From the NCBI RefSeq assembly GCF_012184425.1, contig NZ_VTOW01000004.1, positions 186,001 through 250,000 on the forward strand: a stretch of DNA of 64,000 bases. Direction: 5' to 3'. The translations under genes and the position numbers were made by a program. The first letter of the stretch is position 1. Each line of letters opens with the position of its first letter. Below the pieces are notes generated by a model, which ran no database searches, was not told the DNA's origin, and was given only the letters and a program-made list of their open reading frames with translations. Source of the stretch: Candidatus Manganitrophus noduliformans. Lineage in GTDB: Bacteria; Nitrospirota; Nitrospiria; SBBL01; Manganitrophaceae. Below, piece after piece: positions 1-64,000 of this stretch.

Positions 1-2
1 CT

Positions 3-2411
3 GGATCGGCCGGGGTCCCTCCGGAGACCGTCGGGTCGGTCCTTCCCCTCTCCTATGAAAGCCTGATGAACCTCGCCGCCACCCCTCAGGAGATCCTCTT
101 TCAGTCGGCGATGATCCATGCCTACGATGAGGCCCTGGAGCTTCAGGCCAAACTGACCGGCTCCTCGACGGAGCTCCTCGGCATGATCCTCTCTCAGGCG
201 GAATACCAGCAGACGAACGCCTGGTTCACGGCGGGGCAGATGGCGCGGGAATATCTTCCGGCCATGAGAAACCTCGCGGAGATCTTCATTCACGGCCTCT
301 TCGTCGTCATCCTTCTCCTTGCGTTCACCCCACTCTTCCCCGCCGTCCTGAAGATGTTCGGCGTCGGCTTCCTCTGGCTCCAGCTCTGGGGCCCGATTCT
401 TTCCATTATCAATTTTCAGGTGGCCCTCTGGACCCGGGAGGCGCTGCTGTCCACCGATCAGGTCACGATCATGACCCTCTATCAAATCGACTCCGCGCTG
501 GCGGGGAAGCTGGCGCTCGCCTGGGGGATGTCGGCCGCCGCCGTGACCATTGCCTGGTGGATCGCCAACTTTTCTTTCAACGGTGTCGCCTCGGCCATCG
601 CATCCGCGGCAGGGGTCTCGCAGTCGGCGGCCGGCCAGGCCGCATCCACCAGCGGGATGGGGAATATCAGCATGGGGAATGTCCATCTGAGCAGCATGAC
701 GGCGAACAAGGAGAACACCGCAGTGGAGAGGACGGCAGGATGGAGAGAGGAGCGGCACGGCGGGTGGATGGAGGGAGGATACGGGCCGGCCGCGTATACA
801 AACATCACCCCCTGGACCGAGGAAGGGGCGGTCCGGGCGACCCTCAGCAACGTGGGGGGCGCGCTGAATCTCAAAGTGGACGATACCGATACACAGCTTC
901 GCAAGACAGCCTACAACGATTCGAAGCAGCAGGTTCAGGAGATGTTCGGCTCCGAAGCGGCGCAGTTTCGCCAGACCCTGGCCCGGCAGTCGGAGCAGCA
1001 GGCCTCGTCCGGGACGGAGCAGGGTTACGGAGAGAGCATCGAGTCCGGACAATCGGCCCAGTGGCAGAGAACCAACCGGGCTGCAGACCGGGTGGCAAAT
1101 CAGATTGCGGAGAAGTACGGCGTCTCGGCGGATACGGCAAGAGAGATCGCCGAGGAAGCCCTTTTCACGAAAGCGATCAGCGGGGAACTCGGATTTGATG
1201 GTTCGTTGGGACTTCACGCACCCGGGATTGGAGGGGCCGGAATCAAAGGAAAGGTGGAAGGAACATTAGGAGGTCAAAAACGCGGTGAGGAATCATCCGG
1301 TATTCAGGCAAAGAGGCAACACGCTTTTGACGAGGCCCTCAATTCCTTCACCGCACAAGAATCTGAGGAGGCCTGGTCGCTCCATGAGCAGGCCAGGCAG
1401 TCCGAGCAGGCCCGGCATGTACAATCGACTTCCACGGGAGGCCGGGAAAGCACGACGGCCGGCAGCGCCAGGGAGAGCCAGAGCCTGCAGGGCTTCCGGG
1501 AAGGGGTGGCCAGTCTGAACTCCCTTGCGCACGAGATCAGCCAGGCCGAAGGAAGGTCCATTGTCCTGAGCCAGGACCAGATACCGGGGTTCATCAACTA
1601 CATCGGCAAACAGGGCGGGGAGCAGGAAAGCTTTGTGGTGCGGAAGGTGATCGATGCCGCGAGAGAAGGCCGTGTGGACGACACCCACATTGCAGGGAAA
1701 ACAGTGGCAGACTGGATCCGGGAATACAAAACCGATCTTGACAGAAAGCACCTTGCCGGTCCCGAACGGGCGGAGCTTTTTGGAAAGGGATCTTCTCTGG
1801 AAAGAGGCGTGGACGCACGGATCAAGGGCGATAAAGATATGACCTCTCGCGAGCAGGGTCAAATCCGGTCCTGGGTGGAAGATCGTCAGACAGTGACACG
1901 CGATCAAATTGAGGGTGGAAAAAGCAACGTCAGCTCGAAGAGGGAGGGGGTCGAGCAGAAGGTGGAAGATACTCGCGGAAAGGCCGGAGCCGAAGTCGAG
2001 TCTGGAAAAGCTGGCATTTCTGAAAAGCAGGGGAAGATCAGCCAGGGAGGGGAAGCCCTGAAAGAGCGCGTAGAGAAATTTCAGGACCAAGGAGTCAACC
2101 TTAATCGGGTCGCAGGCGAAGCGGTGATACCGGATTTTGTCAAGGAAAAGCTGAACCTTCAGTGGATGGAGGGAGTGGGAAGCCAGCTCTCCCAGGGCCG
2201 CAGAGAGCTCTTTCCGGAAGGAGCCAATGTCCCTCACCCGAATTTCTACGGCGGGGGACCCAGCAAGGAAATTCTGGATCGGGCGCAACAGCATCCGGAA
2301 AAAACACTGGAAATGATCGATCAACAGCGGGAGGAGATGTACAAGAACTTAGAGAGTGTGTACCGGACGATAGAAAAGATGGATCATGTGGGAAAAGAAG
2401 AAGAGCGCTGA
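3..2411 (+). CDS. TraG N-terminal-domain-like conjugation protein (5' partial)
   Basis: The reading frame is open to the first base of the window, so the true start lies to the left; the first ATG (66) has no convincing ribosome site. The protein has hydrophobic segments near residues 70-125 and 145-175 (counted from the ATG at 66), then about 600 hydrophilic residues rich in Gln, Glu, Ser and Gly with predicted helical, coiled-coil-like stretches. This layout, membrane-embedded N-terminal part with a long soluble tail, is that of the TraG_N family, the inner-membrane mating-pair stabilisation and entry-exclusion protein of F-like type IV secretion systems. The family call is inferred from layout and general sequence feel, not from a decisive motif. 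It is the only transfer gene inside the window, so the rest of the transfer operon should lie further left. Confidence 0.7.
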   Translation, partial: GSAGVPPETVGSVLPLSYESLMNLAATPQEILFQSAMIHAYDEALELQAKLTGSSTELLGMILSQAEYQQTNAWFTAGQMAREYLPAMRNLAEIFIHGLFVVILLLAFTPLFPAVLKMFGVGFLWLQLWGPILSIINFQVALWTREALLSTDQVTIMTLYQIDSALAGKLALAWGMSAAAVTIAWWIANFSFNGVASAIASAAGVSQSAAGQAASTSGMGNISMGNVHLSSMTANKENTAVERTAGWREERHGGWMEGGYGPAAYTNITPWTEEGAVRATLSNVGGALNLKVDDTDTQLRKTAYNDSKQQVQEMFGSEAAQFRQTLARQSEQQASSGTEQGYGESIESGQSAQWQRTNRAADRVANQIAEKYGVSADTAREIAEEALFTKAISGELGFDGSLGLHAPGIGGAGIKGKVEGTLGGQKRGEESSGIQAKRQHAFDEALNSFTAQESEEAWSLHEQARQSEQARHVQSTSTGGRESTTAGSARESQSLQGFREGVASLNSLAHEISQAEGRSIVLSQDQIPGFINYIGKQGGEQESFVVRKVIDAAREGRVDDTHIAGKTVADWIREYKTDLDRKHLAGPERAELFGKGSSLERGVDARIKGDKDMTSREQGQIRSWVEDRQTVTRDQIEGGKSNVSSKREGVEQKVEDTRGKAGAEVESGKAGISEKQGKISQGGEALKERVEKFQDQGVNLNRVAGEAVIPDFVKEKLNLQWMEGVGSQLSQGRRELFPEGANVPHPNFYGGGPSKEILDRAQQHPEKTLEMIDQQREEMYKNLESVYRTIEKMDHVGKEEER

Positions 2412-2426
2412 TGATGTCGATCTGAT

Positions 2427-2642
2427 CTAGCGGCGCCGGAATAGAGAGTACCTCTTAGAACCAATAACATGTCGGTCATTGTCTAAATCACGTTCCACTT
2501 TCTTCCAAGCGGACATTTCATCGTCCTCCCACAGGTGCATTTCCTCTTTCCCTGCCATTGTCCTGCCGCCCAGTTTCCTGCCGATATACGCGATAAGCAA
2601 GACGATTACGACACCCAGAGAAACTAAAATAAAAATTACCAT
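2427..2642 (-). CDS. Small single-pass membrane protein
   Basis: This 71-residue protein begins with one strongly hydrophobic helix (residues 1-22) followed by a basic stretch and a charged, Trp-containing cytoplasmic tail. A GAGGA ribosome site lies 8-9 nt upstream of the ATG, which supports it as a real gene. It is convergent with the TraG-like gene, with only 15 nt between the two stop codons. I do not recognise a family; a small accessory membrane protein of the transfer or partition region is possible but unsupported. Confidence 0.5.
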   Translation of the reverse strand: MVIFILVSLGVVIVLLIAYIGRKLGGRTMAGKEEMHLWEDDEMSAWKKVERDLDNDRHVIGSKRYSLFRRR

Positions 2643-2995
2643 AAGATTTTTCCTCGTTGGTCACCGCCTTGTGGCATCAAAGAATTGCGATATCATCATA
2701 ACAGGAAATATAGCGTGAGCCAATCTGTGATGCCGTGAGGCGGTCCGCACTTCTCCATTCGCGTGAGAGTCTGTCCAGCAAGATGCTCATCCGTCGTCAT
2801 TAAGAGTAAGGGTACAACAAAACGCATCAGGAATCAAATAATCCGTTACAATCACAGATACCTGGATTACTTGCGATGTGAGGATGGGTGATTCTGGACA
2901 TCGAACGTCTCTCTTTCTTTTTGGAAAGAATGCCACAGTTCAGAGGTTCATAAAAGGGCTTTTATCAACGAGGGAGTCTCCCCGACCTATATCAA
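2643..2995. other. Gap without recognisable gene
   Basis: About 350 bases between the small membrane protein and the nuclease-like gene. I see no credible reading frame, tRNA or strong terminator here. It should contain the promoter of the leftward small membrane gene. Confidence 0.4.
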
Positions 2996-3932
2996 TCAGA
3001 TCTCAAGTTCTACGAATACCGCCGCGTGGTCAGAGGCATGCTCCCCCTTCTTTCTGATTTTGGAGTTCTGCTCATCGAGTTTGAGACCAGGGGTGGTGGA
3101 GAGCATCCCGCTCCGGTCAATGAAGGGGTTGCGGGCCTGCCCAGCCAGAGAACGTGAGAGGAGAATGTGGTCGAGCTGATTGTGTTCCTTGCCGCCCTTG
3201 TAGTAATGAGTCCAGCGATCCTGTGGCTGAAGTTTCTCAAAGGCGCTGGTCACCGGGAGTTCAAAGAGCGGTTGAAGGGGATCAGACCCCGGCGTATCAT
3301 TCATATCCCCCAGGATAATATAAGCGCCCTCGCTATCTTTAAACCGCTCTTTGACCCGGTCCCGTACCGCCTCGGCCTGCCGTTTTCTCAAGGCATCGCT
3401 TGACCCCTTTTTTCCCACCTCCCGTTTGGACTTGAGGTGATTTACGAAGAGCGTGAAAAGTTTCTCCCTCTGATGGCTGTGAATGTCGACCTCCAGGAGA
3501 TCCCGGGAGAAGATGTACCGTTCCCTCTGCCCTTGCGGCCTGAACTTGAGGTACTGATGGGTCCGGACATTGCCGATTGGAAGTTTGCTGAGCAGCCCGA
3601 TGTCGATCCAGCGGGGGTCGTTCCCTTCGATCAGAAGTGCGTAGGGGTAGCGATATTTGAGGCAAGAACGGTTGAAGGACCGGAGGGTGTCGAGGTCATC
3701 CACTTCCTGTAAGGCCAGGACATCCGCATTGTTCTTCCTGATGACTTCTGAGAGCCTGTCCAGTTTTTCCTGGCTGAGCTTGATGTTCTTGAACCGCCTG
3801 TCTTTGGTGATGTCGAGGAAGTCGCTGGGAGGGGTTCCATAGGGGATCTTCATCCGGCTCGACTTGTACTTTTCATGAAACCGTTCGATCAGGTTCTCGA
3901 TATTGTAGCTGCCGATCTTGATCCTCCCCCAT
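2996..3932 (-). CDS. Endonuclease/exonuclease/phosphatase-family protein with an apparent frameshift at its start
   Basis: The body of the protein belongs to the EEP (exonuclease III/DNase I-like) metal-dependent phosphoesterase fold: LALQEVDD near the start, a GDMNDTPGSDP block, and a C-terminal SDHAAVFVEL block carrying the catalytic Asp-His. The longest uninterrupted frame starts at 3853 and gives 285 residues, but it lacks the family's first motif. Upstream, a perfect AGGAGG precedes an ATG at 3930-3932 whose frame dies after 19 codons. The frame shifted by one base instead encodes RIKIGSYNIENLIERFHEKY, the expected motif with its catalytic Asn. Removing one base from the run of five C (plus strand, 3926-3930) joins start and body. 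Either the gene is freshly inactivated or the run is miscounted. It is last in the leftward parM operon. Confidence 0.75.
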
Positions 3933-3973
3933 CGCTGCCTCCTGTTGACCGCATGGTGGTTAAGGCGTTCGGC

Positions 3974-4456
3974 TCAATGCGGATTGCCAGCCGTAAAGAG
4001 CGCCCGATAAACTCGCCAAGCATACCAAATCCGGCGGCTTCTGTCACCAGAATGGTATCGGCCCACCGCTTCCCAGAAGGGATATTGAGAAAAGTAAAAA
4101 CGGAGAATCGCCGCGCCGGCCCAGATATTGATATGATCATCCAGCAATTGGACTTTGGTCAATCCTAACCTTCTTCCCCAGATCCGGTAGTTGATTTGCA
4201 TGAGGCCGATATCCACATTGTCGGGGGCCGCTTTTAAAATTTCTTCCGCCTCCTCCCGGCTTGAAGGGTAGACCGCCTCTCCGTTGAGGTTCAGCGCCCA
4301 GGGATGATGAGAACTCTCCACCCTGGAGATGGCAACCAGCAGTTGCACGGGAATTCCGGTGACCCGGCTGGCATCGGTGAAAGGATCCTGCGCAGCGCTA
4401 CGGGCTGGCGTCGAAAGAAGAAAGCCGGCGAAGATGAACACCAACGGCATCGACAC
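3974..4456 (-). CDS. Lytic transglycosylase (SLT domain), VirB1-like
   Basis: A 160-residue exported muramidase-type protein. The first 20-odd residues form a signal peptide (hydrophobic core, cleavage after SARS-AAQ-like sequence). The mature part has the SLT signature: ISRVESS with the catalytic Glu, then IGLMQIN, and a C-terminal AVGRYHSGD/YAWRVY region. Such small transglycosylases open the peptidoglycan for type IV secretion machines, which fits the TraG-like gene nearby. The stop lies about 41 nt before the AGGAGG of the EEP gene, and the start directly follows the ParR-like gene, so it is read from the parM operon. Confidence 0.85.
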   Translation of the reverse strand: MSMPLVFIFAGFLLSTPARSAAQDPFTDASRVTGIPVQLLVAISRVESSHHPWALNLNGEAVYPSSREEAEEILKAAPDNVDIGLMQINYRIWGRRLGLTKVQLLDDHINIWAGAAILRFYFSQYPFWEAVGRYHSGDRSRRIWYAWRVYRALFTAGNPH

Positions 4457-4457
4457 C

Positions 4458-4856
4458 TCACTCCAGATCAGGCTTAAAGATGGAGCCGATCACCCGTCTG
4501 GCGGCCTGACCGATCCCCGGTTGGGGAGGATTGGATTTCCTGGGAGAGGGTATTGGCTGAATGACCTTCAGGAGGAGACCTTTCATCCTCTGTGAGCGCA
4601 TCCGCTTCGGAACCCCGGACAGCCAGAGGAGAATTTGCCGGTCGGTCTCCCTCTTCGGATTGAGACGGAACTGAAAAGAGATGAGGAAGTGATCCGGCGG
4701 CGGGTTATCTTTGAGTACGCTCAGGAGCGCTTCCCGAATCTTCCCCGATCGTTTCCTATTCGGGATCGCCAGAAGCCAGGCGTGAATGGCCCGGTCTTCT
4801 TCATAACCCGGATTCAGATAAAGCTTGAAGGAAGTTTTCCGCTCATGCCTCATCAT
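4458..4856 (-). CDS. ParR-like protein with two tandem ribbon-helix-helix repeats
   Basis: The gene starts inside the last codons of the ParM-like gene (ATGATG at 4856-4851 overlapping its stop), so the two are translationally coupled. The protein contains the same motif twice: FKLYLNP then DRAIHAWLLAIPNRKRSGKIREALL, and FQFRLNP then DRQILLWLSGVPKRMRSQRMKGLLL. The pattern of a short strand with LNP, a helix with aromatic residues, a Pro-Arg-x-Arg-Ser turn and a second helix is the ribbon-helix-helix DNA-binding form of ParR centromere-binding proteins, which normally occur once per chain. Position after a ParM-type actin is exactly where parR is expected. The rest is a basic, Pro-rich tail. 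An alternative start at 4889 would extend the overlap and looks unlikely. Confidence 0.65.
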   Translation of the reverse strand: MMRHERKTSFKLYLNPGYEEDRAIHAWLLAIPNRKRSGKIREALLSVLKDNPPPDHFLISFQFRLNPKRETDRQILLWLSGVPKRMRSQRMKGLLLKVIQPIPSPRKSNPPQPGIGQAARRVIGSIFKPDLE

Positions 4857-5823
4857 AGTACCGGGCCCCCTTGTAGAATCCCCGGACATTGGCCTGCTGG
4901 GGATCGTCCATAAAGATCATCCTTGGGAAGGTCCGGATCAGATAGGGTTTCAGGTGGGAGCTTCCTCCCCCGGTGCAGATCATCCGGTTCAGCTTCTCCC
5001 CCTCCCATCGCTGGCGGATCCAGGAGATGATCTGATCGGCCAGACCCGCAAGATCGGATTCAAGAAGAGAGGGATTGATCGCCGTCCGCTCCCCGAACCG
5101 GCAGAGTATCCCTTCAGAGAGGGCCTCCTCGGTCGATTTGAGGTCCCAGTTGCCGCGATAGGTCGCAGAGAATTTGGAGACGGCCGCCTGGTAGATGGCG
5201 CTCATCCCCTGTTTGATGCTCCCGGAGAGCTTGTGCGCGTACTCCCCGGAGCGCATCAGAACAAAGTCGGTCGTTTTGTAACCGATATCGATGATGCCGA
5301 CCGGACCCTCCATGTACTCCTCATTCAGGCCTTCCGGGGCGTAGAGCAGATCCATGAAGGCCCCGCAGGGTTGCGGGATGACGGTGAGGTTTTTGATCAC
5401 AAAGGAAACGTCTTCTCCTGCTACCGAAAGATCAAACCGGCCGCGCAGGGTTTTCTCGATGACCTTCCGGTCCTCGAAATCATCCACCGGCAGCCCGGTG
5501 ATGACCGAGAAAGCCTCTTCAGGAGATTCCACGAAGAGGGAGATGGCCGCAAGAAAGAGGAGTTTGAACTCCGGCGTCTCTGTTCGGACCCGGTCCAGGG
5601 TGGCATGGGCGAACCGGCCTTGATTTAAAGCGAGGTGTCCGACGAAATAAGTTTTCTCCTCCAGCGTGACCGCCAGATGATGGAGTCGATCGGATTCGTT
5701 CTGCCAGGAGGGCTTGAAACTGATCTCCACCGGCGGACTGACCACCGAAGGGAAGACGATGGCTTTTTTATCATCCATCGCCTTGGTATATCCGAAGCCG
5801 ACATCCAGTCCGAGATAGTGCAT
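4843..5823 (-). CDS. parM: ParM/StbA-type actin-like segregation ATPase
   Basis: The 326-residue protein carries the actin-fold ATPase motifs: LGLDVGFGYTK at the N-terminus (phosphate 1), GIIDIGYKTTDFVLM mid-protein (phosphate 2) and CTGGGSSHLKPYL (adenosine). This is the Alp/ParM-like family that polymerises to push replicons apart. The start at 5823 is chosen because AGGAGG lies 8 nt upstream; an upstream in-frame start at 5868 has no ribosome site. It heads a leftward operon with the ParR-like, transglycosylase and EEP genes. In integrative elements such systems stabilise the excised circular form. Repeats just upstream (5860-5911) could be the operator or centromere. Confidence 0.85.
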   Translation of the reverse strand: MHYLGLDVGFGYTKAMDDKKAIVFPSVVSPPVEISFKPSWQNESDRLHHLAVTLEEKTYFVGHLALNQGRFAHATLDRVRTETPEFKLLFLAAISLFVESPEEAFSVITGLPVDDFEDRKVIEKTLRGRFDLSVAGEDVSFVIKNLTVIPQPCGAFMDLLYAPEGLNEEYMEGPVGIIDIGYKTTDFVLMRSGEYAHKLSGSIKQGMSAIYQAAVSKFSATYRGNWDLKSTEEALSEGILCRFGERTAINPSLLESDLAGLADQIISWIRQRWEGEKLNRMICTGGGSSHLKPYLIRTFPRMIFMDDPQQANVRGFYKGARYYDEA

Positions 5824-5859
5824 GAGATGAACCTCCTTTTTGTTTTGTCCCCCCTGTTC

Positions 5860-5911
5860 GGGTGACAACGGGTTGATGAAAAGGGTTCTGTCACCCGTCG
5901 TTGGGTGACAG
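5860..5911. repeat. Three copies of GGGTGACA upstream of the parM-like gene
   Basis: GGGTGACA occurs at 5860-5867 and 5903-5910, with its inverse TGTCACCC at 5889-5896. The last two form a near-perfect stem of nine bases around GTCGTT. The site sits between the unknown gene ending at 5891 and parM, where ParM systems usually keep parC and the promoter that ParR binds. It could alternatively act as a terminator, although no good U-tract follows on the minus strand. Confidence 0.45.
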
Positions 5912-6889
5912 GCGCCACGGACAGCTTTCGATGGAAGCCTTGGCCAGATCGACGACCTGGAGGATGATCTCTCGCGAGACGTTGTGATAACCGGCGTGGT
6001 GCTCCATATCCACCTCCTGTCCGGATCGGATCTGGCCTCGGATCTCCAGGTAGGTGGCGGAGAACTTCTCGTGTTCTCCTCCGTTTTCGTCTGCCAGATC
6101 GCGAAGTTGCTCTAAGATTCGCCGCTCTCTGTGTCCGAACCAATCCCGCCAGGCCCTCCAGGCGGCGGAGGATGTTCTGGCCGCCGTCCGGATTTTCAGG
6201 CCGAACCTTGCCGCGGTCTTGTTTTTTCCAAACCGCGACGAGAAGAGCGCCCGGGGGGAATGCTCGAAATAGAAGGTGATGTGATCTCTTTCGTAGACAT
6301 GCTCGATTTCCCGAAGGAGGGGCGGTTTACATCGGCCTATCAGCGTTTCTAATCGATCGTCGGGTGAATCGTTGAATTTGTACTTCGGGATGTAGACGCG
6401 CCGGCCTGCCAGTCCGCATCGGCGCGCTAGGTCAAAGAGTGCCTTCAGATCAGGTTTCCCCATCCCCATTTCTGTATGATTTTCCGCGACCGATTCGACA
6501 CCCCTGGTGCCAGCCTTTTGAGCCATGTTCCCCCTTGAACTAATAATGCCAATCTCATCTTCAGAGGACATCCCCCCTCGTGCCACGCGTTTGCCACAGT
6601 CCGGCGGCTTCCCCTCTCCCTTGAGATCATCTTTCCTGTTTGCCGATTTTCCTCCGTGTCGATCCATCTTCGGTTCTTTCCTTTCCGGCGGATCTGGTTT
6701 TTCCTGCTCGACGCCCAGCCTATCGCCGGTTGATCGAGCTACTTCCGCCTTGACTGCATCCGCTTGAACTGTACACAGAAGTGGCACACCTGTGCTTCCG
6801 GGATTGCGACAGAATTTTCCTCTTTCCGTCCGGTCTTTCGCCTCCTCCGGGTTGGCCTCCGTCGTAACGTCGTTTTGAGTGGGCGGCAT
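5891..6889 (-). CDS. Hypothetical protein upstream of parM
   Basis: Up to 332 residues. The first 120 are hydrophilic, Pro/Lys/Glu-rich and of low complexity; the C-terminal 200 look folded, with an aromatic- and Arg-rich central part and a helical end. I recognise no family. The start is uncertain: the ATG at 6889 has only a weak GAGAGGG far upstream, while an ATG at 6526 follows AAGGGGGAAC and would give about 211 residues that match the folded part. Its stop overlaps the GGGTGACA palindrome in front of parM, and it may be the first gene of the partition operon. Confidence 0.5.
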   Translation of the reverse strand: MPPTQNDVTTEANPEEAKDRTERGKFCRNPGSTGVPLLCTVQADAVKAEVARSTGDRLGVEQEKPDPPERKEPKMDRHGGKSANRKDDLKGEGKPPDCGKRVARGGMSSEDEIGIISSRGNMAQKAGTRGVESVAENHTEMGMGKPDLKALFDLARRCGLAGRRVYIPKYKFNDSPDDRLETLIGRCKPPLLREIEHVYERDHITFYFEHSPRALFSSRFGKNKTAARFGLKIRTAARTSSAAWRAWRDWFGHRERRILEQLRDLADENGGEHEKFSATYLEIRGQIRSGQEVDMEHHAGYHNVSREIILQVVDLAKASIESCPWRLSPNDG

Positions 6890-6971
6890 TTTTAAAAGCC
6901 CTCTCCCGACGCGCCGTCCCCCTTTTCTGATAAAGGAAAGGCGAGAGATGTTACGACGCTCCGTCCTTAAA

Positions 6972-7014
6972 ACCGAAAAATGAATCCGGTCCCCTGTGGG
7001 GTGGAGCGAGCCCC
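6972..7014 (+). promoter_or_regulatory. Divergent copy of the CGAAAAAYGA/GGGG-hairpin leader element
   Basis: ACCGAAAAATGAAT is followed by GGGG and, after a GC-rich loop, CCCCTGG. It resembles the three well-conserved copies at 8459, 14414 and 21821 but the spacing and stem differ. It lies upstream of the RNase H gene. Confidence 0.35.
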
Positions 7015-7101
7015 TGGCCCCTCCACCCCTCCCGGAGAGGAGTCCTCCCGGCCGGGCGGGTTTTCCGGTTGGGCTCTTCGATGTGCGATCCGCTGTGTGA
7101 T

Positions 7102-7152
7102 GAGAAAAATGATTCCTCCCGTTTCCGGGGCCTCGGCTTTGTGGAGCCCCTG
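7102..7152 (+). promoter_or_regulatory. Second divergent copy of the leader element before RNase H
   Basis: GAGAAAAATGATT is followed by CCGGGGC and GAGCCCCTG, ending about 30 nt before the RNase H start codon. Position relative to the gene matches the conserved copies better than the one at 6972, but the stem is longer-looped. Confidence 0.4.
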
Positions 7153-7184
7153 AAGAGAAGGGGCGAAAACAAGGAGGTGCGAAG

Positions 7185-7766
7185 ATGGAGCAGAGGAATC
7201 AAATGGATCAGACGGTTTGTCTTCGACGAAGGGAGAGGAGACCTCCGGCTACTATCAAATCTGCCCTTTCTGAAATTGCCCCGAGTCGATCTTCCGATTG
7301 CATCGAAGTCTGGTACGACGGATGCTGCGAGCCGGTCAATCCGGGTGGCAATGCCGCCTGTGGGATCGTGATCAAGCGGGGCGGCCAGGTCCTCTGGCAG
7401 GAATCCCGCTACATTGGAAGTGGCCCTGCAATGTCGAACAACGTCGCCGAGTACGGCGGGATGATCGCCGCGCTGGAGTATCTGATCGAAAAAGGGCTGA
7501 CCCATTTCCCGGTGGTCTTGCATGGAGACAGCATGCTGTCGGTCCGTCAGATGACCGGGGAGTGGCGGATCAAGGGAGGACGCTATCTCCCCTACTACCT
7601 GAAGGCGAAGGAACTGGCCCGGCAGTTTTCGGACATCACCTTTCTCTGGATTCCGAGGGAGGAGAATGCCGAAGCCGACACGCTCTCCAAGGCCGTCCTG
7701 AAAGAGCAGGGAATCCGGTTCCGCATCCAGAAGGAGGAGAACGGCGTCGGAGGGAGGAGACCATGA
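7185..7766 (+). CDS. Ribonuclease H-like protein
   Basis: A 193-residue protein with an RNase HI-type fold and all four acidic active-site positions: D45 in VWYDGCC, E89 in NNVAEYGG, D115 in LHGDSML and D165 in NAEADTLS. It should cleave RNA in RNA-DNA hybrids, for example removing primers or R-loops during replication of the element. The first 37 residues are basic and outside the domain. AAGGAGG lies ahead of the chosen ATG. The stop overlaps the ATG of the SLOG gene by ATGA, so the two are coupled. Confidence 0.85.
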   Translation: MEQRNQMDQTVCLRRRERRPPATIKSALSEIAPSRSSDCIEVWYDGCCEPVNPGGNAACGIVIKRGGQVLWQESRYIGSGPAMSNNVAEYGGMIAALEYLIEKGLTHFPVVLHGDSMLSVRQMTGEWRIKGGRYLPYYLKAKELARQFSDITFLWIPREENAEADTLSKAVLKEQGIRFRIQKEENGVGGRRP

Positions 7767-8437
7767 GGACGATCATCGCAGGATCGAGAACGATCAACGA
7801 TTCCCTTCTTGTCGAGCAAGCGGTCCGCGAGAGCGGCTTCAGGATCACCGAGGTTCTCTCCGGAGGCGCGCGGGGTGTCGATTGTCTTGGGGAGGAATGG
7901 GCGCGGCGCAACGGCGTTCCGGTCAGGCATTTCCCTGCGGACTGGGAGCGCTACGGAAAACGGGCTGGGTATGTTCGAAATGAGGAGATGGCCGATCGCG
8001 CAGAGGCGTTGATTTCCGTATGGGACGGCCGTAGCCCCGGGACAGGACAGATGATCGAGATCGCCAAGAGAAAAGGGTTGAAGGTGTTTGTTCTCACCCC
8101 GAATGGGAAGGCGACTCAAAGGTCTGTATCCGGAAAGATCGTCTACGACAGGGCCTTCTCTCCGGATTCCGGGGGTGGTGAGGCCCGGGCCGTGATCGTC
8201 GATGACTCGGACGACGATCATATCGCGTTCCGGTTCGGGATCACCGAGCATTCAGGCGGGGGCAGAGAGGTCGTCACCTTTCAGGAGAAGATCCGGGAGG
8301 AATGCGTCGGTGTCCCAAATCCCGTCCGCCGGACCCTCTGGCAGAATCTCTACCGGCAGGCCAGGGAGGAGTTGGAGCGGGAGATCCGGATCGCGACCGA
8401 TCCCCATTACGACCTTCCGGAGCGGGAGGTCTATTAG
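7763..8437 (+). CDS. SLOG (DUF2493/YspA-like) nucleotide-binding protein
   Basis: A 224-residue protein. The N-terminal 110 residues show the SLOG Rossmann signature: TIIAGSRTI at the start, LSGGARGVDCLGEEWARRNG and a VRNEEMADRAEALISVWDG segment. SLOG domains bind nucleotides or nucleotide-derived signals; many lie in plasmids, phages and conflict systems. The C-terminal half is unassigned: an acidic VIVDDSDDDHIAF stretch and a helical Arg/Glu-rich end. It overlaps RNase H by four bases behind a GGAGGAGA ribosome site. Confidence 0.75.
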   Translation: MRTIIAGSRTINDSLLVEQAVRESGFRITEVLSGGARGVDCLGEEWARRNGVPVRHFPADWERYGKRAGYVRNEEMADRAEALISVWDGRSPGTGQMIEIAKRKGLKVFVLTPNGKATQRSVSGKIVYDRAFSPDSGGGEARAVIVDDSDDDHIAFRFGITEHSGGGREVVTFQEKIREECVGVPNPVRRTLWQNLYRQAREELEREIRIATDPHYDLPEREVY

Positions 8438-8458
8438 CGCCCGCCGGAAGGAGAGAGG

Positions 8459-8507
8459 CGAAAAACGACCTGAGAGAATGTTTTGACCAGGGGCAGTAGG
8501 CCCCTGG
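8459..8507 (+). promoter_or_regulatory. Conserved leader element, copy A
   Basis: CGAAAAACGA (8459-8468), a 19-nt spacer with TTTT, then the perfect 8-bp stem CCAGGGGC/GCCCCTGG around AGTAG. It lies 22 nt before the start codon of the 80-residue gene at 8530. Copies with the identical spacer length are at 14414 and 21821. Confidence 0.65.
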
Positions 8508-8529
8508 AACCCGATATCAGGAGGAGAAG

Positions 8530-8772
8530 ATGGACATTGCAGGAGAGTTGCTTGCGATTCACCGCTGTCTGAGAACGCCTGCTTTCCGGGCTAGGAGTGT
8601 TGTCCGGGATGGATCAGGCCGCATGGGAACGGTCATCGCCGCCAGGCTGTCGGTCCTGGAAAATGGCGTTGGGAACGAATTTGAGGTCTGCTGGGAAGAC
8701 GGGCAGACAGACTGGATTGATGGCCGCCTGCTGACCCCGGCCGACGGGAATGGGTCCTGTGCGTCCCGATGA
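8530..8772 (+). CDS. Small hypothetical protein
   Basis: An 80-residue acidic protein behind a strong AGGAGGAGAAG ribosome site, directly downstream of leader element copy A. The second half, with FEVCWEDGQTDWIDGRLL, looks like a small beta-barrel (Tudor/SH3-like hypothetical) of the kind that reads GxVxW...DG patterns, but this is only an impression. The stop overlaps a possible start of the next gene. Confidence 0.6.
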   Translation: MDIAGELLAIHRCLRTPAFRARSVVRDGSGRMGTVIAARLSVLENGVGNEFEVCWEDGQTDWIDGRLLTPADGNGSCASR

Positions 8773-8804
8773 GCGAAAAGCAGAACCTCTACCAGGAGAG
8801 CGCC

Positions 8805-9398
8805 ATGAGCCGAAAGAAATTCTTCTGGATGGCCGAGCAGGACGAACTGATCCGAAAGCGGTATGACAGCCGGACGGAGACCATTACCGATCTGGCGCGG
8901 ATTTTCAATGTCCCCCGGTGGGCGGTGCGGAGACGGGCGGGGATGTTGGGGGTCTCGCGCGTCAAAGAGCTTCCCTGGTCTTCGGAGGAGGTTGCCTTTC
9001 TGGAAGCGAACTACTCCAAAAAGTCGGTCTTCTGGATCTCGAAGAAGCTTCATCGCTCCGCCACCGCCATTCTGATGAAGAAGAGACGGTTGGGCCTGCG
9101 AAAGACCGATGACGGCTACACCCTTCGGATGGTCTGCGAGGGTTTCGGGGTCGATCACCACAAGGTCGGATACTGGATCGAGCAGGGGTGGCTGAAATCG
9201 CGCGGCAGAGGGGTGAACCGGCCCCAGGGGGACTACCGGTTCTTTACGGACGAGGCGCTCCGCCGGTTCGTCCGGAAGCACCCGGACCAGATCGATCTGA
9301 GGCGGGTGGAGAAACTCTGGTTCATCGACCTGCTGGCCGGGCTCAATATCAGCGTGCCCGACTTTGAGGGGATCGGGGATGTTGTGGGCGTGGGATGA
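8805..9398 (+). CDS. Myb/HTH-type DNA-binding protein
   Basis: About 197 residues from the ATG at 8805, which has CAGGAGAGCGCC in front; an in-frame ATG at 8769 overlapping the previous stop has no ribosome site. Two tandem helix-turn-helix-like units with the SANT/Myb-like pattern are visible: FFWMAEQDELIRKRYDS...IARIFNVPRWAVRRRAGMLG and WSSEEVAFLEANYSKKS...ISKKLHRSATAILMKKRRLGL. A third region resembles a MerR-like or LAGLIDADG-associated HTH (VCEGFGVDHHKVGYWIEQGWL). A DNA-binding regulator or replication/partition adaptor of the element is likely. Confidence 0.65.
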   Translation: MSRKKFFWMAEQDELIRKRYDSRTETITDLARIFNVPRWAVRRRAGMLGVSRVKELPWSSEEVAFLEANYSKKSVFWISKKLHRSATAILMKKRRLGLRKTDDGYTLRMVCEGFGVDHHKVGYWIEQGWLKSRGRGVNRPQGDYRFFTDEALRRFVRKHPDQIDLRRVEKLWFIDLLAGLNISVPDFEGIGDVVGVG

Positions 9399-9472
9399 TC
9401 AAAAGGGAGCGGGGCGCCCATTTTAAGTCGGTGGACAACATAAGGCCCAACAGGGCTAGGGAGGAATGAGAG

Positions 9473-9868
9473 ATGGATTACTGCAAGATTATTCTGCATG
9501 GGCGACTGACACAGGACCCGGAGATCCGCTACACCCCCACGGGTGCTGCGGTGGCGAGCTTCTCCGTGGCGATCAACCGGAAGTACCGGAAGGGAGAGGA
9601 AGGGAAGCTGGAAGAGGCGGTGACCTTTGTCCCCGTCCGCTCCTTCGGAAAAGCGGCCGAGCAGGCGGGAGAGCACCTCGCAAAGGGAAGGGCGGTCCTG
9701 GTCGACGGGGAGCTTCGCTCCTCCGAGTGGAAGGGAGAAGGCGGAGAGACCCGCCGGAGGCTCTACGTGGCCGCGCAGAAGATCATCTATCTGGGGAAGG
9801 CCAACGGAAAGCCCGTGGACCAAGAGAAAACCGGGGGCGCCGCCGATTCGGACGATATTCCGTTCTGA
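9473..9868 (+). CDS. ssb: Single-stranded DNA-binding protein
   Basis: A 131-residue SSB: N-terminal OB fold (KIILHGRLTQDPEIRYTPTGAAVASFSVAINRK is spread over the first 40 residues) with FVPVRSFGKAAEQAGEHLAKGRAVLVDGEL, and the acidic DDIPF tip that docks partner proteins. AGGGAGGAATGAGAG precedes the ATG. It is shorter than chromosomal SSB because the linker is short, as is common for plasmid and ICE versions. It should coat single strands during transfer and recombination and would interact with the element's helicase and nuclease. Confidence 0.95.
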   Translation: MDYCKIILHGRLTQDPEIRYTPTGAAVASFSVAINRKYRKGEEGKLEEAVTFVPVRSFGKAAEQAGEHLAKGRAVLVDGELRSSEWKGEGGETRRRLYVAAQKIIYLGKANGKPVDQEKTGGAADSDDIPF

Positions 9869-10040
9869 GCGGTTCGAAGCTGCTCGACACCCTATCCCCA
9901 TTTCTGGGGAGCGCCGGTAGGGGCGAGAGGATTGACCCGACGGCAAGAACGAATCGGTTCGATCGGGTGACGTTCGGTTCGACTGCGAATCCTGGAGGGG
10001 GTTCAACTCATGGTCTCTGCTCAGATATATATTAAACACA

Positions 10041-10076
10041 TTGACAGGATATCTAATTATATGGTATTAGATATCC
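10041..10076 (+). promoter_or_regulatory. Promoter with overlapping palindromic operator of the vapBC module
   Basis: A consensus -35 TTGACA (10041-10046) is followed by TATTAG at 10065-10070 with an 18-nt spacer. A perfect 11-bp inverted repeat, GGATATCTAAT at 10047-10057 and ATTAGATATCC at 10066-10076, covers the spacer and the -10. Antitoxin autorepression is the obvious reading. Confidence 0.7.
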
Positions 10077-10096
10077 ATGAGTGAGGGCCATGGAAG

Positions 10097-10306
10097 ATGA
10101 AAACGTCGGTCGAAATCGATAAAAAGCTTTATCAGAACGTCAAGGAAGTCTTGGGAACGGAGACTCTGAAGGAGACCATCAAGAAGAGTTTCGAGGAGGT
10201 CCTTCACCACAAGGCATTGGAGAACTCCGCCCGCCTGTTGGGGAAGATCGATCTGGACCTCACCGTTGATTCGATCCGTAAACAACGTCGAAAACGAATG
10301 TTTTGA
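10097..10306 (+). CDS. vapB: VapB-type antitoxin
   Basis: A 69-residue protein with a short N-terminal strand (MKTSVEIDKKLYQNVKEVLG) followed by helices with TETLKETIKKSFEEVLHHKAL, the ribbon-helix-helix type seen in antitoxins of PIN-domain toxins (DUF2191-like). The gene directly follows an autoregulatory palindrome and its stop overlaps the toxin start by one base. It should neutralise the PIN toxin and repress the promoter. The module is AT-richer than its neighbours, so it was probably acquired separately; it likely stabilises the element. Confidence 0.8.
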   Translation: MKTSVEIDKKLYQNVKEVLGTETLKETIKKSFEEVLHHKALENSARLLGKIDLDLTVDSIRKQRRKRMF

Positions 10307-10710
10307 TGTATCTTATCGATACCTCGTTATGGATCCACGCATTACGACCCCGTGGGAATAAAACGATCCAGGAAAAACTGCGTCCTCTCATCTTGGCGGG
10401 GAATGCGGCCATCACTCACTGGATCGTTTTGGAGCTGATGACCGGAATCCGGTCTGGGGAAGAACAGAAAAGCTTAAACACCTTTCTGGAGCCGCTTCCG
10501 CTCCTTCAGGCCGAAGACGCCTGCTGGACGATAGCCTGGGAATTAGCGGCCCATTTGAGGAAAAAAGGTCTCACCCCCTCGGCTGCGGACAGTCTCATCG
10601 CAGCCGTTGCTATTAAAAATGAAATTCCTCTCATTCATATCGATCAAGATTTTACCGGAATCGCAGAGCATAGCAGACTCAAAGCAATAAACTGGATCGA
10701 GTATCTATAA
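10306..10710 (+). CDS. vapC: VapC-type PIN-domain ribonuclease toxin
   Basis: A 134-residue PIN domain. Acidic active-site residues are visible: D5 in MYLIDTSLWI, E43 in HWIVLELMTGI, the Asp in SAADSLIAAVA and the Asp in HIDQDFTGIA. VapC toxins cut tRNA or rRNA when antitoxin is lost. The ATG at 10306 is used rather than the TTG one codon upstream because it overlaps the antitoxin stop as TGATG. A terminator follows 66 nt after the stop. Confidence 0.9.
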   Translation: MYLIDTSLWIHALRPRGNKTIQEKLRPLILAGNAAITHWIVLELMTGIRSGEEQKSLNTFLEPLPLLQAEDACWTIAWELAAHLRKKGLTPSAADSLIAAVAIKNEIPLIHIDQDFTGIAEHSRLKAINWIEYL

Positions 10711-10775
10711 AAGCTCGGCTCCAGGGCGATCGCTCTTCCCTCCTTTTGACAAGCAGGAATACCGCCCTATTGGTG

Positions 10776-10822
10776 CAAAGACCCGACCTTCCCACAACGG
10801 ATGGTTGGGCCTTTGTGTTTTT
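10776..10822 (+). terminator. Rho-independent terminator after vapBC
   Basis: CAAAGACCCGACC pairs with GGTTGGGCCTTTG (one A/C mismatch and one wobble) and is followed by TGTTTTT. Confidence 0.75.
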
Positions 10823-10895
10823 GGGGAAAAGAGAGACGCCTCGACGGGGCAGGGGTAATACTTCGTTTCGTTTTGTATAAAAAAGGAGGAGTGTT

Positions 10896-12539
10896 ATGTC
10901 TCAGACAGGTTCAGGGCCTTTTCCAAAGGCAGTCCGGGTCGAGGCGGACCTCGCCTCTCTCTTGAAGAACTTCGGGGAGGTCTTCTCCGGGGAGACGATC
11001 TGGATCCGGGAGCTGCTTCAGAACGGCCGGAGGGCGGGGGCCGCCCGGATCGACCTCTTCACCGACCGGTCCGATCCGAATTACCTCCGGATCGCCGACA
11101 ACGGCAGCGGGGTCGCCGATTTTCAGGCCCTGCTGACGATGGGTCGCTCTGGATGGCGGCAAGAAGTCATCGAGAGGGAAAACCCTTTCGGCCTGGGATT
11201 TTACGCCGCCCTCTATGCAGCCGTCACCGTCGAGATCCGGTCCCAAGGGCAGCGCTTGCTCTTGAACACAAAACGGGTCCTGGCCGGCGACGCGGTTGAA
11301 CCGGCCCCCTGCGAGATCCGCCCTGGAACGGTTATCACCCTGCATCTCAAGAAACCGCTTCCCGATTCGTTTGAAAAGCATCTGGAAGAGATCGTCTCCG
11401 GCTTTCCGACGCCGGTTTGCCTGAACGGGGTTCCCCTCCCGCGCCCCTATGCCCTGGATGTCTGGAAGGGGCTTCGGTTTGAACTGCCGGAGGCTACCGC
11501 CCTGGTCCAGTTGGATCCGGATCTGCGGTATGAAACGGGGATCACCTTTCTGCAGGGGCAGGTTCTCTCGAAGGGGGGCGATTTCAGGCGCTCCTGGCCG
11601 GGTTTTGACCGGCGCGGGATCCGGGCCTATGTCCATCTGCAGGGAGAACGGTGGCGCGTCCGGGTGCCGGACCGCGACGCCCTGTACGACGACGGGGAGG
11701 CGCGGGAGCGGATTGCGGCGCTTCAGAAGAGAATCCTTCAGGCGGCAGCAGATCAGATCGTCGCGCAGGGAGAAGTGGAGAAGTATTTCGAATGTCTCCT
11801 GGAGTGGGGATGCTTCGAGGTCGTCCGGGACCTCCCCATTCCTGAGCGCCGGTGGGGCCGGATCGTCTCCCCGGCTCATCTGCCGCACTATGACGGCGAG
11901 GGGCTCGATGATCTCCTCGGCTCGCTTCCGGCCTCCAAGATTCCCGCCTCTGAAAACGGCCTCCGGTTTATCCGGGAGGGGGTGGGGCTCCATGCCGATG
12001 AAGAGACGCTCGATCACCTATTCGCGGCCTATGCCTTCGGCATTCCGATCCTCGACGCCTGGAACGATCCGGAGCACTGGTTTGCCAAGAGCTCGGCCGG
12101 AGAGGATCTGGAGGAGTTCTATCGGCGGAAGCTCTCCGTCTCCGTAGAGGAACAGGATCTTGTCGCCGAAGGGTCCTGGTGGGGGAAGCGGGTCGTGATC
12201 TGCAGGCGGTTCTTCCTGACCCTGGAAGGATACGGGACGAAAGAGATCACGGAAGACGCTTTCCTCGACGGCGCCTTCTGGATCATCGACCGACCGCTGC
12301 ATTATCACTACCCGATCGACCAGGCCTTCTATTTCCAGACCCAGGGAGAGGATTTCGATGAATCCGGTTTTGATGCGGCGATGGAGAACTTCAGGGCGAA
12401 TCTGGCAATCATTAAAAGGGATCCGGCCGCGCTGATTCAGAGTGCCCTCGAGGAGTATGCCGAAGCGCTCGACGGCGGCCGGTTTGTGGTCGAGGCGAAC
12501 CGGGGGGAGATTCGGGTGGAAGCCCTCGAACGAAAGTAA
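10896..12539 (+). CDS. GHKL (HSP90/MutL-type) ATPase-domain protein
   Basis: A 547-residue protein whose first 230 residues carry the Bergerat ATP-binding fold: RELLQNGRRAG with the catalytic Glu (E39) and Asn (N43), IADNGSGVADF (residues 66-76) and the lid ENPFGLGF (95-102). A second sub-domain follows, as in HSP90 or MutL. The C-terminal half is acidic with many aromatic residues and matches nothing I know. A good AGGAG precedes the ATG. Stand-alone GHKL ATPases of this size occur on plasmids and integrative elements and in some defence systems; the partner is not known here. It starts its own transcription unit after the vapBC terminator. Confidence 0.75.
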   Translation: MSQTGSGPFPKAVRVEADLASLLKNFGEVFSGETIWIRELLQNGRRAGAARIDLFTDRSDPNYLRIADNGSGVADFQALLTMGRSGWRQEVIERENPFGLGFYAALYAAVTVEIRSQGQRLLLNTKRVLAGDAVEPAPCEIRPGTVITLHLKKPLPDSFEKHLEEIVSGFPTPVCLNGVPLPRPYALDVWKGLRFELPEATALVQLDPDLRYETGITFLQGQVLSKGGDFRRSWPGFDRRGIRAYVHLQGERWRVRVPDRDALYDDGEARERIAALQKRILQAAADQIVAQGEVEKYFECLLEWGCFEVVRDLPIPERRWGRIVSPAHLPHYDGEGLDDLLGSLPASKIPASENGLRFIREGVGLHADEETLDHLFAAYAFGIPILDAWNDPEHWFAKSSAGEDLEEFYRRKLSVSVEEQDLVAEGSWWGKRVVICRRFFLTLEGYGTKEITEDAFLDGAFWIIDRPLHYHYPIDQAFYFQTQGEDFDESGFDAAMENFRANLAIIKRDPAALIQSALEEYAEALDGGRFVVEANRGEIRVEALERK

Positions 12540-12611
12540 CCGGACAGACCCGGAATAAAATGGGCGCCATGCCCGTCCGCCGGAAATCTCTTGTTCCGAG
12601 AAAGGAGTCTC

Positions 12612-13022
12612 ATGACAGAAGAACAAAATAGAATGAAGCTTCACGAAGCCGTCCGAAACGCCAAAGGGAATCAGACCAAACACAGGTTCTTAGCCATCGC
12701 TGTGACCGACCAGGAGGTCGAAATCCTCTCGTGCGCCGCAGGAGGAGCCTATCTGGAAATGCATGATTATTCCACCGGTTCGGTTTCATTGGATGAAGAG
12801 GCGATCATGCGGGATCTGGAGGAGCGGTTTCCAATCCTCCTGGAGAAGCAAGAAGAGAAGTATCCATGCCCGGTGTGCGGCGATGAAAAAGAGGGGCTTT
12901 TCGCCCTCATCACCTGCCTCAATGACAATCACGGTTACACCCGCTCCCAGGTCGCCGACGTCATCCGGCCGATCGAAGAGGCGTGGGAAGCGGAGAGGAA
13001 TGGCCAGAGGAGTGAGATATGA
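12612..13022 (+). CDS. Hypothetical protein with CxxC element
   Basis: A 136-residue protein from the ATG behind AAAGGAG; the in-frame ATG 7 codons upstream lacks a ribosome site. The N-terminal half has a compact alpha/beta look (FLAIAVTDQEVEILSCAAGG), the second half one CPVCGDEKEG knuckle, so half a zinc site. Its stop overlaps the next start by ATGA, indicating a two-gene unit. No family recognised. Confidence 0.6.
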   Translation: MTEEQNRMKLHEAVRNAKGNQTKHRFLAIAVTDQEVEILSCAAGGAYLEMHDYSTGSVSLDEEAIMRDLEERFPILLEKQEEKYPCPVCGDEKEGLFALITCLNDNHGYTRSQVADVIRPIEEAWEAERNGQRSEI

Positions 13023-13453
13023 AACTTACAAAACGGGAAACCGCCACGGTCTTGGCGGCGCTAAGAAGTTGGCAGCAGGATTTACAGGAGGGGGGTCTTA
13101 TACCCAAAGAGGACTTCCCTCATCACTTCGAATCGGATGAACCGCTGAACACGAAGGAGATCGACGATCTCTGTCGGCGGATCAATTTTCAAGGCGAAGG
13201 AGATCACATGGAACAAAGCCCGATCTTCTGCCCGCGTTGTCACAAGCCTGCGGACGTCATCGATGAACTCCAATGGAACGTGGCGATGACCACCACCTAT
13301 TCATGGGATGGCGAGGGATTCGTCGAGGTCAGCCATGAAGAGGATGGCGGCGATCGTGAGCTTCAATGTAGGGGCTGCGGGAAAATTCTGCCTTTCGACA
13401 ATCAGAACCAAGAAGAAAGCAATTGCAATGTTTTGTTCAATTTCCTCAAATAA
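13019..13453 (+). CDS. Hypothetical zinc-ribbon protein
   Basis: A 144-residue protein with two CxxC knuckles, FCPRCHKPAD and QCRGCGKILPF, about 50 residues apart, typical of a zinc ribbon, after a helical N-terminal part. It overlaps the previous gene by four bases. It could bind nucleic acid, but nothing more specific can be said. Confidence 0.6.
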   Translation: MKLTKRETATVLAALRSWQQDLQEGGLIPKEDFPHHFESDEPLNTKEIDDLCRRINFQGEGDHMEQSPIFCPRCHKPADVIDELQWNVAMTTTYSWDGEGFVEVSHEEDGGDRELQCRGCGKILPFDNQNQEESNCNVLFNFLK

Positions 13454-13815
13454 GGAACGCCGTGATCCAAAAATGAAAAGATCGATATCGGGGTCGCTCA
13501 TCCTTGAATCTTTGCCGGAACCATTCCATGGATACGAGTACGGCAAAAGGAGGAAGGTGAGGAAAACGATGATTGGACCTCCGTGAAAGGAAGCGAGATC
13601 GCCTATTTAACCAGAATGGAAGCATGCAAGGCCAAGAAATCCGAAATATTCAATTGCTTTCGTTTGTTCCCATAAGATCGACCAGGATTCCGGTGTGAAG
13701 GGCCGACAAGCGGAACGCATCTCGATCCACCAAATGAGGATGCCGGCGAGCCCAAAGTCAGATCGAATGGCGAAGGGGTATCACGCCTCATCCAGTTCAG
13801 AACCGTGAGGAGATG
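13454..13815. other. Gap without convincing gene
   Basis: About 360 bases. A 37-codon frame from 13473 and short antisense frames exist, none with a plausible ribosome site or recognisable product. The last bases hold the GTGAGGAG ribosome site of the next gene. Confidence 0.35.
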
Positions 13816-14103
13816 ATGAAAAAAAATGATCAGAAGATCACTGTGGATCCGATCGTTTACGCCGAAGAACCAACCCGGTATAAGGCTGTTGCCGAGCCGG
13901 CCGGAGATGGAGACGCCTACCGGGAACTTCGGGTCGGCTTCTTCGATGAGAAAGGGGAGTGTGTGGCAGACACCTACTTTACCGTCGATTCTGCCACCGG
14001 CGAGCCGAGGATTCTGATCACCGCCGACGGCGAGGGAGACGGCGATCCCGCGATTGAAGTCTTTCCGCTCAGATCCGTCGAAGCAATCATGAAACGCTAC
14101 TGA
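13816..14103 (+). CDS. Small acidic hypothetical protein
   Basis: A 95-96 residue, strongly acidic protein behind GAGGAG (either of two adjacent ATG codons at 13813/13816). Two strand-rich halves with LRVGFFDEKGECVADTYF and PRILITADGEGDGDPAIEVF suggest an all-beta fold. Not recognised. Confidence 0.55.
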   Translation: MKKNDQKITVDPIVYAEEPTRYKAVAEPAGDGDAYRELRVGFFDEKGECVADTYFTVDSATGEPRILITADGEGDGDPAIEVFPLRSVEAIMKRY

Positions 14104-14286
14104 GCGATTCAGAAAACCCGGGAGAAGGAGACTTCCGGCCAGAAACGAGGAGGCTCACCCTGTTCAATTTTACGAAGATCGCGAATCTGATACCGCCCAG
14201 GGAAAAGTCGATAGCCGTCATAGCGGAAGGTCCGTTCAGCAAAAAGATTGAGCCCGCTGACATCTTGTAACAGAAAGAGCAGAAGG

Positions 14287-14317
14287 CCCAACTTCTCATC
14301 GGAAGAGGTTGGGTTTT
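14287..14317 (+). terminator. Possible terminator hairpin
   Basis: CCCAAC and GTTGGG enclose a partly paired interior and are followed by TTTT. It may end the unit containing the acidic gene at 13816. Confidence 0.45.
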
Positions 14318-14413
14318 CATGTTGATGAGCTTGTCTGCTCGCCTCTTCAATCGTTCCCGTCCATCACGATTCGTGGCAGCTTTTCTTATACACCCTCGAA
14401 CATCCCATAAGAC

Positions 14414-14461
14414 CGAAAAACGAATTTGATTTCTTTTACGGGCAGGGGCCGACGGCCCCTG
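14414..14461 (+). promoter_or_regulatory. Conserved leader element, copy B (upstream of radC)
   Basis: CGAAAAACGA (14414-14423), a 19-nt T-rich spacer, then CAGGGGCC/GGCCCCTG closing a GAC loop. It lies 55 nt before the radC start. The rest of the 410-base gap from 14104 holds no gene I can support. Confidence 0.65.
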
Positions 14462-14516
14462 TGACCCCTGAGATTCGTCTTGCTTGAATCCAGTCTGTCT
14501 TGACCAGGAGATTCGC

Positions 14517-15239
14517 ATGTACAGCCCCAGGATCGATGAGGAACTGATCCCCACCCTCTACCGGCTGGCGAAGGAGAAGAAGATCCCGATGACCCGGCTG
14601 GTCAACGGGATGCTGCGGTCCGCCCTTGAAGAAGACCCCAGCGAACTGCCCCCAGCGGTCTGTCAGGAGAAAGGGGCCGGCGGTATCTCTGAGAGAGGGG
14701 CAGACCGTCCCGGATCGGAGGAATCGTGCGGCCCTCCCCTTGTCCACGAAAAAAGAGGTATTTCCGTGGTCCGGATTCAGATGATCCGGGAGGGACGCTT
14801 CCCAGGCCATCCGGGTCCGGTCAGAAATTCATCCGATGCGGCGGGGATTCTCCGATCCTACCTGGCCGGCGCCGACCGAGAATACTTCGTGGTCCTCCTC
14901 CTCGATCAAAAACACCGGATCAACGGGCTCAATCTGGTTTCGGTGGGGACGCTGACCATGGCTTTGGTGCATCCCAGAGAAGTATTCAAGCCGGCAGTCC
15001 TGGCGAATGCGGCGCTGATATTGGGACACAATCACCCCTCGGGCGACCCTGAGCCGAGTTGTGAGGATCGGGAGCTGACCCGCCGACTTGTCTCGGCGGG
15101 GGAACTCCTGGGGATCGATGTTCTCGACCACATCGTCATCGGGGAGCGGGAGCATGTCAGCTTTGCCGACCGGGGGATGATCCCGCCCCGGGGACGAACG
15201 CTCGGAAGTACGGTGACCTCGTTCAAGGAGAAGCGATGA
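14517..15239 (+). CDS. radC: RadC-family JAMM protein with an N-terminal ribbon-helix-helix-like segment
   Basis: A 240-residue protein. Residues 105-235 form the RadC (MPN+/JAMM) domain with REYFVVLLLD (E122), the zinc motif HNHPSGDPEPSCED (H171, H173, D184) and the expected C-terminal LLGIDVLDHIVIG. The helix-hairpin-helix found in chromosomal RadC is absent; instead the first 40 residues look like a ribbon-helix-helix DNA-binding segment (IDEELIPTLYRLAKEKK then MTRLVNGMLRSALEE), joined by a 60-residue linker. AGGAG precedes the ATG. RadC proteins on mobile elements are thought to aid recombination or counter restriction; biochemical function is unsettled. The stop overlaps the helicase start by ATGA. 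Confidence 0.9.
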   Translation: MYSPRIDEELIPTLYRLAKEKKIPMTRLVNGMLRSALEEDPSELPPAVCQEKGAGGISERGADRPGSEESCGPPLVHEKRGISVVRIQMIREGRFPGHPGPVRNSSDAAGILRSYLAGADREYFVVLLLDQKHRINGLNLVSVGTLTMALVHPREVFKPAVLANAALILGHNHPSGDPEPSCEDRELTRRLVSAGELLGIDVLDHIVIGEREHVSFADRGMIPPRGRTLGSTVTSFKEKR

Positions 15240-17275
15240 AGAACGAAGCGAAGATTTTTTCCGGAGCCCCCTCCGAGGAGGGGACGGCCATATCGGAGAT
15301 CCTCTCCGGCCTGAATGCCCCCCAGCGGGAAGTGGCGCTCCATGGCGAGGGGCCGCTGCTGGTTCTGGCGGTGGCCGGTTCGGGGAAAACGAGGGCGATC
15401 GCCCACCGGGCGGCCTGTCTGGTCAAAGAGCGCGACGTTTCTCCTTCGCAGATTCTCTGTCTCACCTTCACCAACAAGGCGGCGGGGGAGATGCGTGAGC
15501 GGATCGGAAAGCTGCTGGGGGGCCCGCCCACCGGTCTGACCGTCGCCACCTTTCACGCGCTCGGCGCCCGGCTGCTGCGGGTCCACCACGCCCTGATCGA
15601 AAGAAGCGCCCGCTTCTCGATCTACGATGAGGAGGACGCCGCCCGGGTGATCCGGGAGGCGGCGAAGGAGCGGGGGGCGGAAGGGACCTGGGAGGTGTTT
15701 CGGGCCGACATCGGCCGTCTCAAAAATCTCGGAGTCCTGCCGGGGGACAATCCCGCGTCGGTCTGGGGTGAGTACGACCGCGAGAGCCGCGATCTGACGC
15801 TGCTGCGGGAGGTCTACTCACGCTACGAGGAGAAGCTCTCCCGCTACGACGCCCTCGACTTCAACGACCTGCTGCTGAAGGCGCTCCTGCTCCTTGAGCG
15901 GCGTCCGGAGGTCTTGAGTCATCTCCGCCGCCGCTGCCGTTATCTCCTGGTGGACGAGTACCAGGACACCTGTCCCCTTCAGGAGAGGCTGCTCAATCTT
16001 CTTGCGGCTCCCTCTTACAATCTCTGCGCCGTGGGGGATGACGACCAGGCGATCTACACCTTCCGCCATGCCGATGTGACCGGGATCCTGACCTTCGAGT
16101 CCCGCTATCCGGGGGCCCGGGTCATCCGGATGGAGGAGAACTACCGCTCCGGCGGAAAGATCATCGAGGTGGCTGGGCAGGTGATCGCCGGAAACCGCCG
16201 GCGCCAGCCGAAATCGATCCACACCCGGAATCCTTCCGGTCTGCCGGTGGAGGCGGTCGGCTTCCCCTCGGAGGAGGAAGAGGCGGCTTGGATCGGCGAG
16301 AAGATTGAGGAGCTGAAATCCGGAGGGATCCCTTTCGGAGAGATCGCTATACTCTGCCGGGTCGCCTCTCTCTTCCGCCCTCTGGAGAAGGAGCTTGCCC
16401 GGAAGCTGATCCCCTATCTCCTGGTCGACGGCCTCGCCTTCTGGGAGCGGCGGGAGGTCAAGGACATCATGGCGTATCTCCGGTTCATCCACAATCCGCT
16501 CGACTATCTCAGCTTCAAGCGGATCGCCAACGTCCCGCCCCGGGGTCTGGGGAAGAGGACGCTCCAGCAGATCGAAGTACGGCTGAGGGATGCTGGCGCG
16601 TCTCTTCCCAGGATTCTGGAGGAGGCCGCCTCCCCCAAACTCCGTCCGTTCCTGGAACTGATCGAATCGCTCCGGAGCGAAACCCGTTCGGTCAGCGGCC
16701 AGATCGAGGCGCTTCTCGACCGGACCGGGTATGAGGGATATCTGAGCAAAACCTGTCCTGATGCGGAGCGCCGGATGGGCCGCCTGATCCAGCTTCAGGC
16801 CATCGCAAAGCGGTTCGAGCAGGATCCAGAGGGAGATCCTTCCGACATCGGATCACTCCTTTCGGAATTCCTCTTGGAAGCGGGTCTTTCCTCTGCCGGT
16901 CAGGCGGGGGAAGGCCGTCCCGATCAGGTCCATCTGATGACGGTCCATGCCGCCAAAGGTTTGGAATTCAGGGGGGTGTTCGTGATCGGCCTGGAGGAGG
17001 GGGTTCTCCCGCACGCCCGCTGCCGGGACAACCCGGAGGAGGAGCGGCGGCTCTTCTACGTCGCGGTGACCCGGGCGAAAGAGCGGTTATTTCTTTCCTG
17101 GTCTACCCGCCGGAATATCCAGGGGCGGGAGATGCATCTTTCCCTCTCCTCTTTTATGAGGGAGATCCTTTCGCAAAAGGGAGGGGCCTGGAGGATGTCC
17201 CCTGCGTACCGGAAGGCGGAGGAGGCCGTGATCTTCCATCGCCCCGGTCTCAGGCAGAAAGCCGCCACCTCGTGA
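15236..17275 (+). CDS. UvrD/Rep/PcrA-family superfamily 1 DNA helicase
   Basis: A 679-residue 3'-5' helicase with all motifs: Q-motif LNAPQREV (26-33), Walker A AVAGSGKT (45-52), CLTFTNKAAGEM (Ia), LLVDEYQDT (II), VGDDDQAIYTFRHA (III), EENYRSG (IV), MTVHAAKGLEF (V) and LFYVAVTRAKERL (VI). It is slightly shorter than chromosomal UvrD because the C-terminal tail is short. It overlaps radC by four bases and is followed within one kilobase by an OB-fold protein and a RecB-type nuclease, so it may act as the motor of an element-encoded helicase-nuclease. Confidence 0.95.
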   Translation: MKNEAKIFSGAPSEEGTAISEILSGLNAPQREVALHGEGPLLVLAVAGSGKTRAIAHRAACLVKERDVSPSQILCLTFTNKAAGEMRERIGKLLGGPPTGLTVATFHALGARLLRVHHALIERSARFSIYDEEDAARVIREAAKERGAEGTWEVFRADIGRLKNLGVLPGDNPASVWGEYDRESRDLTLLREVYSRYEEKLSRYDALDFNDLLLKALLLLERRPEVLSHLRRRCRYLLVDEYQDTCPLQERLLNLLAAPSYNLCAVGDDDQAIYTFRHADVTGILTFESRYPGARVIRMEENYRSGGKIIEVAGQVIAGNRRRQPKSIHTRNPSGLPVEAVGFPSEEEEAAWIGEKIEELKSGGIPFGEIAILCRVASLFRPLEKELARKLIPYLLVDGLAFWERREVKDIMAYLRFIHNPLDYLSFKRIANVPPRGLGKRTLQQIEVRLRDAGASLPRILEEAASPKLRPFLELIESLRSETRSVSGQIEALLDRTGYEGYLSKTCPDAERRMGRLIQLQAIAKRFEQDPEGDPSDIGSLLSEFLLEAGLSSAGQAGEGRPDQVHLMTVHAAKGLEFRGVFVIGLEEGVLPHARCRDNPEEERRLFYVAVTRAKERLFLSWSTRRNIQGREMHLSLSSFMREILSQKGGAWRMSPAYRKAEEAVIFHRPGLRQKAATS

Positions 17276-17289
17276 AGAAGGAGCGCGCA

Positions 17290-17772
17290 GTGAACTCGAA
17301 CAGGTCGTTGAATGAAGAAGAACATTTGAAGGAGATTGTCTCCCTCCTTGCAGCGGAGGGAAGGGATTACCTTGCCTGTCAGGTGGTTCATCTTGCGGGC
17401 ATCCTGAAGGAGGGGGCGCAGAGTTTTCTTCCGATCCTCCGGTGGGGCTACCTGCTGGCGAAGGGCCATCTTTCGGAGCGGGAGGCGGTCTCTCTTCTGA
17501 CCGCGCTTTACGCAGAGGCCCGCTCTGCGGCCTCGGGCGAATCGGAAGGAAGGCTTCTGTCGTTGTTGGCCCAGTCGCGGGACGGCATGTGGCTGGCTGA
17601 ACGGCTTCGGGAGGAGATTGCCCGGCAGGAAGAGAAGCGAAAAACGAATCGGATTCCTCTGGGTGGAACCGATGAAAGATTGAAGGAAGGAGAGGGGTGC
17701 CATGAAGAGGTCGACAATGAGGGGGCGCAAAAAGAGGATGATCCCCGCGTTCTCCCCCGACCCAGCCGATGA
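17290..17772 (+). CDS. Hypothetical helical protein
   Basis: About 160 residues from a GTG at 17290 with AAGGAG six bases ahead; a GTG at 17272 overlapping the helicase stop is possible but lacks a ribosome site. The protein is helical and Leu/Ala-rich for the first 120 residues, then charged and disordered. It overlaps the next gene by 71 bases in another frame. The family is not recognised. It lies between helicase and OB-fold genes and may be part of that complex. Confidence 0.6.
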   Translation: MNSNRSLNEEEHLKEIVSLLAAEGRDYLACQVVHLAGILKEGAQSFLPILRWGYLLAKGHLSEREAVSLLTALYAEARSAASGESEGRLLSLLAQSRDGMWLAERLREEIARQEEKRKTNRIPLGGTDERLKEGEGCHEEVDNEGAQKEDDPRVLPRPSR

Positions 17773-18016
17773 AGACCGGGAAGTCGTGGTTGAAGGGGAG
17801 GTGATCTGGGTCGTTGAGACAAAGGGGCTTCTGACCCGCGTCCGAACCGAGGAAGGGATCGTCGAAGTCCGGATCTTTCATCCGACCGACCTTCACCGGC
17901 GGTATCTGGAACGGGGGGCCGAAATTCGGTTGATTGGACAGCCGCGCCGCCGATACGGCCGGCCCTGCTTCATCCATCCCCGGATCGTCCTCCAACCGTC
18001 GCAGGGAAGATTTTAA
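17702..18016 (+). CDS. OB-fold protein resembling the RecG wedge domain
   Basis: A 104-residue protein whose residues 25-100 follow the pattern of the OB/wedge domain of RecG: VEGEVIWVVE, TRVRTEEGIVEVRIFHP, LERGAEIRLIGQPRRRYGRPCFIHPRIV, including the typical FxHP ending. The N-terminus is basic. GAGGGG precedes the ATG. A single-strand or junction-binding accessory of the helicase and nuclease next to it is a reasonable inference. Confidence 0.6.
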   Translation: MKRSTMRGRKKRMIPAFSPDPADEDREVVVEGEVIWVVETKGLLTRVRTEEGIVEVRIFHPTDLHRRYLERGAEIRLIGQPRRRYGRPCFIHPRIVLQPSQGRF

Positions 18017-18030
18017 AAGGGGAACCGTCC

Positions 18031-18822
18031 ATGACCCTCTCTCACAGCCGGGTGAACCGGTATGACTTCTGCCCCCGATCCTACCGCTACTACTATATCG
18101 ACGGCTGGAGGCCGAAGACCAAGAAGCCTGCGCTTCTCTTCGGCGATGCGGTCGATCAGGCGCTCCAGGCCTTCTTCAGGGCCGGGGAAGATCCGGCGTC
18201 GGCCTTTGAGGGAGTTTGGGAAAAACTCAAAGACTCTCCCGTGGCGTGGGGAAAACGGAATACTTGGGAGGGCTTCCTTGAGATCGGAAAGAGGCTGCTC
18301 GAACGCTTTCTCGCAGAAGAAGCCTCCCGGTTTTCGGAGGTGGCTCCGGAGAATGTCCAGCGAAGACTGACAGCCGACCTGGAGGGCCTGACCGTCATCG
18401 GCTATCCCGACCTCTACTGCAAGGTCGATGGCCTTCTCACCCTGGTCGACTTCAAGACCGCCGCTTCTCCCTATGACACGGAGGAGGTCGCGCTCAATGA
18501 GCAGCTCACCGCCTACTGGTGGCTTCTTTCGGCCAGCGGCCTTCCCGTAGAGCGGGTCGCCTTCTGTGTCCTGCTGAAACTCAAGGAACCGAAGATCGGA
18601 TGGCACTTTTCGACCCGAAGCGAGGGGGAGGTTGCGGAATATCTGGAGAAGCTTCGGATCGTTGCGGCCGATGTCGAGAGAGGAAGGTTCCCCAGGAAGA
18701 GCGCCTCCTGCGGGTTTATGGGCGGCTGCGACTTCAAACCGCTCTGCCTGGGAAATGAGGAGAAGATCCAGATGACCCTCTGCCTGCCGAAGGAGATCTC
18801 TGAGGAAGAGATCGTCATCTGA
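18031..18822 (+). CDS. RecB/AddB-type PD-(D/E)XK nuclease with a four-cysteine (probable Fe-S) frame
   Basis: A 263-residue nuclease of the PDDEXK_1 family. It opens with SHSRVNRYDFCPRSYRYYYI (C14), has the active-site set GYPDLYC and LTLVDFKTA, then NEQLTAYWW, and ends with three cysteines (C227, C233, C239) in SCGFMGGCDFKPLC. One N-terminal and three C-terminal cysteines is the arrangement of the 4Fe-4S cluster in AddB and Cas4 nucleases. It starts 14 nt after the OB-fold gene. Together with the UvrD-type helicase it could process double-strand ends. Cas4 is the main alternative family, but there is no other cas gene here. Confidence 0.85.
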   Translation: MTLSHSRVNRYDFCPRSYRYYYIDGWRPKTKKPALLFGDAVDQALQAFFRAGEDPASAFEGVWEKLKDSPVAWGKRNTWEGFLEIGKRLLERFLAEEASRFSEVAPENVQRRLTADLEGLTVIGYPDLYCKVDGLLTLVDFKTAASPYDTEEVALNEQLTAYWWLLSASGLPVERVAFCVLLKLKEPKIGWHFSTRSEGEVAEYLEKLRIVAADVERGRFPRKSASCGFMGGCDFKPLCLGNEEKIQMTLCLPKEISEEEIVI

Positions 18823-18833
18823 GGAGAAAAAAC

Positions 18834-19073
18834 ATGGACGAAGAAGTGGAGTTGGAGATCGGCCCGCGCGACGACATGCTCCGGGCCTTAACCGAGGCGC
18901 TTGATCTGGCGGACCGGGCCATTGAGAAGAGCCGGGCTGCCGCCGACCACGCAGACGATCTGTTCGGAACCCCGAACCTGGTCAACGGAGAGCTTTGCGA
19001 TCTGATCGAGATGCTTCGCGTCTGGCACAACTCAGCGGCCGCCCTCCTGGAAGATCTGAAAGAAGAAGGCTGA
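18834..19073 (+). CDS. Small acidic helical protein
   Basis: A 79-residue, mostly helical acidic protein behind GAGGAG, 11 nt after the nuclease gene. No motif recognised; it probably belongs to the same transcript. Confidence 0.55.
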   Translation: MDEEVELEIGPRDDMLRALTEALDLADRAIEKSRAAADHADDLFGTPNLVNGELCDLIEMLRVWHNSAAALLEDLKEEG

Positions 19074-19163
19074 GATGGAGAAGAAGCGATCAAAGAGGAC
19101 AAACCTGAAGGTGATCGGGTCGTGGCCCCCTGAAAGAAGAGAACCTTTGAAGGAGCAGACTTC

Positions 19164-19373
19164 TTGAACCCGAATGAACAAACGATCCTCTCTTCGCTGA
19201 CGCAGACCTATCCCTCTCGAGCGGCCTATGAGGAAGCGGTCAAAAGGGCTTTTTTGAAGTATGGCATGACCCCGGTGAAGGCGGAGTATGATGCCGCTGG
19301 AAATTGTCTTCAATGCGGGGAGTGCGGTCGATGCCCGGGGTGGCATCTTCCTCCCGGAAAGGAGCAGACGTGA
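19164..19373 (+). CDS. Small Cys-rich protein (TTG start)
   Basis: A 69-residue protein starting with TTG behind AAGGAG. The helical N-terminus ends in GNCLQCGECGRCPGWH, four closely spaced cysteines able to bind one metal or cluster. The stop overlaps the next possible start. Function unknown. Confidence 0.5.
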   Translation: MNPNEQTILSSLTQTYPSRAAYEEAVKRAFLKYGMTPVKAEYDAAGNCLQCGECGRCPGWHLPPGKEQT

Positions 19374-19612
19374 TGAGAACCAAGCTATTGACCGGTGATG
19401 GTCAGCCTGTGGGGGGTATCGCAACAAGCACGATGATCATTGATCGTGATGACGGGCAGTGCTTTTATGCAACGCGCAAGGCTGTTGAACTCTGGCAGGA
19501 AGAACCGCTTCGTCGTATACGGCGATGGCCAAGAAAGCGGATTCTCTGGCTGCTTCCGGCGCGAGAGCAGCCCGCAGATGACACGTCGGCATCGAGGAAG
19601 GAACCAGGATAA
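19373..19612 (+). CDS. Small basic hypothetical protein
   Basis: A possible 79-residue protein starting at the ATG that overlaps the previous stop, with AAAGGAG ahead. The middle is very basic (RRIRRWPRKRI). It resembles no family and the frame may not be used; a shorter frame (34 codons from 19620) follows in another phase. Confidence 0.3.
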   Translation: MRTKLLTGDGQPVGGIATSTMIIDRDDGQCFYATRKAVELWQEEPLRRIRRWPRKRILWLLPAREQPADDTSASRKEPG

Positions 19613-19705
19613 ACCCGCCATGAGAACCGATCGGATCATCTCGACGGAGCGTCATCGAGCGGAGATGGAAGATGCGATCTGTCTGAGAAAACAGGAGGGA
19701 GCCTC

Positions 19706-20065
19706 ATGGTCGGAGTGTATCTGAACGAACCGGTTGCGAAGATCCGCGCCACGATCAAACTGCTTGAATATTACCGCGCCTTTCTTCGCTCCGACTGTAC
19801 GGAGGCCAAAGACCCGCAGCAATGGGGTTTCTACCTGAATAAGGCCCAGGCGCGGCGAAGGCTTTATTTGCTGATCGACGTCGCGATCAATCGAAAGGCG
19901 GGGATTGAGTGCAAGGATCGCTGCTGCGATCCCCTGATCTGGGTCGGGTGGCTCCGGGACCAACAAAGGCTTCGGGAGATTAAACTACGGATTCGCGTCT
20001 ATCAGTTTGAGAGCGAAGAAGTGAGAAAGCGCTTCAATCATCTGCTTTCCCGATATGACGATTGA
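19706..20065 (+). CDS. Hypothetical protein
   Basis: A 119-residue, basic, helical protein behind a good ACAGGAGGGAG site. Two Cys pairs are present (SDCTEAKD and ECKDRCCDP). No family recognised; the position suggests membership of the same long rightward operon. Confidence 0.55.
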   Translation: MVGVYLNEPVAKIRATIKLLEYYRAFLRSDCTEAKDPQQWGFYLNKAQARRRLYLLIDVAINRKAGIECKDRCCDPLIWVGWLRDQQRLREIKLRIRVYQFESEEVRKRFNHLLSRYDD

Positions 20066-20101
20066 ACCGATGCCGGCGATGAACCGCCAAAAAGGAGGAC
20101 G

Positions 20102-20296
20102 ATGATTCGTAAAGCGAGCGTGCGCGCGTTTGTCCGTGAAAAAGGGTATCGGCTCTCCGCCGACGCCCTGCCTGCCCTGGAGGAGGCGATCCGCCTGATC
20201 CTGACCCGGGCGATCCTCTATACCCGTCCTGCCAAGACGATCCGGGGGAAGGAGATCCTGATGGCGGCAGGGAAGCGGGAGCGGTCTGGTCTTTAA
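20102..20296 (+). CDS. Bacterial histone-fold protein
   Basis: A 64-residue basic protein behind AAGGAGG. Its layout matches a single histone fold: short helix with VRAFVREKGYRLS, a long central helix SADALPALEEAIRLILTRAI, and a short C-terminal helix after TIRGKEIL, where archaeal and bacterial histones have a K/R-T-V-x-P/G-x-D/E-I turn. The residues RLSADALPALEE are near the usual bacterial histone pattern. Such proteins bind or bend DNA. Here one sits in the middle of a mobile element's DNA-processing operon, so it could organise the element's DNA. A simple helical hypothetical is the alternative. Confidence 0.65.
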   Translation: MIRKASVRAFVREKGYRLSADALPALEEAIRLILTRAILYTRPAKTIRGKEILMAAGKRERSGL

Positions 20297-20319
20297 CCGT
20301 CGATTAAAGGAGGAGGGAT

Positions 20320-20772
20320 ATGATCGAGGAACCGTTGAAAGATCTGGAGAAAGCCGTGAGGAGCTATCTGAAGGCGGCGGCGGGCGACTGCCCTTTCTGC
20401 GATCTGAAGAGGGATGACGCCGGCTGCGAGTGCGGCAGGATCGCACAGGCCGAGGAGCAGGCGGAAAGAGAGATCTTGGCCCTGGCAAAAAGGCACCGAC
20501 GCAGCCACGCCTGCGAGTACTCACGGCGGGAGCTGCTCAAGCAATTTTACAAGATGGGAGACATCTATTCCGGCGAGAGCCTCGGCATCTACCGCTGTAC
20601 CGGATGCCGCCGGCTCTGGATGATCCGGTTCCAGCACGACGCAGGGACCGGATCGGACGACATCTGGCTTGCGCCGGGGGAGAGCGAACGGGGATATGAA
20701 TTCACCCTGGAAGAGGCTGTAAAGTACAGAGACAAGGAATCCGTTTCGAAGGAGGAGAAAAATGGGGAGTGA
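20320..20772 (+). CDS. Cys-rich (zinc-binding) hypothetical protein
   Basis: A 150-residue protein behind AAAGGAGGAGG. Two metal-type clusters are visible: GDCPFCDLKRDDAGCECG near residue 25 and YRCTGCRRLW near residue 95, separated by a helical charged stretch. It overlaps the next gene by 11 bases. Function unknown; nucleic-acid binding is plausible. Confidence 0.6.
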   Translation: MIEEPLKDLEKAVRSYLKAAAGDCPFCDLKRDDAGCECGRIAQAEEQAEREILALAKRHRRSHACEYSRRELLKQFYKMGDIYSGESLGIYRCTGCRRLWMIRFQHDAGTGSDDIWLAPGESERGYEFTLEEAVKYRDKESVSKEEKNGE

Positions 20773-21769
20773 GGTTGTTCAGATCAATCCGTCCGAGTTG
20801 CTCAAGCAGGAGACGGAGATCACGGACCGTGATTTCTACGAGGTCTATGACCCGCGCATCCGGCGAAAGAAGAAGGTGCCGAGCGCCCGCGTGTACAACA
20901 ACTGGGCAAAAGAGGCCGGGATCAAGACCAAAATTCTCGACGCCGGATGCGACTCAGAGAAGGCCTGGGCGCATGTAAAAGGATGGCTTGGGGAGGAGGC
21001 CAACCCCCTCCTTCAGAGAGAAGCCCGCGTCACCATCCTCTGGAAGATCGAGTTTGAGAGCCTCGTCTGGGACGCCATCGCCGACAGGGAGAAGAAAAAG
21101 CCCTACACGGTCGGGCCCGACGGCTATCCCGTGCTTACGAATCCCGCCGATCAGCTCGCGCTCATCCGGCAACTCTCCCGGATCAAGCGGTTTGGGGAGC
21201 GGACCGCCGTGACCAAGGCGGAGGCGATTGTGGAGAAAAAGCTCCTGGGAGTGGAGTACCGGGAGCCTGAAGAAATCCGGCACGAAAAAAGGGAGGTGCA
21301 GGCCGTCTCCGAAACACAGGATGGGACACTGCATGTGAAAGAAGAGGGGATAGAGAGGGAAACCGGCGAGGGGTTTGAACCTCCTTCCGGGGTGGACAGG
21401 CCGAAATCAGGTGCGGGAGAAGCAGGGGCAGAAGACTCAAAAGGCAAAACGGAGAGCGATCTTCCCAAAATCCCGGTTCCCCTCCCTGCCGGGTCGGCGC
21501 CTCTTCCCTCTCCATTCAAAAGATCTCTGACCAGAGTCGTTCAGGTTAATGGGAAGCGCCTCCGGACCGCCGGGATCGAGGCGGCGCAGCTGGCCCAGAT
21601 CTGGAAGGCCGCCGAGGAGCACGGGAACGAAAAGATCGCTCCCCTGCTGAAAGAATTTGGCGCGGAGAAGTCGACCCATCTGACCAAGGAAGAAGGAGAT
21701 CAGGTCCTGGGTCGTCTGGCCCGCCTCCCCGCCGCAGAGAGAAACGGCGCAGAAACCCTCCCCGTCTGA
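20762..21769 (+). CDS. Phage-type recombination protein, possible ssDNA-annealing factor
   Basis: A 335-residue protein. The first 190 residues are folded and end in KRFGERTAVTKAEAIVEKKLLG, a pattern like the [E]RTAxTKAxRNAI block in several phage single-strand-binding and annealing proteins. An acidic Pro/Gly linker (190-260) leads to a small C-terminal helical domain (IWKAAEEHGNEKIAPLLKEF...THLTKEE), again a layout of phage recombinases. The assignment is inference from pattern; no catalytic residues can be named. Neighbouring SSB, nuclease, helicase and RadC genes agree with a recombination role. The transcript probably ends before the leader element at 21821. Confidence 0.45.
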   Translation: MGSEVVQINPSELLKQETEITDRDFYEVYDPRIRRKKKVPSARVYNNWAKEAGIKTKILDAGCDSEKAWAHVKGWLGEEANPLLQREARVTILWKIEFESLVWDAIADREKKKPYTVGPDGYPVLTNPADQLALIRQLSRIKRFGERTAVTKAEAIVEKKLLGVEYREPEEIRHEKREVQAVSETQDGTLHVKEEGIERETGEGFEPPSGVDRPKSGAGEAGAEDSKGKTESDLPKIPVPLPAGSAPLPSPFKRSLTRVVQVNGKRLRTAGIEAAQLAQIWKAAEEHGNEKIAPLLKEFGAEKSTHLTKEEGDQVLGRLARLPAAERNGAETLPV

Positions 21770-21820
21770 ACCGACAGACGTTCATCACGTCCCTTCTAAC
21801 GTCTCACGCAGATCAGAAAC

Positions 21821-21867
21821 CGAAAAATGATTTGTTCTCTTTTCATGAGCAGGGGGAGGCCCCCTGC
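21821..21867 (+). promoter_or_regulatory. Conserved leader element, copy C (upstream of DUF932)
   Basis: CGAAAAATGA (21821-21830), a 19-nt T-rich spacer, then GCAGGGGG/CCCCCTGC closing an AGG loop, 35 nt before the DUF932 start. Confidence 0.65.
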
Positions 21868-21902
21868 TTCCCTCTAAAACCTTTACAGAAAGGAGCCAGA
21901 AG

Positions 21903-23078
21903 ATGCAACAGATTCAGAGCGAGATGGCAGTCGCAAGCTGGAGCGGCCGGGGAAGCCTGACCGACCTGGTTGGCGAACTGGAACGACAGAAGGAGTCCAA
22001 GTTCGACTTTGTCTCAGACACCCGGGGCATCGCGGTGGCAGAGCGGGAAGGGAAGTTGTTCCTGATCCCGAAAGAGGATCGGGCGACCGAGTGGATCCCT
22101 GCACTGGGACTTCCGATCCGGCCGGGGGCGCTTGACCAGATGGGAGAGAAATGCGATCCACAAGTTCCAATCAAATTCCTCCGGGAGCTCTCCGGACGAA
22201 GACCCCGCCGGGCCGCCGAGCTTCTGAACAATCTGATCGAAGATGCCCCGGCCCGCCGGTTCATCCGCTGTCTGGATGGGTCGATCCGGGCCTTCCTCTC
22301 CGACCGCTACCGGGTGCTCGACAACTACGATCTCGCCTTCGCCGCGCTCGATGCGGTGCGGCTGGCGGGCGGGGAGGTGATCGAGGCGTCGCTTTCGGAG
22401 ACCCACATGCGGATCAAGTTCACCTCCCGGCAGATCTGGGACGCAATTGATATCAGGCGGCAAGACAACCGGGGGAGCTGGTATGCGGGGGGTCTGGGAA
22501 ACCAGGGATATCTCTCCCGTGTTTCGGCCCGGTCGGGCGGGGATCTCCCCGGAGGGCCGGGAACCGTTCATCCGCTGGTGACCCTCTCCAACAGCGAGAC
22601 CGGACACGGGGGGCTGTCGGTCCGGATCGGCCTGCTCCAGGCGATCTGCTTCAACCTGGCGACCGTCGAGGAGGTCGTCGCCAAGGTCCATCTCGGGGAG
22701 CGGCTCTCCGTCGGCGTCTTCACCGAGGAGACGGTCACGGCGGAATCAAAGGCGATTTACCTGAAGGCCCGCGACACGATCAAAGGGGCCTTCGATCCTC
22801 TGGCCTTCAAACGGATGGTCGATCTCGCGAAAGAGGCCCAGGCGCAGGAGATCCACGCCCCGGCCGCCGCCGTGGAGAATGTGGCGAAGGCCGCGTCTCT
22901 TCCGGAAAAGGCGAAGGACGCCCTGCTCGCCTACTTCGTCAAAGACTACGACCTGACCCGCTACGGTCTTGCCCAGGCGGTCGCGCGGCTGGCGCAGGAC
23001 GAGGAGGACGGAGAAAGCGGCGCCGGCCTGGAGGATCTGGCCGGGAAGATCTTAAGACGGGAGATGGCGTTCGCATAA
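21903..23078 (+). CDS. DUF932 (phage/plasmid-related) protein
   Basis: A 391-residue member of DUF932, a family nearly confined to phages, plasmids and ICEs. Typical segments are FLSDRYRVLDNYDLAFAALDAV, SETHMRIKFTS, and the late VTLSNSETGHGGLSVRIGLLQAICFN block (a few residues apart). The family's activity is not known; proteins of this group are often encoded next to anti-restriction genes. A ribosome site AAAGGAG is 9 nt upstream. It heads a new unit: leader element before it, strong terminator after it. Confidence 0.85.
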   Translation: MQQIQSEMAVASWSGRGSLTDLVGELERQKESKFDFVSDTRGIAVAEREGKLFLIPKEDRATEWIPALGLPIRPGALDQMGEKCDPQVPIKFLRELSGRRPRRAAELLNNLIEDAPARRFIRCLDGSIRAFLSDRYRVLDNYDLAFAALDAVRLAGGEVIEASLSETHMRIKFTSRQIWDAIDIRRQDNRGSWYAGGLGNQGYLSRVSARSGGDLPGGPGTVHPLVTLSNSETGHGGLSVRIGLLQAICFNLATVEEVVAKVHLGERLSVGVFTEETVTAESKAIYLKARDTIKGAFDPLAFKRMVDLAKEAQAQEIHAPAAAVENVAKAASLPEKAKDALLAYFVKDYDLTRYGLAQAVARLAQDEEDGESGAGLEDLAGKILRREMAFA

Positions 23079-23096
23079 CCTCCCACATTTCCGGTC

Positions 23097-23142
23097 GAGG
23101 AGGGGTTGCGCCCAGAGTAGCGCGGCCCCTCCTCATTTTTTT
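23097..23142 (+). terminator. Strong rho-independent terminator after DUF932
   Basis: GAGGAGGGG-TTGCGC pairs with GCGCGG-CCCCTCCTC and is followed by ATTTTTTT. Confidence 0.85.
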
Positions 23143-23153
23143 CTGGAGACGAA

Positions 23154-23774
23154 ATGACTCAGGCGCTTCCCATTATCCGCTACACCGGCCTCTCTGCATA
23201 TGTGGAAGCCTATGCGAAGGACGATCATACTTTTCCGGTGATCTCTCTCTTCGGGGCGAAGAACGCGGTGCAGGCGATCGCGGCCGCCGTGGTCAGCCGG
23301 AAGGAGAAGATCTCTCTGACCGAGGGGACGATGCGGAAAGAGGTCTGGCTCTCTCAGGGGGAGTACCGCATTTTCGGAAAGACCCTCCCCTGTGGGGCGC
23401 ACCATGCCATTGTCATCAATACCCAGGTCTTGCTGAAACATGCCTCCCTCCCCTCCTTTCTGATCGTCAGCCGGGTGGATGAAGAGAAGAAAATCGAGTC
23501 GATCTACTTCTCCTTTCTCGACCGGCTTCTCCCCCTTCCCCTCCTTCCGGGATGGGCCGACTGGCTCTGGAAAAGGGGAATGGAGAAAGAAGAGATCCGC
23601 CCCCTTCATGGGTACCGGCTGACCGTCCATGAATGCCATGTGGACCCGGAAGCGTTGAAGAAGGATCTCTCCCAGGCGATCAGAAAGAAGATTCTTTCTT
23701 TGGAGGATGACCGATATGAGACTTGCGGGCAGAGCCAAAGCAGGGTTTTATCCGACGCCGCCGTCGGTCGTTGA
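23154..23774 (+). CDS. Hypothetical protein upstream of methyltransferase
   Basis: A 206-residue protein of alpha/beta look behind CTGGAG, 12 nt after the DUF932 terminator. Its 3' end runs about 59 bases into the methyltransferase gene in another frame. Features: IISLFGAKNAVQAIAAAV near residue 35 and a Trp/Leu-rich loop near 125. Not recognised. Because it is coupled to the methyltransferase and SNF2 genes it is a candidate third component of that set. Confidence 0.55.
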   Translation: MTQALPIIRYTGLSAYVEAYAKDDHTFPVISLFGAKNAVQAIAAAVVSRKEKISLTEGTMRKEVWLSQGEYRIFGKTLPCGAHHAIVINTQVLLKHASLPSFLIVSRVDEEKKIESIYFSFLDRLLPLPLLPGWADWLWKRGMEKEEIRPLHGYRLTVHECHVDPEALKKDLSQAIRKKILSLEDDRYETCGQSQSRVLSDAAVGR

Positions 23775-24744
23775 GCAGATCACCGGCTGGATCAAGGCGT
23801 CTCCTGAACCTATCGAACGACCCGGTCTTCTGAGGATCCTCGATCCCTGCTGCGGTCTTGGGGATCCGCTGGAGCGGATCGCGGCGCATACCGGCGCCGA
23901 ATCATACGGCATCGAGCTCGACCGGAACCGGGCGGCGATCTCTCGGGAGAAACTCTCTTCCGTCCTCCGGGCCGACGCCCTGACCGCCCGCGTCTCCGCA
24001 GAATCCTTCTCGTTCCTCTTTCTCAATCCTCCCTACGATCAGGACGAGAGACGCCGCCTGGAGCACCAGTTTCTCGTCCATTCGACCCCCTGGCTGGTCC
24101 CGAGAGGACTTCTGGTCTACATCATCCCGCAAGGTCGCTATCCCACAGTCACGCTCCGGTATCTGGCAGCCTGGTATGAGGGGATCCGGCTCTTCCGCTT
24201 TCCCGATGAAGAGTATGGGCGGTTCAGGCAGACGGTTCTCTTTGCGGTGAAGAAGTCCCGGGCAGCGCCTGATCCGAGCCTGATGGAGGAAGTAAGGCAA
24301 AGAGCGCAGGGGGTGTTGCCTGCGCTTCCCCTGCCGGATGAGCCGGTCTATTCCCTCCCGGCTGTTTCCAAGGAAACCCGCTTTCTCTTCCGGTCGGGAG
24401 AGGTCGGTCCGGAAGAGGCCCTTCCCGAGATCGACCCTCACGGCGTCTGGCGGATGCCGGAGGTGGCCGAGAACCTGGAACCCGGAAAGAGCCGGGAGAC
24501 CGTCCGTCCGCTGATGCCGCTTCGCCAGGGGCATCTCGCCCAGCTGATCGCGGCCGGTTTCATCAACAACCAGGTTCTGGAGAAAGATGGAAAGCGTCTT
24601 CTGATCAAAGGAAGAACGGTGAAGAGCGCCGTCAAGCTCCCCGCCGAAGATGAGAACACGGAGATCGAGCGGGACGTCATCCGGACGACCATCACGGCCC
24701 TGGATGAGAAGGGAAGATGGATCGAGATCGGAGAGGGAGAATGA
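23716..24744 (+). CDS. DNA adenine methyltransferase-like protein (DUF6094 type)
   Basis: A 342-residue class I SAM-dependent methyltransferase. It begins AGRAKAGFYPTPPSVVEQI, has motif I LDPCCGLGDPL (42-52), an acidic motif II (GIELDRN) and NPPYDQDE (104-111), the NPPY signature of N6-adenine methyltransferases. The C-terminal third is a separate domain with no catalytic motif. The ATG at 23716 is preferred because GGAGG lies 9 nt ahead; one at 23707 is too close to it. It overlaps the SNF2 gene by ATGA. Likely modifies the element's own DNA. Confidence 0.8.
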   Translation: MRLAGRAKAGFYPTPPSVVEQITGWIKASPEPIERPGLLRILDPCCGLGDPLERIAAHTGAESYGIELDRNRAAISREKLSSVLRADALTARVSAESFSFLFLNPPYDQDERRRLEHQFLVHSTPWLVPRGLLVYIIPQGRYPTVTLRYLAAWYEGIRLFRFPDEEYGRFRQTVLFAVKKSRAAPDPSLMEEVRQRAQGVLPALPLPDEPVYSLPAVSKETRFLFRSGEVGPEEALPEIDPHGVWRMPEVAENLEPGKSRETVRPLMPLRQGHLAQLIAAGFINNQVLEKDGKRLLIKGRTVKSAVKLPAEDENTEIERDVIRTTITALDEKGRWIEIGEGE

Positions 24745-26963
24745 AGAAGCTGACGCTCAGCCGGTTCCTTGAAAATTACAAGGAGGCGATCCGGGGCCAT
24801 GTGATTGATCAGTTCCGGCCGCTCTACACCCCGGCAGACCGGAAGGAGTATGCCGACCGACTGTCCACGCTCAAGCGGAAACCCTTCGCCGCTCAGATCG
24901 ATGCGATCGCGGGGTTAACGATGGCGCTCAGAAGGCAGCGGGCCGCCTTTCTGGTGGGGGAGATGGGGGTTGGGAAGACGGCGGTCTCTATCGCGGTCGC
25001 CTACCTGCTCGGCATGAAAAATGTCCTCGTCCTCTGCCCGCCGCACCTGGTTCAGAAATGGGAGAAGGAGATCAAGATGACCCTCCCCTGCTGCGAGGTC
25101 ATCCAGGTCCGGTCCATCACCGGCCTCTGTAAGAGTTACCAGAATCCCGCCTCCAAACCCCGCTTCTTCATCCTCAGCCGGGAGCGGGCCAAACTCTCCT
25201 ATCGGTGGAAGCCGGCGGTCCTTTCCCTGAAGAGAATCCTCCTGGTGGAGGAAGAAGGGAGGACGAAGCGGGCCGCTCTCTCCATCCTCGCCTGTCCCGC
25301 CTGCTTTGCCGAGGTAAAGGACCGGGATGGAATTCCGTTTTCCCTGGATCAACTCGGCAGACGGAAGGAGAAGTGTCTCTCCTGCGGCGGCCCCCTCTGG
25401 GAGGCGGACCGGACCGGGGTGCGCCGCTATGCCATCGCCGATTTCATCAAGCAGAAGATGAAGGGTTGCTTTGAACTATTTATTGCAGACGAACTGCACG
25501 AGCTGAAAGCGAAGGGAAGCGCCCAAGGTCTCGCGGCGGCGGCGCTGGCGGGGTCTGCAAAGAAAGTCCTGGCGCTCACGGGGACCCTCTTCGGAGGATA
25601 TTCGACGACCCTTTTTCATCTTCTCTACCGCTTCACGCCGGAGGTGAAAAAGGCGTTCCGGCACAACGATGAAGGGCGATGGGCCTCCCGCTACGGGATC
25701 CTGGAGCGGATCACGAAGTTCGAGGAGGGTCACAGCGAAGATGGCGCCGTCAGCCGGAGACGACGCTATCACACGCGTGTGGTCGAGCGGCCCGGCATCT
25801 CCCCGGAGGTGATCTTCCACCTGATCGACAAGGGGGTCTTCCTCCGTTTAAGCGACCTTTCGGTTCGGCTTCCACTTTATCAGGAAGAAGTTCTTCTTTC
25901 GGAGATGGAGCCGGCGCAGAAGGAAGCCTACAAACGACTTGCCCTGGATCTGATCCAAGCGCTGAAGGAGCAGCTGGCCAGTGGGAACAAATCGCTCCTG
26001 GGGATCTACCTGCAGGCGCTCCTCTCCTACCCCGATCAACCCTTCCGGGGAGAGACTGTCATCGATAAAGAGACCGGCGAGATCGTCGCCCGCGCCCCCG
26101 CCCTGCCAGAGGAGATGATCTACCCCAAGGAGCATCGGCTGATCGATCTGGTCAGGAAAGAACTCTCTCAATGCCGGAAGGTCCTCTTGTACGTGACCCA
26201 TACCGAGAGGCGGGATATTACGGGGCGACTGGAGCGGCTTCTTACAACTGAAGGCTTCTCCGTCTCTGTCCTCAAGAGCCACACGGTCTCACCGGAGCAG
26301 CGGGAGGGATGGATCGCGGAAAAACTCAGAGGGGGTCTTCAGGTCCTGATCAGCCAACCCCGAAATGTGAGCACCGGGTTGGATCTGATCGACTTTCCGA
26401 CGATCCTCTTCTATGAACCGGAGTACAGCGTCTACACCCTGCGGCAGGCCGGAAGACGGTCGTGGCGGATCGGCCAGCATCATCCGGTGAAGGTCTATTT
26501 CATGGCCTATCAGGAGACCCTTCAGGAGAAGGGGCTGCGGCTGATCGCCGCGAAGGTCCGCTCGGCGCTTGCGGTGGAGGGGGAGCTGGTCGATGCGGGG
26601 CTTTCGAGTTTCCAGGAGGATCAGGACTTCTTCCTGCAGCTGGCCCGCTCCATCGTGGGAGAGGAAGAAGTTCCGGAGGGTGGATTTGAAGAGGGGATAG
26701 CCCATCCGCTCGATTGGGACCAGCCGTTCGACCCTGACGCGCTTCCGGAAGAGATGCAGGCGCCGATCCCCGTCGCCGCTGCCATGCCGGAACAGGATGG
26801 AACAGGGCATCAGAATGGAACGGGGATCAACGGAAATAGCATGAAGGTTACTCCATTGCCGTCTGAGGTTCCTGTCGCCCCGCCTGTTCCCTGCCTTGTT
26901 CCCGCGAGACAAGCCCCGCTCTTTACCGGCGTTGAAAATCCCGAGCAGCTTGCTCTGTTTTAA
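24741..26963 (+). CDS. SNF2-family superfamily 2 helicase/translocase
   Basis: A 740-residue protein. RecA lobe 1 has GEMGVGKT (73-80), CPPHLVQKWEKE (Ia) and DELH (250-253), with ALTGTLFGGY (III). A four-Cys zinc knuckle (CPACFAEV...CLSCGGPLW) is inserted before the DELH box. Lobe 2 carries VLLYVTHTERR (IV), SQPRNVSTGLDL (V) and the SNF2-type QAGRRSWRIGQ (VI). The last 100 residues are disordered and end with LFTGVENPEQLALF. SNF2 proteins translocate on duplex DNA. Coupling to an adenine methyltransferase recalls phage P1 DarB, where both domains are in one protein. Confidence 0.85.
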   Translation: MKKLTLSRFLENYKEAIRGHVIDQFRPLYTPADRKEYADRLSTLKRKPFAAQIDAIAGLTMALRRQRAAFLVGEMGVGKTAVSIAVAYLLGMKNVLVLCPPHLVQKWEKEIKMTLPCCEVIQVRSITGLCKSYQNPASKPRFFILSRERAKLSYRWKPAVLSLKRILLVEEEGRTKRAALSILACPACFAEVKDRDGIPFSLDQLGRRKEKCLSCGGPLWEADRTGVRRYAIADFIKQKMKGCFELFIADELHELKAKGSAQGLAAAALAGSAKKVLALTGTLFGGYSTTLFHLLYRFTPEVKKAFRHNDEGRWASRYGILERITKFEEGHSEDGAVSRRRRYHTRVVERPGISPEVIFHLIDKGVFLRLSDLSVRLPLYQEEVLLSEMEPAQKEAYKRLALDLIQALKEQLASGNKSLLGIYLQALLSYPDQPFRGETVIDKETGEIVARAPALPEEMIYPKEHRLIDLVRKELSQCRKVLLYVTHTERRDITGRLERLLTTEGFSVSVLKSHTVSPEQREGWIAEKLRGGLQVLISQPRNVSTGLDLIDFPTILFYEPEYSVYTLRQAGRRSWRIGQHHPVKVYFMAYQETLQEKGLRLIAAKVRSALAVEGELVDAGLSSFQEDQDFFLQLARSIVGEEEVPEGGFEEGIAHPLDWDQPFDPDALPEEMQAPIPVAAAMPEQDGTGHQNGTGINGNSMKVTPLPSEVPVAPPVPCLVPARQAPLFTGVENPEQLALF

Positions 26964-27043
26964 GCCAGATCTGAAGCGATTCTGGCGCGAATCGGGCGAT
27001 ATTCTATCCTCCCTTTTTTGTAATTTGAAGGAGACTTCTTTTC

Positions 27044-29296
27044 ATGAAGAGCAAATGTGAGATGACCATGCGTGAAGCGGAATATCCATCTCTCTCCCAC
27101 AACGCCCTGCGGGTTTTAGAGAAACGTTATCTGGCGCGGGATGAAGAGGGCAGGGTGACCGAGACCCCGGAGGCACTTTTCCGCAGGGTAGCGAGGACCA
27201 TTGCGGAGGTAGACCGCCTCTACGGGGCAGATGAAGCGCAGGTTCTTGAAACAGCCACCCGGTTTGAAGCTCTGATGCGGAGTCTCCGGTTTCTCCCCAA
27301 CAGCCCGACGCTGATGAATGCCGGCAAGCCGCATGCCCACCCGCAGTACAGCGCCTGCTTCGTGATTCCGATCGAAGACGACATGCGGTTTATCGGGAAT
27401 GCGGTCACCGCCGCGATGCTCATTCACAAGACCGGCGGCGGAACCGGGTTCTCCTTCTCCCGTCTTCGGCCCAAAGGGGATCTGGTCCGAAGCTCCGGTG
27501 GGGTCGCCTCCGGGCCGGTCTCGTTCATGCGGATCTTCGATGCCGCCACCGAGCAGGTGAAACAGGGATCGACAAGAAGAGGGGCGAACATGGGGATCCT
27601 CCGGGTCGATCATCCCGACATCCTGGAGTTCATCCCCTGCAAATCGCAGGACGGCCAGATCAAGAACTTCAATATCTCCGTGGCCGTGACAGATCCCTTC
27701 ATGGAGGCGCTGGAGCGGGGTGATGTCTATCCCCTGATCAATCCTCGCACAAAAGAGGCGGAGAAGACCCTTCCGGCCCGTCAGGTCTGGGACCTGATTT
27801 GCGAGAGTGCCTGGCGAAACGGCGATCCCGGACTTTTCTTCATCGACCGGGCCAACGCCGCCTGCCCCATCCGGCACATCGGGGAGATCGAGAGCACCAA
27901 TCCCTGCGGTGAGGTCGAGCTTCACCCGTGGGATGCCTGCAACCTCGGCTCGATCAGCCTGGAGCGGCATCCGATCCGAGATTCCGGAACAGGGAGATCC
28001 GGGATCGACTGGCTGGCGCTCCGGGAGACGGTCCATACCGCCGTCCATTTTCTCGATAATGTCATCGACGCCAACGACCATCCTCTTCCCGAAATTAACG
28101 AGATGACCCGGAAGAGCCGCCGGATCGGGCTCGGCGTCATGGGTTTTGCCCGGATGCTCTTTTCCCTGGAGATCCCCTATGACAGCGAGGCGGGGTTGGA
28201 GATGGCAGCGGAGGTGATCGGTTTCATCCAATCCGAGGGCTGGAAGGCGTCGGAGGCGCTGGCCGAGAAGCGGGGTGTCTATCCTGCCTGGAAAGGAAGC
28301 CGGCATGAGATCGAAGGAAAGCGTGTGAGAAACGCCTACGTCACCTGCATCGCCCCGACCGGGACGATCTCGATGATCGCCGACACCTCCGGAGGGTGCG
28401 AGCCGGAGTTCTCGCTGGTCTGGCACAAACATGTGCTCGATGGGGAAGATCTTCCTTATGTCTGCGATCCCTTTGTGAAGATCGCAAAAGAGGAAGGGTG
28501 GTGGGATGAGGCCCTGATGGAGAAGATCCAAGCCAACCACGGCTCCTGCCGGGCGGTCAGCGGGGTTCCTGAAAAGTGGCAGAAGGTCTTCGCCACGGCC
28601 CACGACATCAGTCCGGAGTGGCATGTCCGGATGCAGGCGGCCTTTCAGCGCTTCACCGATGCGGCCGTCAGCAAGACGATCAACCTCCCGGCGGAGGCGA
28701 CGGTGGACGACGTAAAGCAAGCCTATCTGCTGGCCTACAAGCTCGGCTGCAAAGGAATCACAGTCTACCGGGATGGGAGTCGGGCCGGGCAGGTCCTCAA
28801 TGTCGGCATCGCTGAGTCAAAAGGGAGTGGTTTCAATTCGGATTCTTCCGACCCGTCTGACGCCGGTCCGATCTTTAAGCGGGGAGAACTGTTAGAGCTT
28901 CCCGACATCGTAGAGGAGAAGCGGGTCCGCGTCCGGACCCATGACGGGAACGCCTACATCCACATCGGCTTTCTGAATGGAAGACCGGCGGAGATCTTCG
29001 CCCATCCGGCCCTGGGAAAGTATCAGGGATTCATCGCCCTCGCCTGCCGGCTCGCCTCCACCATCTTGCGGCTCGGCGGGAGCATGGAGCAGGTGCTGGA
29101 GCAGTTCTACAAGGCCCATCGGGAGTATGGGGATGTCTCGACCCCGATTCTCGCCTTGATGAAGGGGATTCAGCAGGGGATGGCGCACGCGGGAGATCCG
29201 GTCACGGTTTCGGACCGATGCCCGGAGTGCGGAGGATCGATGCGGCTGCAGGAAGGGTGTATGAACTGTACTGCCTGCGGTTTCAGCCGGTGTTGA
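27044..29296 (+). CDS. nrdJ: Adenosylcobalamin-dependent (class II) ribonucleoside-diphosphate reductase
   Basis: A 750-residue class II reductase. The N-terminal LSHNALRVLEKRYLARDEEG, SPTLMNAG, the substrate-site cysteine in YSACFVIPIEDD, the catalytic STNPCGEVELHPWDACNLGS block (C288, E290) and EPEFSLVW all fit NrdJ. After residue 615 there is a TSCPD-type domain (YIHIGFLNGRPAEIF...) and a zinc knuckle CPECGGSMRLQEGCMNCTACGFSRC read as four plus cysteines at the tail, as in long NrdJ. It turns ribonucleotides into deoxyribonucleotides without oxygen and needs vitamin B12. AAGGAG precedes the ATG. On a mobile element it would raise dNTP supply after transfer; it could also be the host's only class II enzyme displaced. 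Confidence 0.95.
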   Translation: MKSKCEMTMREAEYPSLSHNALRVLEKRYLARDEEGRVTETPEALFRRVARTIAEVDRLYGADEAQVLETATRFEALMRSLRFLPNSPTLMNAGKPHAHPQYSACFVIPIEDDMRFIGNAVTAAMLIHKTGGGTGFSFSRLRPKGDLVRSSGGVASGPVSFMRIFDAATEQVKQGSTRRGANMGILRVDHPDILEFIPCKSQDGQIKNFNISVAVTDPFMEALERGDVYPLINPRTKEAEKTLPARQVWDLICESAWRNGDPGLFFIDRANAACPIRHIGEIESTNPCGEVELHPWDACNLGSISLERHPIRDSGTGRSGIDWLALRETVHTAVHFLDNVIDANDHPLPEINEMTRKSRRIGLGVMGFARMLFSLEIPYDSEAGLEMAAEVIGFIQSEGWKASEALAEKRGVYPAWKGSRHEIEGKRVRNAYVTCIAPTGTISMIADTSGGCEPEFSLVWHKHVLDGEDLPYVCDPFVKIAKEEGWWDEALMEKIQANHGSCRAVSGVPEKWQKVFATAHDISPEWHVRMQAAFQRFTDAAVSKTINLPAEATVDDVKQAYLLAYKLGCKGITVYRDGSRAGQVLNVGIAESKGSGFNSDSSDPSDAGPIFKRGELLELPDIVEEKRVRVRTHDGNAYIHIGFLNGRPAEIFAHPALGKYQGFIALACRLASTILRLGGSMEQVLEQFYKAHREYGDVSTPILALMKGIQQGMAHAGDPVTVSDRCPECGGSMRLQEGCMNCTACGFSRC

Positions 29297-29307
29297 GGAG
29301 GAAAAAG

Positions 29308-29550
29308 ATGAAGATCGAATTTCCTGAAGAGCCGGTGTGGGAGCCGCTTCAGGCCGTGGTCGGCTCCAGATGCCGTGAATTCATGTTTATGGGACAGATC
29401 GCTTTAGAGTCGGGGACGATTTTCTCGTACAAACATATCTGGACGCGGCGCTACCTCGATTTGGACCGGGAGGGCCGGGCTTACCGGTATACAGGAGAGG
29501 TGTACGTATCCACCGACCTGGAGGAGGCGATCAGGTATGTCTTCGGATGA
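29308..29550 (+). CDS. Small hypothetical protein
   Basis: An 80-residue protein starting 11 nt after nrdJ behind GAGGAGG. All-beta look with many aromatic residues (KHIWTRRYLDLDREGRAYRY). Family unknown. Confidence 0.55.
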   Translation: MKIEFPEEPVWEPLQAVVGSRCREFMFMGQIALESGTIFSYKHIWTRRYLDLDREGRAYRYTGEVYVSTDLEEAIRYVFG

Positions 29551-29569
29551 AGAAGAGGGAGGCGAGAGG

Positions 29570-30559
29570 ATGAACTGGCGCATCGACGTCCAGCATTTTG
29601 CCTCCCTCTTCCGGGGACATCCGGATGCCTTCGGCCTGATGCAGGACGGGAAGATCGCTGCCGTGCGCTGCCCGGTCTCTCTGCTCCACTACCGGCATCA
29701 TCTGGAGGGGAAAATCCGGCTCGGGATCTATCCGCTTCTTTCGAATGGGCGGACTTTATTTCTGGCCCTCGATTTCGATGGGCCCGGCTCCCGGGAGTCC
29801 GCGTGGCGGGTCCTCCATTTCGCACGGCATTTTCATCTCCCTTTCGTTTGGGAGGTGAGCAAATCCGGAGACGCCCATCTCTGGCTCTTCTTTTCCGGGC
29901 CGGTCTCATCCCGCGATGCCCGGCGGGTCGCCCGGATGCTGCTGGAAGAGTCGGAGGCCCGGGCGGAGATCTTCCCAAAGCAGGACGAAGTGCCAGAGGG
30001 CGGGCTGGGAAACTTCATCTGGCTCCCCCTTTCCGGCGAGTCGGTGGGGAAAGGGAGGACCCTCTTTATCGATCCCGAGAGTCTGGATCCTTATCCCGAT
30101 CAGAACAGTTTCCTTTCAGGAGTTCGGAAGGTCTCCGAAGAGGATCTCGCCCGGCTGGTGGATATGAATGGCCTGAACGCTACGGATCACAGAGCCGATC
30201 GCGAATGTGGCCAGGCCAGGACCTATCCCGGCCATCTCCTCCCTTGTGCTCAAAAGATGCTGGAGGGGGTTTCGGAGGGGTGCCGCGACGTGGTTGCCTT
30301 TCGCCTCGCGATTCACCTCAAATCGCATGGCTATACCTGGGAAAGGGCAAAGGAACTTCTTCAGGACTGGAACGCGACACGAAACAGGCCGCCGTTATCC
30401 TCGGGAGAGGTCGCGGCAAAGGTTCAGTCGGCCTATCTTCGTGGCTACAGCGGCTATGGGTGTGAGGACCCGCTGATCGTCCCGTTCTGTGAGGAGAGCT
30501 GCCCGGTAAAACAGAAAACGCTTGCGGTTCAGTTCGTAGCGGAGGAGGGTTGTCGATGA
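29570..30559 (+). CDS. Archaeo-eukaryotic-type primase
   Basis: A 329-residue protein starting at the ATG with GAGAGG ahead. Catalytic AEP motifs are visible: LFLALDFDG (D68, D70), SGDAHLWLFF and the FPKQDEVPEGGLGNFIWLP block that ends the fold, matching the AEP family found in TOTE conflict proteins and primase-helicases of mobile elements. Residues 230-300 resemble a PriCT-type primase C-terminal helical domain. Six or more cysteines near the end (GCEDPLIVPFCEESCPVK) could bind a cluster. Probably primes replication of the element after transfer. Confidence 0.8.
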   Translation: MNWRIDVQHFASLFRGHPDAFGLMQDGKIAAVRCPVSLLHYRHHLEGKIRLGIYPLLSNGRTLFLALDFDGPGSRESAWRVLHFARHFHLPFVWEVSKSGDAHLWLFFSGPVSSRDARRVARMLLEESEARAEIFPKQDEVPEGGLGNFIWLPLSGESVGKGRTLFIDPESLDPYPDQNSFLSGVRKVSEEDLARLVDMNGLNATDHRADRECGQARTYPGHLLPCAQKMLEGVSEGCRDVVAFRLAIHLKSHGYTWERAKELLQDWNATRNRPPLSSGEVAAKVQSAYLRGYSGYGCEDPLIVPFCEESCPVKQKTLAVQFVAEEGCR

Positions 30560-30849
30560 GGTATGCCAAGAGAAAAACCGAAAACGGGAAAGAGACCGAT
30601 CACGCGCTGACCTGCCCCCATTGCGGTTCCGGCGGAGACGAAAAGACCGTCGGCCTGTACTGGGATTCGGATGAGCGCTGCTGGCGGTGCGTCATCTGCG
30701 GCTTTCGGATGTATGAGCATGCGGCGCGGCCGAGGACGCAGGCCGAGATCGTTGCGGAGAGCCTATGGGATCAGGTGTTCGACGCCCTGGACGAGGGCAG
30801 GGAGCGAATCGGCATGCCGGAAGGGGTTCACGCCGACCAAATTCATTGA
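30556..30849 (+). CDS. Zinc-ribbon protein coupled to the primase
   Basis: A 97-residue protein whose ATG overlaps the primase stop, with GGAGGG ahead. The core LTCPHCGSG...CWRCVICGF is a four-Cys zinc ribbon like the N-terminal one of DnaG-type or TOTE primases. The remaining half is helical. It may be the DNA-binding subunit of the primase. Confidence 0.65.
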   Translation: MRYAKRKTENGKETDHALTCPHCGSGGDEKTVGLYWDSDERCWRCVICGFRMYEHAARPRTQAEIVAESLWDQVFDALDEGRERIGMPEGVHADQIH

Positions 30850-31028
30850 AAAAAAATCTGCACTTTCACTGTACTCGTTCCCGTCGCGCGAAGTTTCATA
30901 TCAGGTGCGGGGGGCAAGGGGCCGAAGAAACATTGGATTAGAAAGCCTTTGTCGTATGCTGCTTGCTGTGCAGCGAGGCTGCGCTCCATTTCGGCGGGGA
31001 GCTTCATCGTAAGCAGGAAGGATCCGGG

Positions 31029-31499
31029 ATGTCCTATTGGGACTCCAGGGTGATCAGAAAGCGTCATTCTGACTCAAATGGGGCAACGTATCAGATCCAT
31101 GAAGTCTATTACGCTGATAACGGCAGTGTTGAGCATTGGACAGAGGATTCTGTCCAACCATTTGGAGAGACGGCTGAAGAGCTGCGGGAAGAGATCAGGC
31201 TTTTTCTTCGGGTGTTTCGGCGTCCGATTCTTGAGTGGAAGGAAGTAGGCGGCAAAGAGGCGTTGATACCGGATGAGGATGATTCCCCGATCAATGAGGG
31301 CCATTACTTTGAGTTTATGGATCGTGCTTCTGTGGCTGTGGATTACGCCTATCAATTTTTAGGGAGCCATCCCCTTTTTTGTTTTTGGTGGGGCGTGCAG
31401 CATGGATCGGGGAGTGGAGTTCTTCTCCGGCGAAACGTTTCAGATTACGCTCGAATGTCAGACCCGATGATCTTTCTCCATGTTAAGGAAATGTCATGA
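31029..31499 (+). CDS. Hypothetical protein
   Basis: A 156-residue acidic protein; AAGGATC lies weakly upstream of the ATG. It is Trp/Tyr-rich and probably globular (EHWTEDSVQPFGETAEEL, FCFWWGVQHG). I recognise no family. It is the last gene of the rightward run; the preceding 180 bases are non-coding. Confidence 0.55.
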   Translation: MSYWDSRVIRKRHSDSNGATYQIHEVYYADNGSVEHWTEDSVQPFGETAEELREEIRLFLRVFRRPILEWKEVGGKEALIPDEDDSPINEGHYFEFMDRASVAVDYAYQFLGSHPLFCFWWGVQHGSGSGVLLRRNVSDYARMSDPMIFLHVKEMS

Positions 31500-31611
31500 C
31501 AACCAATCGAGGCGGCCAAGCCCCTCGGTTCGATCGGACCGATTCTCGGTGAAGGATAAAAAGCCTCGGATGACCGACCCTTTTGAACAAGTGGATCTTG
31601 AGCGTTCCTGT

Positions 31612-32127
31612 TCAGTCCCTTCGGAAGTTTGGTCCCGTGAGCTTGATGCAGAGTTCGCATCGGCGGTGGACCCGGAGCTTCTTGAAGATCTCCCGCAGAT
31701 GATCTCGGACCGTCTGCGCGCAGATGCAGAATCGCTCGGCCATCTGGCGGTTGGAAGCCCCCTGCACCGCCAGCAGCGCGATCTGCTGTTGCCGTAAACT
31801 GAGGCCGGCTCGGATCAGCCGGGAGCGGATCGATCGAAGATCCCCTTTTTCCGGCAGCGGCTCCAGCAGCAGGCTCTTCTCCTTTTTACCGCGGCGGAGC
31901 GCCCGGACCCGCCAGGTTCCCCGCTCGGAGCGGAAGAGGATCGACTTTCGCCCCCGTCTCGGAACGGGGATCTCCTCCGGAGCCCTTCCGTTGAGGATCC
32001 GTTTCGCCTCCCGGTTCATGAAAGAGGGCGCTCCGTCCGGTCCGAACGCGACCACCCCGATTCGTCCTGCGGCGAGGGCCTCAATGATCTTCAAAAGCAT
32101 CCGATGGTCCCTGATTCCGGAAGACAT
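31612..32127 (-). CDS. LuxR-type helix-turn-helix regulator with PAS-like N-terminus
   Basis: A 171-residue regulator. The last 65 residues are a GerE/LuxR HTH: LSLRQQQIALLAVQGASNRQMAERFCICAQTVRDHLREIFKKLRV in overlapping pieces. The first 90 residues look PAS-like (VVAFGPDGAPSFMNREAKRIL). It lacks an acceptor receiver domain, so the signal, if any, is sensed by the PAS part. It points left, against the preceding operon, and is divergent from the lipoprotein gene at 32732. A truncated relative may lie at 35944. Confidence 0.8.
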   Translation of the reverse strand: MSSGIRDHRMLLKIIEALAAGRIGVVAFGPDGAPSFMNREAKRILNGRAPEEIPVPRRGRKSILFRSERGTWRVRALRRGKKEKSLLLEPLPEKGDLRSIRSRLIRAGLSLRQQQIALLAVQGASNRQMAERFCICAQTVRDHLREIFKKLRVHRRCELCIKLTGPNFRRD

Positions 32128-32258
32128 GCTTCAACTCTCTCTCGATCTGTGTCCGTTCTCAGTCTGAACATCGGCGGAGCGCAGGGCCGGCGATCTGCTA
32201 CCCTCACGAGTATATCTTTGGGAAATCATTCTGTCAAAAAAATCCTACAGTTGTGGGA

Positions 32259-32288
32259 TTGACAAGGGATAATTATTCAGAGTAGTAT
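32259..32288 (+). promoter_or_regulatory. Probable sigma-70 promoter
   Basis: TTGACA at 32259-32264 and TAGTAT at 32283-32288, spacer 18. It points toward the lipoprotein gene, 440 bases downstream. The whole gap 32128-32731 has no gene I can support. Confidence 0.45.
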
Positions 32289-32380
32289 TCGTTCCCGTTG
32301 CGCTGTATCCCATCAAGGTGTTCCGTCGGAACAGGATGCCGGTGATCGCTTCCTACAGAGAATGTAATGCTCCATGTTTG

Positions 32381-32408
32381 CAATCAATCAATCAATCAAT
32401 CAATCAAT
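32381..32408 (+). repeat. Tetranucleotide tract (CAAT)7
   Basis: Seven perfect copies of CAAT in a row, in the long leader between the promoter at 32259 and the lipoprotein gene at 32732. Tetranucleotide tracts of this kind slip during replication. Confidence 0.9.
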
Positions 32409-32731
32409 CCTAAGTTCCGCTTTCATCGTATTGGTCTCCGCAAAGTAACACACTTCCGTCGGTTGTCCAAGGTCTGGATAATCCTTCTATCTCCATCCGA
32501 GATTCCAAGGCGATCTCCCTTGGCGCTTACTAAGGTGATATTCCCCGATCCGCGTCACCAAGCAAAATCTTGCTTTTTTGCCAATCTTTTTTCTCGATCT
32601 GTTACCGCCGTGTTACCAACGGTGTGGTATAAGCCTGCGGAGCATACGAAAGAGGGGATTTCGATCGACGGCCGTGAATTACAACATGCCTCTCACCCGT
32701 CGCCGGGGGGAGGATTGCAAGGAAGGTTTCG

Positions 32732-35700
32732 ATGTTCATGAACCGGATCTGTGGGGAGAAGAAGCTGAGATTCATCGGGTTTATTATATTTGTATTCACC
32801 ACCTTGGGACTGGCCGGCTGCGGCGGGGGAGGCGGAGAGAGCAATAACCCGGGGCCGGATCAGATCTCTGTCCCCGACACCACCCCCGACACCACCGCTC
32901 CGGCGGTTTCTTCCACCGCTCCGGCGGCGGGGGCGACGGGGGTCGCGGTGAATACGACGGTCCAAGCCACCTTCAGCGAGGCGGTCGATCCGGCGACGAT
33001 CACCACGGCGACCTTCACCCTGACGCAGGGGACAATATCCGGCGCGGGGACGGTGATCTATCCCGGAAACATCGACACGGACAACAGCGGCTCCCAGTAT
33101 GCCTGGGGAGAAAATGTCGGCTGGATCAACTTCAAGCCCTCTTATGGTCCTGGGGTCACGGTCACTGCCTCTTCAGTGACCGGCTATGCCTGGGGGGAGA
33201 ACGTGAGATGGATCCATTTGGACCCCACGAACGGCGGTGTGATCAACGACGGCGCGGGGCATCTCTCCGGATATGCCTGGGGGGAGAACGTCGGGTGGAT
33301 CAACTTCGCCCCGGCCGGCGGAGGGGTTTCGATCAACGCCACCACCGGGGCCTTTAGCGGCAAGGCGTGGGGAGAGAATATCGGCTGGATCAGCTTTGAT
33401 CTTACCGGATCTATTGCTCCCTATGCGGCAGAGACGTCGTGGAGGAGCGATTCCCCTCCGAATCAGGCCCCTATCACCCTGACGCAGGGGACAACATCCG
33501 TCGCGGGGACGGTCAGCCTCAGCGCCGATGGGAAGAGCGCCACCTTCACCCCATCGGAGAGCCTCGCCTTCTCCACGGACTATACGGCGACGATCACCAC
33601 CGGGGTGAAAGATGCAGCGGGCAATCCCCTTGCGGCCGAGCATCTCTGGATCTTCACCACGGGGGATGCTCCACCCGCTCCCCTCCCTCCCCCCGACAGC
33701 ACCGCTCCGGCGACGCCGACCGGGTTAAGCCTCTTACCCCCCTCTCCTGCGAACGACAACTTCCCGAAGGTGCTCGGATCGGCTGAAGCCGGCTCGACGG
33801 TGAAGCTCTATACCGATGCAACCTGCGCCTCTGCGGTGGCGGCCACGGGGAGCGCGGCGGAGTTTGCCTCGCCGGGGCTGACAATAACTGTTGCCGACAA
33901 CGCAACGACCACCTTCCATGCCACCGCTACCGACGCCGCAGGCAACAGATCTCCTTGTTCAGCGGGTATCACCTATGTAGAGGACAGCGCCGCCCCGGCC
34001 AACACCACCGCTGCAAACTTCATCAACGTCGGTCTTGAGTTTACCTCATCGACGGCCGTGAATCTCTCTATCTCGGCGACAGATAATATCGGAGTGACCG
34101 GCTACTACGCTTCGGAAAGCGCAACCGCTCCATCACCGACGGCGGCGGGGTGGACGGCAGTTGGACCGACGACATCGTTTCCCTCGACCACTGTTTCTTT
34201 TACATTAAGCGGCGGAGACGGCGCAAAGACGGTGCATGTCTGGTTTAAGGATGCGGCGGGGAATATCTCTCTGGCGGTTTCCGACTCTCTTACACTCGAC
34301 ACCACCCGGCCGACGGTCCTCTCCACCGCTCCTGTGGCCGGGGCGACATCGGCGGCGGTCAATACATCGGTCAGCGCCACCTTCAGCGAGGCGGTCGATC
34401 CGGCGACGATCAACACATCGACCTTCACCCTGAAGACCGCCGCAGGGAGCCCGGCGGCGGGGACGGTTGCCCTCAACCCGGACGGGAAAACCGCCACCTT
34501 CACGCCGTCGGCGTCTCTGGCTTTCTCCACAACCTATACCGCGACGATCACCACCGGCGTGAAGGATTTAGCGGGCAACCCCCTGGCGGCCGATTTTGTC
34601 TGGAATTTCACCACGGAAGCGGCCGTCATCGGCGTCATCGAGCGGGTCTCGGTGGCGACCGACGGCACTCAGGGGAACGGGTTGATCTCGGCGCCGCCAT
34701 CGATCAGCGCCGATGGCCGGTATGTCGCCTTCCAATCCCAGGCAAGCAACTTGGTAGCGGGGGATACCAATCTTGCCGCGGACGTTTTCGTTCGGGACAC
34801 CTGTTTGGGTGCGCCGGTAGGATGCGTCCCCTCCACCATTCGGGCCTCGGTGGCGACCGACGGCACCCAGGCGAATACTTCGTCCTTACCGCCCGTTATG
34901 AGTGCGAACGGCAGGTATGTCGCCTTTGAGTCCGGCGCAAGCACCCTGGTGCCGACAGATGCTGACGGTGGGGCGCAAGATGTTTTTGTTCGGGACACCT
35001 GTATCGGCGCTCCGGCGGGCTGTACCCCGTTCACCTTCATTGCAACCGACGGCAACCCCGAGCGAGGCATCAACTCTTCGATCAGCCCAGACGGCCGGTA
35101 TGTCGGTTTTGATCGTCTCGGAATTCATCTTCGAGACACCTGCCTGGGGGCGGTGGACGGGTGTACTCCGTCCACAGTCCTCGTTCAGGCTGGAGCGGCT
35201 GGAGCGGGTGGTAGAGCCTCGATCAGCGCCGGGGGCCGGTATGTCGCCTTTAACTCGTTTTCTCAGATTTCTGTTCGAGATACCTGTATAGGGGCGCCGG
35301 CGGGATGTACTCCATCAACCACGCCGGTCTCAGTCGCCCCCGACGGCACCGCGGGTAATGCTGGTTCTCAAGCGCACTCCATTAGCTCTGACGGCCGTTA
35401 TGTTGCCTTTGCATCCGGCGCGAGCAACCTGGTGGACGGAGATACCAATTTAAGTTTAACTGACATCTTTGTTCGAGACACCTGTTTTGGGGCGCCTCCG
35501 GGGTGTGTTCCGTCCACCATCCTCGTATCGGTGTCGACTGACGGCATTCAGGGGAACAGCTTCAGTGAGTATCCCTCGATCAGCGCCGGTGGCCGTTATG
35601 TCGCCTTTGATTCCGGCGCGAACAATCTAGTGGCCGGAGATACCAGCGCGCGGGATGTTTTCGTTCGAGACACCTGTTTGGGGGCGCCGGCGGGGTGTGT

Positions 35701-35890
35701 TCCGTCAACGGTTCGAGTGAATGTTACAAGCAACGGCACCCAAGACAACTGCGGGGCCGCTGGGTTGCCCTCGATCAGCGCCGATGGCCGGTATGTTGCC
35801 TTCAGTTCATGTGGAACCAACTTGGTGACCGGGGATACAAACAATTTCTTTGATGTCTTTCTTGCTGCGACCGGCTTCCCGGCGGAATGA
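32732..35890 (+). CDS. Large repetitive surface lipoprotein (Ig-like, WGENVGW repeats, PD40 propeller)
   Basis: A 1052-residue protein with a lipoprotein signal ending in LAGC (C30) followed by a glycine run. Then: a bacterial Ig-like domain (Big_5 type, PAVSSTAPAAGATGV... about residue 50), interrupted by four copies of a YAWGENVGWINF-type motif (about 125-225); the rest of that Ig domain; further Ig-like or fibronectin-like domains (320-515); a second Big_5 domain (525-625); and about seven PD40/TolB-like beta-propeller blades (630-1050), each with DGRYVAF and VFVRDTCxGAPxGC. The paired cysteines recur in each blade. GGAAGG precedes the ATG. It is probably displayed on the outer membrane; ligand unknown. 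Confidence 0.85.
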   Translation: MFMNRICGEKKLRFIGFIIFVFTTLGLAGCGGGGGESNNPGPDQISVPDTTPDTTAPAVSSTAPAAGATGVAVNTTVQATFSEAVDPATITTATFTLTQGTISGAGTVIYPGNIDTDNSGSQYAWGENVGWINFKPSYGPGVTVTASSVTGYAWGENVRWIHLDPTNGGVINDGAGHLSGYAWGENVGWINFAPAGGGVSINATTGAFSGKAWGENIGWISFDLTGSIAPYAAETSWRSDSPPNQAPITLTQGTTSVAGTVSLSADGKSATFTPSESLAFSTDYTATITTGVKDAAGNPLAAEHLWIFTTGDAPPAPLPPPDSTAPATPTGLSLLPPSPANDNFPKVLGSAEAGSTVKLYTDATCASAVAATGSAAEFASPGLTITVADNATTTFHATATDAAGNRSPCSAGITYVEDSAAPANTTAANFINVGLEFTSSTAVNLSISATDNIGVTGYYASESATAPSPTAAGWTAVGPTTSFPSTTVSFTLSGGDGAKTVHVWFKDAAGNISLAVSDSLTLDTTRPTVLSTAPVAGATSAAVNTSVSATFSEAVDPATINTSTFTLKTAAGSPAAGTVALNPDGKTATFTPSASLAFSTTYTATITTGVKDLAGNPLAADFVWNFTTEAAVIGVIERVSVATDGTQGNGLISAPPSISADGRYVAFQSQASNLVAGDTNLAADVFVRDTCLGAPVGCVPSTIRASVATDGTQANTSSLPPVMSANGRYVAFESGASTLVPTDADGGAQDVFVRDTCIGAPAGCTPFTFIATDGNPERGINSSISPDGRYVGFDRLGIHLRDTCLGAVDGCTPSTVLVQAGAAGAGGRASISAGGRYVAFNSFSQISVRDTCIGAPAGCTPSTTPVSVAPDGTAGNAGSQAHSISSDGRYVAFASGASNLVDGDTNLSLTDIFVRDTCFGAPPGCVPSTILVSVSTDGIQGNSFSEYPSISAGGRYVAFDSGANNLVAGDTSARDVFVRDTCLGAPAGCVPSTVRVNVTSNGTQDNCGAAGLPSISADGRYVAFSSCGTNLVTGDTNNFFDVFLAATGFPAE

Positions 35891-35943
35891 GGAGGGAGCG
35901 GCGGGAGGTATAGGCGGGGAGGTCCGCTCGCGGTTCGTGCGTA

Positions 35944-36156
35944 ATGGGGTCCCTTTACCCCCCCCTTCCGGCTGATCTGGCAGATCGGATCGGGGCGGTC
36001 GCCTCCATCGCGGGGAATCGCTACCGGGTTCGAAGGATCCCGCTCAAAGCCGAGCGCTACGGCGCGCCGCTGGTCCTACTCCTGATCGAGAAGATAGGTC
36101 CAAGGAAGTGTTGCCATTTCCGCGGTCCGGCTTTTTTGTTTGTGGAAGGGTTTTAG
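35944..36156 (+). pseudogene. Possible remnant of a PAS-LuxR regulator
   Basis: The short frame contains GNRYRVRRIPLKAERYGAPLVLLLIEKI, the type of segment that links the sensory part to the HTH in LuxR-like regulators such as the one at 31612. No HTH follows and the frame begins in a poly-C run. I read it as a fragment; the remaining bases 35891-36241 are non-coding. Confidence 0.35.
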
Positions 36157-36241
36157 GAGAATATCCCTCGGGAATTTGTCCCGGAGGAAAGGAATAGGCA
36201 ACACAAAAACAGAAGACCAAAAATAAGAGGAGGAAAAGACA

Positions 36242-36808
36242 ATGAGAGGGGAGAAGTGCAAATGGCAATGGTTATTTGCAGCGGCACTTTCCGTAGCGAT
36301 GTCTGGTACCCCGGCATTTGCAGGCGACCTGAATCCGAGCGCTGCCCCTGGGCCGACGATGAGACCCCTGAGCGAGCTTTCACAACCGTGGGATCAGACC
36401 CTTCCCGCATCGGAGCGGTTCAAGCTGGTGATGGGGGGCGCGGCGGTGCTCGACAAGGAGACGGGGCTTGTGTGGGAGAGGTCGCCGGACATAACAGAGC
36501 ATCCTTGGAATTGGGATGGGGCTAGTAGTGCCCCTCATGTATGTGTAACGAAGACGACAGGAACTCGTGGTGGTTGGAGGCTCCCATCAATTCAGGAGCT
36601 GCAAAGCCTGTATCCACTTGGTAGTGGCCATCCATTCCAAAATGTACAGCTTAAGGGATACTGGTCGGCCACTACAGACATAGGTTGGACGACGAGCGCG
36701 TGGGTATCGAGTCCGAGTCCTAGCGGGGTGGCGTGGGGCATCTATGATAAGAACGCTAAATTCTATGTATGGTGTGTGCGAGGCGGATCAGGCCTGGATG
36801 CTCAGTGA
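36242..36808 (+). CDS. Exported DUF1566 (Lcl-type) protein
   Basis: A 188-residue protein behind GAGGAGG, with a signal peptide cleaved after PAFA. The mature part has the DUF1566 pattern: VLDKETGLVWERSP, GGWRLPSIQELQSLYP, GYWSATTD and a terminal YVWCVRGG. Lcl-like domains occur in surface and extracellular proteins of many bacteria; function is not settled. It may be part of the surface set with the lipoprotein upstream. Confidence 0.8.
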   Translation: MRGEKCKWQWLFAAALSVAMSGTPAFAGDLNPSAAPGPTMRPLSELSQPWDQTLPASERFKLVMGGAAVLDKETGLVWERSPDITEHPWNWDGASSAPHVCVTKTTGTRGGWRLPSIQELQSLYPLGSGHPFQNVQLKGYWSATTDIGWTTSAWVSSPSPSGVAWGIYDKNAKFYVWCVRGGSGLDAQ

Positions 36809-36966
36809 TTTGTCAAGCCGTTTCGTCTGAAGGCGGTCCGGTCTGAGCGGGAGCGCCGCCTTTGAGGGATATTCCGGTGACGAAGGAAAAAGATCCATCT
36901 TCTGAAACGCAAATGAAGGTACTTCAGGGGATCGTGCAGCATTTGAACACGCATTGCGAGCGCAAT

Positions 36967-36987
36967 CCCCGCCGCTCTGCGGCGGGG
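36967..36987. repeat. Perfect 9-bp hairpin CCCCGCCGC/GCGGCGGGG
   Basis: The two arms enclose TCT and are followed by TTCTT. This type of hairpin is common at ends of transposase genes and as a terminator. It sits inside a possible 69-codon frame (36862-37071) that I do not trust. Confidence 0.5.
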
Positions 36988-37067
36988 TTCTTCAAAGGAT
37001 CCCCGTTCCTGCTCTCGATCATGCTGATCGTGGCGATCCTTGGCTGGATATCGGAAGCGGGTCAGCT

Positions 37068-37241
37068 ATGATAAAGGGTGGCGTTCCTGCCTTTCTGCGA
37101 TCATCCATTCTGTCGATCTTCCTTACGGCTGGGTTTCTGGGGAACGCTTGCCCGCCGAGCACCGTTTACTACTATTTCTCTCAGTGGGTCAAGACAGGGG
37201 TCTTTAAAAAGTTGTGGCAGGAGGCCCAGAGCGTCGATTAG
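37068..37241 (+). pseudogene. IS5-type transposase N-terminal remnant
   Basis: The frame ends with CPPSTVYYYFSQWVKTGVFKK and LWQEAQ, the DUF4096-like N-terminal segment of IS5-family transposases. The DDE catalytic domain is missing and no intact insertion sequence is present, so this is a scar of an old insertion. Confidence 0.65.
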
Positions 37242-37328
37242 GCACATCTGGTAATAACGGCATCAGCCGTCACGAATACAATCAGGTTTCATGTACGATT
37301 CACCGCTCCCTTCTCGCGCAGAGGTAAA

Positions 37329-38717
37329 ATGGACCGGCGTTACATCTTATTCATTGATCTTGGCCCCGATTCATGCCTCGATCAAAATCTCTTGCAGATT
37401 CAAAAAACAATCGGAGAGGCCCTTCCTCTTCAGAAGATACTTCTTGAGACCATCAACAGCATCATCCCCTCTCGGCCTCTCTCCTATACACCCGATCTGA
37501 TCCTTTTCCGACCCTGCTCTACAATCCTTCTTGAAGAGGCGCTCAACCGCTTGAGGGAGAGATGGGGGCCGATTCCCATCGTCGGTCTGGTCTGTTCAAA
37601 ATGGGTTGCTTTACACGAGCTCTATTCGATTCTCATTAACCGGCTCGATGATTTTCTCTCCTGCCCATGCAGGGAGATCGATCTGATTCTCCGCCTTCGG
37701 CGCCTTCTCTGTCGGAATAGAAAGAGCGCCGAAGAAACAAAAGGAGATCCTCGCCTTGAATCATTGGTGGGAGAGGAGCGATGCTTCGTTGAAGTGGTAG
37801 AGAAGATCCCGCTTTTAGCCCGATCCGATGCCGCCGTCTTGATTTCGGGAGAGACCGGAACCGGCAAGGAGCTTTTCGCGCGGGCGATCCACTATCAAGG
37901 CCCTCGACGAGGAAAGCCGTTTATTCCGGTCAACTGCGGGGCGCTGCCCGATCATCTCTTTGAAAATGAACTCTTCGGCCATGCAAAAGGGGCCTTTACC
38001 GACGCATCGCAAGAGGCGGCGGGGCTGATCGCCGAAGCCGAGGGGGGAACCCTCTTTTTGGATGAGATCGACGCGATCAGCCCTTCGGCTCAGGTCAAGC
38101 TCCTTCGTTTCCTGCAGGACCGGGCGTATCGTCCTCTTGGCGCCGCCAAAAGCAGGGTGGCCGACGTCCGGATCATCGCCGCGAGCAATGCGAACTTAAC
38201 GGAATTGGTGGAGGGCAAGCTCTTTCGACAAGATCTTTATTACCGCCTCCATGTCCTCTCCCTCACCGCTCCCCCCCTCCGAGAGCGGAGCGGCGACATC
38301 CCGCTTCTGGCCGCTCATTTTCTGGCGAAATATGCGAACCAGTATGAAAAACCGGCGTCTTATCTTTCCCATCGTGCCCTTCAAAAATTGCTTGCCTATC
38401 CCTGGCCGGGGAATGTCCGGGAATTGGAGGGGGTGTTGCAAAAAGCGGTTGTTCTTGGCTCCTCCCCGCTGCTTCAGCCGGAAGCGATCCATCTTCCGGA
38501 GCCTCCCCGGCGGGAAGCGTCGGGAGGGGACTCCCTTCAAGCGGTCAAGACCCGGGCCATTGCCTCCGTTGAGCGGGCCTACCTGAGCGACCTTCTGACA
38601 AGACATCAAGGAAATATCACACAAGCGGCAAAGGGGGCCGGGAAGAAGCGCCAGGTGCTTCAGCGGCTTCTTCGAAAATATGGACTGGAGCGCCAGACCT
38701 TCCAGAAAACGCTCTGA
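37329..38717 (+). CDS. Sigma-54-dependent transcriptional activator (Fis-type HTH)
   Basis: A 462-residue enhancer-binding protein. Residues 1-130 look like a degenerate receiver domain (ILFIDLGPDS, TPDLILFRP) and lack a clear full set of acceptor residues. The AAA+ domain has Walker A GETGTGKE (174-181), GAFTDA (221-226; the usual loop motif is GAFTGA, one position changed), Walker B TLFLDEID (241-248), FRQDLYYRL and the PWPGNVREL sensor. The C-terminal helices (RHQGNITQAAKGAGKKRQVLQRLL) form a Fis-like HTH. It precedes two palindromes and a sigma-54 promoter at 38739-38927, its likely targets. Confidence 0.9.
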   Translation: MDRRYILFIDLGPDSCLDQNLLQIQKTIGEALPLQKILLETINSIIPSRPLSYTPDLILFRPCSTILLEEALNRLRERWGPIPIVGLVCSKWVALHELYSILINRLDDFLSCPCREIDLILRLRRLLCRNRKSAEETKGDPRLESLVGEERCFVEVVEKIPLLARSDAAVLISGETGTGKELFARAIHYQGPRRGKPFIPVNCGALPDHLFENELFGHAKGAFTDASQEAAGLIAEAEGGTLFLDEIDAISPSAQVKLLRFLQDRAYRPLGAAKSRVADVRIIAASNANLTELVEGKLFRQDLYYRLHVLSLTAPPLRERSGDIPLLAAHFLAKYANQYEKPASYLSHRALQKLLAYPWPGNVRELEGVLQKAVVLGSSPLLQPEAIHLPEPPRREASGGDSLQAVKTRAIASVERAYLSDLLTRHQGNITQAAKGAGKKRQVLQRLLRKYGLERQTFQKTL

Positions 38718-38738
38718 TCTGAATAGAGGCGGTTGGAC

Positions 38739-38756
38739 TGCAACCGAGAAGTTGCA
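38739..38756. promoter_or_regulatory. Palindrome 1, probable activator-binding site
   Basis: TGCAACcgagaaGTTGCA, a 6-bp perfect dyad with a 6-nt spacer, starting 22 nt after the stop of the sigma-54 activator gene. Confidence 0.65.
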
Positions 38757-38831
38757 CAGGTGCCATATTTCTGTTGCAGTTGTGATCCTGTTGTTTTTCA
38801 AAGGAATTCCAGGAATTTTCCCCAATAGTGG

Positions 38832-38849
38832 TGCAACCAAAAAGTTGCA
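38832..38849. promoter_or_regulatory. Palindrome 2, probable activator-binding site
   Basis: TGCAACcaaaaaGTTGCA, identical arms to palindrome 1, centre 93 bp away, or close to nine helical turns. Half-sites (GTTGCA at 38773, TGCAAC at 38897) lie nearby. Confidence 0.65.
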
Positions 38850-38911
38850 TCACTGGTCTAGCTTAATAGGAAAACACATGATAATTCAAAGAGATATGCA
38901 ACTCTTCCTTT

Positions 38912-38927
38912 TGGCATCCGATTTGCT
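38912..38927 (+). promoter_or_regulatory. Sigma-54 promoter (-24/-12)
   Basis: TGGCAT, five bases, then TTGCT: a full match to the TGGCAY-N5-TTGCW pattern except natural variation. It is 63 bases downstream of palindrome 2 and 37 upstream of the start of the 94-residue gene. Confidence 0.75.
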
Positions 38928-38963
38928 AATCCCCTGTAGGATTTCTCGGAGCCGGTCTTTACC

Positions 38964-39248
38964 TTGAATCAAGATGACACTGGCAGCCGTCAAGTGATCA
39001 TCCGGGATCTTTTTCGCTACCTGGTCGCGAATCCGGATGCCAAGGATACGATCGAAGGCGTCCTGCAGTGGTGGCTTCTGAAAGGTGGCACGGCTTTGGG
39101 GGTGAGGGAGGTTCAGGAGGCGGTCGATTTCCTGGTTTCAAAAGAGTGGTTGATCGAAAGGGAGGCGACTCCTTCCAAAAAGATCTACGGGATGAACAAG
39201 AGCCGCATCAAAGAGATCAGGGCATTTATTGATGAGTTTGAGGACTAA
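38964..39248 (+). CDS. Small winged-helix-like protein driven by the sigma-54 promoter
   Basis: A 94-residue protein starting with TTG at 38964 behind GGAG. It has LFRYLVANPDAKDTIEGVLQWWL, a conserved-looking DAKDTxEGxxxWWL motif, and VREVQEAVDFLVSKEWLIERE, reading as a winged helix. It is read from the sigma-54 promoter just upstream. The function is unknown; pairing with the activator suggests a regulatory partner or its effector. Confidence 0.6.
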   Translation: MNQDDTGSRQVIIRDLFRYLVANPDAKDTIEGVLQWWLLKGGTALGVREVQEAVDFLVSKEWLIEREATPSKKIYGMNKSRIKEIRAFIDEFED

Positions 39249-39563
39249 CCTAAAAAGCGATATGGCTGAAAGGATTGGGGATGAGACACCCGGCGGGAAT
39301 CTTCCTTCTGGAAATGAGAGGATCGGTGAGGACGGAAAACCTTACCAAAATACGATGGAACATCCAACGGATAAAGTGAAACGGCCAAGGCCACGGCAAA
39401 GTCAGATTTTGAAATTGTAGCCAGAGACCGGATTGGCAGCCGGGGGGCGATTCAGGATGACTGCGCGGAGAGAAGAAGGCAGCAGATCCCTCTTGGAGAA
39501 ATTAAGAGCAGGGGTGTTGACAGAAAAAGAGGAGGGGATGCGCCAGGGGAAAAGAGGAGGCGT

Positions 39564-39707
39564 GAGGCCGTTTTAGGCGTTCCTCCCGACGGCGCCAGGG
39601 TGAAGCTCCGCATCGACCCCGGCCGCTCCGACTACGAAGTGACGGCGGAAGTGGTCCGGAGAGGGAATGGGAAGGACGGGAAGGGTGTCGGGGTCTGTTT
39701 TGTGTGA
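39564..39707 (+). pseudogene. PilZ-domain C-terminal remnant
   Basis: The frame ends in EVTAEVVRRGNGKDGKGVGV then CFV and a stop, the last two strands of a PilZ (cyclic di-GMP-binding) domain. The N-terminal RxxxR motif is missing. It is coupled by GTGA to the ketoacyl-synthase remnant. Confidence 0.5.
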
Positions 39708-40170
39708 GAGAGGGGCCAGATACGGATTGCGGGTATCGCCGCGAGTTTTCCGAGTCGAGTTGTAACCAACGAAGAAGTGTTGGCCTTGATTACCCGGCGC
39801 AGCCAAGGAACCTTTCAGGGCGATTTCAGGCGGACCGCCAGACGGATTCTGCACCTTCTCAACTATTCCGGGATCGAATGTCGCCGATGGCTCGCTCCGG
39901 GCGAGTCGCCCATCCGATTGCTCTCCGAGGCGGTGGCAAGGGCCGAGGCGGGCTGTGGGCCTTCGGAGATCGATCTGCTCGTCTACGTCGGCGGCGGGTT
40001 CCGGGATCCCGGCAATGCCTAGATGATCGCCCATGCGCTCGGTCGTGCTTCGACGTCCGGGACGCCTGCATGAGATGGTCTCGCGCCCTGCAACTTGTCT
40101 ATAACCTTTTCAGGGGCGGCCGGGCGTACCGGCAAGCTCTCATCGTGAACGCCGAGTGCAATATGTTCAT
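39704..40170 (+). pseudogene. Ketoacyl-ACP synthase III-like pseudogene
   Basis: Starting at GTG, one base of shift leads into RIAGIAASFPSRVVTNEEVLALI, a FabH/KAS III N-terminus, followed by GIECRRWLAPGESP and CGPSEIDLLVYVG. The frame then meets a stop at GNA-stop-MIAHALG, where the family has a Tyr, and further frameshifts split DACM...ALQLVYNLFRGG and the following strand. The catalytic Cys region (DACMRW) survives only in a shifted frame. The C-terminal half is gone. Confidence 0.65.
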
Positions 40171-40244
40171 TCATTTTGAGGTCATAACCTACAGGCCCAA
40201 GACAATTCTGGAAGAACCAATTTAAGTTCAAGGAGGTAACTGCA

Positions 40245-42875
40245 ATGCAAAAGGCTATTGTCTGTAGCATGGACGAAGAATTCTTGAGATGTGGGACAGA
40301 GTTTTCGGATAGGTTTGTCTCTTCCTATTACTTCGTCCCCTTATCCATAACCTTTGATGATAGCGAGACCCCTATTTTACCGGAATATAAGAAAAGGCGG
40401 TTCCCAATGATGCACCTACGGGACCCACTTTGGTTCGACAGGGTAAAGGATATCGCTGAAAAACATGCGATTCTACTGCCGGACTTGCTGAAAAAAAATG
40501 AAATAACACTACCGCCAATTGGTCCCGGCCCTGACGCCGGCCTTGGTATTGCTAACCGGCCTGAAATTCGCTACGTCGCGAAAGATAAAATTAAAGACCA
40601 TGTTAAAGATGTTAAAGATTTCGCTGTCCTGCTGAAAAGCAGGGTCTCTGAAAGCGATCGAGGGATGGTCGATCTAATCGAAAGAAAATTGACAGAACTC
40701 AATGCTGCAGTCGAAGCGGCCCCTGAGATGTATAGCACACCAACAGAGAGCGTAAGCATGGCGATCAGTGCCGCAGTGGCTGGTACAATGACACCCTCCG
40801 CCGGTTCGAACCAGGCTCAACAACTTGATTTTTTCCTCAATGCAATTAAATCAGATGTGGGCTATGTTTTTTTTGACAGGACACGTATTAGACCGAAAGG
40901 TTTTACAGTAGGCGAGCATGTCTATACCCTAAGCTTGGCACCCGGAGAAGAAGTCGTCTTGGAACAAAAGACCTTCTCGAAGAGGTCGACGACTTTTGAA
41001 GAACAAACCGAGCAAGAAAAACAATTTGATCTTGAATTATCAAGTACATTAACAAACGAAATCCAAGAAGGCTTTGAACGACAAACAAGTCTAACCGATG
41101 CGAGAGGATTCCAAGTAGGCGGGTCGGTCGGCGCGCAAGTAGAGGTGGTGAAAATAGATGCTAACGCTTCTCACTCTCGCAATATCACTGAAGCCGATAG
41201 CCAGACAAAGTCACGTTCGATCAAACAGAGTCAAACTGCAAGTTCGAAAACCGCTTCGAAATACCGGACGCAACACAAAGTAACATTTAAACTCTCAACA
41301 GAGGAAGGCTTTGAATCCACCGCTAAGAGAGTGATAAGGAACCCAAACAAATATACCGCAGTTGATCTGCATTACTTCAAAATCCTGCGAGTGCTTGAGG
41401 TGTCTCAGGAACGATACGGGGTTAGGCTTTGTTGGGCGCCGTACATCCAAGACCCTGCCTTTGATTTTATAAAAAGGATTAGAGATGGAAGAAGCAAAAT
41501 CATACAGGATTCACAAAACAATATTCAGCTCCCACCGGAGCCGACACAGCCTGCGGGAAGAACCGTACCAAATCTAACTGAGTTTGGATCAGTGCATGTT
41601 GATAAATGGGATTGGTGGGATGGTAGCACCCCTGACTCTCCTGCCGATCGTAGCTACAAAATTAGGATAGACGTGCCGACAAACTACAAGTGGAATAGTG
41701 ATATCAATACTGTTAAGAACAGCATAAGATTGGACACCGCCATGCAAAGAACCGCCTTCGCTGAGCCGGACGGCGATCCCTATCTTAGCGGCAATGAAGT
41801 AATAATTCCGGTTAAAGTAACCGTCAGTAGCAGGCCGCTGTGGGCATATTTGTCGCTGAACTTGATGGCGGTAGCGTTAGCATTTGTGAATCCCCCGGCA
41901 GGGGCAGTAGCAGTCGCAGCAATGTGGGCAGCTCACTTAGTATCTAATCAGGTGGCAGAACAGGATAAAAAGGCCATGAATGAGTTTTCGCCTGTTTATG
42001 TTCAAGCTCAGGTCCGGTTTGAACCGGATCCGGCCACCCATCCTGACTTGCAGGCATATAAAGCTGACTTAGATGAATGGAAAATAGAGCACGATAAGTG
42101 GAAAGGAGATAAAGACACTCTACTTAAAGACGCACATGAAAAGGGAGTAGAAGCTGCTAATGATTGGGAACAAGAAACTCTGAAACAGCACAACCCCATT
42201 GCAGAGATGATGAATATCATCATTAACAAGTACTTCACACCCAGCGTACGCGACGAGGGCTGGGAAATCGACATGTGGCAGAAACTGTTTGACTGGGATG
42301 CAGCTTCATATGTGCTTTATCCAAGCTGGTGGTCGGGTCCTACGCTCCGCGATTCCACTAAGGAACCAGCAGATTTCTTTAATGCCAGTTGGGCGAGATT
42401 ATATCTGCCTATCAAAATGGGTAAAATAGGGGGGACAAGCGTAGAGCGTATTGCCTTAAGGTGGATATTCGATAAGGTTACAAATGGTAACCTTATCGAC
42501 CCAAATAAGGAAAAGACATTCACGAATATTGAAACGGAGCTCGCTAATTACCGTAAGAGTTATTTCGGGGATGATCAGGAAACTAATATTGTATCCAGTA
42601 CAGGGGAAGAGTGCCCTGAGCTCAAAGAGAAATATACCTGTCTCGCCCATTGGACAGAGTTGATGCCAACAGATGGGACGCACATTGAAGTGATTCAAAG
42701 CATGACCAGCGCTGCGGATCAATTCAGCAAGAATGAGGTTGATGATGCCAACGCCCTCCGAAATGCCATGATCGAAAGCGAAAGGCAAGATGTTGAACTG
42801 AAGAAGAAAGCCCTAACTCAAGTAACGCAGCCAGCAAATGTAGAGGTGAGGATCAATACCGACAAAGAGGACTAA
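40245..42875 (+). CDS. Large hypothetical protein of an AT-rich cassette
   Basis: An 876-residue protein without signal peptide, behind AAGGAGG. Residues 195-400 hold a distinctive block: GYVFFDRTRIRPKGFTVGE, YTLSLAPGEEVVLEQKTFSK, then alternating charged beta-like repeats (EEQTEQEKQFDLELSS) and YFKILRVLEVSQERYGVRL. A hydrophobic stretch (about 527-565) could be one or two membrane helices; after it come long charged helices. I know no family. The DNA is clearly richer in A+T and uses different codons from its neighbours, so it was recently transferred. It overlaps the next gene by TAATG. Confidence 0.7.
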   Translation: MQKAIVCSMDEEFLRCGTEFSDRFVSSYYFVPLSITFDDSETPILPEYKKRRFPMMHLRDPLWFDRVKDIAEKHAILLPDLLKKNEITLPPIGPGPDAGLGIANRPEIRYVAKDKIKDHVKDVKDFAVLLKSRVSESDRGMVDLIERKLTELNAAVEAAPEMYSTPTESVSMAISAAVAGTMTPSAGSNQAQQLDFFLNAIKSDVGYVFFDRTRIRPKGFTVGEHVYTLSLAPGEEVVLEQKTFSKRSTTFEEQTEQEKQFDLELSSTLTNEIQEGFERQTSLTDARGFQVGGSVGAQVEVVKIDANASHSRNITEADSQTKSRSIKQSQTASSKTASKYRTQHKVTFKLSTEEGFESTAKRVIRNPNKYTAVDLHYFKILRVLEVSQERYGVRLCWAPYIQDPAFDFIKRIRDGRSKIIQDSQNNIQLPPEPTQPAGRTVPNLTEFGSVHVDKWDWWDGSTPDSPADRSYKIRIDVPTNYKWNSDINTVKNSIRLDTAMQRTAFAEPDGDPYLSGNEVIIPVKVTVSSRPLWAYLSLNLMAVALAFVNPPAGAVAVAAMWAAHLVSNQVAEQDKKAMNEFSPVYVQAQVRFEPDPATHPDLQAYKADLDEWKIEHDKWKGDKDTLLKDAHEKGVEAANDWEQETLKQHNPIAEMMNIIINKYFTPSVRDEGWEIDMWQKLFDWDAASYVLYPSWWSGPTLRDSTKEPADFFNASWARLYLPIKMGKIGGTSVERIALRWIFDKVTNGNLIDPNKEKTFTNIETELANYRKSYFGDDQETNIVSSTGEECPELKEKYTCLAHWTELMPTDGTHIEVIQSMTSAADQFSKNEVDDANALRNAMIESERQDVELKKKALTQVTQPANVEVRINTDKED

Positions 42876-44395
42876 TGATGTCAGCAGTTAGTTTGGCTCC
42901 GCTACAAAAGAAGAAACCATACCTACCGCCGCCACCGTACTATTATCCTACCCCAACCAAATTCAAGGCTACGCTGACGAAATTAAAAGAGAACTTGAGG
43001 TCCAAGCTGCTCGCTCGTTTTCCACCTCCGGAAAAGAAATCCCGACCGTATCACGATACCGAGAGAACCCTGCTAACTTCCATGGACAACATGGAAGCAA
43101 TGATTACAACGTACCTGGAGGTTAAGCCTGTGGAGCCGGTGCTGGTAGGAATGACGATTTTCCCTACATTGTCTGGTTCGGTAGGCCGGCGGAAGCCCAC
43201 ATTTAAGAGCAGCGCGGTGGGAGATTTCTACGTTCAAGTCGCCCCCCTGGTCCAGAGAGTTGAGACTGACCTTGCCCCAGAAGCCTTTCCGGTCGATGAT
43301 TGGCAACAATTCTTGCCGAAATTTGAAGAGCATATGGCTTGGGTTAAAATCGTCCGATTGTGCATCGTCATAACGATGGTAAATGCCTTAGACTACAAAA
43401 GTATATGGGGAAAAAAAGATGGAGATGCTGGCTGGTCTCTTTCTGAGAGGGCAAAGGACTGTGCTGCTTTTATTTTGAAGTTAGAGGCTTATAATGAGAT
43501 AAGTATTCACCTTTTGAACGAAGATACCTTCTTGGAAGATTTGGGTTTGAGGAACAGTGTTCAAACTTACATACAGGCTATTGAGAGCCTGATTCGTGAA
43601 GTAAATATTTGGCAAAACTGGTGCAAGCTTAAAGTCTGTTCCGTTGGGGAACTTGGCGAAACTTATCCCTGGGAATTTAAACCTATTCCGCGAGATCTAT
43701 TTTCGGCGGGCGATCTAGTTTCTGCACCTTTTCCAGTTGAGATGTATGCACGGGATGGCGCGATAATCAAAGCAGCGAAAGTGAAAAAGTTGTGGGACAA
43801 CCTTATTGAGAGGGGGGTAGTATCAAACGACTTTCAATTCTGTATCACTGCAGGGACGCTTAAACATGGAGGAGCCCATCCGCCACACATTGAACACAGG
43901 AATGGTTCAATGTTCGACTTTGACCTGAAAAATCTTCCAAATTTGGTGGGAAGAGAGGGGCCTGCAACTCTCGTCGTTACCATGGGACAGCACGTTGAAG
44001 AGGAGCCAATAGGAGTTGTGTTAGAACTTGAATACTCTCTGGGAGATCGCCTCTTTGACTGGGATTTTCCTCCGCACAAAAGGTATGAGGAGTTTTATAA
44101 CGTAGCTAAGAAATTCACCAAGTGTATTTATCTGACCTTCCCAACTTCTGTCCTTTATGCCTCTGAGAAAATAACAGTACAGGCTAAGAAGGAATTATTA
44201 ATACGCATAGACGAATTACTTGCAACTACGATAGATAAAGCAAACATTGCAGATCTCAGTGCCATTAGAGAAGCTATTAAAAAGATCAACCCAACACCGT
44301 GGAAGGGAAAGCCAAAGGAAAAACAGGACAAAATGAGATTACAACATAGGCACCATTGGCATGTTAATTATTCTCCAGACACGTTCGGTGAGTAA
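42875..44395 (+). CDS. MepA-like (peptidase M74/LAS) murein endopeptidase-domain protein
   Basis: A 506-residue protein. The C-terminal half has GGAHPPHIEHRNGSMFDFDL (residues 332-351) and HHWHVNYS (493-500). The first matches the penicillin-insensitive murein endopeptidase pattern GGxxPPHxxHxxGxDxD, with zinc ligands H341 and D348 spaced H-x6-D; the last gives the HxH pair H494/H496. This is the LAS metallopeptidase arrangement. The first 330 residues are unassigned and helical, after a Pro/Tyr-rich start. No signal peptide. If the fold is right it cuts peptidoglycan cross-links, so it must reach a cell wall by another route. Coupled to the 876-residue gene. Confidence 0.6.
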   Translation: MMSAVSLAPLQKKKPYLPPPPYYYPTPTKFKATLTKLKENLRSKLLARFPPPEKKSRPYHDTERTLLTSMDNMEAMITTYLEVKPVEPVLVGMTIFPTLSGSVGRRKPTFKSSAVGDFYVQVAPLVQRVETDLAPEAFPVDDWQQFLPKFEEHMAWVKIVRLCIVITMVNALDYKSIWGKKDGDAGWSLSERAKDCAAFILKLEAYNEISIHLLNEDTFLEDLGLRNSVQTYIQAIESLIREVNIWQNWCKLKVCSVGELGETYPWEFKPIPRDLFSAGDLVSAPFPVEMYARDGAIIKAAKVKKLWDNLIERGVVSNDFQFCITAGTLKHGGAHPPHIEHRNGSMFDFDLKNLPNLVGREGPATLVVTMGQHVEEEPIGVVLELEYSLGDRLFDWDFPPHKRYEEFYNVAKKFTKCIYLTFPTSVLYASEKITVQAKKELLIRIDELLATTIDKANIADLSAIREAIKKINPTPWKGKPKEKQDKMRLQHRHHWHVNYSPDTFGE

Positions 44396-44421
44396 CGCAG
44401 TATTCGAGGCTTGTACAGAAC

Positions 44422-45309
44422 ATGGATATTGCCGCAGCTAAAAAAAAAGAAGGGCTATGGAAGGAACTGTTGGAAGATCCGATAGTTTTTGGAAATTCGA
44501 ATTTTTTCTCGCTCCTCAAGACCAGAGGAATTCCAATGGCGGTGGGAAAGGATAGCGAAGACCCTGAAGCCAATTGGGCGGTTGTAGAGGCATCGAAAGT
44601 TGATCTAAAAATCATTGAATACACGGTCGCAGGCAAAACTATTCATGATGCGGTCAAGGACTTTTCGGATTCTTCGATAATCATCAATGGTGCCATGTTC
44701 AACCCCAAAGGAATTGATCCTCCAAAGACAATTGGCTTACTCTATGATCAAGGGCAGCGTCTTTCGACCTCACTTGATCCCCAAGCAACGCCAGGGACTC
44801 AGGAAGCCAAATTACTGAATGTGGTCCGCAAGAGATTCACCTTCGGGCAAACTTCTCCAGGTAGAGGCATACGTTCATACAAATACGGTCAAAACGCTAC
44901 GCTACCATTTGTCGAACAAATCAAAACACACGTCACTGGTCTTTTTTCATTCATAAGATTCGGGGTAAAGCAAACAGTGAACGATGACAAAGACCTTAAT
45001 GTATTCTTCGATATGCAGCAGGATTGGAGGGGTATAGGAATAATTGGAGTAGCTCCAGAATCTGGCTATCTTTTGTTTTATGCTCGGGAAGGTGGAACAT
45101 ACGGCAGACATACGGATGACATTCAAGAAGCGCTGGTTAATATGGGTGTAAGAGATGCGTTCTTGGTAGATGGTGGGAGCTCTGTGGCGCTTGCAGTGAA
45201 TGGTGCTGTTGTGGTCGCTTCGGACAGGCATGAGGATCCTAACCTGATTGCTACAGTTACAAACTATTTAGTATTTTATCCAAAGCAAAAGGCAGTGCAT
45301 GCCAAGTGA
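44422..45309 (+). CDS. Phosphodiester glycosidase (NAGPA-domain) protein
   Basis: A 295-residue protein whose last 200 residues match PF09992: SSIIINGAMFNPKG, the GxGIRSYKYGQN region, LLFYAREGG, then DAFLVDGGSSVALAVNG, the conserved active-site strand. The family removes GlcNAc-1-phosphate caps in animals and is found in bacterial and phage envelope-active proteins. No signal peptide. It starts 26 nt after the M74-like gene and shares its AT-rich base use, so it completes a three-gene envelope-directed cassette. No terminator seen after it. Confidence 0.75.
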   Translation: MDIAAAKKKEGLWKELLEDPIVFGNSNFFSLLKTRGIPMAVGKDSEDPEANWAVVEASKVDLKIIEYTVAGKTIHDAVKDFSDSSIIINGAMFNPKGIDPPKTIGLLYDQGQRLSTSLDPQATPGTQEAKLLNVVRKRFTFGQTSPGRGIRSYKYGQNATLPFVEQIKTHVTGLFSFIRFGVKQTVNDDKDLNVFFDMQQDWRGIGIIGVAPESGYLLFYAREGGTYGRHTDDIQEALVNMGVRDAFLVDGGSSVALAVNGAVVVASDRHEDPNLIATVTNYLVFYPKQKAVHAK

Positions 45310-45346
45310 ACTGGACTGCACTCCTCCGATGACAGGGAGAAACCTG

Positions 45347-45571
45347 ATGGCCAAGCCCAAAACCAAGTCCCAAATCGTTGAACATCTCTCCGCCAAGACG
45401 GACCTCTCCAAAAGGACTGTCACCCAGTTCACCATTCACAAATCGCATGGGAGTGAATTTGAGGCTGTCATTATCCCCGTGGCGACACAACACTTTAAAA
45501 AATCCAAAGACACCCTAAAATGCCTCACCAACTTTTTCTATCTCTGTTCTTGGGTGACACCAAGGAGTTGA
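45347..45571 (+). pseudogene. Chimeric fragment: HU N-terminus joined to RecD-like helicase piece
   Basis: From an ATG at 45347 the frame reads MAKPKTKSQIVEHLSAKTD then LSKRTVTQF, the start of an HU-type DNA-binding protein, and continues directly as TIHKSHGSEFEAVIIPVAT, motif of RecD/TraA-type helicases. Two unrelated gene ends fused in frame are the product of past recombination, not a working gene. Confidence 0.55.
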
Positions 45572-45774
45572 CCTCCAGCTTCATGTGTCAGGCCCAGGTC
45601 GAATCGTCTTTTTCGTAGATGCTCTCCGATAGTAACTGGTGAGACAGGATAGCCCTTTGGCGGTTGAATCGGGCGCGGTAATGAGATGGAATAGCGTAGA
45701 TACCGGCCAAAGATTACCAAACCCCTGAGGATGTGGTCACCTTTGTTAAGTTGACCGGTTTTCGTAAAACTCAA
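45538..45774 (-). pseudogene. XRE-type regulator remnant
   Basis: Antisense frame with GYPVSPVTIGEHLRKRRFDL then GLTHEAGGQLLGV, the first helices of an XRE HTH. The DNA-recognition end is absent. Part of the debris between the cassette and the tRNA piece. Confidence 0.45.
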
Positions 45775-45951
45775 GAGTCATTGTCTGCGAAGTGACTTTT
45801 TAATGTGTCAGGATTGTGTCATAACTCGTCTGAATAGGTAGAACCGGTATGAAAAGAAAACAATGTATAAAAGAGTTTTTTTCTTGTGAATCAATTGCAT
45901 TGGGAGAAACCAGCCGAATCACAAGGACTTATGTTATATTTCTTTTTGGGA

Positions 45952-45996
45952 TTGCCAAGGCGAGGGTCGCGGGTTCAAATCCCGTTTCCCGCTCCA
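45952..45996 (+). other. 3' portion of tRNA-Gly(GCC), probable att site
   Basis: TTGCCAA (anticodon loop with GCC), the T-arm GCGGGTTCAAATCCCGT and TTTCCCGCTCCA with the CCA end match the second half of a glycine tRNA. No 5' half (GCGGGAA...) precedes it, so it is not a gene. A partial tRNA left by site-specific integration marks one end of an integrated island. Confidence 0.7.
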
Positions 45997-46256
45997 AATT
46001 TTAATCAATTTTAAGTAGAAGCGATTGATTCCTGCCGATGTTACCCGTGACCCTCTGTGGGTTCCGCGACGAATACAATAAGCGAAGCTTCCCCTCGGCA
46101 CGCTCCCTATCATTTGGGAGAGCCGATCCGGTTTCCTGCTTCAACACAATCCCGCCATTCCCTGAATCATTCGCCTCCCTCTCCGTTGTAAGCGCTTTCA
46201 CGGACCGCCCTTCCATGTCGGTGTTAATCTAATTACATCCGATACGGAGGGCTGTC

Positions 46257-47720
46257 ATGGACCATCTGTTCAAAACGGTTTTCGCTCTCTTTTTCATTCT
46301 CAGATTTATTTCCGAAGGGGTCCCTCTTCCGTTCCTCGCCCATGCCGTGGAGCCGCCCCGGGAGAGCCGTTCGCTTCCGGCGGATCCCCCTTTGTCGGAA
46401 CCGGTTTTTGTGGAGATCGCGGAACGGATGACCCCGACGGTGGTGAACATCTCGACCACCAGCCTCCACGGCGGGCGCGATCTCCCCTCGTTGGACCCCT
46501 TTTCCGAGGACTCGTTTTTCAAGCGGTTCTTCGGCGACTCCCCCTCTCATCTCCGTCAGGTGCAAGGCCAGATCGGGTCGGGGGTGATCATCGATCCGAA
46601 CGGATATATCGTGACCAATCACCATGTCATCGCCGACGCGAAGGAGATCCGGGTGATCTTAAACGATCGAAGGGCGTTTTCCGCAAAGGTCGTGGGGAGC
46701 GATATCAAGAGCGATCTCGCCGTGGTGAAGATCGACGCCCGGAACCTGCCGTCGGCCTCCTGGGGAGATTCTTCAAAATTGCAGGTCGGAGAATATGTGC
46801 TGGCGATCGGCAATCCGTTCGGACTGATGGAAACGGTCACCCTCGGCATCATCTCGGCCGTCGGGCGGGCGAATGTCGGCATCGCCGATTATGAAGACTT
46901 TATCCAGACCGACGCGCCAATCAATCCCGGAAATTCCGGTGGCGCGCTGGTGAATATCCGGGGGGAACTCATCGGGGTGAATACGGCGATTTTCAGCGAG
47001 GGGGGAGGATCGATGGGGATCGGCTTCGCCATTCCGAGCAACATGGCGAAGCCGGTGATGGAGAGTTTAATGAAAGCGGGGAGGGTCGTCCGGGGCTGGC
47101 TGGGGATCTCGATTCAGGAGGTGACCCCGGAGCTGGCGAAAGAGTTCGGTCTCTCCAAACCGAAAGGGGTCCTCGTCGGAGATCTTCTGATCAACGGTCC
47201 CGCCGACAAGGCGGGGCTGCGGCGGGGGGATATTATTTTAGAGGCGGACGGAGAGCCGGTCGAGAGCGTGGGGCAATTTCGGAACTTGACCGCCTCCGCT
47301 TCGGTCGGAAGCCCGCTCAAGCTGAACATTTACCGGGAAGGGCGTCCGCAGACGATCGGCGTCACCGTCGAGGAAAATGTGGGAGAAGCCGCTCGGGAAG
47401 CGCCGCCGCAAGCGGAGCAGAGGGAGACGAGCGCGCCGATGGACGGCATCGAGGTCCGCGACATCTCCCCGGAGGCGTTGGAAGAGCGCATTCTGAACAA
47501 TAGCCGGGAGGGGGTCGTCGTGGAGGGGGTGGCGACGGGAAGCGGCGGGGAGGAGGCGGGGCTCCGGCAGGGCGATATCCTTGTGGAGGTCAATCGAAAA
47601 CCGCTCAAGAATGTGAAGGAGTACGAGACGATGATCTCAAAGATGAAGAAAGATCAAACGGTGCTTCTATTGGTCGACCGGGGAGGCCGGACCTTTTTTA
47701 TGGCCGTCCGGCCCTCCTAG
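46257..47720 (+). CDS. HtrA/DegP-family periplasmic serine protease
   Basis: A 487-residue protein behind CGGAGGG, with an N-terminal signal (cleavage after LAHA). The protease domain has TNHHVIADA (H123), SDLAVVKID (D153) and NPGNSGGAL (S227), the complete triad. Two PDZ domains follow (about 255-360 and 390-485), as in DegP/DegQ. It degrades misfolded envelope proteins. First gene to the right of the tRNA fragment, so likely the first host chromosomal gene. Confidence 0.95.
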   Translation: MDHLFKTVFALFFILRFISEGVPLPFLAHAVEPPRESRSLPADPPLSEPVFVEIAERMTPTVVNISTTSLHGGRDLPSLDPFSEDSFFKRFFGDSPSHLRQVQGQIGSGVIIDPNGYIVTNHHVIADAKEIRVILNDRRAFSAKVVGSDIKSDLAVVKIDARNLPSASWGDSSKLQVGEYVLAIGNPFGLMETVTLGIISAVGRANVGIADYEDFIQTDAPINPGNSGGALVNIRGELIGVNTAIFSEGGGSMGIGFAIPSNMAKPVMESLMKAGRVVRGWLGISIQEVTPELAKEFGLSKPKGVLVGDLLINGPADKAGLRRGDIILEADGEPVESVGQFRNLTASASVGSPLKLNIYREGRPQTIGVTVEENVGEAAREAPPQAEQRETSAPMDGIEVRDISPEALEERILNNSREGVVVEGVATGSGGEEAGLRQGDILVEVNRKPLKNVKEYETMISKMKKDQTVLLLVDRGGRTFFMAVRPS

Positions 47721-47758
47721 AGGATCATCCGGAATAAAAACCGAACCCGTTGCGCGCT

Positions 47759-48148
47759 TTAAGCGGGTCGACGTTTCGCCTCTTTTCGGAGGCAGATGAT
47801 CTTCCCTTCCATGCCGAGTCTCCGGTGGCCGGGGAGAGGGCAGAAGTAGGGGAACGCTCCTTTCTTCGCGACGAATTTGATGATCGTCCGTTCGCCCACC
47901 GTGTCAACGCGCGCCGACTTCACCGCCAGCTCGGGGATCGACAAAACATGCGGCGCCCCGTCGCCGTTTTCGATGATCAATTCAACCACCTCTCCCTCAT
48001 ACACCTCCAGGGTCGGGTTCTTGGTTCCATCCTCTCCGATAAAAGCGAACTCGCCCGACATCTCCGTCTTAAGAAGATACGTTTTGGCATGGGCCGTTCC
48101 GGCGCCGATGAGGATGAAAGAAATTAGGACCAACGCTGCGACCTTCAT
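47759..48148 (-). CDS. Exported cupredoxin
   Basis: A 129-residue protein with a signal peptide (cleavage after AHA). The type-1 copper ligands are present: H67 in PHVLSI and C103, H108, M113 in PYFCPLPGHRRLGMEG, the usual C-x4-H-x4-M spacing. A small blue-copper electron carrier in the periplasm. AAGGAG lies ahead of its ATG. The gene at 48523 is 21 nt upstream on the same strand, so both may share a transcript. Confidence 0.9.
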   Translation of the reverse strand: MKVAALVLISFILIGAGTAHAKTYLLKTEMSGEFAFIGEDGTKNPTLEVYEGEVVELIIENGDGAPHVLSIPELAVKSARVDTVGERTIIKFVAKKGAFPYFCPLPGHRRLGMEGKIICLRKEAKRRPA

Positions 48149-48169
48149 TGTTCACTCCTTTTCCGTGGG

Positions 48170-48523
48170 TTAAGAGACGACCATCGCCGTTTTTTTAAGA
48201 TGCCGCTCGACCGCCCTCCGGTGGATCTGCTGCGGTCTGCTCTCGAGCAGGCATTCTTTCGAGCAGAGGATCTCCTCGCTGCAAAAGAGCGGGCAGCTCA
48301 CGACGTCAAGCCCTTTTCCGATTTTTCGGGGATTCCGGAAAATGTTGATTTCCATCCCGACCCGGAGCGGGTCTCCCGTTTCGGGACAGATCACCGGAAC
48401 GCGCTTGCGCGCCGGCCGCGCGACGGAGAGAAAATAGACGGCCGGAATCAGAGCGAAAACTCCCACGGACAAAAAGCCGATCCAGGGGGAGAGCGCCGAT
48501 GTCAACCAGGCCATAGATTCCAT
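48170..48523 (-). CDS. Cys-rich single-pass membrane protein
   Basis: A 117-residue protein from the ATG behind GGAGG; a longer frame upstream (to 48586) lacks a ribosome site. One membrane helix (about 12-32), then a cytoplasmic or periplasmic part with VICPETGDPL and SCPLFCSEEILCSKECL, five to six cysteines able to hold a metal. Adjacent to a cupredoxin, so copper handling is a reasonable but unproven idea. Confidence 0.6.
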   Translation of the reverse strand: MESMAWLTSALSPWIGFLSVGVFALIPAVYFLSVARPARKRVPVICPETGDPLRVGMEINIFRNPRKIGKGLDVVSCPLFCSEEILCSKECLLESRPQQIHRRAVERHLKKTAMVVS

Positions 48524-48771
48524 AGGAGACCTCCTTGTTTGAGTGGGTGGACGGGTCAATCGTTTACAATTCCCAGTCTGCCTCATCCCTCAAGGAGGGG
48601 CAACACCACAAACGGGGTGTTTTGCGGGAGGACCGATCAAGGAGGGAGAGGGAGGGCGGAGGCCGTTGTTTCTGGAATTTTTGCGACGGAGTCGGGCCGG
48701 CACACCGGCAAGATCGTTATGGCCGTCCGTTGATTTGAAAAATTGACTTTGCCGAACGGAATTTCCTAAGA

Positions 48772-48780
48772 TGGTATACT
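48772..48780 (+). promoter_or_regulatory. Extended -10 promoter element
   Basis: TGGTATACT, a TGn extended -10, 39 bases before the lipoprotein start at 48819; no good -35 is needed. Confidence 0.5.
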
Positions 48781-48818
48781 ATCCATCGCAAGCCGATGTC
48801 GCGGGAGGGATCGCGTTG

Positions 48819-49394
48819 ATGGGGATATTCCACAATGGGAAACGGATTATGTGTTCGAGGGGGGCGGTCTCGCCGGTTCTCTCCATTTTTCTTCTCTTCT
48901 TTCTCTCCGCCTGTGCGACACAGCGCTACCAGGGGCCGGTCAGCGGCCTCTCCGCCAATTCCCAGATCATCGAGACGGTGGCCCTTGGAAAGGTGGTCGA
49001 TCGCCTTGATCTGGGCGCGTATTCCGGAAAAAAGATCTTCCTCGACGTCGTGACCCTTACCGAGCGGTTCACGGAACGAAGCCCGGAGGAGACCTTCATC
49101 CAGTCCTGGATCGCGGAGAAGCTGGTGGAGCAGGGGGTTCGGGTCGTTTCCTCCGAGGCCGACGCCGATTTGCGGTTGACCGCCCGGGCGCGCGCTTTTG
49201 GGGTCGATCGGGTCCGCCGCGATCTCCCGTTGATCTATTACGCCGAGGTCGTCCGCGGCCTCGCCGATTTCCACTTCGCCCTCTACGACCTGAAAGAAGC
49301 GCGCCTCGTCACCACGTTCGACCGCGTTGGGAAGGCCTCTCTGCGGGAAAGTTTTTGGTTTTACATGATCGGCCCTTTCCGGACGTTGAAATGA
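48819..49394 (+). CDS. Putative lipoprotein 1
   Basis: About 191 residues from the ATG behind GGAGGG; the ATG at 48849 would give a tidier signal. A lipobox FLSAC ends the signal. The mature protein has alternating beta strands (KKIFLDVVTLTERF, DADLRLTARARAFG). Its stop overlaps the next gene by ATGA. The two look like distant paralogues, probably a periplasmic envelope pair. Family unknown. Confidence 0.65.
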   Translation: MGIFHNGKRIMCSRGAVSPVLSIFLLFFLSACATQRYQGPVSGLSANSQIIETVALGKVVDRLDLGAYSGKKIFLDVVTLTERFTERSPEETFIQSWIAEKLVEQGVRVVSSEADADLRLTARARAFGVDRVRRDLPLIYYAEVVRGLADFHFALYDLKEARLVTTFDRVGKASLRESFWFYMIGPFRTLK

Positions 49395-49933
49395 GGCTGC
49401 CGCTTCTCCCTCTGCTCCTTCTTCCGGCCCTCTTCCTGGCGAATTGCGCCACGGTGATGCAGGTCCCCCCGACGTCCGGAACGGGTTCTACCGCCCAGCG
49501 GGTCATTTCGACCGGGCTCGATCGTAATTTAATCCTCGATCCGAGCCTGGTGCAGGGGAAGAAGGTTTCGTTGGAGGTGGAGATGTTGGGGACGGCCCCC
49601 CTCTCCGCGGCGATCCTTTCTTACGCCCGATCGGTTTTAAAGGAAGCGGTCGAAGCGCTCGACGGCGAAGTCGTTCCCCGGGGAGACCTCTCCGTCGTGG
49701 CGAAAATAAATGCCGCCGGGATCGGCTCCACCAGCCGAACCTTCAGCATCCGCACCGGGACCCACCTTTCCATCCCGTTCTGGTACAGCGAAAGCCTCAC
49801 GGGGGAATCGCACGTCACGCTCATATACCGGAATGCCGAGGGACGCGCGCTCCGCTCCGCCGTGAATCAAGCGGAGGTTCCGCATCAGGATATCTATCTC
49901 TTTTATTTCTTCGGGCTTCCTGAAACGGAGTGA
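49391..49933 (+). CDS. Putative lipoprotein 2
   Basis: A 180-residue lipoprotein with LANC at the end of its signal, coupled to lipoprotein 1. It shares with it KVSLEVEMLG and late beta-like segments, and both carry a conserved-looking YFFG/FYMIG tail. Role unknown. Confidence 0.65.
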   Translation: MRLPLLPLLLLPALFLANCATVMQVPPTSGTGSTAQRVISTGLDRNLILDPSLVQGKKVSLEVEMLGTAPLSAAILSYARSVLKEAVEALDGEVVPRGDLSVVAKINAAGIGSTSRTFSIRTGTHLSIPFWYSESLTGESHVTLIYRNAEGRALRSAVNQAEVPHQDIYLFYFFGLPETE

Positions 49934-50030
49934 GGCGGGTTCTGCGACGGCAACCGAATTTCCGCGAGGCTTCCGCTTGTGAACGCGCGCGCGTCGCATT
50001 CCTTGCGGCTTGTTGCGGGGAGCTTCAATG

Positions 50031-51065
50031 TCACATCAGCCACCTTTTTTTCATTAATGTATAGGAGAAAAAACAGGCCGCCAGACCGGCCAAAAGCAAG
50101 TAGGCCCATTCCAGGGCGAAATTCGGGAAGCGGTTTCCCTCCAAAAGAATCGCCCGGATCGGCTCATAGAGCCGATAGGAAGGGAGGAGCGGCGCCACCG
50201 CCGTCAATTTTTGAGAAAAGTCGGACAAGGCGGAGGGAAGCAGGTGCGGCAGATAAAAAAGGACGCCGAGGGTTCGGGCGCTCGCCTGATTGCGGCACAA
50301 AAAACCGACAAAAATTCCAAAGGCGCTGAAGCAGAAACTCCCGGCGATCAGAAAGGCCGCATAACTCAAGCCCCCTCCCGGATCGAATTGAAATCTTCCG
50401 AGCAGATGAAGAAAGAGCACGCCGGCGCCGGTTAAAGTCATCCCGAAGAATAACTTCGCCGCCAGCCACTCCGTCTCTCGGATCGGCGTTTGCAAAAGCC
50501 CCAGGAGGAGTTTCTTCTCTTTTTCTTCGGCCACCTGCGCCGGCAAGATGATAAAGCTCACCAGCAGAACCAGCATCAAGACCCAGGTCGGCAGGGTCTG
50601 CTTTTGGACCGCGGTTTCCTGAAGCGCCCGAATCTCGGAAATCCAGTGCTTGCGATTCCCCTCGACGGCATTTTGCAACGCGGAAACGCTTTCGATGATG
50701 GCGAGCGTTTGGAAAGAGGCCTTTGTCAAAACGATCAGCGCCAAACGGGGAGGCTCTTTCTCGGAGGGGATCAAAAGGCCGTCCCCTTTTTTTTCTTTCA
50801 ACCATGCTTTCCCTTCCGCTTCATCCGCAAACCGGAAAACTTCGAATGTCTGATCGGCGGATCGGAGGCTTTCAATCATGGCTGAGGAATAGTTTCCTTT
50901 TTGAATCAGCCCGATTTTTATTTTTTGAAGGCCGGCATCGCTCTGATCGACGAGCTGCAAGGTGAAGAAAACGAACAGAGGGGTAAAAAGGATCAGGTAG
51001 AGGCTCTTGTTCTTGAATGCCATCGCCAGATCATTCGAGGTCAGCGTGACGATATTCCTGATCAT
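50031..51065 (-). CDS. ABC-2-type transporter permease
   Basis: A 344-residue membrane protein: one N-terminal helix, a 150-residue extracytoplasmic loop, then five helices (from about 160), the ABC-2 layout. VAEEKEKKLLLGLLQTPIRETEWLAAK is the typical coupling segment. Overlaps the ATPase gene by four bases. Substrate unknown. Confidence 0.85.
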   Translation of the reverse strand: MIRNIVTLTSNDLAMAFKNKSLYLILFTPLFVFFTLQLVDQSDAGLQKIKIGLIQKGNYSSAMIESLRSADQTFEVFRFADEAEGKAWLKEKKGDGLLIPSEKEPPRLALIVLTKASFQTLAIIESVSALQNAVEGNRKHWISEIRALQETAVQKQTLPTWVLMLVLLVSFIILPAQVAEEKEKKLLLGLLQTPIRETEWLAAKLFFGMTLTGAGVLFLHLLGRFQFDPGGGLSYAAFLIAGSFCFSAFGIFVGFLCRNQASARTLGVLFYLPHLLPSALSDFSQKLTAVAPLLPSYRLYEPIRAILLEGNRFPNFALEWAYLLLAGLAACFFSYTLMKKRWLM

Positions 51066-51742
51066 GCGTAGAGGTTCTCATGAATCTCGGATTGGAAATA
51101 GGTCCCCGGCGGGCCGTCGAAGACGAGCCCCCCTTGATGCAGGACCATGATCCGTGTGGCGAGGGTTTGAATCTCTTCCGGCCGATGAGAGGTAAACAGA
51201 ATGGTTTTCCCGGAGACATGAAGGCCCTTCAGCAGTTTGTAAATCTCTTTCGTCATTTCAAAATCAAGTCCGGAGGTCGGTTCATCGAAAAGAAGGAGCG
51301 GCGGATCGGGGAGCAGGGAGCGCCCGATGCTGACCCGCTGCTTGAGCCCCTTTGATAATTCCCGCACTTTCGTGTGGCGGAATGAGAGCAGATCAAATTC
51401 CTTCAGCGCTTTTTCGATCCGTACAAAAGGAATCTGAAATAGGCGGGCAAAGAGTCTGAAATTGTACTCCACGGAGAAGAGATCGAAAAGGTTCGGCGTT
51501 TCAGGAACAAAGCCGATCTTTCGAACCAGCGCCAATCTGTTTTTCAGGTCGATCCCTTCCACCCGCGCACGCCCGCTGTCGGGAACAATCCAGTTAGCCA
51601 ATATTTTCAAAAGGGTCGATTTGCCGGCGCCGTTGTGTCCGACAATCGCGATGCACTCCCCTTTTTCCACTTTAAAGCTCGTCGCGAGGAGCCCTCTTTT
51701 TCCGGGATACACTTTCGTCAGATGGTCAACTTCAAGCTGCAT
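51062..51742 (-). CDS. ABC transporter ATPase
   Basis: A 226-residue ATPase: Walker A GHNGAGKSTLLK, signature LSKGLKQRVSIGRSLL, Walker B LLLFDEPTSGLD and the switch His in FTSHRP. Works with the ABC-2 permease downstream. The GGCGGA before the ATG is a weak ribosome site. A strong hairpin separates it from the membrane peptide gene upstream. Confidence 0.95.
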   Translation of the reverse strand: MQLEVDHLTKVYPGKRGLLATSFKVEKGECIAIVGHNGAGKSTLLKILANWIVPDSGRARVEGIDLKNRLALVRKIGFVPETPNLFDLFSVEYNFRLFARLFQIPFVRIEKALKEFDLLSFRHTKVRELSKGLKQRVSIGRSLLPDPPLLLFDEPTSGLDFEMTKEIYKLLKGLHVSGKTILFTSHRPEEIQTLATRIMVLHQGGLVFDGPPGTYFQSEIHENLYA

Positions 51743-51768
51743 GTTTTCCGCCGTTAATGTTTGCGTCG

Positions 51769-51800
51769 GTCCCGCCCCCGACAGGACCGGGGGCGGGACC
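51769..51800. repeat. Very stable hairpin between micro-gene and ABC ATPase
   Basis: A perfect 12-bp stem, GGTCCCGCCCCC paired with GGGGGCGGGACC, around an 8-nt loop. There is no U-tract on either side, so it is more likely an RNA-stabilising or attenuating hairpin than a plain terminator. Confidence 0.7.
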
Positions 51801-51805
51801 CGCGT

Positions 51806-51871
51806 CTATACTCGCTGAGCTAAATAGATGATCAAAAGCACCAAAACGACCACGACTAATACACCGACCAT
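51806..51871 (-). CDS. 21-residue membrane peptide
   Basis: From ATG at 51871 the frame encodes MVGVLVVVVLVLLIIYLAQ then RV and a stop: one complete hydrophobic helix. A consensus AAGGAGG lies 7 nt upstream, which makes use likely. Size and shape recall the DUF3309/small hydrophobic stress peptides, though the sequence is not theirs. It is upstream of the ABC pair on the same strand. Confidence 0.6.
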   Translation of the reverse strand: MVGVLVVVVLVLLIIYLAQRV

Positions 51872-52242
51872 TCGTTTGCCTCCTTATTCCGGATTTTCAT
51901 CTCCGATCTCTTTTCGGGTACAATCCAACGTGAAGCGACCGTTGTCTCAGTGGATGACTCTGAATAAGTATGAAGGTTCTGAAGAATAAAAATCAACCCC
52001 GCGCCGCCGTCGCGCGACCGAGAGACTAAAATTTGCTTGCCTTTTTATCCCTTATTCGAGGATGAGGGAAAATGTGTCCCGCGTCACCGGGGAATCGACG
52101 GTTCCTATCTCTTTGACTCCCCCTTTCCCCCGGTGTATGATATCCTCTCAAGGAATTCGGTTCCCGCTTGTCCTTCACGGCGTGATGCTGGGCGCCGGCG
52201 GTGCTCCGGCCCCGAAGAGGAGGGTTTTCCGCAGCATCGCTT

Positions 52243-52782
52243 ATGAATCTGTTTATCCGTTTGATCGCCATTTTGATCGGCAGCTTCTTCCGGCCCCCCT
52301 TAAAACCGCTCGACGCCTCGGTTTTGACGTTGCGGGTCTGGCCGACCGACCTCGACATCAACGCCCATATGAACAACGGCCGATTTTTGACGGTAATGGA
52401 TCTCGGCCGGCTCGATCTGATCGCGCGGACCCCGCTGGGAAGAACGGTCGTCCGATTCCGATGGCAGCCGATCGTCGCCTCGGCCCTCATCCGTTACTTC
52501 CGCCCGCTGAACCCGTTCCAAAAGTATCGGTTAAAGAGCCGGGTCGTCGGCTGGGATGAAAAATGGTTTTTTGTCGAGCAGCGCTTCGAGCGCGGCGGGG
52601 AGTTGATCGCGATCGGATTGGTGAAGGGCTTGTTCCGGGGCCGGAACGGGAATGTCCCGATCGCCGATGTGTTGAAAGCGGTCGGCGTCACCCACCCCTC
52701 GCCCGATCTCCCTCCGGCGGTTCAACGCTGGCGGGAGGCGGAGGGGTCGCTGGAGAAGACCCGCCGGGGAGAGTCGTCTTAA
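52243..52782 (+). CDS. Hotdog-fold acyl thioesterase
   Basis: A 179-residue protein with RVWPTDLDINAHMNNGRFLTVMD, the 4HBT/THEM6-type active segment with the catalytic Asp and Asn-His. A hydrophobic N-terminus (residues 1-20) suggests membrane attachment. The start is uncertain: the ATG at 52243 has no ribosome site close by and a GTG at 52201 could be used. It should hydrolyse acyl-CoA or acyl-ACP. Bases 51872-52242 show no other gene. Confidence 0.8.
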   Translation: MNLFIRLIAILIGSFFRPPLKPLDASVLTLRVWPTDLDINAHMNNGRFLTVMDLGRLDLIARTPLGRTVVRFRWQPIVASALIRYFRPLNPFQKYRLKSRVVGWDEKWFFVEQRFERGGELIAIGLVKGLFRGRNGNVPIADVLKAVGVTHPSPDLPPAVQRWREAEGSLEKTRRGESS

Positions 52783-52890
52783 CGGGGGGCCGATCCGCGC
52801 GCCGTTTTGCTTTTGGGCTTCCCCTCTCGTGCGACGCTTTTCGGGTCCCTTCGGCGGCTTAATCGCCGCCACAGTGTATGAGTTTCGGGA

Positions 52891-54174
52891 ATGACACGAG
52901 AAAAAAGGAAACATTCGAACCCGAGCGCCCCGATTCTGATCGGCCTTTTGGCCGGGACGCTCCTTGGCGTCGCGGCGCGGGGGTTGGGGGAAGGAGCGCC
53001 GTGGTTCGACCCGCTGGTGAACCAGATCGTCCTCCCCGTGGGACAGATCTTTCTTCGGCTTCTCTTTATGTTGGTCATTCCGATGCTTTTCTCGGCGCTG
53101 GTCGTCGGCATCGGGGGGCTGGACCTGCTGCGGCTGGGGCGGATCGGCGTCCGGACGCTGGCGTATACGGTCGTTGTTTCTCTCATTGCGGTGGCGATCG
53201 GGATGGGGCTGGTCAATCTGGTCCGGCCGGGGGAGGGGGTTCCGGCGTCGCTCCGCGCCCTTGCCGCGTCGGGGACGGCGCCGTTCGCCGCAAAGCCGCC
53301 GGAGCGGTCGGGGATCGGGCTGATCGTTTCGATGTTTCCCGACAACCCGATCCGGGCGGCGGCCGAAGGAGAGATGATCGGGGTGATCCTCTTTTCGCTC
53401 CTCTTCGGGATCGCCCTGTCGATGACCGAGACGAAAGGGGCGGCCCGGCTTCGGGAAACGATCGAGGGGCTCTACGACGTCAGCCTCACCCTGATTCACG
53501 GCGTTCTCAAGCTGGCGCCGTTCGGCGTCGGCGCCCTCCTCTTTACGATGACCGCCCGGCTGGGGGTCGACCTCCTCCGCCCCCTTGCGGCGTATGTCGG
53601 GGTGGTGTTGCTGGCCCTTTCGCTCCACATGTTCGTCGTCTATTCCCTCTCCGTTCGGTTTTTGGGGGGGCGGTCGCCCCGCTCTTTCTTTCGGGATATC
53701 CGGGCGGCGATGATCACCGCCTTCGCCACCGCTTCTTCCAGCGCCACCCTTCCGACCGCGCTGAAGGTCGCCGAAGAGGAGTTGAAACTCCCCCGCCACG
53801 TCAGCCGGTTTGTTCTCACCGCGGGATCGGCGATGAATCAGAACGGCACCGCCCTCTTCGAAGGGGTGACGGTCCTTTTTCTCGCGCAGCTCTTCGACGT
53901 TCCCCTCGACCTGTCGCAGCAGGCGCTGATCATGTTGATCGCCGTGCTGGGGGGGATCGGAACGGCCGGGGTGCCGGCCGGGTCGCTTCCGGTGATTGCG
54001 ATGATCCTGGGAATGTTCGGCATTCCGTTGGAGGGGCTCGGTTTGATCCTGGGGGTCGACCGGTTGCTCGATATGTGCAGGACCACCCTCAACGTCACGG
54101 GAGATCTGGCGGCGGCGGTCTACGTGGCGCGGGGAGAGGCAAAAGACAATGAGGAATCTGGAATTAGGAATTAA
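52891..54174 (+). CDS. Dicarboxylate/amino acid:cation symporter (DAACS family)
   Basis: A 427-residue transporter with eight or more membrane segments. Family signatures are SSSATLPTAL (HP1), MNQNGTALFEG (the NMDGT-like motif of TM7, here NQNGT), GGIGTAGVPAG (HP2) and DRLLDMCRTTLNVTGD (TM8). It takes up glutamate, aspartate or C4-dicarboxylates with protons or sodium. The ATG is followed by a basic KRKH segment. It converges with the DUF2231 gene. Confidence 0.9.
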   Translation: MTREKRKHSNPSAPILIGLLAGTLLGVAARGLGEGAPWFDPLVNQIVLPVGQIFLRLLFMLVIPMLFSALVVGIGGLDLLRLGRIGVRTLAYTVVVSLIAVAIGMGLVNLVRPGEGVPASLRALAASGTAPFAAKPPERSGIGLIVSMFPDNPIRAAAEGEMIGVILFSLLFGIALSMTETKGAARLRETIEGLYDVSLTLIHGVLKLAPFGVGALLFTMTARLGVDLLRPLAAYVGVVLLALSLHMFVVYSLSVRFLGGRSPRSFFRDIRAAMITAFATASSSATLPTALKVAEEELKLPRHVSRFVLTAGSAMNQNGTALFEGVTVLFLAQLFDVPLDLSQQALIMLIAVLGGIGTAGVPAGSLPVIAMILGMFGIPLEGLGLILGVDRLLDMCRTTLNVTGDLAAAVYVARGEAKDNEESGIRN

Positions 54175-54192
54175 GAATCAAGAGCCGACAGG

Positions 54193-54729
54193 CTAATGCG
54201 AATGGCCGTCGTCTTCGTGATGGTCGTCCTCTTCCGCCGGCTTGGCGAGCACTTCGGGGTTGATCCCGGTGCCGAACTCGAAGACCAGCCGGCCGCCCCG
54301 GTCGGCCCCCATGGCGACGAGGGCGGACAAAATCATCAGCCCGAAGAGGAAAGCCCACCGTTGCGAGCGCCACTTCCCCCAGCCGTTGATCCAAAAGAGA
54401 TAGATCGTGAGAAGAATCCCGACCCCGGTGGTGGCGACCATCCAGTCCCGGTGCACGTGGATCAGTTCATGGCCGGGGGCGCTGTGGCCGCGCGGGTCGT
54501 TCTGCGCCGCCAATTCGCCCGCGATGAAGCCGGTCGGCAGGGCGATCAGCGCCGAAATCGTTCCGAGGTAGAGCATCCAGGTGGCGGCGAAGTGGAATTT
54601 CTCATCCCGGAACACCGCCATCGCTTCCATCGCCAACGCCCCGACAAAGAAGGCGATGGGGAAGTGGATCATCAACGGGTGAAGGTTATTCTTCAGGATG
54701 GTCATCCCCGGAAGTAAAGTTTCGATCAT
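54193..54729 (-). CDS. DUF2231 membrane protein
   Basis: A 178-residue protein with four membrane helices and HPLMIHFPIAFF near the N-terminus, the DUF2231 signature. Conserved histidines (HPLMIHFP, GHELIHVHRDW) could bind heme or metal. The C-terminus is a His/Asp-rich tail (DDHHEDDGHSH). GGAGG precedes the ATG (reverse strand). Role unknown; often found with electron-transfer genes. Confidence 0.85.
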   Translation of the reverse strand: MIETLLPGMTILKNNLHPLMIHFPIAFFVGALAMEAMAVFRDEKFHFAATWMLYLGTISALIALPTGFIAGELAAQNDPRGHSAPGHELIHVHRDWMVATTGVGILLTIYLFWINGWGKWRSQRWAFLFGLMILSALVAMGADRGGRLVFEFGTGINPEVLAKPAEEDDHHEDDGHSH

Positions 54730-54950
54730 TCGGTCCTCCTAAAATAATGCCTTGGAAAGCTTCTTCTATTCTATCAATTCAGATCGACAAATGACAGAGT
54801 ATATCGGGAAGAATGATTTGTCAATTTCCCCACCGTTTCCTCATCCATCGTGCTTCATTCGTAAGGAATCTACTCCATCGGGTCTAATTGCGGCTCGTTC
54901 CGGAGGGGGGGTAAGATGGGATTAAGATAGATCTAACCGAGGAGGATGCC

Positions 54951-55253
54951 ATGGCAGAGAAAGCGGAAGCGAAGGTCACCACCGATCCCGAGACGATCCG
55001 CCGATGGGCGGAGGCGCGCGGGGGAAAACCGGCAGTGGTGAAGGGGACCGATATCTTGCGGATCAACTTTCCCGGCGGGGCCGAGGCGGAGTTGGAGGAT
55101 ATTTCGTGGCCGGAGTTTTTCCAAAAGCTCGAAGAGAAGGGGCTCGCCTTCCTTTATCAGGAGAAAAAAGCCGACGGGGAGCCGAGCACCTTCAATAAGC
55201 TCGTCAGCCGGGAGACGGTGAAAGATCAACTCAAAGGGAAAAAGGCGGCCTAA
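54951..55253 (+). CDS. Conserved small soluble protein
   Basis: A 100-residue protein behind GAGGAGG. The pattern IRRWAEARGGKPAVV, LRINFPGG, ISWPEFFQKLEEKGLAFLYQ and FNKLVSRE is that of a widespread unstudied family sometimes mislabelled as branching enzyme. No enzyme motif is visible. Its 3' end includes the terminator of the opposite operon. Confidence 0.8.
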   Translation: MAEKAEAKVTTDPETIRRWAEARGGKPAVVKGTDILRINFPGGAEAELEDISWPEFFQKLEEKGLAFLYQEKKADGEPSTFNKLVSRETVKDQLKGKKAA

Positions 55254-55262
55254 GCGCCGCCT
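55239..55262 (-). terminator. Intrinsic terminator of the electron-transfer operon
   Basis: On the minus strand AGGCGGC/GCCGCCT encloses a 6-nt loop and is followed directly by TTTTT. It ends the operon coming from 61488 and lies within the stop codon of the opposing gene; on the plus strand a T-rich run also follows. Confidence 0.75.
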
Positions 55263-55297
55263 TCACCCCTTTCTTTTCTGATCCTGCCTGAAGCGAT

Positions 55298-57646
55298 TTA
55301 AAACTCCATCGTCAGATAGGCCACCGCCACCTGCGCCCGGTAGTCGGGGACCGACCCGCTCAGGGTCACAACAGTCGGAATGGTGGCGGAGCCGGGAACG
55401 ATCCCGTCTGTCGCAAAATCGTCCGATCGGTAACTCTCATATAGAAAGCTCGCCCCCACGCTCAGCCTCTCGGTCACTCGGTATTGTCCCGAGAGCTCGA
55501 CCGAATGGAGCTCGGTCGTTAAATCGGGGAGGTCGGCGGCGGGGGGGAGGGCCGGTCCGGCGGTCACCCCGATGGCGACGTTCGACTTCGAGACCGAGTA
55601 GAGGGCGCCGAGGATCACCCGATTCTCCATCAGGCTCACGTTGACGCCGGCGCCGAAGGTGTCGGTCCGATCATCCTGATCGATCCGCCAGTTCCGGTTC
55701 GGATCGAGATAACCGGGCTCGGGGGGCTCTTCAAAATTTCTCCCCGCCTGCCGGATGTCGATCTGCTGCCGGGTGTAATAGCCGTAAACGGAGAGGATCT
55801 CCACCGGGGTCACGGAAACGTCGACCGTGACGCTTCGATCATCCCGGTTTTGCAAGCCGAGCACCGAATCGTCGTAATCATCTCCGATGCGATTGTAGTG
55901 AAAGCCGACGGTGGTCGTCTCGTGGGGAAAGGTGGTCAGCTGGGCGCCGTATTTGACCCGATCCCGGTCGGCGATGTCGAATTTCCGGAGCAGGGGATGG
56001 TTTTGAAATCGAAGGGCCGGGTCGGCGATCGTGTTGATGTACTCGGCCGAGTGGATCTCATTGAAGAGCTTTGCCTGGTCGTAGTCGTCCACCCCTTTTC
56101 GGACGCCGGAGGAGGCGTTGAGGCCAATATGCGCCTTGGAGAAATAGGTGGAGCGAAGGCCGGCCCGGACCGTATTCTCCCGCGTCTTGTTGATCTCCCG
56201 GTAGTCTCGCTCGATCGTGTCGATGTCGTATCCCGCTTTCACGCTCGTCCCGGCCGCCAGATAATAGGCGGCGTCGAGCTTCATCTGCTCCTGCGCCCAA
56301 TCGTAAGGAAGGCTGTAGTGCGCGTTCACGGAGGCGATGTCGGCCTGGGTTCCGAGGACGTTGTCGGTCTTCACATACAAGAAGAGATCTCGCGGCATCT
56401 TGTTTTTGGTCGTATAGTTTCGATATTGAGCGTCGAGCGAGAGGCGCGACAGCGGTCGGGAGGCGACCTTGAGCCAAAGAAGCCTTGTGTCGATCTCGGC
56501 GTCGGACGTTCTCCTTGGAAGCAGGCTGGTGTCGGTGCTGGTGGAAAAGGGGAGAAGGTCCTCGTTTTGCTTCATCTGGCCGAGACCGACCCAGGCGGTC
56601 ACCCGGGTGGCATAAGGGAGGTTGATCCCCCCCGTCAGGTGGAGATTGTGCGCCTGGTTGTCGGGGTAGAGCTGGTGCCGGGCCTGAAAGCCGGTGGAGG
56701 GCATCGGGCTTTGATACGGCTCGAAGGTGAAGGTCGGCGGATTAAAATGGACGTCGAACGGCGTGCTCCAACGGAGCGTCTCTTCCCGATTGTTGAACTG
56801 GGAGTAGTGATAAACGAGCTCCGCCTGGCTCCTCTCTCCGCCGTAGGAGACCGAGGCCTTGATGTCGTCGGTGATATAGTCGATCGGCTCCGGCAGGATG
56901 ATGCTCCGGGCATCCCCGCCGTTCGTTCCGACCACCCCGCCGAGCGAGCCGATCCCTTCCTTGTATTCCCTCTTGAAGGATAAATCAAATTGAATCAGGC
57001 CGATGACATAGGAGTAGCCGGCGGTCGCCGCCTTCCGCTTCACTTCCAAATCGACCTCCTTCAGACTGCTCTGAAGGGTGAGGAGGTCTTGGGTGTTCGC
57101 CCCGGTGACGAATCCGGCGGGGAGGGTCAGGTTGCCTCCCCCGGCGCCATGGAAGGGGGTTTGGCTCGTATTCGAGCTTCGCCGGATCGTTTCGTCGTAA
57201 TTCAAAAGAATTTCATACCGCCCGTACCGCCCGCTCTTCAACGACAGATGCCGGTTCTCCAGGCCGAGATCTTCCGCCAGAAAGTCCATATGATAATCAT
57301 TTCGGTTGAAATGGAGGTCGGCGTCTCCGACGAAGAAGAATCCGTCGTCCGGGATCCGGTCATACTCGGCGAATTTGAACGACTCGTTGTCGAGCCGGAC
57401 CCCCCCGCCGCCGACGGTGACCCGCCCGTGCCACCGGTCGATTTCCGACGGCTCTTCCTTCGCCTCCATCGGCACCGCCTCTTCCAGCGGGGCATTCTCT
57501 TGGGACATTTCGGGTGGTTCCGCGGCCGGCGCCTCTTCGGCGCTCGAGTGAAGCGGGATCGAGAGAGGAGAGAGTATTAAAAATCCGGCCAACAGCAGCT
57601 GCTTCAGTATTGTTTTCCTCTTTTCGTTTTGATCTTCGCGCGTCAT
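55298..57646 (-). CDS. MtrB/PioB-family outer membrane beta-barrel of a porin-cytochrome complex
   Basis: A 782-residue protein from the ATG at 57646, which overlaps the cytochrome stop by ATGA; GAGG is 9 nt ahead. A signal peptide (about 1-35) is followed by an acidic linker and then a long run of alternating strands such as GFFFVGDADLHFNRNDYHMDF, RYGRYEILLNYDETI and SRLSLDAQYRNYTT (each near a turn), ending in aromatic VAYLTMEF. This is the MtrB/PioB barrel that holds a decaheme cytochrome and lets electrons cross the outer membrane. No Cys motif is present, unlike some MtrB. Confidence 0.9.
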   Translation of the reverse strand: MTREDQNEKRKTILKQLLLAGFLILSPLSIPLHSSAEEAPAAEPPEMSQENAPLEEAVPMEAKEEPSEIDRWHGRVTVGGGGVRLDNESFKFAEYDRIPDDGFFFVGDADLHFNRNDYHMDFLAEDLGLENRHLSLKSGRYGRYEILLNYDETIRRSSNTSQTPFHGAGGGNLTLPAGFVTGANTQDLLTLQSSLKEVDLEVKRKAATAGYSYVIGLIQFDLSFKREYKEGIGSLGGVVGTNGGDARSIILPEPIDYITDDIKASVSYGGERSQAELVYHYSQFNNREETLRWSTPFDVHFNPPTFTFEPYQSPMPSTGFQARHQLYPDNQAHNLHLTGGINLPYATRVTAWVGLGQMKQNEDLLPFSTSTDTSLLPRRTSDAEIDTRLLWLKVASRPLSRLSLDAQYRNYTTKNKMPRDLFLYVKTDNVLGTQADIASVNAHYSLPYDWAQEQMKLDAAYYLAAGTSVKAGYDIDTIERDYREINKTRENTVRAGLRSTYFSKAHIGLNASSGVRKGVDDYDQAKLFNEIHSAEYINTIADPALRFQNHPLLRKFDIADRDRVKYGAQLTTFPHETTTVGFHYNRIGDDYDDSVLGLQNRDDRSVTVDVSVTPVEILSVYGYYTRQQIDIRQAGRNFEEPPEPGYLDPNRNWRIDQDDRTDTFGAGVNVSLMENRVILGALYSVSKSNVAIGVTAGPALPPAADLPDLTTELHSVELSGQYRVTERLSVGASFLYESYRSDDFATDGIVPGSATIPTVVTLSGSVPDYRAQVAVAYLTMEF

Positions 57647-58668
57647 CGTTGGAACCTCGCTCCGGACGGGTGGCTGGAACCATGGATTTGGCTGTGGCAA
57701 TTCACGCATCCTTTCCCGACGAGCCGTTGGGAAGGGGCCTCTTGCGGGGAGGGGGGGCCTCCCGGCAGGTTGGTTCCGCTGTAGAGCCAGCTCGGATGGA
57801 AGACCTCCGAATGACACGACTGGCAGAGCTGCGGCGGCCGCATCTTCAGCAGGCTCGGAAAATTGGAGCCGTGCGGTTCGTGGCAATTCGAGCAGCGCTC
57901 CCGGACCGGCGGATGCTCCCAGACCATCGGTCCCCGCTTTTCGGCGTGGCACATGTAACAGGTGTCGTTCACCGATTCGGTTTTCAGAAGCGACGGTCCC
58001 GGCCCGCCGTGCGGGTTGTGGCAGCTGGTGCAGGTCATCTTTCCCTCCCGCAACGGCATATGGGACGACTTCATCAGCTGCGCTCTTTTATCTTTGTGGC
58101 ACTGGGTGCAGACCTGCTTGGGATCTTTGGCGACCAGGAGCGCTTTCGCGGAGCGCGGCTCCGAGAGGTAATGGCAGTTGCTGCAGCCGACGTTGCTCAT
58201 CTCATGGAGGCTCCCCTGCCAGTGCATCCGCTCCCCCTTTTCATGGCACTGCAGGCAGACGGAGTCTCTCTGTTTCTGCGTGAGGGGACCGTCCGCTTTC
58301 AGGGAGAGGCGGAACTCCGGGACCCGCGGGCGCTGGACATGTTTGCTCTGGGGACCGTGGCAGGCCTCGCAGTAGCGCTCCTGGAGCGGGTTTTCGGGGT
58401 GACTAGTGAATCGTTTGCTGTGGGTCGTCTTCTCGAAGGTGTGGATGTACTCTTCGTGGCATTTGGCGCAGACCTTCACGTCGCCGACATATTCCGAATC
58501 GGCCATCGTCGGGTTAATCGCAACCCAGTTCACCGGTCCGGCCGCCTCCGCGGCGACTGCAAAGAGGCCGAAGGTTGCGACCATCCCGATCAGCACCGCC
58601 GATCGTCTGAAGATCTCTCGAATCCGACCCCGCTCGAATAGGAAATTGGGACCCTGCCCCTTGCTCAT
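57643..58668 (-). CDS. Decaheme c-type cytochrome (MtrA/DmsE/PioA type)
   Basis: A 341-residue exported protein with ten CXXCH heme sites: CAKCH, CEACH, CLQCH, CSNCH, CTQCH, CTSCH, CYMCH, CSNCH, CQSCH and CVNCH. Signal peptide ends near AEAA. AAGGAGG lies ahead of the ATG. Ten hemes and a directly following MtrB-type barrel define the MtrA/DmsE family, which threads through the barrel to carry electrons over the outer membrane, either outward to metals or inward from Fe(II)/Mn(II). Confidence 0.95.
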   Translation of the reverse strand: MSKGQGPNFLFERGRIREIFRRSAVLIGMVATFGLFAVAAEAAGPVNWVAINPTMADSEYVGDVKVCAKCHEEYIHTFEKTTHSKRFTSHPENPLQERYCEACHGPQSKHVQRPRVPEFRLSLKADGPLTQKQRDSVCLQCHEKGERMHWQGSLHEMSNVGCSNCHYLSEPRSAKALLVAKDPKQVCTQCHKDKRAQLMKSSHMPLREGKMTCTSCHNPHGGPGPSLLKTESVNDTCYMCHAEKRGPMVWEHPPVRERCSNCHEPHGSNFPSLLKMRPPQLCQSCHSEVFHPSWLYSGTNLPGGPPSPQEAPSQRLVGKGCVNCHSQIHGSSHPSGARFQR

Positions 58669-58683
58669 GAACGACCTCCTTGT

Positions 58684-59712
58684 CTATTTGATCTTGACCG
58701 CCTTGATCATCCCTGTCGACGAACCCAACCCGATGCTGATCGGAAACGAGACATAATGTCTTCTCTGTTTCACCTTGTCGTCATGGACCGCCACACCGAC
58801 GGAGATCTCGTCCCCCGGCGCCAGCTGCACATCGTTGGCATCTCCGGTCTGGAGCTTTCTCTTCAGAACGACGGTATATCGTCCATCCTTCCAATCACCG
58901 CTCCCTTCGACATCGGCCTGCTTGTCTTTGAGCCGGTCGGCAAAAATCGACCAATCCTCGGACTCGGTCTTTTGTCCGGAAAATTTCACCCGCCAGAGAT
59001 CGATCAGTCCCCCCTCGCTCAAAAGTTTTTTCAGATCGGCCTCTTTTTTCATCGAGGCCCACCCTTCCTCTTCCCGGGTATAGAAGGCATAAAGCCGGAG
59101 GTCGTCCCGTTTGAGTGGGCCGTAATAGGGGTGGCTCTCCAGTTCCTTTTTGGAGGGGGTTTCGATCATCGAGGTGAGGAACTTATGACAGGCGACGAAA
59201 CAGCCGTATCGTTTAAAAGCGTTCTGGCTCTTGTTGACCTGAACCGCCACCGAATCGAAGCGTTCTTCCCCCGCCATCGCCGGCTCCTTCCAGCTTGTTC
59301 CGTTCGACTCCCAATCAAATCGCAGATATAAATAGTCGTCGTCGTACGCCGCTTGGACGTTGACCTTGAGGAATCCCTTTTTTCCGGGGATCGGATCGGG
59401 CTCGAAGTGTTGGCTCGACCGCTTCATCGTCAGTTTGCCTGCGGCGATCTGCTCCGCCCCGAGGTCGAGATTGCCGGTCGCTTCGTCGAGATGGCATTCG
59501 ATGCAGGCCCGCTCCCCCTTCTTGATGTTCTTGCCGCCGAGGCGGTGGCTGTCGCTCAAGAGGAATTCCCAGGAGGCGACGCCCGGATAGAAAAGGGTTG
59601 CTTTGAAAGGGGGGATCTTCTCCCAGCCGATCTCTTGTGCCGCGCCGGCAGACGGCCGCCCCGCCGATGCAACGATCCAAACCAACATTAGGAATAAACG
59701 CAATGCCAACAT
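58684..59712 (-). CDS. Ethylbenzene dehydrogenase-like heme protein with c-type site
   Basis: A 342-residue exported protein. CIECH (C70-C73-H74) binds one c-type heme. The body resembles the EB_dh family, which carries an axial heme in a beta-sandwich: FLKVNVQAAYDDDYLYLRFDW, and the late LAPGDEISVGVAVHDD. A second motif, C171-FVA-C175-H176, has three residues between cysteines. GAGGGAG precedes the ATG; 15 nt to the next gene. Likely a periplasmic electron carrier between the inner-membrane and porin-cytochrome steps. Confidence 0.8.
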   Translation of the reverse strand: MLALRLFLMLVWIVASAGRPSAGAAQEIGWEKIPPFKATLFYPGVASWEFLLSDSHRLGGKNIKKGERACIECHLDEATGNLDLGAEQIAAGKLTMKRSSQHFEPDPIPGKKGFLKVNVQAAYDDDYLYLRFDWESNGTSWKEPAMAGEERFDSVAVQVNKSQNAFKRYGCFVACHKFLTSMIETPSKKELESHPYYGPLKRDDLRLYAFYTREEEGWASMKKEADLKKLLSEGGLIDLWRVKFSGQKTESEDWSIFADRLKDKQADVEGSGDWKDGRYTVVLKRKLQTGDANDVQLAPGDEISVGVAVHDDKVKQRRHYVSFPISIGLGSSTGMIKAVKIK

Positions 59713-59721
59713 GGGTCTCCC

Positions 59722-61488
59722 TCAATTGTGATTGAAACGGCGTTTTACGCTTGAGCTTGGTCGTTTTTCATCGGCGTTGAGATCAGCGGCTGCCGGGCCC
59801 GCTTTCCCGCCGGCGTCCGGTTTCAACTCGTTCGACTCCACCGTGAACTTGTCGATCAGGGCGATTAAATCGGACGCCCGTTTGGCCAGATCTTCGGAAG
59901 AGGCCAAGACGCTCACCGCCGCTTCCGCCGTGCTCTTTGAGGCCGCGGCCACGCCGCTGATGTTCTGTGCCACCTCGCTGGTACCGCGAGCGGCCTCCGC
60001 GACGTTGCGGCTGATTTCGTGGGTGGTGGCCGCCTGCTGCTCCAACGCTCCTGAAATGGAGGTCGCGATGATATTGATCTCGCCGATAATTTTTCGAATC
60101 TCGTTGATCGCCTTGATCGCCTCTTCGGTGTCGGCCTGAATGATCGAGATCTTCAGGCCGATCTCTTCGGTCGCTTTCGTCGTCTTCTTCGCCAGATCTT
60201 TCACTTCGTTCGCCACCACCGCGAATCCCTTTCCGGCTTCTCCGGCCCGGGACGCTTCGATCATCGCATTGAGCGCCAGCAGGTTGGTCTGCTCGGCGAT
60301 CGACGTAATCATCCGCACCACCTTTCCGACTTCGGCGCTCGATCCGCCCAGCTTCGAGATGGTGCTATTGGTCGCCTCCGCCATTTGCACCGCGTGCGAG
60401 GTCTTCTGAGCCGCCTTCTGAACATCCTGCGAGACCTCCTTGAATGAAACGGACATCTCCTCCGCCGAGGTGGCGACCGATTGGACGTTCCGGTTGGTCT
60501 CTTCGCTGGCGCTGGAAACGTTGCTCGCCAGCGCTTCGGTTTCTTTGGAGTTGGCGCTCATGTGCTGGCTGGAGGCGGAGAGCGATCGGGAGGAGGCGAC
60601 GATCTGCCTGGAATTCTCCCGGATGCCGGAGGCGAGCTCCCGCATGCTTCTTTTCAAGCTGGTGGCCATTTCCGAAAATGCGCGCGCTAAAATTCCGACT
60701 TCATCGTCGGTGCGGACCTGGATCTCCCGGCTGAAATTCCCCTTTGCGATCTGAGCGGCGATCTCGGTCATCTGTTTGAGCGGCGAAATCAGCCACCGGA
60801 CGAAGAAGGTCAGGGTCATGCAGGTTCCGACGAGAATTGAGACGCCGTATAAAATCCAGTCTCTCCTGCTGTCGGCCAGCCGCGCGTCCATCTCCTGGAG
60901 GGAGGTGGAGATCATCAAGACCCCCCGGATCGTCTCGTCTTTGGTATGGCAGGCGTTGCATTTTTTCTGTTTGATCAGCGGGGTGAGATAGGTAAGGATT
61001 CGCCGGCCGTCGACCTCCTCGGTATAATAGATGCTTTCCAGACGGCCCTCTTTAAACGCCGCCAGCGCCTCTTTAAAGCGGGGATCGTCGACCCCCGCGG
61101 CGACATTGACCTCTTTGTTCGGATGGTTGTCGGTCCACTCGGGCCGGAGGCCGTCATACTCCACCTCCACTTCCCGCAGCGTTTTGAAGTCTTGAAAGGC
61201 CTCCTCCACCCCGTTTCCTCGAACGATCTGTGTCCGCACGGTGTTCCCCTGTGCGATCATCCCCGCAATCAGGTAGCGCGCCATGTCGGCCCTTTCATCG
61301 AGCATGTCCTTGTAGATGCTGTGGACGATCGGCCCGGCCATCAACTTGCTCGCCTGCACCTTCTCATCAAAGACGCCGCGCTCTTCATTTTTGATCGCGT
61401 GGGTGATGAGAACGGTTCCGCTGATCACGGCGATCGTGATGATCAAGGTCAGCAGCTTTGCGAGGAGACTCATCTTGAGAAGGCTCAT
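59722..61488 (-). CDS. Methyl-accepting chemotaxis protein with a periplasmic heme-c site
   Basis: A 588-residue receptor from the ATG at 61488 (GTGAGG ahead; a TTG at 61509 is less likely). TM1 (8-30), a periplasmic domain of about 170 residues with [15 protein letters not shown] (C177, C180, H181), TM2 (about 205-230), HAMP, and the signalling helices with the hairpin [21 protein letters not shown]. The CxxCH makes it a heme-based redox or gas sensor, like DUF3365-type receptors. It starts the operon with the electron-transfer genes, so the cell could move toward acceptors or donors. Confidence 0.9.
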
Positions 61489-61996
61489 TCGGACCGGCGC
61501 CTCACGCAAATCTCCGGCGGCTCGAAGCGCGCCGGATTCGAGTATGCTTTCTTCGTAGGAATGATCGGATCCTTCTAGCGTTTAAAAGTGCTCAGTGGGA
61601 TATCCTGAGGCGCAATCAATCGCGAGGGACACAGTAAATATATCCGAGATCGTAAATTTGGCAACTGATCTCGGCCGTCGAAAGGAAAAAAGACGGGATT
61701 TGAAGAGAATCAATTGAAGAGAATCATTTAGAAATCCAAAGAGGCCCCCCGCTGCCGGGCCGCCCGGCCCGGTTCGGACGTCCTTCCTCCCCTCCATTCC
61801 GTTTGTTGTTTTTGACCGGGCCTCTCCCCGGGAGCGCTTTCTTTCTTTTCGCGTCGGTTGATCTCTCAATAAAAATGTAGATCCCTATAGTGAGCGGACC
61901 CTCTCTGATGGTATAGTGGACGCTTCGGCATCAGATCGACCCCCGGCCGGTTGTCGGGGCCGTTTTGTCCAAAGGGTTGGGAGGAAAATAAGAAGC
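61489..61996. other. Divergent promoter region
   Basis: About 500 bases between the leftward electron-transfer operon and the rightward MFS gene. The left operon's promoter should be here. I see no gene; an AT-rich stretch lies at 61620-61730. Confidence 0.35.
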
Positions 61997-63316
61997 GTGA
62001 TCGCGAAATTGCTCCGGCGCCTGGGGCTGGACCGTTCCGAGCTGCGGGCCTGGGCCATGTATGATTGGGCGAGCTCGGCCTTCACCACCACCATCGTCGC
62101 GGCGGTTTTTCCGATCTATTTCCAGCGGGTCGCGGGGGCCGATCTCGATCCGGCCGGCGCGACCACCCGCTTCGCCCTCGCCACCACCCTCGGGCTGATC
62201 CTCATCGCGGTCGCCTCGCCCCTTCTCGGCACCCTCGCCGACTACGCCGCCCTCAAGAAAAAAATGCTCGGCGCGTTCGCCGCCCTGGGGGTGGCCGCCA
62301 CCGCCTGCATGGTCTTCATCCAGCGGGGCGACTGGCTCCTCGCGGCGGTGTTGTTCGTCCTCGGCAACATCGGGGCGGCCGGCAGCTACGTTTTCTACGA
62401 TTCGCTCCTTCCCCACATCGCGCGCGAAGAGGAGATGGACCGCGTCTCCGCCGCGGGGTACGCCCTCGGCTATCTCGGCGGGGGGCTGCTGCTGGCGGTC
62501 AATCTGGCCTGCATCCAGATGCCCGAGCGTTTCGGGATTCCCGACGCCGGAACCGCCACCCGGCTCTCTTTCCTCAGCGTCGCGATCTGGTGGCTCCTCT
62601 TTTCCTTTCCGCTCTTCCGGCGGGTGCCGGAGCCGGCCGCGCGGACGGAGGCGGGGCCGCCCCGGGCAGGCCATTGGGCGACGATCGCTTTCGGCCGCCT
62701 GCGGGAGACCCTCCGCCATCTGCGCGGCTACAAGCAGGCTTTCCTGATGATGATCGCCTTCATGATCTACAACGACGGCATCCAGACGATCATCCGGATG
62801 GCCACCATCTACGGCGCGGAGATCGGCATCTCCCAGGGGGCGCTGATCCTGGCCCTCCTGATCACGCAGTTCGTCGGCATTCCCTTCGCGTTTCTCTTCG
62901 GCGCCCTCGCCGGAAAAATCGGCGCGAAGCGGGCGATCTTTCTGGCGCTGACGGTCTATGCCGGCATCACGGTGCTCGGCTATTTCATGACCACCGCCTT
63001 CCACTTCATGCTCCTGGCGATCCTCGTCGGCACCGTTCAAGGGGGGGCTCAGGCGCTGAGCCGCTCTCTTTTCGCCAGCATGATTCCGCGCCACAAATCG
63101 GCCGAGTTCTTCGGCTTCTTCGGCATTTTCGAAAAGTTCGCCGGGATCGCCGGCCCGGCCGTCTTCGCCTTTTCGATCTGGGCGACCGGCTCGACCCGCA
63201 ACGCGATTTTGTTGATCGTTCTCTTTTTCGTGGCGGGGGGGATTCTTTTGTCGTTCGTCAAGGTGGAGGAGGGGCAGCGGGCGGCGCGGGCGGCGGAGGA
63301 GCGGGGGGGCGTTTGA
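61997..63316 (+). CDS. MFS transporter, Atg22-like
   Basis: About 439 residues from a GTG with GGGAGGA 11 nt ahead; a GTG at 61916 would add 27 basic residues. Some twelve membrane helices; the N-terminus RAWAMYDWASSAFTTTIVAA is the signature of the Atg22/UMF1 branch of MFS (PF11700), as is YVFYDSLLPHIA and QALSRSLFASMIP. Bacterial members are thought to be efflux or amino acid carriers; the substrate here is not known. Confidence 0.85.
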   Translation: MIAKLLRRLGLDRSELRAWAMYDWASSAFTTTIVAAVFPIYFQRVAGADLDPAGATTRFALATTLGLILIAVASPLLGTLADYAALKKKMLGAFAALGVAATACMVFIQRGDWLLAAVLFVLGNIGAAGSYVFYDSLLPHIAREEEMDRVSAAGYALGYLGGGLLLAVNLACIQMPERFGIPDAGTATRLSFLSVAIWWLLFSFPLFRRVPEPAARTEAGPPRAGHWATIAFGRLRETLRHLRGYKQAFLMMIAFMIYNDGIQTIIRMATIYGAEIGISQGALILALLITQFVGIPFAFLFGALAGKIGAKRAIFLALTVYAGITVLGYFMTTAFHFMLLAILVGTVQGGAQALSRSLFASMIPRHKSAEFFGFFGIFEKFAGIAGPAVFAFSIWATGSTRNAILLIVLFFVAGGILLSFVKVEEGQRAARAAEERGGV

Positions 63317-63536
63317 ATATTTCCAAATGATATGATAAAGTCCGCGGCGATGCGCACTTAAGCGGCTTAAGCCTCCGCTTTTGTGACCCGGTACGACCCG
63401 TGCCGCTTTGCTCGCCCGGGGTTCGTTCGGCTCTCTGTCCGGCCTCCCTCTCCCGATGAATCAGAGAAACCACTCCCATCCGCAGGTTTTATTAAAGAGC
63501 AACGGGGAGAGATGAAACCGAAAGGGCTCTTTCCTC

Positions 63537-64000
63537 ATGCCTAAGAAAGACAAAAAATCGGCCGCTTCGGCGCCGGCCCGCCGAAAGGGAAACAGACCGG
63601 CCGTCCACCGGTCGGGACAGAACTATCGCGCCCTCCTTCAGAATTCTCCCGACGTCATCTCGAATCTGGATCGCCGCGGCACGATCTTGTTTATCAACCG
63701 GACATTGCCTGAATATACGGTCGAAAACGTCATCGGGACGAACGCCTCGGACTATCACGCGCCGGAGGAGGCGGCGCGGTTTCAGCGGCTATTGGAAAAA
63801 ATGTTCGATTCCGGAGAGCCCCAGAGCGTGGAGATGGTTGCGGTCGGCCCCACCTATTGGCTCACCCGGATCTTCCCGATCCAGCGGGGCGGAAAAGTGG
63901 AGTCGGCCCTGGTCATCGCCACCGATATGACGGCGCAGAAGCGGACGGAACGGGCCCTTTTGGAAAGCAGCGAGCTCAACCGCCGGATGATCGAAGGGGT
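63537..64000 (+). CDS. PAS-domain sensor protein (3' partial)
   Basis: From ATG at 63537 the frame stays open to the window edge (154 codons). After a basic N-terminal tail comes a PAS fold: QNYRALLQNSPDVISNLDRRGTI, LFINRTLPEYT, IGTNASDYHAPEE, and a PAC-like end DMTAQKRTERALLESSELNRR that usually leads into a second PAS or a histidine kinase/GGDEF. The output domain is not visible. The ribosome site is weak (GAAAGGG). Confidence 0.8.
   Translation, partial: MPKKDKKSAASAPARRKGNRPAVHRSGQNYRALLQNSPDVISNLDRRGTILFINRTLPEYTVENVIGTNASDYHAPEEAARFQRLLEKMFDSGEPQSVEMVAVGPTYWLTRIFPIQRGGKVESALVIATDMTAQKRTERALLESSELNRRMIEG

What the first reader, a model, noticed from the sequence alone, without database searches (positions are those of the whole stretch)
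38739..38927. A sigma-54 activator next to its own putative binding sites and promoter
Two identical dyads (TGCAAC-N6-GTTGCA) lie 93 bp apart, about nine helical turns, upstream of a TGGCAT-N5-TTGCT promoter, all in the 246 bases after the gene of a Fis-type sigma-54 activator. Extra half-sites are present. The promoter drives a small winged-helix-like gene with a conserved DAKDTxEG motif. This defines a testable operator for a new regulator.
Basis: partly seen in the sequence, partly recalled or inferred. Interest (0 to 1): 0.7.

Follow-up and report, generated by a model that had tools for sequence, protein, structure and literature searches.

The report
Sigma-54 activator with rewired operator
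A bacterial switch protein sits next to matching DNA landing sites and a promoter that should turn on a small DNA-binding-type protein; the same gene pair and layout recur in several bacterial phyla, usually at the head of operons for toxin-injecting nanosyringes or pili, and the landing-site letters change together with the switch protein's DNA-reading helix.

Summary
Two exact TGCAAC-N6-GTTGCA dyads, a third imperfect dyad, an extra half-site and a -24/-12 promoter lie in the 246 bp between an intact sigma-54 activator (EBP) gene and a small winged-helix gene (sWH). The exact dyad occurs only here in the 5.17-Mb genome. The EBP/sWH pair is conserved in Nitrospirota, Acidobacteriota and other phyla. 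The exact TGCAAC dyads are absent from relatives, but dyads of the same geometry (usually TGCGGC-N6-GCCGCA) plus a sigma-54 promoter sit in the same place. A dyad-plus-promoter pattern searched in 395 genomes hit 18 sites, all directly upstream of sWH; the reversed control hit none. Half-sites follow the EBP recognition helix; the window's GG-to-AA shift pairs with Arg-to-Gln. In relatives the pair usually heads contractile-injection (eCIS), sometimes Tad-pilus, operons. In the window it stands without one, on an accessory island. I found no published sigma-54 control of eCIS. Shown: anatomy, conservation, covariation. Inferred: binding, activation, sWH function.

The parts
37329..38717 (+). 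Sigma-54 activator (EBP), 462 aa, intact
   Evidence: Pfam Sigma54_activat 1.6e-63, AAA_lid_14, HTH_8; loop GAFTDA
37329..37757 (+). Pseudo-receiver domain (residues 1-143): receiver fold without phospho-Asp and Lys, with Cys16, Cys89, Cys112
   Evidence: AlphaFold pLDDT 78, best Foldseek hit DctD receiver 2.9e-6; alignment
38640..38687 (+). Recognition helix GKKRQVLQRLLRKYGL (kin: GK[DE]RR[AST][FL]QRL)
38739..38756 (.). Dyad 1, TGCAACCGAGAAGTTGCA, centre about -190
38761..38778 (.). Dyad 1b, imperfect, TGCCATATTTCTGTTGCA, centre about -168; 71 bp from dyad 2, as the 72 bp between dyads in Nitrospira-family loci
38832..38849 (.). Dyad 2, TGCAACCAAAAAGTTGCA, centre about -97
38897..38902 (+). 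Extra half-site TGCAAC
38912..38927 (+). Sigma-54 promoter TGGCATCCGATTTGCT; transcription start expected near 38938
   Evidence: only consensus match in the window; conserved in place in relatives
38964..39248 (+). sWH, 94-aa winged-helix protein with NPDAKDTxEG-WW motif (TTG start likely)
   Evidence: AlphaFold pLDDT 81, winged-helix Foldseek hits; conserved behind the EBP
40245..45309 (+). Possible downstream genes (876, 506 and 295 aa), unknown function; membership in the operon doubtful
   Evidence: decayed stretch and a drop in GC in between

Best explanation
This is a self-contained sigma-54 regulatory cassette. The EBP recognises TGCAAC-N6-GTTGCA dyads with its Fis-type helix at three sites centred near -190, -168 and -97, loops onto sigma-54 RNA polymerase at 38912-38927 and uses its AAA+ domain to open that promoter, which transcribes sWH and possibly genes beyond. 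It belongs to a widespread EBP/sWH family whose promoter usually heads eCIS or Tad-pilus operons; here it stands without such an operon and its half-site has been rewired (GG to AA, with Arg to Gln in the recognition helix), which would keep it apart from the genome's own eCIS EBP (TGGGRC sites). The input is probably not phosphorylation, because the receiver fold lacks the Asp and Lys; a cysteine-based or protein-protein signal is likelier. sWH most likely acts as a co-regulator or feedback regulator of the same operon. Shown: anatomy, conservation, covariation. Inferred: binding, activation, signal, role of sWH.
For: Uniqueness of the dyad in the genome; only sigma-54 consensus in 64 kb; EBP/sWH pair in many loci of several phyla; dyads of matching class enriched 25- to 34-fold in spacers, and 3 versus 0 in the window; 18 of 18 dyad-plus-promoter hits in 395 genomes lie upstream of sWH, control 0; recognition helix more conserved (74%) than the EBP as a whole (45%) where the operator is conserved, which is not so for the sWH third helix (29% versus 32%); the half-site class follows the helix.
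Against: No binding or expression data. The Arg-to-Gln with GG-to-AA pairing is a single event; L142 has the same RQV but no TGCAAC dyad. L019, L132 and L142 show no clear dyad. The motifs were read off the same spacers, so enrichment is partly circular, and the 18 pattern hits come from two genera. The cassette sits on an accessory island between a transposase remnant and a decayed stretch and may be losing its target.
Confidence: 0.8

Rival explanations
1. The dyads are operators for sWH itself (autoregulation by the winged-helix protein), and the EBP binds elsewhere.
For: sWH is predicted to be a winged helix; in the own genus's eCIS locus the dyads lie next to sWH while the EBP gene is 20-27 kb away.
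Against: Where the operator is conserved the EBP helix is conserved and the sWH third helix is not; dyad class follows the EBP helix class; dyads 70-190 bp upstream of a -24/-12 promoter are the standard place for EBP sites (own knowledge).
Confidence: 0.12
2. The cassette is a relic: cut off from its former operon, kept only by chance on an accessory island, and without a present function.
For: Transposase remnant upstream and decayed stretch downstream, no eCIS genes, absent from genus mates.
Against: Both genes, the promoter and two perfect dyads are intact, and helix and operator match each other, which drift alone would not keep.
Confidence: 0.2
3. The dyads are chance palindromes or a terminator of the EBP gene.
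For: The arms are only 6 bp.
Against: Genome-wide uniqueness and clustering, same position and geometry in relatives, no terminator-like site at the dyads.
Confidence: 0.02

Closest known systems
NtrC/NifA-type sigma-54 enhancer-binding proteins with upstream activator sequences
   Same: AAA+ sigma-54 domain, Fis-type HTH, dyads 70-190 bp upstream of a -24/-12 promoter
   Different: Receiver domain without phosphorylation residues; own operator class; constant partner gene sWH; none of the NCBIfam EBP cut-offs reached
eCIS regulators of the GerE/LuxR, BTAD and RfaH types (PMC8213781)
   Same: Regulatory genes adjacent to eCIS operons
   Different: Sigma-54/EBP mechanism; not described in that paper's main text
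Small winged-helix regulators (F93 of STIV 2co5, PadR, MarR types)
   Same: Fold of the sWH model
   Different: No Pfam, NCBIfam or PHROGs match; Foldseek E only about 1e-3; conserved NPxAKDTxEG-WW motif

Membership tests
Sigma-54 enhancer-binding protein | Sigma-54 interaction AAA+ domain with GAFTGA-like loop and Fis-type HTH | tested here: met
   Pfam PF00158 1.6e-63, PF25601, PF02954 just under its cut-off; loop GAFTDA
Sigma-54 enhancer-binding protein | Adjacent -24/-12 promoter and upstream dyads | tested here: met
Sigma-54 enhancer-binding protein | Binds the dyads and activates in an RpoN-dependent way | not testable with these tools
   needs footprinting and reporter assays
Two-component response regulator | Receiver with phospho-acceptor Asp and conserved Lys | tested here: not met
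   Receiver fold, but both residues are lost
eCIS locus | Sheath, tube, Pvc16 and AAA genes next to the cassette in the window | tested here: not met
   None in the window; present in most relatives
Winged-helix DNA-binding protein (sWH) | Winged-helix fold | tested here: met
   Predicted model only
Winged-helix DNA-binding protein (sWH) | DNA binding | not testable with these tools
   needs EMSA

The most novel reading that the evidence does not exclude
A previously undescribed, cross-phylum sigma-54 switch (pseudo-receiver EBP plus winged-helix partner) controls contractile injection systems and other surface machines, senses its signal through a cysteine site that replaces the phosphorylation site, and diversifies by paired changes of recognition helix and operator, of which the window is a detached, rewired copy.
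Probability: 0.4. Interest if true: 0.8.

Novelty: new variant of a known kind. Interest (0 to 1): 0.62.

Why it matters
[quoted passage not shown] A conserved sigma-54 activator with a defined operator at eCIS and Tad-pilus operons across phyla gives a concrete handle. The natural helix/operator variants (TGCGGC, TGCAAC, TGGGRC, CAGGAC) form a ready test set for a Fis-type recognition code, including a simple Arg-to-Gln with GG-to-AA swap.

Tried and rejected
Other genomic targets of the TGCAAC dyad: none found; 1-mismatch sites lie in long open frames and 2-mismatch counts are near control. The window as part of an eCIS locus: no eCIS genes. The 876-aa protein: only a central stretch has distant relatives in Nitrospirota genomes and in two records of the plasmid collection, without a known function. 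sWH in the plasmid collection: none. A phylum search centred on an Acidobacteria locus: not accepted. Papers on sigma-54, RpoN or EBP together with eCIS: nothing relevant; the Chen 2019 eCIS survey is not held, so its regulators were not checked. L142 (helix RQV as in the window) shows no TGCAAC dyad. Terminator reading: no terminator-like site at the dyads.

Full report
Observation. The EBP (37329-38717) and sWH (38964-39248) flank a 246-bp spacer with two exact dyads TGCAAC-N6-GTTGCA, a third dyad with two mismatches at 38761-38778, a half-site at 38897-38902 and a -24/-12 promoter at 38912-38927. The dyad is found with up to two mismatches only three times in 64 kb, all here, and exactly only twice in the 5.17-Mb genome, both here. 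The promoter consensus TGGCAY-N5-TTGCW occurs once in the window against 0.04 expected. The genome has one RpoN.

Conservation. A search with the EBP found relatives of about 45-55% identity in records labelled Acidobacteria, Nitrospirae/Nitrospira, Syntrophobacter and Deltaproteobacteria. A profile of sWH found it right behind the EBP in seven loci of that search, and in most of the Nitrospirota loci obtained by searching with sWH itself. The EBPs form one clade (100/99) apart from other EBPs of this genome; the window EBP falls inside the large group (94/93) that includes all TGCGGC-operator members, apart from the genome's second family member, whose operator is TGGGRC.

Footprint. In the relatives the same spacer holds dyads of the same 6-6-6 geometry upstream of a sigma-54 promoter. 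In ten representative loci TGCGGC-N6-GCCGCA (at least 10 of 12 letters) occurs 16 times in 3.1 kb of spacer and 22 times in 149 kb outside. In four loci with the helix NRRAFWEL the dyad is CAGGAC-N6-GTCCTG (4 in 1.3 kb versus 7 in 58 kb). In the own genus's eCIS locus (helix DRRAFRRL) it is TGGGRC-N6-GYCCCA. The window has TGCAAC (3 versus 0) and no spacer hit to the other motifs. The motifs were read off these spacers, so this is partly circular. A cleaner test searched 395 genomes for dyad, 40-68 bp and sigma-54 promoter: 18 matches in 18 genomes, none for the reversed control, and every match lies directly upstream of an sWH gene by coordinates. These 18 are from two genera only; one (G140) lies in a locus whose DNA had not been read before.

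Who reads the dyads. Within the TGCGGC class the EBP recognition helix is 74% identical against 45% for the whole EBP; the sWH third helix is 29% against 32%. The window EBP alone among those with a clear dyad has Gln at the second Arg of the helix (RRA to RQV), and it alone has AA for GG. That Arg favours guanine and Gln adenine is general knowledge of protein-DNA contacts. It is one event, so suggestive, not proof; L142 has RQV too but no such dyad.

Spacing. The two dyads of the Nitrospira-family loci start about 72 bp apart (positions 13 and 85 of the spacer); the window's imperfect dyad and dyad 2 are 71 bp apart; dyads 1 and 1b are 22 bp apart, like the 23 bp in the own genus's eCIS locus.

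Targets. Downstream of sWH in relatives lie Phage_sheath, gp19 tube, Pvc16 and AAA genes, the eCIS core: L012, L015-L018, L019 (Pvc16 only), L021, L126, L130, L131, L134, L139, L141 and, with the EBP gene 20-27 kb away at the far side, the own genus (L092-L096). Five loci have Tad-pilus genes instead (L128, L129, L132, L135, L138). Others have a polysaccharide chain-length gene (L140) or a large surface-type protein (L142). In the window no such operon follows: after sWH comes a decayed stretch and then, in DNA of 43-48% GC, 876-, 506- and 295-aa genes of unknown function. The backbone shared at 90% identity with two genus mates starts near 45,952, and 30-38 kb has no counterpart in them beyond AAA+ homology and short repeats, so the cassette is on an accessory island.

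Signal. The N-terminus is predicted to fold as a receiver (top hit DctD) but lacks the phospho-acceptor Asp and the Lys. In eight aligned members including the window, Cys occurs near the strand-1 end, at the strand-4 end (Cys89) and in Cys-Pro at the strand-5 end (Cys112); most Nitrospira-family members lack Cys89, and the Tad-linked EBPs lack the domain. A redox or metal sensor is a guess from this.

sWH. A predicted winged helix without a match in Pfam, NCBIfam or PHROGs. Being the first gene of the activated operon suggests feedback or co-regulation; this is inference.

Literature. Known eCIS regulators named in the main text of the 2021 survey are of the GerE, BTAD and RfaH types (PMC8213781). 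No paper on sigma-54 or EBP control of eCIS was found among the papers held; supplements and subscription papers could not be checked, so novelty is not certain.

Noticed in passing
window 37329-37757 and relatives L012-L018: Pseudo-receiver with cysteines at the places of the phosphorylation-site residues (Cys16, Cys89, Cys112; often a second Cys five residues after the first): possible metal or redox sensor.
   Followed up: partly
G000:C1:479641-508138 (L092, L186, L187): The genome's second sWH heads a complete-looking eCIS start (sheath, tube, hub, Pvc16, AAA), with its EBP about 27 kb away and TGGGRC dyads; the arrangement recurs in genus mates.
   Followed up: partly
L128, L129, L132, L135, L138: The same EBP/sWH pair, with an EBP that lacks the receiver, precedes Tad/Flp pilus genes in Nitrospira-family genomes; dyads are of a TGAGG-type variant.
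   Followed up: partly
window 1-45950: Accessory island with TraG_N, actin-like ParM-type, RadC, UvrD helicase and ribonucleotide reductase genes: looks like an integrated conjugative element or plasmid; right border near 45,950.
   Followed up: partly
window 45952-46000 and 49981-50031: Short stretches of about 48 bp that recur many times across genomes of the genus: dispersed repeats, one of them at the island border.
   Followed up: no
window 40245-42875: 876-aa protein of unknown function; residues about 200-415 are shared with 830-1090-aa proteins in Nitrospirota genomes.
   Followed up: partly
window 39720-40240: Broken open frame that resembles a ketoacyl-ACP synthase III by eye (no Pfam match for the piece tested); stops and frame changes suggest decay.
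   Followed up: no
window 55298-59712: MtrB/PioB-type porin gene (Pfam) next to CxxCH-rich, multihaem cytochrome-like genes, which suggests extracellular electron transfer or metal oxidation.
   Followed up: no

What the first reader, a model, noticed from the sequence alone, without database searches (positions are those of the whole stretch)
40245..45309. AT-rich three-gene cassette: 876-aa unknown, M74-type peptidase, phosphodiester glycosidase
The three genes are coupled, point the same way, share a base composition unlike everything around them and lie beside the att site. The second has the zinc-ligand pattern of MepA endopeptidases (H341, D348, H494/H496), the third a NAGPA domain; both usually act on cell-envelope polymers, but none of the three has a signal peptide. 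The first has a repeating LAPGEE-type block I cannot assign. A self-contained envelope-attacking system delivered by an unusual route (lysis, contractile device, or the host's own secretion) is the best candidate here for an undescribed system.
Basis: partly seen in the sequence, partly recalled or inferred. Interest (0 to 1): 0.75.

Follow-up and report, generated by a model that had tools for sequence, protein, structure and literature searches.

The report
Carrier protein with swappable enzyme genes
The three genes are one example of an apparently undescribed family of mobile gene sets found in widely separated bacteria, in which one large conserved protein is almost always followed by a different enzyme gene, a pattern typical of interchangeable weapon systems, although its target and delivery route are not known.

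Summary
The cassette is real: three intact, coupled, AT-rich genes at the end of a ~113-kb element inserted in tRNA-Gly. The first gene (g1, 876 aa) belongs to a family absent from Pfam, NCBIfam, PHROGs and PADLOC, with patchy relatives in nine bacterial phyla. In 43 of 44 testable loci g1 is followed by a same-strand gene. Those 43 neighbours fall into 24 unrelated sequence families, including phospholipase D, Tlde1/YkuD-type transpeptidase, glycosidase-like, peptidase, nuclease-like and CdiA_C-like proteins. A few g1s carry the enzyme as a C-terminal fusion, payload class switches repeatedly on the g1 tree, and signal peptides are essentially absent. In the window the slot holds g2 (LAS-type zinc motif, no Pfam M74 match) and g3 (marginal NAGPA). 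I read it as a two-component polymorphic effector system: g1 carries, the next gene acts. Coupling and swapping are shown; export, target and any translocation role of g1 are inferred.

The parts
40230..40236 (+). Shine-Dalgarno-like AAGGAGG before g1
   Evidence: read directly from the sequence
40245..42875 (+). g1, 876-aa conserved carrier-like protein
   Evidence: intact ORF; no Pfam/NCBIfam/PHROGs/PADLOC family; homologues
40842..41489 (+). g1 central domain (about residues 200-415): long strands with a ~100-residue Ser/Thr-rich insert; the part that aligns across the whole family
   Evidence: alignments; secondary structure of low-confidence models
40935..40949 (+). LAPGE motif of g1 (residues 231-235), conserved in the family
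42875..44395 (+). g2, 506-aa payload candidate: N-terminal region of unknown function plus C-terminal LAS-type (M15/M74-like) zinc-peptidase motif
   Evidence: ORF; motif; no family or PDB sequence hit
43895..43918 (+). g2 H341-x2-G-x3-D348, putative zinc ligands
44354..44362 (+). g2 H494-x-H496, putative catalytic histidine and zinc ligand
44422..45309 (+). g3, 295-aa second payload candidate with a phosphodiester glycosidase (NAGPA) domain; DGGS motif at residue 250
   Evidence: Pfam PF09992 25.6 bits; weak PDB similarity to a NAGPA, E about 1; DGG motif
45952..45997 (+). right-hand att copy: 46-bp tRNA-Gly(gcc) 3'-end repeat bounding the ~113-kb integrated element

Best explanation
A mobile two-component polymorphic effector system. 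g1 is the constant component: a large, soluble, beta-rich protein without signal peptide that binds, packages or carries the product of the gene(s) directly downstream, and probably docks on or inserts into a target envelope. The downstream gene is the variable payload enzyme, exchanged by recombination at the 3' end of g1. In this copy the payloads are g2, a LAS-type zinc peptidase expected to cut cell-wall peptides, and g3, a phosphodiester glycosidase expected to cut sugar-phosphodiester bonds of envelope polymers. Shown: the family, the adjacency, the payload diversity and swapping, the occasional C-terminal fusions, the lack of signal peptides, and carriage on an integrated element. Inferred: physical g1-payload interaction, release from the producer (lysis or an unknown route), use against other cells, and any membrane-active role of the Ser/Thr-rich insert.
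For: 43 of 44 g1 loci with enough sequence have a co-directional gene starting -69 to +376 bp from the g1 stop. The 43 downstream proteins form 24 blastp families. Pfam-supported: PLDc_2 (L074, L075), Tlde1_dom/YkuD (L070, weak but double), metallophosphoesterase (L058), trypsin (L065). Weak: CdiA_C with PT-TG pre-toxin (L064), DUF4347 (L050), M91 (L028). Motif only: NEP...E glycosidase-like barrels, W/YEIKP nuclease-like, alpha/beta hydrolase, His-Cys proteins. An AvrRpt2-type C70 peptidase is fused to one g1 (56 bits), with hydrolase-like and HExxH tails on two others; neprosin and subtilase genes adjoin two g1s. Payload class needs 16 changes for 10 multi-member classes (minimum 9) on the g1 tree. 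A payload family at 55% identity is shared by an Aulosira plasmid and a Streptomyces. Of 47 g1s one borderline, and of 45 downstream proteins one clear and one borderline, have a signal-like N terminus. Patchy distribution: 18/396 Nitrospirota, 3/397 of the Bradyrhizobium order, 6/297 of an actinobacterial class. Tlde1 is a T6SS antibacterial effector (PMC9638812); swapped toxin domains define polymorphic toxins (PMC3482391).
Against: No export route is shown. No immunity gene was noticed next to nuclease-like or transpeptidase-like payloads, unlike classical antibacterial polymorphic toxins. Payload families share no N-terminal docking domain, so how g1 would recognise them is unexplained. 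The model of window g1 is poor (pLDDT 55), that of a relative moderate (72), and neither has a convincing whole-fold match. The beta-hairpin alternation in the insert was not significant (p = 0.16; single-sequence test negative). Most payload assignments rest on motifs or weak hits.
Confidence: 0.52

Rival explanations
1. Intracellular conflict (abortive-infection-like) system: g1 is a cytoplasmic sensor or scaffold that switches on an adjacent effector enzyme when a phage or plasmid is detected.
For: No signal peptides; effector classes such as caspase/CHAT-like His-Cys proteins, trypsin, PLD, nuclease-like and alpha/beta hydrolase overlap with those of bacterial suicide systems (own knowledge); patchy, mobile distribution; a restriction-modification locus near the Aulosira copy.
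Against: No PADLOC hit for g1 or most payloads (only a weak DrmC-type PLD match). Payloads with glycan or peptidoglycan chemistry (Tlde1/YkuD, glycosidase-like barrels, NAGPA, LAS-type motif) have extracytoplasmic substrates. No ATPase or nucleotide-sensing domain was found in g1.
Confidence: 0.2
2. Cargo of a contractile injection device or of the element's own conjugation machinery: g1 is a loading adaptor for an injectisome, phage-tail-like particle or T4SS encoded elsewhere.
For: A sheath gene exists in the same genome (C1:481759). A TraG-like gene lies on the same element. A C-terminal module of some g1s matches a domain of a phage tail tube protein (VIA Z 11.2, 75 residues at 1.9 A).
Against: Sheath genes are as common in Nitrospirota without g1 (8/15) as with it (9/17). 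g1 occurs in Gram-positive and Gram-negative hosts, so no single Gram-negative secretion system can serve all. No device genes were recognised among the neighbours inspected.
Confidence: 0.14
3. Non-toxic extracellular degradation complex: g1 is a scaffold for hydrolases used in nutrient scavenging or surface remodelling.
For: Many partners are hydrolases. A jelly-roll-like domain of a relative's g1 (residues 420-537) aligns with BcsB and convertase P-domains (Z 7-8.6), and GspG-type domains occur in 11/31 g1s.
Against: Scavenging enzymes normally carry signal peptides, absent here. CdiA_C/PT-TG-like, nuclease-like, Tlde1-like and C70 partners are effector types. Jelly-roll matches at this Z are common and not diagnostic.
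Confidence: 0.1

Closest known systems
Polymorphic toxin systems (Zhang et al. 2012, PMC3482391)
   Same: constant large component combined with highly variable enzymatic modules, PT-TG/CdiA_C-like and peptidase partners, swapping at the 3' end, patchy distribution
   Different: payload is usually a separate downstream gene rather than a C-terminal domain; no recognised trafficking domain or signal; no immunity gene noticed; g1 domain absent from Pfam 2025 and NCBIfam 2026
Binary (AB-type) toxins with separate B carrier and A enzyme genes (own knowledge; review PMC4179152)
   Same: works-like analogy: two adjacent genes, a constant component of about 870-900 aa and an enzyme of about 400-500 aa
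   Different: no detectable sequence similarity to the known B-component family (no Pfam hit at E<=1); enzymes of at least 24 families with no common docking domain; fold not established
Extracellular contractile injection system effectors
   Same: diverse enzyme payloads in environmental bacteria of many phyla
   Different: no device genes recognised next to g1 in the loci inspected; no association with sheath genes in Nitrospirota

Membership tests
Polymorphic toxin system | one conserved component combined with many unrelated effector domains | tested here: met
   43 downstream proteins in 24 families, 16 payload changes on the g1 tree
Polymorphic toxin system | toxin domain fused C-terminally to the trafficking protein | tested here: inconclusive
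   seen in a few members (C70 fusion L036; enzyme-like tails); most, including the window, keep the enzyme on its own gene
Polymorphic toxin system | recognised trafficking domain or secretion signal | tested here: not met
   no clear signal-like N terminus in 47 g1s, one borderline; no Pfam trafficking domain
Polymorphic toxin system | adjacent immunity gene | tested here: inconclusive
   none obvious downstream of nuclease-like or transpeptidase-like payloads, not searched systematically
Binary toxin B component | sequence of the known B-component family | tested here: not met
   no Pfam hit at E<=1; PDB sequence search empty
Binary toxin B component | oligomeric beta-barrel pore fold | tested here: inconclusive
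   models of pLDDT 55 and 72 without a whole-fold match
Peptidase M74 (MepA), for g2 | Pfam PF03411 profile match | tested here: not met
   no match at E<=10 in the own genome, none in the Pfam scan
LAS-type zinc peptidase (M15/M74-like), for g2 | HxxGxxxD plus HxH motif | tested here: met
   H341, D348, H494/H496; 0.25% of shuffles
LAS-type zinc peptidase (M15/M74-like), for g2 | LAS fold with assembled zinc site | not tested
NAGPA phosphodiester glycosidase, for g3 | PF09992 match above gathering score | tested here: met
   25.6 bits against 25; marginal, profile positions 94-168 only
eCIS/T6SS effector cluster | linkage to contractile-device genes | tested here: inconclusive
   no genome-level association with sheath genes in Nitrospirota; adjacency not searched systematically
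Known anti-phage defence system | PADLOC model match | tested here: not met
   no hit for g1, g2, g3

The most novel reading that the evidence does not exclude
g1 founds a previously undescribed, device-independent two-component delivery family: a soluble carrier, working in Gram-positive and Gram-negative producers without a signal peptide, that accepts dozens of unrelated enzymes encoded in the next gene and moves them across another cell's envelope.
Probability: 0.3. Interest if true: 0.92.

Novelty: new variant of a known kind. Interest (0 to 1): 0.72.

Why it matters
If right, it adds a widespread two-gene polymorphic effector family that has gone unseen because its constant protein has no profile in the common libraries and no signal peptide. 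Every g1 then points to an uncharacterised enzyme next door: 24 families in 43 loci, most without a Pfam assignment. It also poses a testable question: how one carrier could serve unrelated enzymes that share no docking domain. The copy here lies on an integrated element of what is probably the manganese-oxidising Candidatus Manganitrophus.

Tried and rejected
Family libraries for g1, g2, g3 and PDB sequence searches: nothing beyond marginal NAGPA. Viral-contig, phage and plasmid searches for g1, g2, g3: only three distant plasmid hits to g1, so no sign of a phage gene family in those collections. AlphaFold of window g1: too weak; Foldseek matches to pentameric ligand-gated channels rejected (rmsd about 50 A). 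Model of relative L069: a Cry1Ac top hit rejected (rmsd 48 A, probability 0.10); viral tail-protein hits rejected (most rmsd about 30-50 A). Amphipathic beta-hairpin tests of the insert: not significant. Contractile-sheath co-occurrence: no association. Occupancy of the att site in the congener genome G183: too divergent to tell. Promoter and terminator scan: no more than chance. Literature: no paper found describing the family in the held PMC library; most subscription journals and preprints were not covered.

Full report
What is there. The three ORFs are intact, coupled and compositionally distinct. They end 0.65 kb inside the right end of an element of about 113 kb: a 46-bp repeat of the tRNA-Gly(gcc) 3' end is present at 45952-45997 and again at C4:118934-118979 inside the intact tRNA. 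Next to the intact copy lie a tyrosine recombinase (Pfam Phage_integrase, 133 bits) and a small helix-turn-helix protein (by eye). A TraG-like protein and neighbouring ORFs that look like other conjugation genes make it ICE-like. The genome is 5.17 Mb. One relative in the window's phylum lies on a contig of the same length as a Nitrospira contig found by name (L022 and L048), which places the phylum as Nitrospirota. The sizes of the two congeners here (5.17 and 4.2 Mb) match those reported for Candidatus Manganitrophus strains (5.2 and 4.3 Mb, PMC9040806). The genus name is therefore an inference.

g1 is a family. Window g1 has no library match. A genome search found matches in 17 further genomes among 396 of the phylum, nearly all to the central domain at 24-29% identity. 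A single collection scan with an alignment of five central domains found 35 loci, in Nitrospira, Bradyrhizobium, Lysobacteraceae, Streptomyces, Nocardia, Paenibacillus, Ktedonobacter, Myxococcus, Polyangium, Desulfobacterales, Gemmatimonadetes and others; plasmid records add Aulosira, Nonomuraea and Paraburkholderia. By name that is nine phyla. The closest relative is in Bradyrhizobium iriomotense: 51% identity in the central domain, 34% over most of the length, sister on the tree with full support. Distribution is patchy even within orders. Invariant residues include parts of the LAPGE motif and of a Tyr-Gly-x-Arg motif. Towards the C terminus the family has an exchangeable slot: 11 of 31 relatives match a GspG-type pseudopilin model; others carry a small beta domain whose model matches a domain of a phage tail tube protein (Z 11.2, rmsd 1.9 A over 75 residues). 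Window g1 matches neither by sequence.

The next gene is the variable part. After trimming the overlap with g1, the 43 downstream proteins fall into 24 families by blastp at E<0.001. Supported by Pfam: phospholipase D, Tlde1/YkuD L,D-transpeptidase (below curated cut-offs, but two related families agree and the HGC motif is present), metallophosphoesterase, trypsin. Weak hits: CdiA_C with PT-TG, DUF4347, M91. By motif only: glycosidase-like barrels with NEP and late GEF motifs, 'EIKP' nuclease-like proteins, alpha/beta hydrolases, a HExxH protein, and proteins with a His...Cys pair reminiscent of CHAT/caspase-like folds. Three long g1s carry enzyme-like C-terminal extensions, one an unambiguous AvrRpt2-type C70 peptidase. 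Neprosin and subtilase genes stand upstream in two loci. Payload class and g1 phylogeny are partly uncoupled: 16 changes for ten classes, minimum nine (quick tree with some long branches). Payload families are shared between distant hosts, for example Aulosira and Streptomyces at 55% identity.

In the window the slot holds two genes. g2 has the LAS-type pattern (0.25% of shuffles) but no homologue anywhere searched and no M74 profile match. g3 has a marginal NAGPA match. The Bradyrhizobium relative also has two downstream ORFs, the second with a nuclease-like 'VESKS' motif (motif reading only).

Mechanism. Shown: conserved component plus variable enzyme, frequent swapping, occasional fusion, almost no signal peptides, mobility. 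Inferred: that g1 binds or carries the enzyme, and that the pair acts on other cells. Several payload classes have extracytoplasmic substrates (peptidoglycan, glycans, phosphodiester polymers) yet no secretion signal, which points to delivery by g1 itself, by lysis or by an unidentified route. Occurrence in Gram-positive and Gram-negative hosts argues against any one Gram-negative secretion system, and sheath genes show no association. The central domain is predicted, at low confidence, as long strands with a Ser/Thr-rich insert containing helices and a short hairpin. This looks compatible with a membrane-inserting element, but the amphipathicity tests were not significant and no fold match supports it, so I give a pore or translocation role about 0.3.

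Observation confirmed except for the 'repeating' block.

Limits. Payload calls are mostly computational and weak. Loci were collected through one conserved pattern and may be biased to one subfamily. The literature search covered open-access PMC only.

Noticed in passing
window 1-45997 and C4:118934-186000 (L077, L079-L082): A ~113-kb tRNA-Gly-integrated, ICE-like element with integrase, small HTH protein, a TraG-like gene, UvrD helicase, ribonucleotide reductase and helicase genes.
   Followed up: partly
window 39704-40225: Upstream of g1 the frames read like a broken 3-oxoacyl-ACP-synthase(FabH)-like gene (by eye), suggesting the cassette sits beside gene remnants.
   Followed up: no
window 45299-45571: Downstream of g3 a short ORF seems to join an HU-like N terminus (by eye) to a UvrD_C_2-like fragment, another remnant at the element's edge.
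   Followed up: no
window 29537-30559: Primase-like protein with an AEP-TOTE domain (139.8 bits) and PriCT_1.
   Followed up: no
L036 1826-12093; genomes G999 and G1075: Tandem g1 genes (in L036 two adjacent large g1s, one with a fused C70 peptidase and one with a hydrolase-like tail).
   Followed up: partly
L035 6263-11045: A g1 relative with an N-terminal helix-hairpin-helix (HHH_3, 58.6 bits) domain and a HExxH-type C-terminal tail.
   Followed up: no
genes downstream of g1 in L045, L053, L056, L067, L043, L063, L071: The EIKP/EVxT nuclease-like payloads carry a hydrophobic, possibly membrane-spanning segment after the nuclease-like part (read by eye).
   Followed up: no
G000:C1:481759-482076: A contractile-sheath-like gene elsewhere in the same genome; not linked to this cassette.
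   Followed up: no
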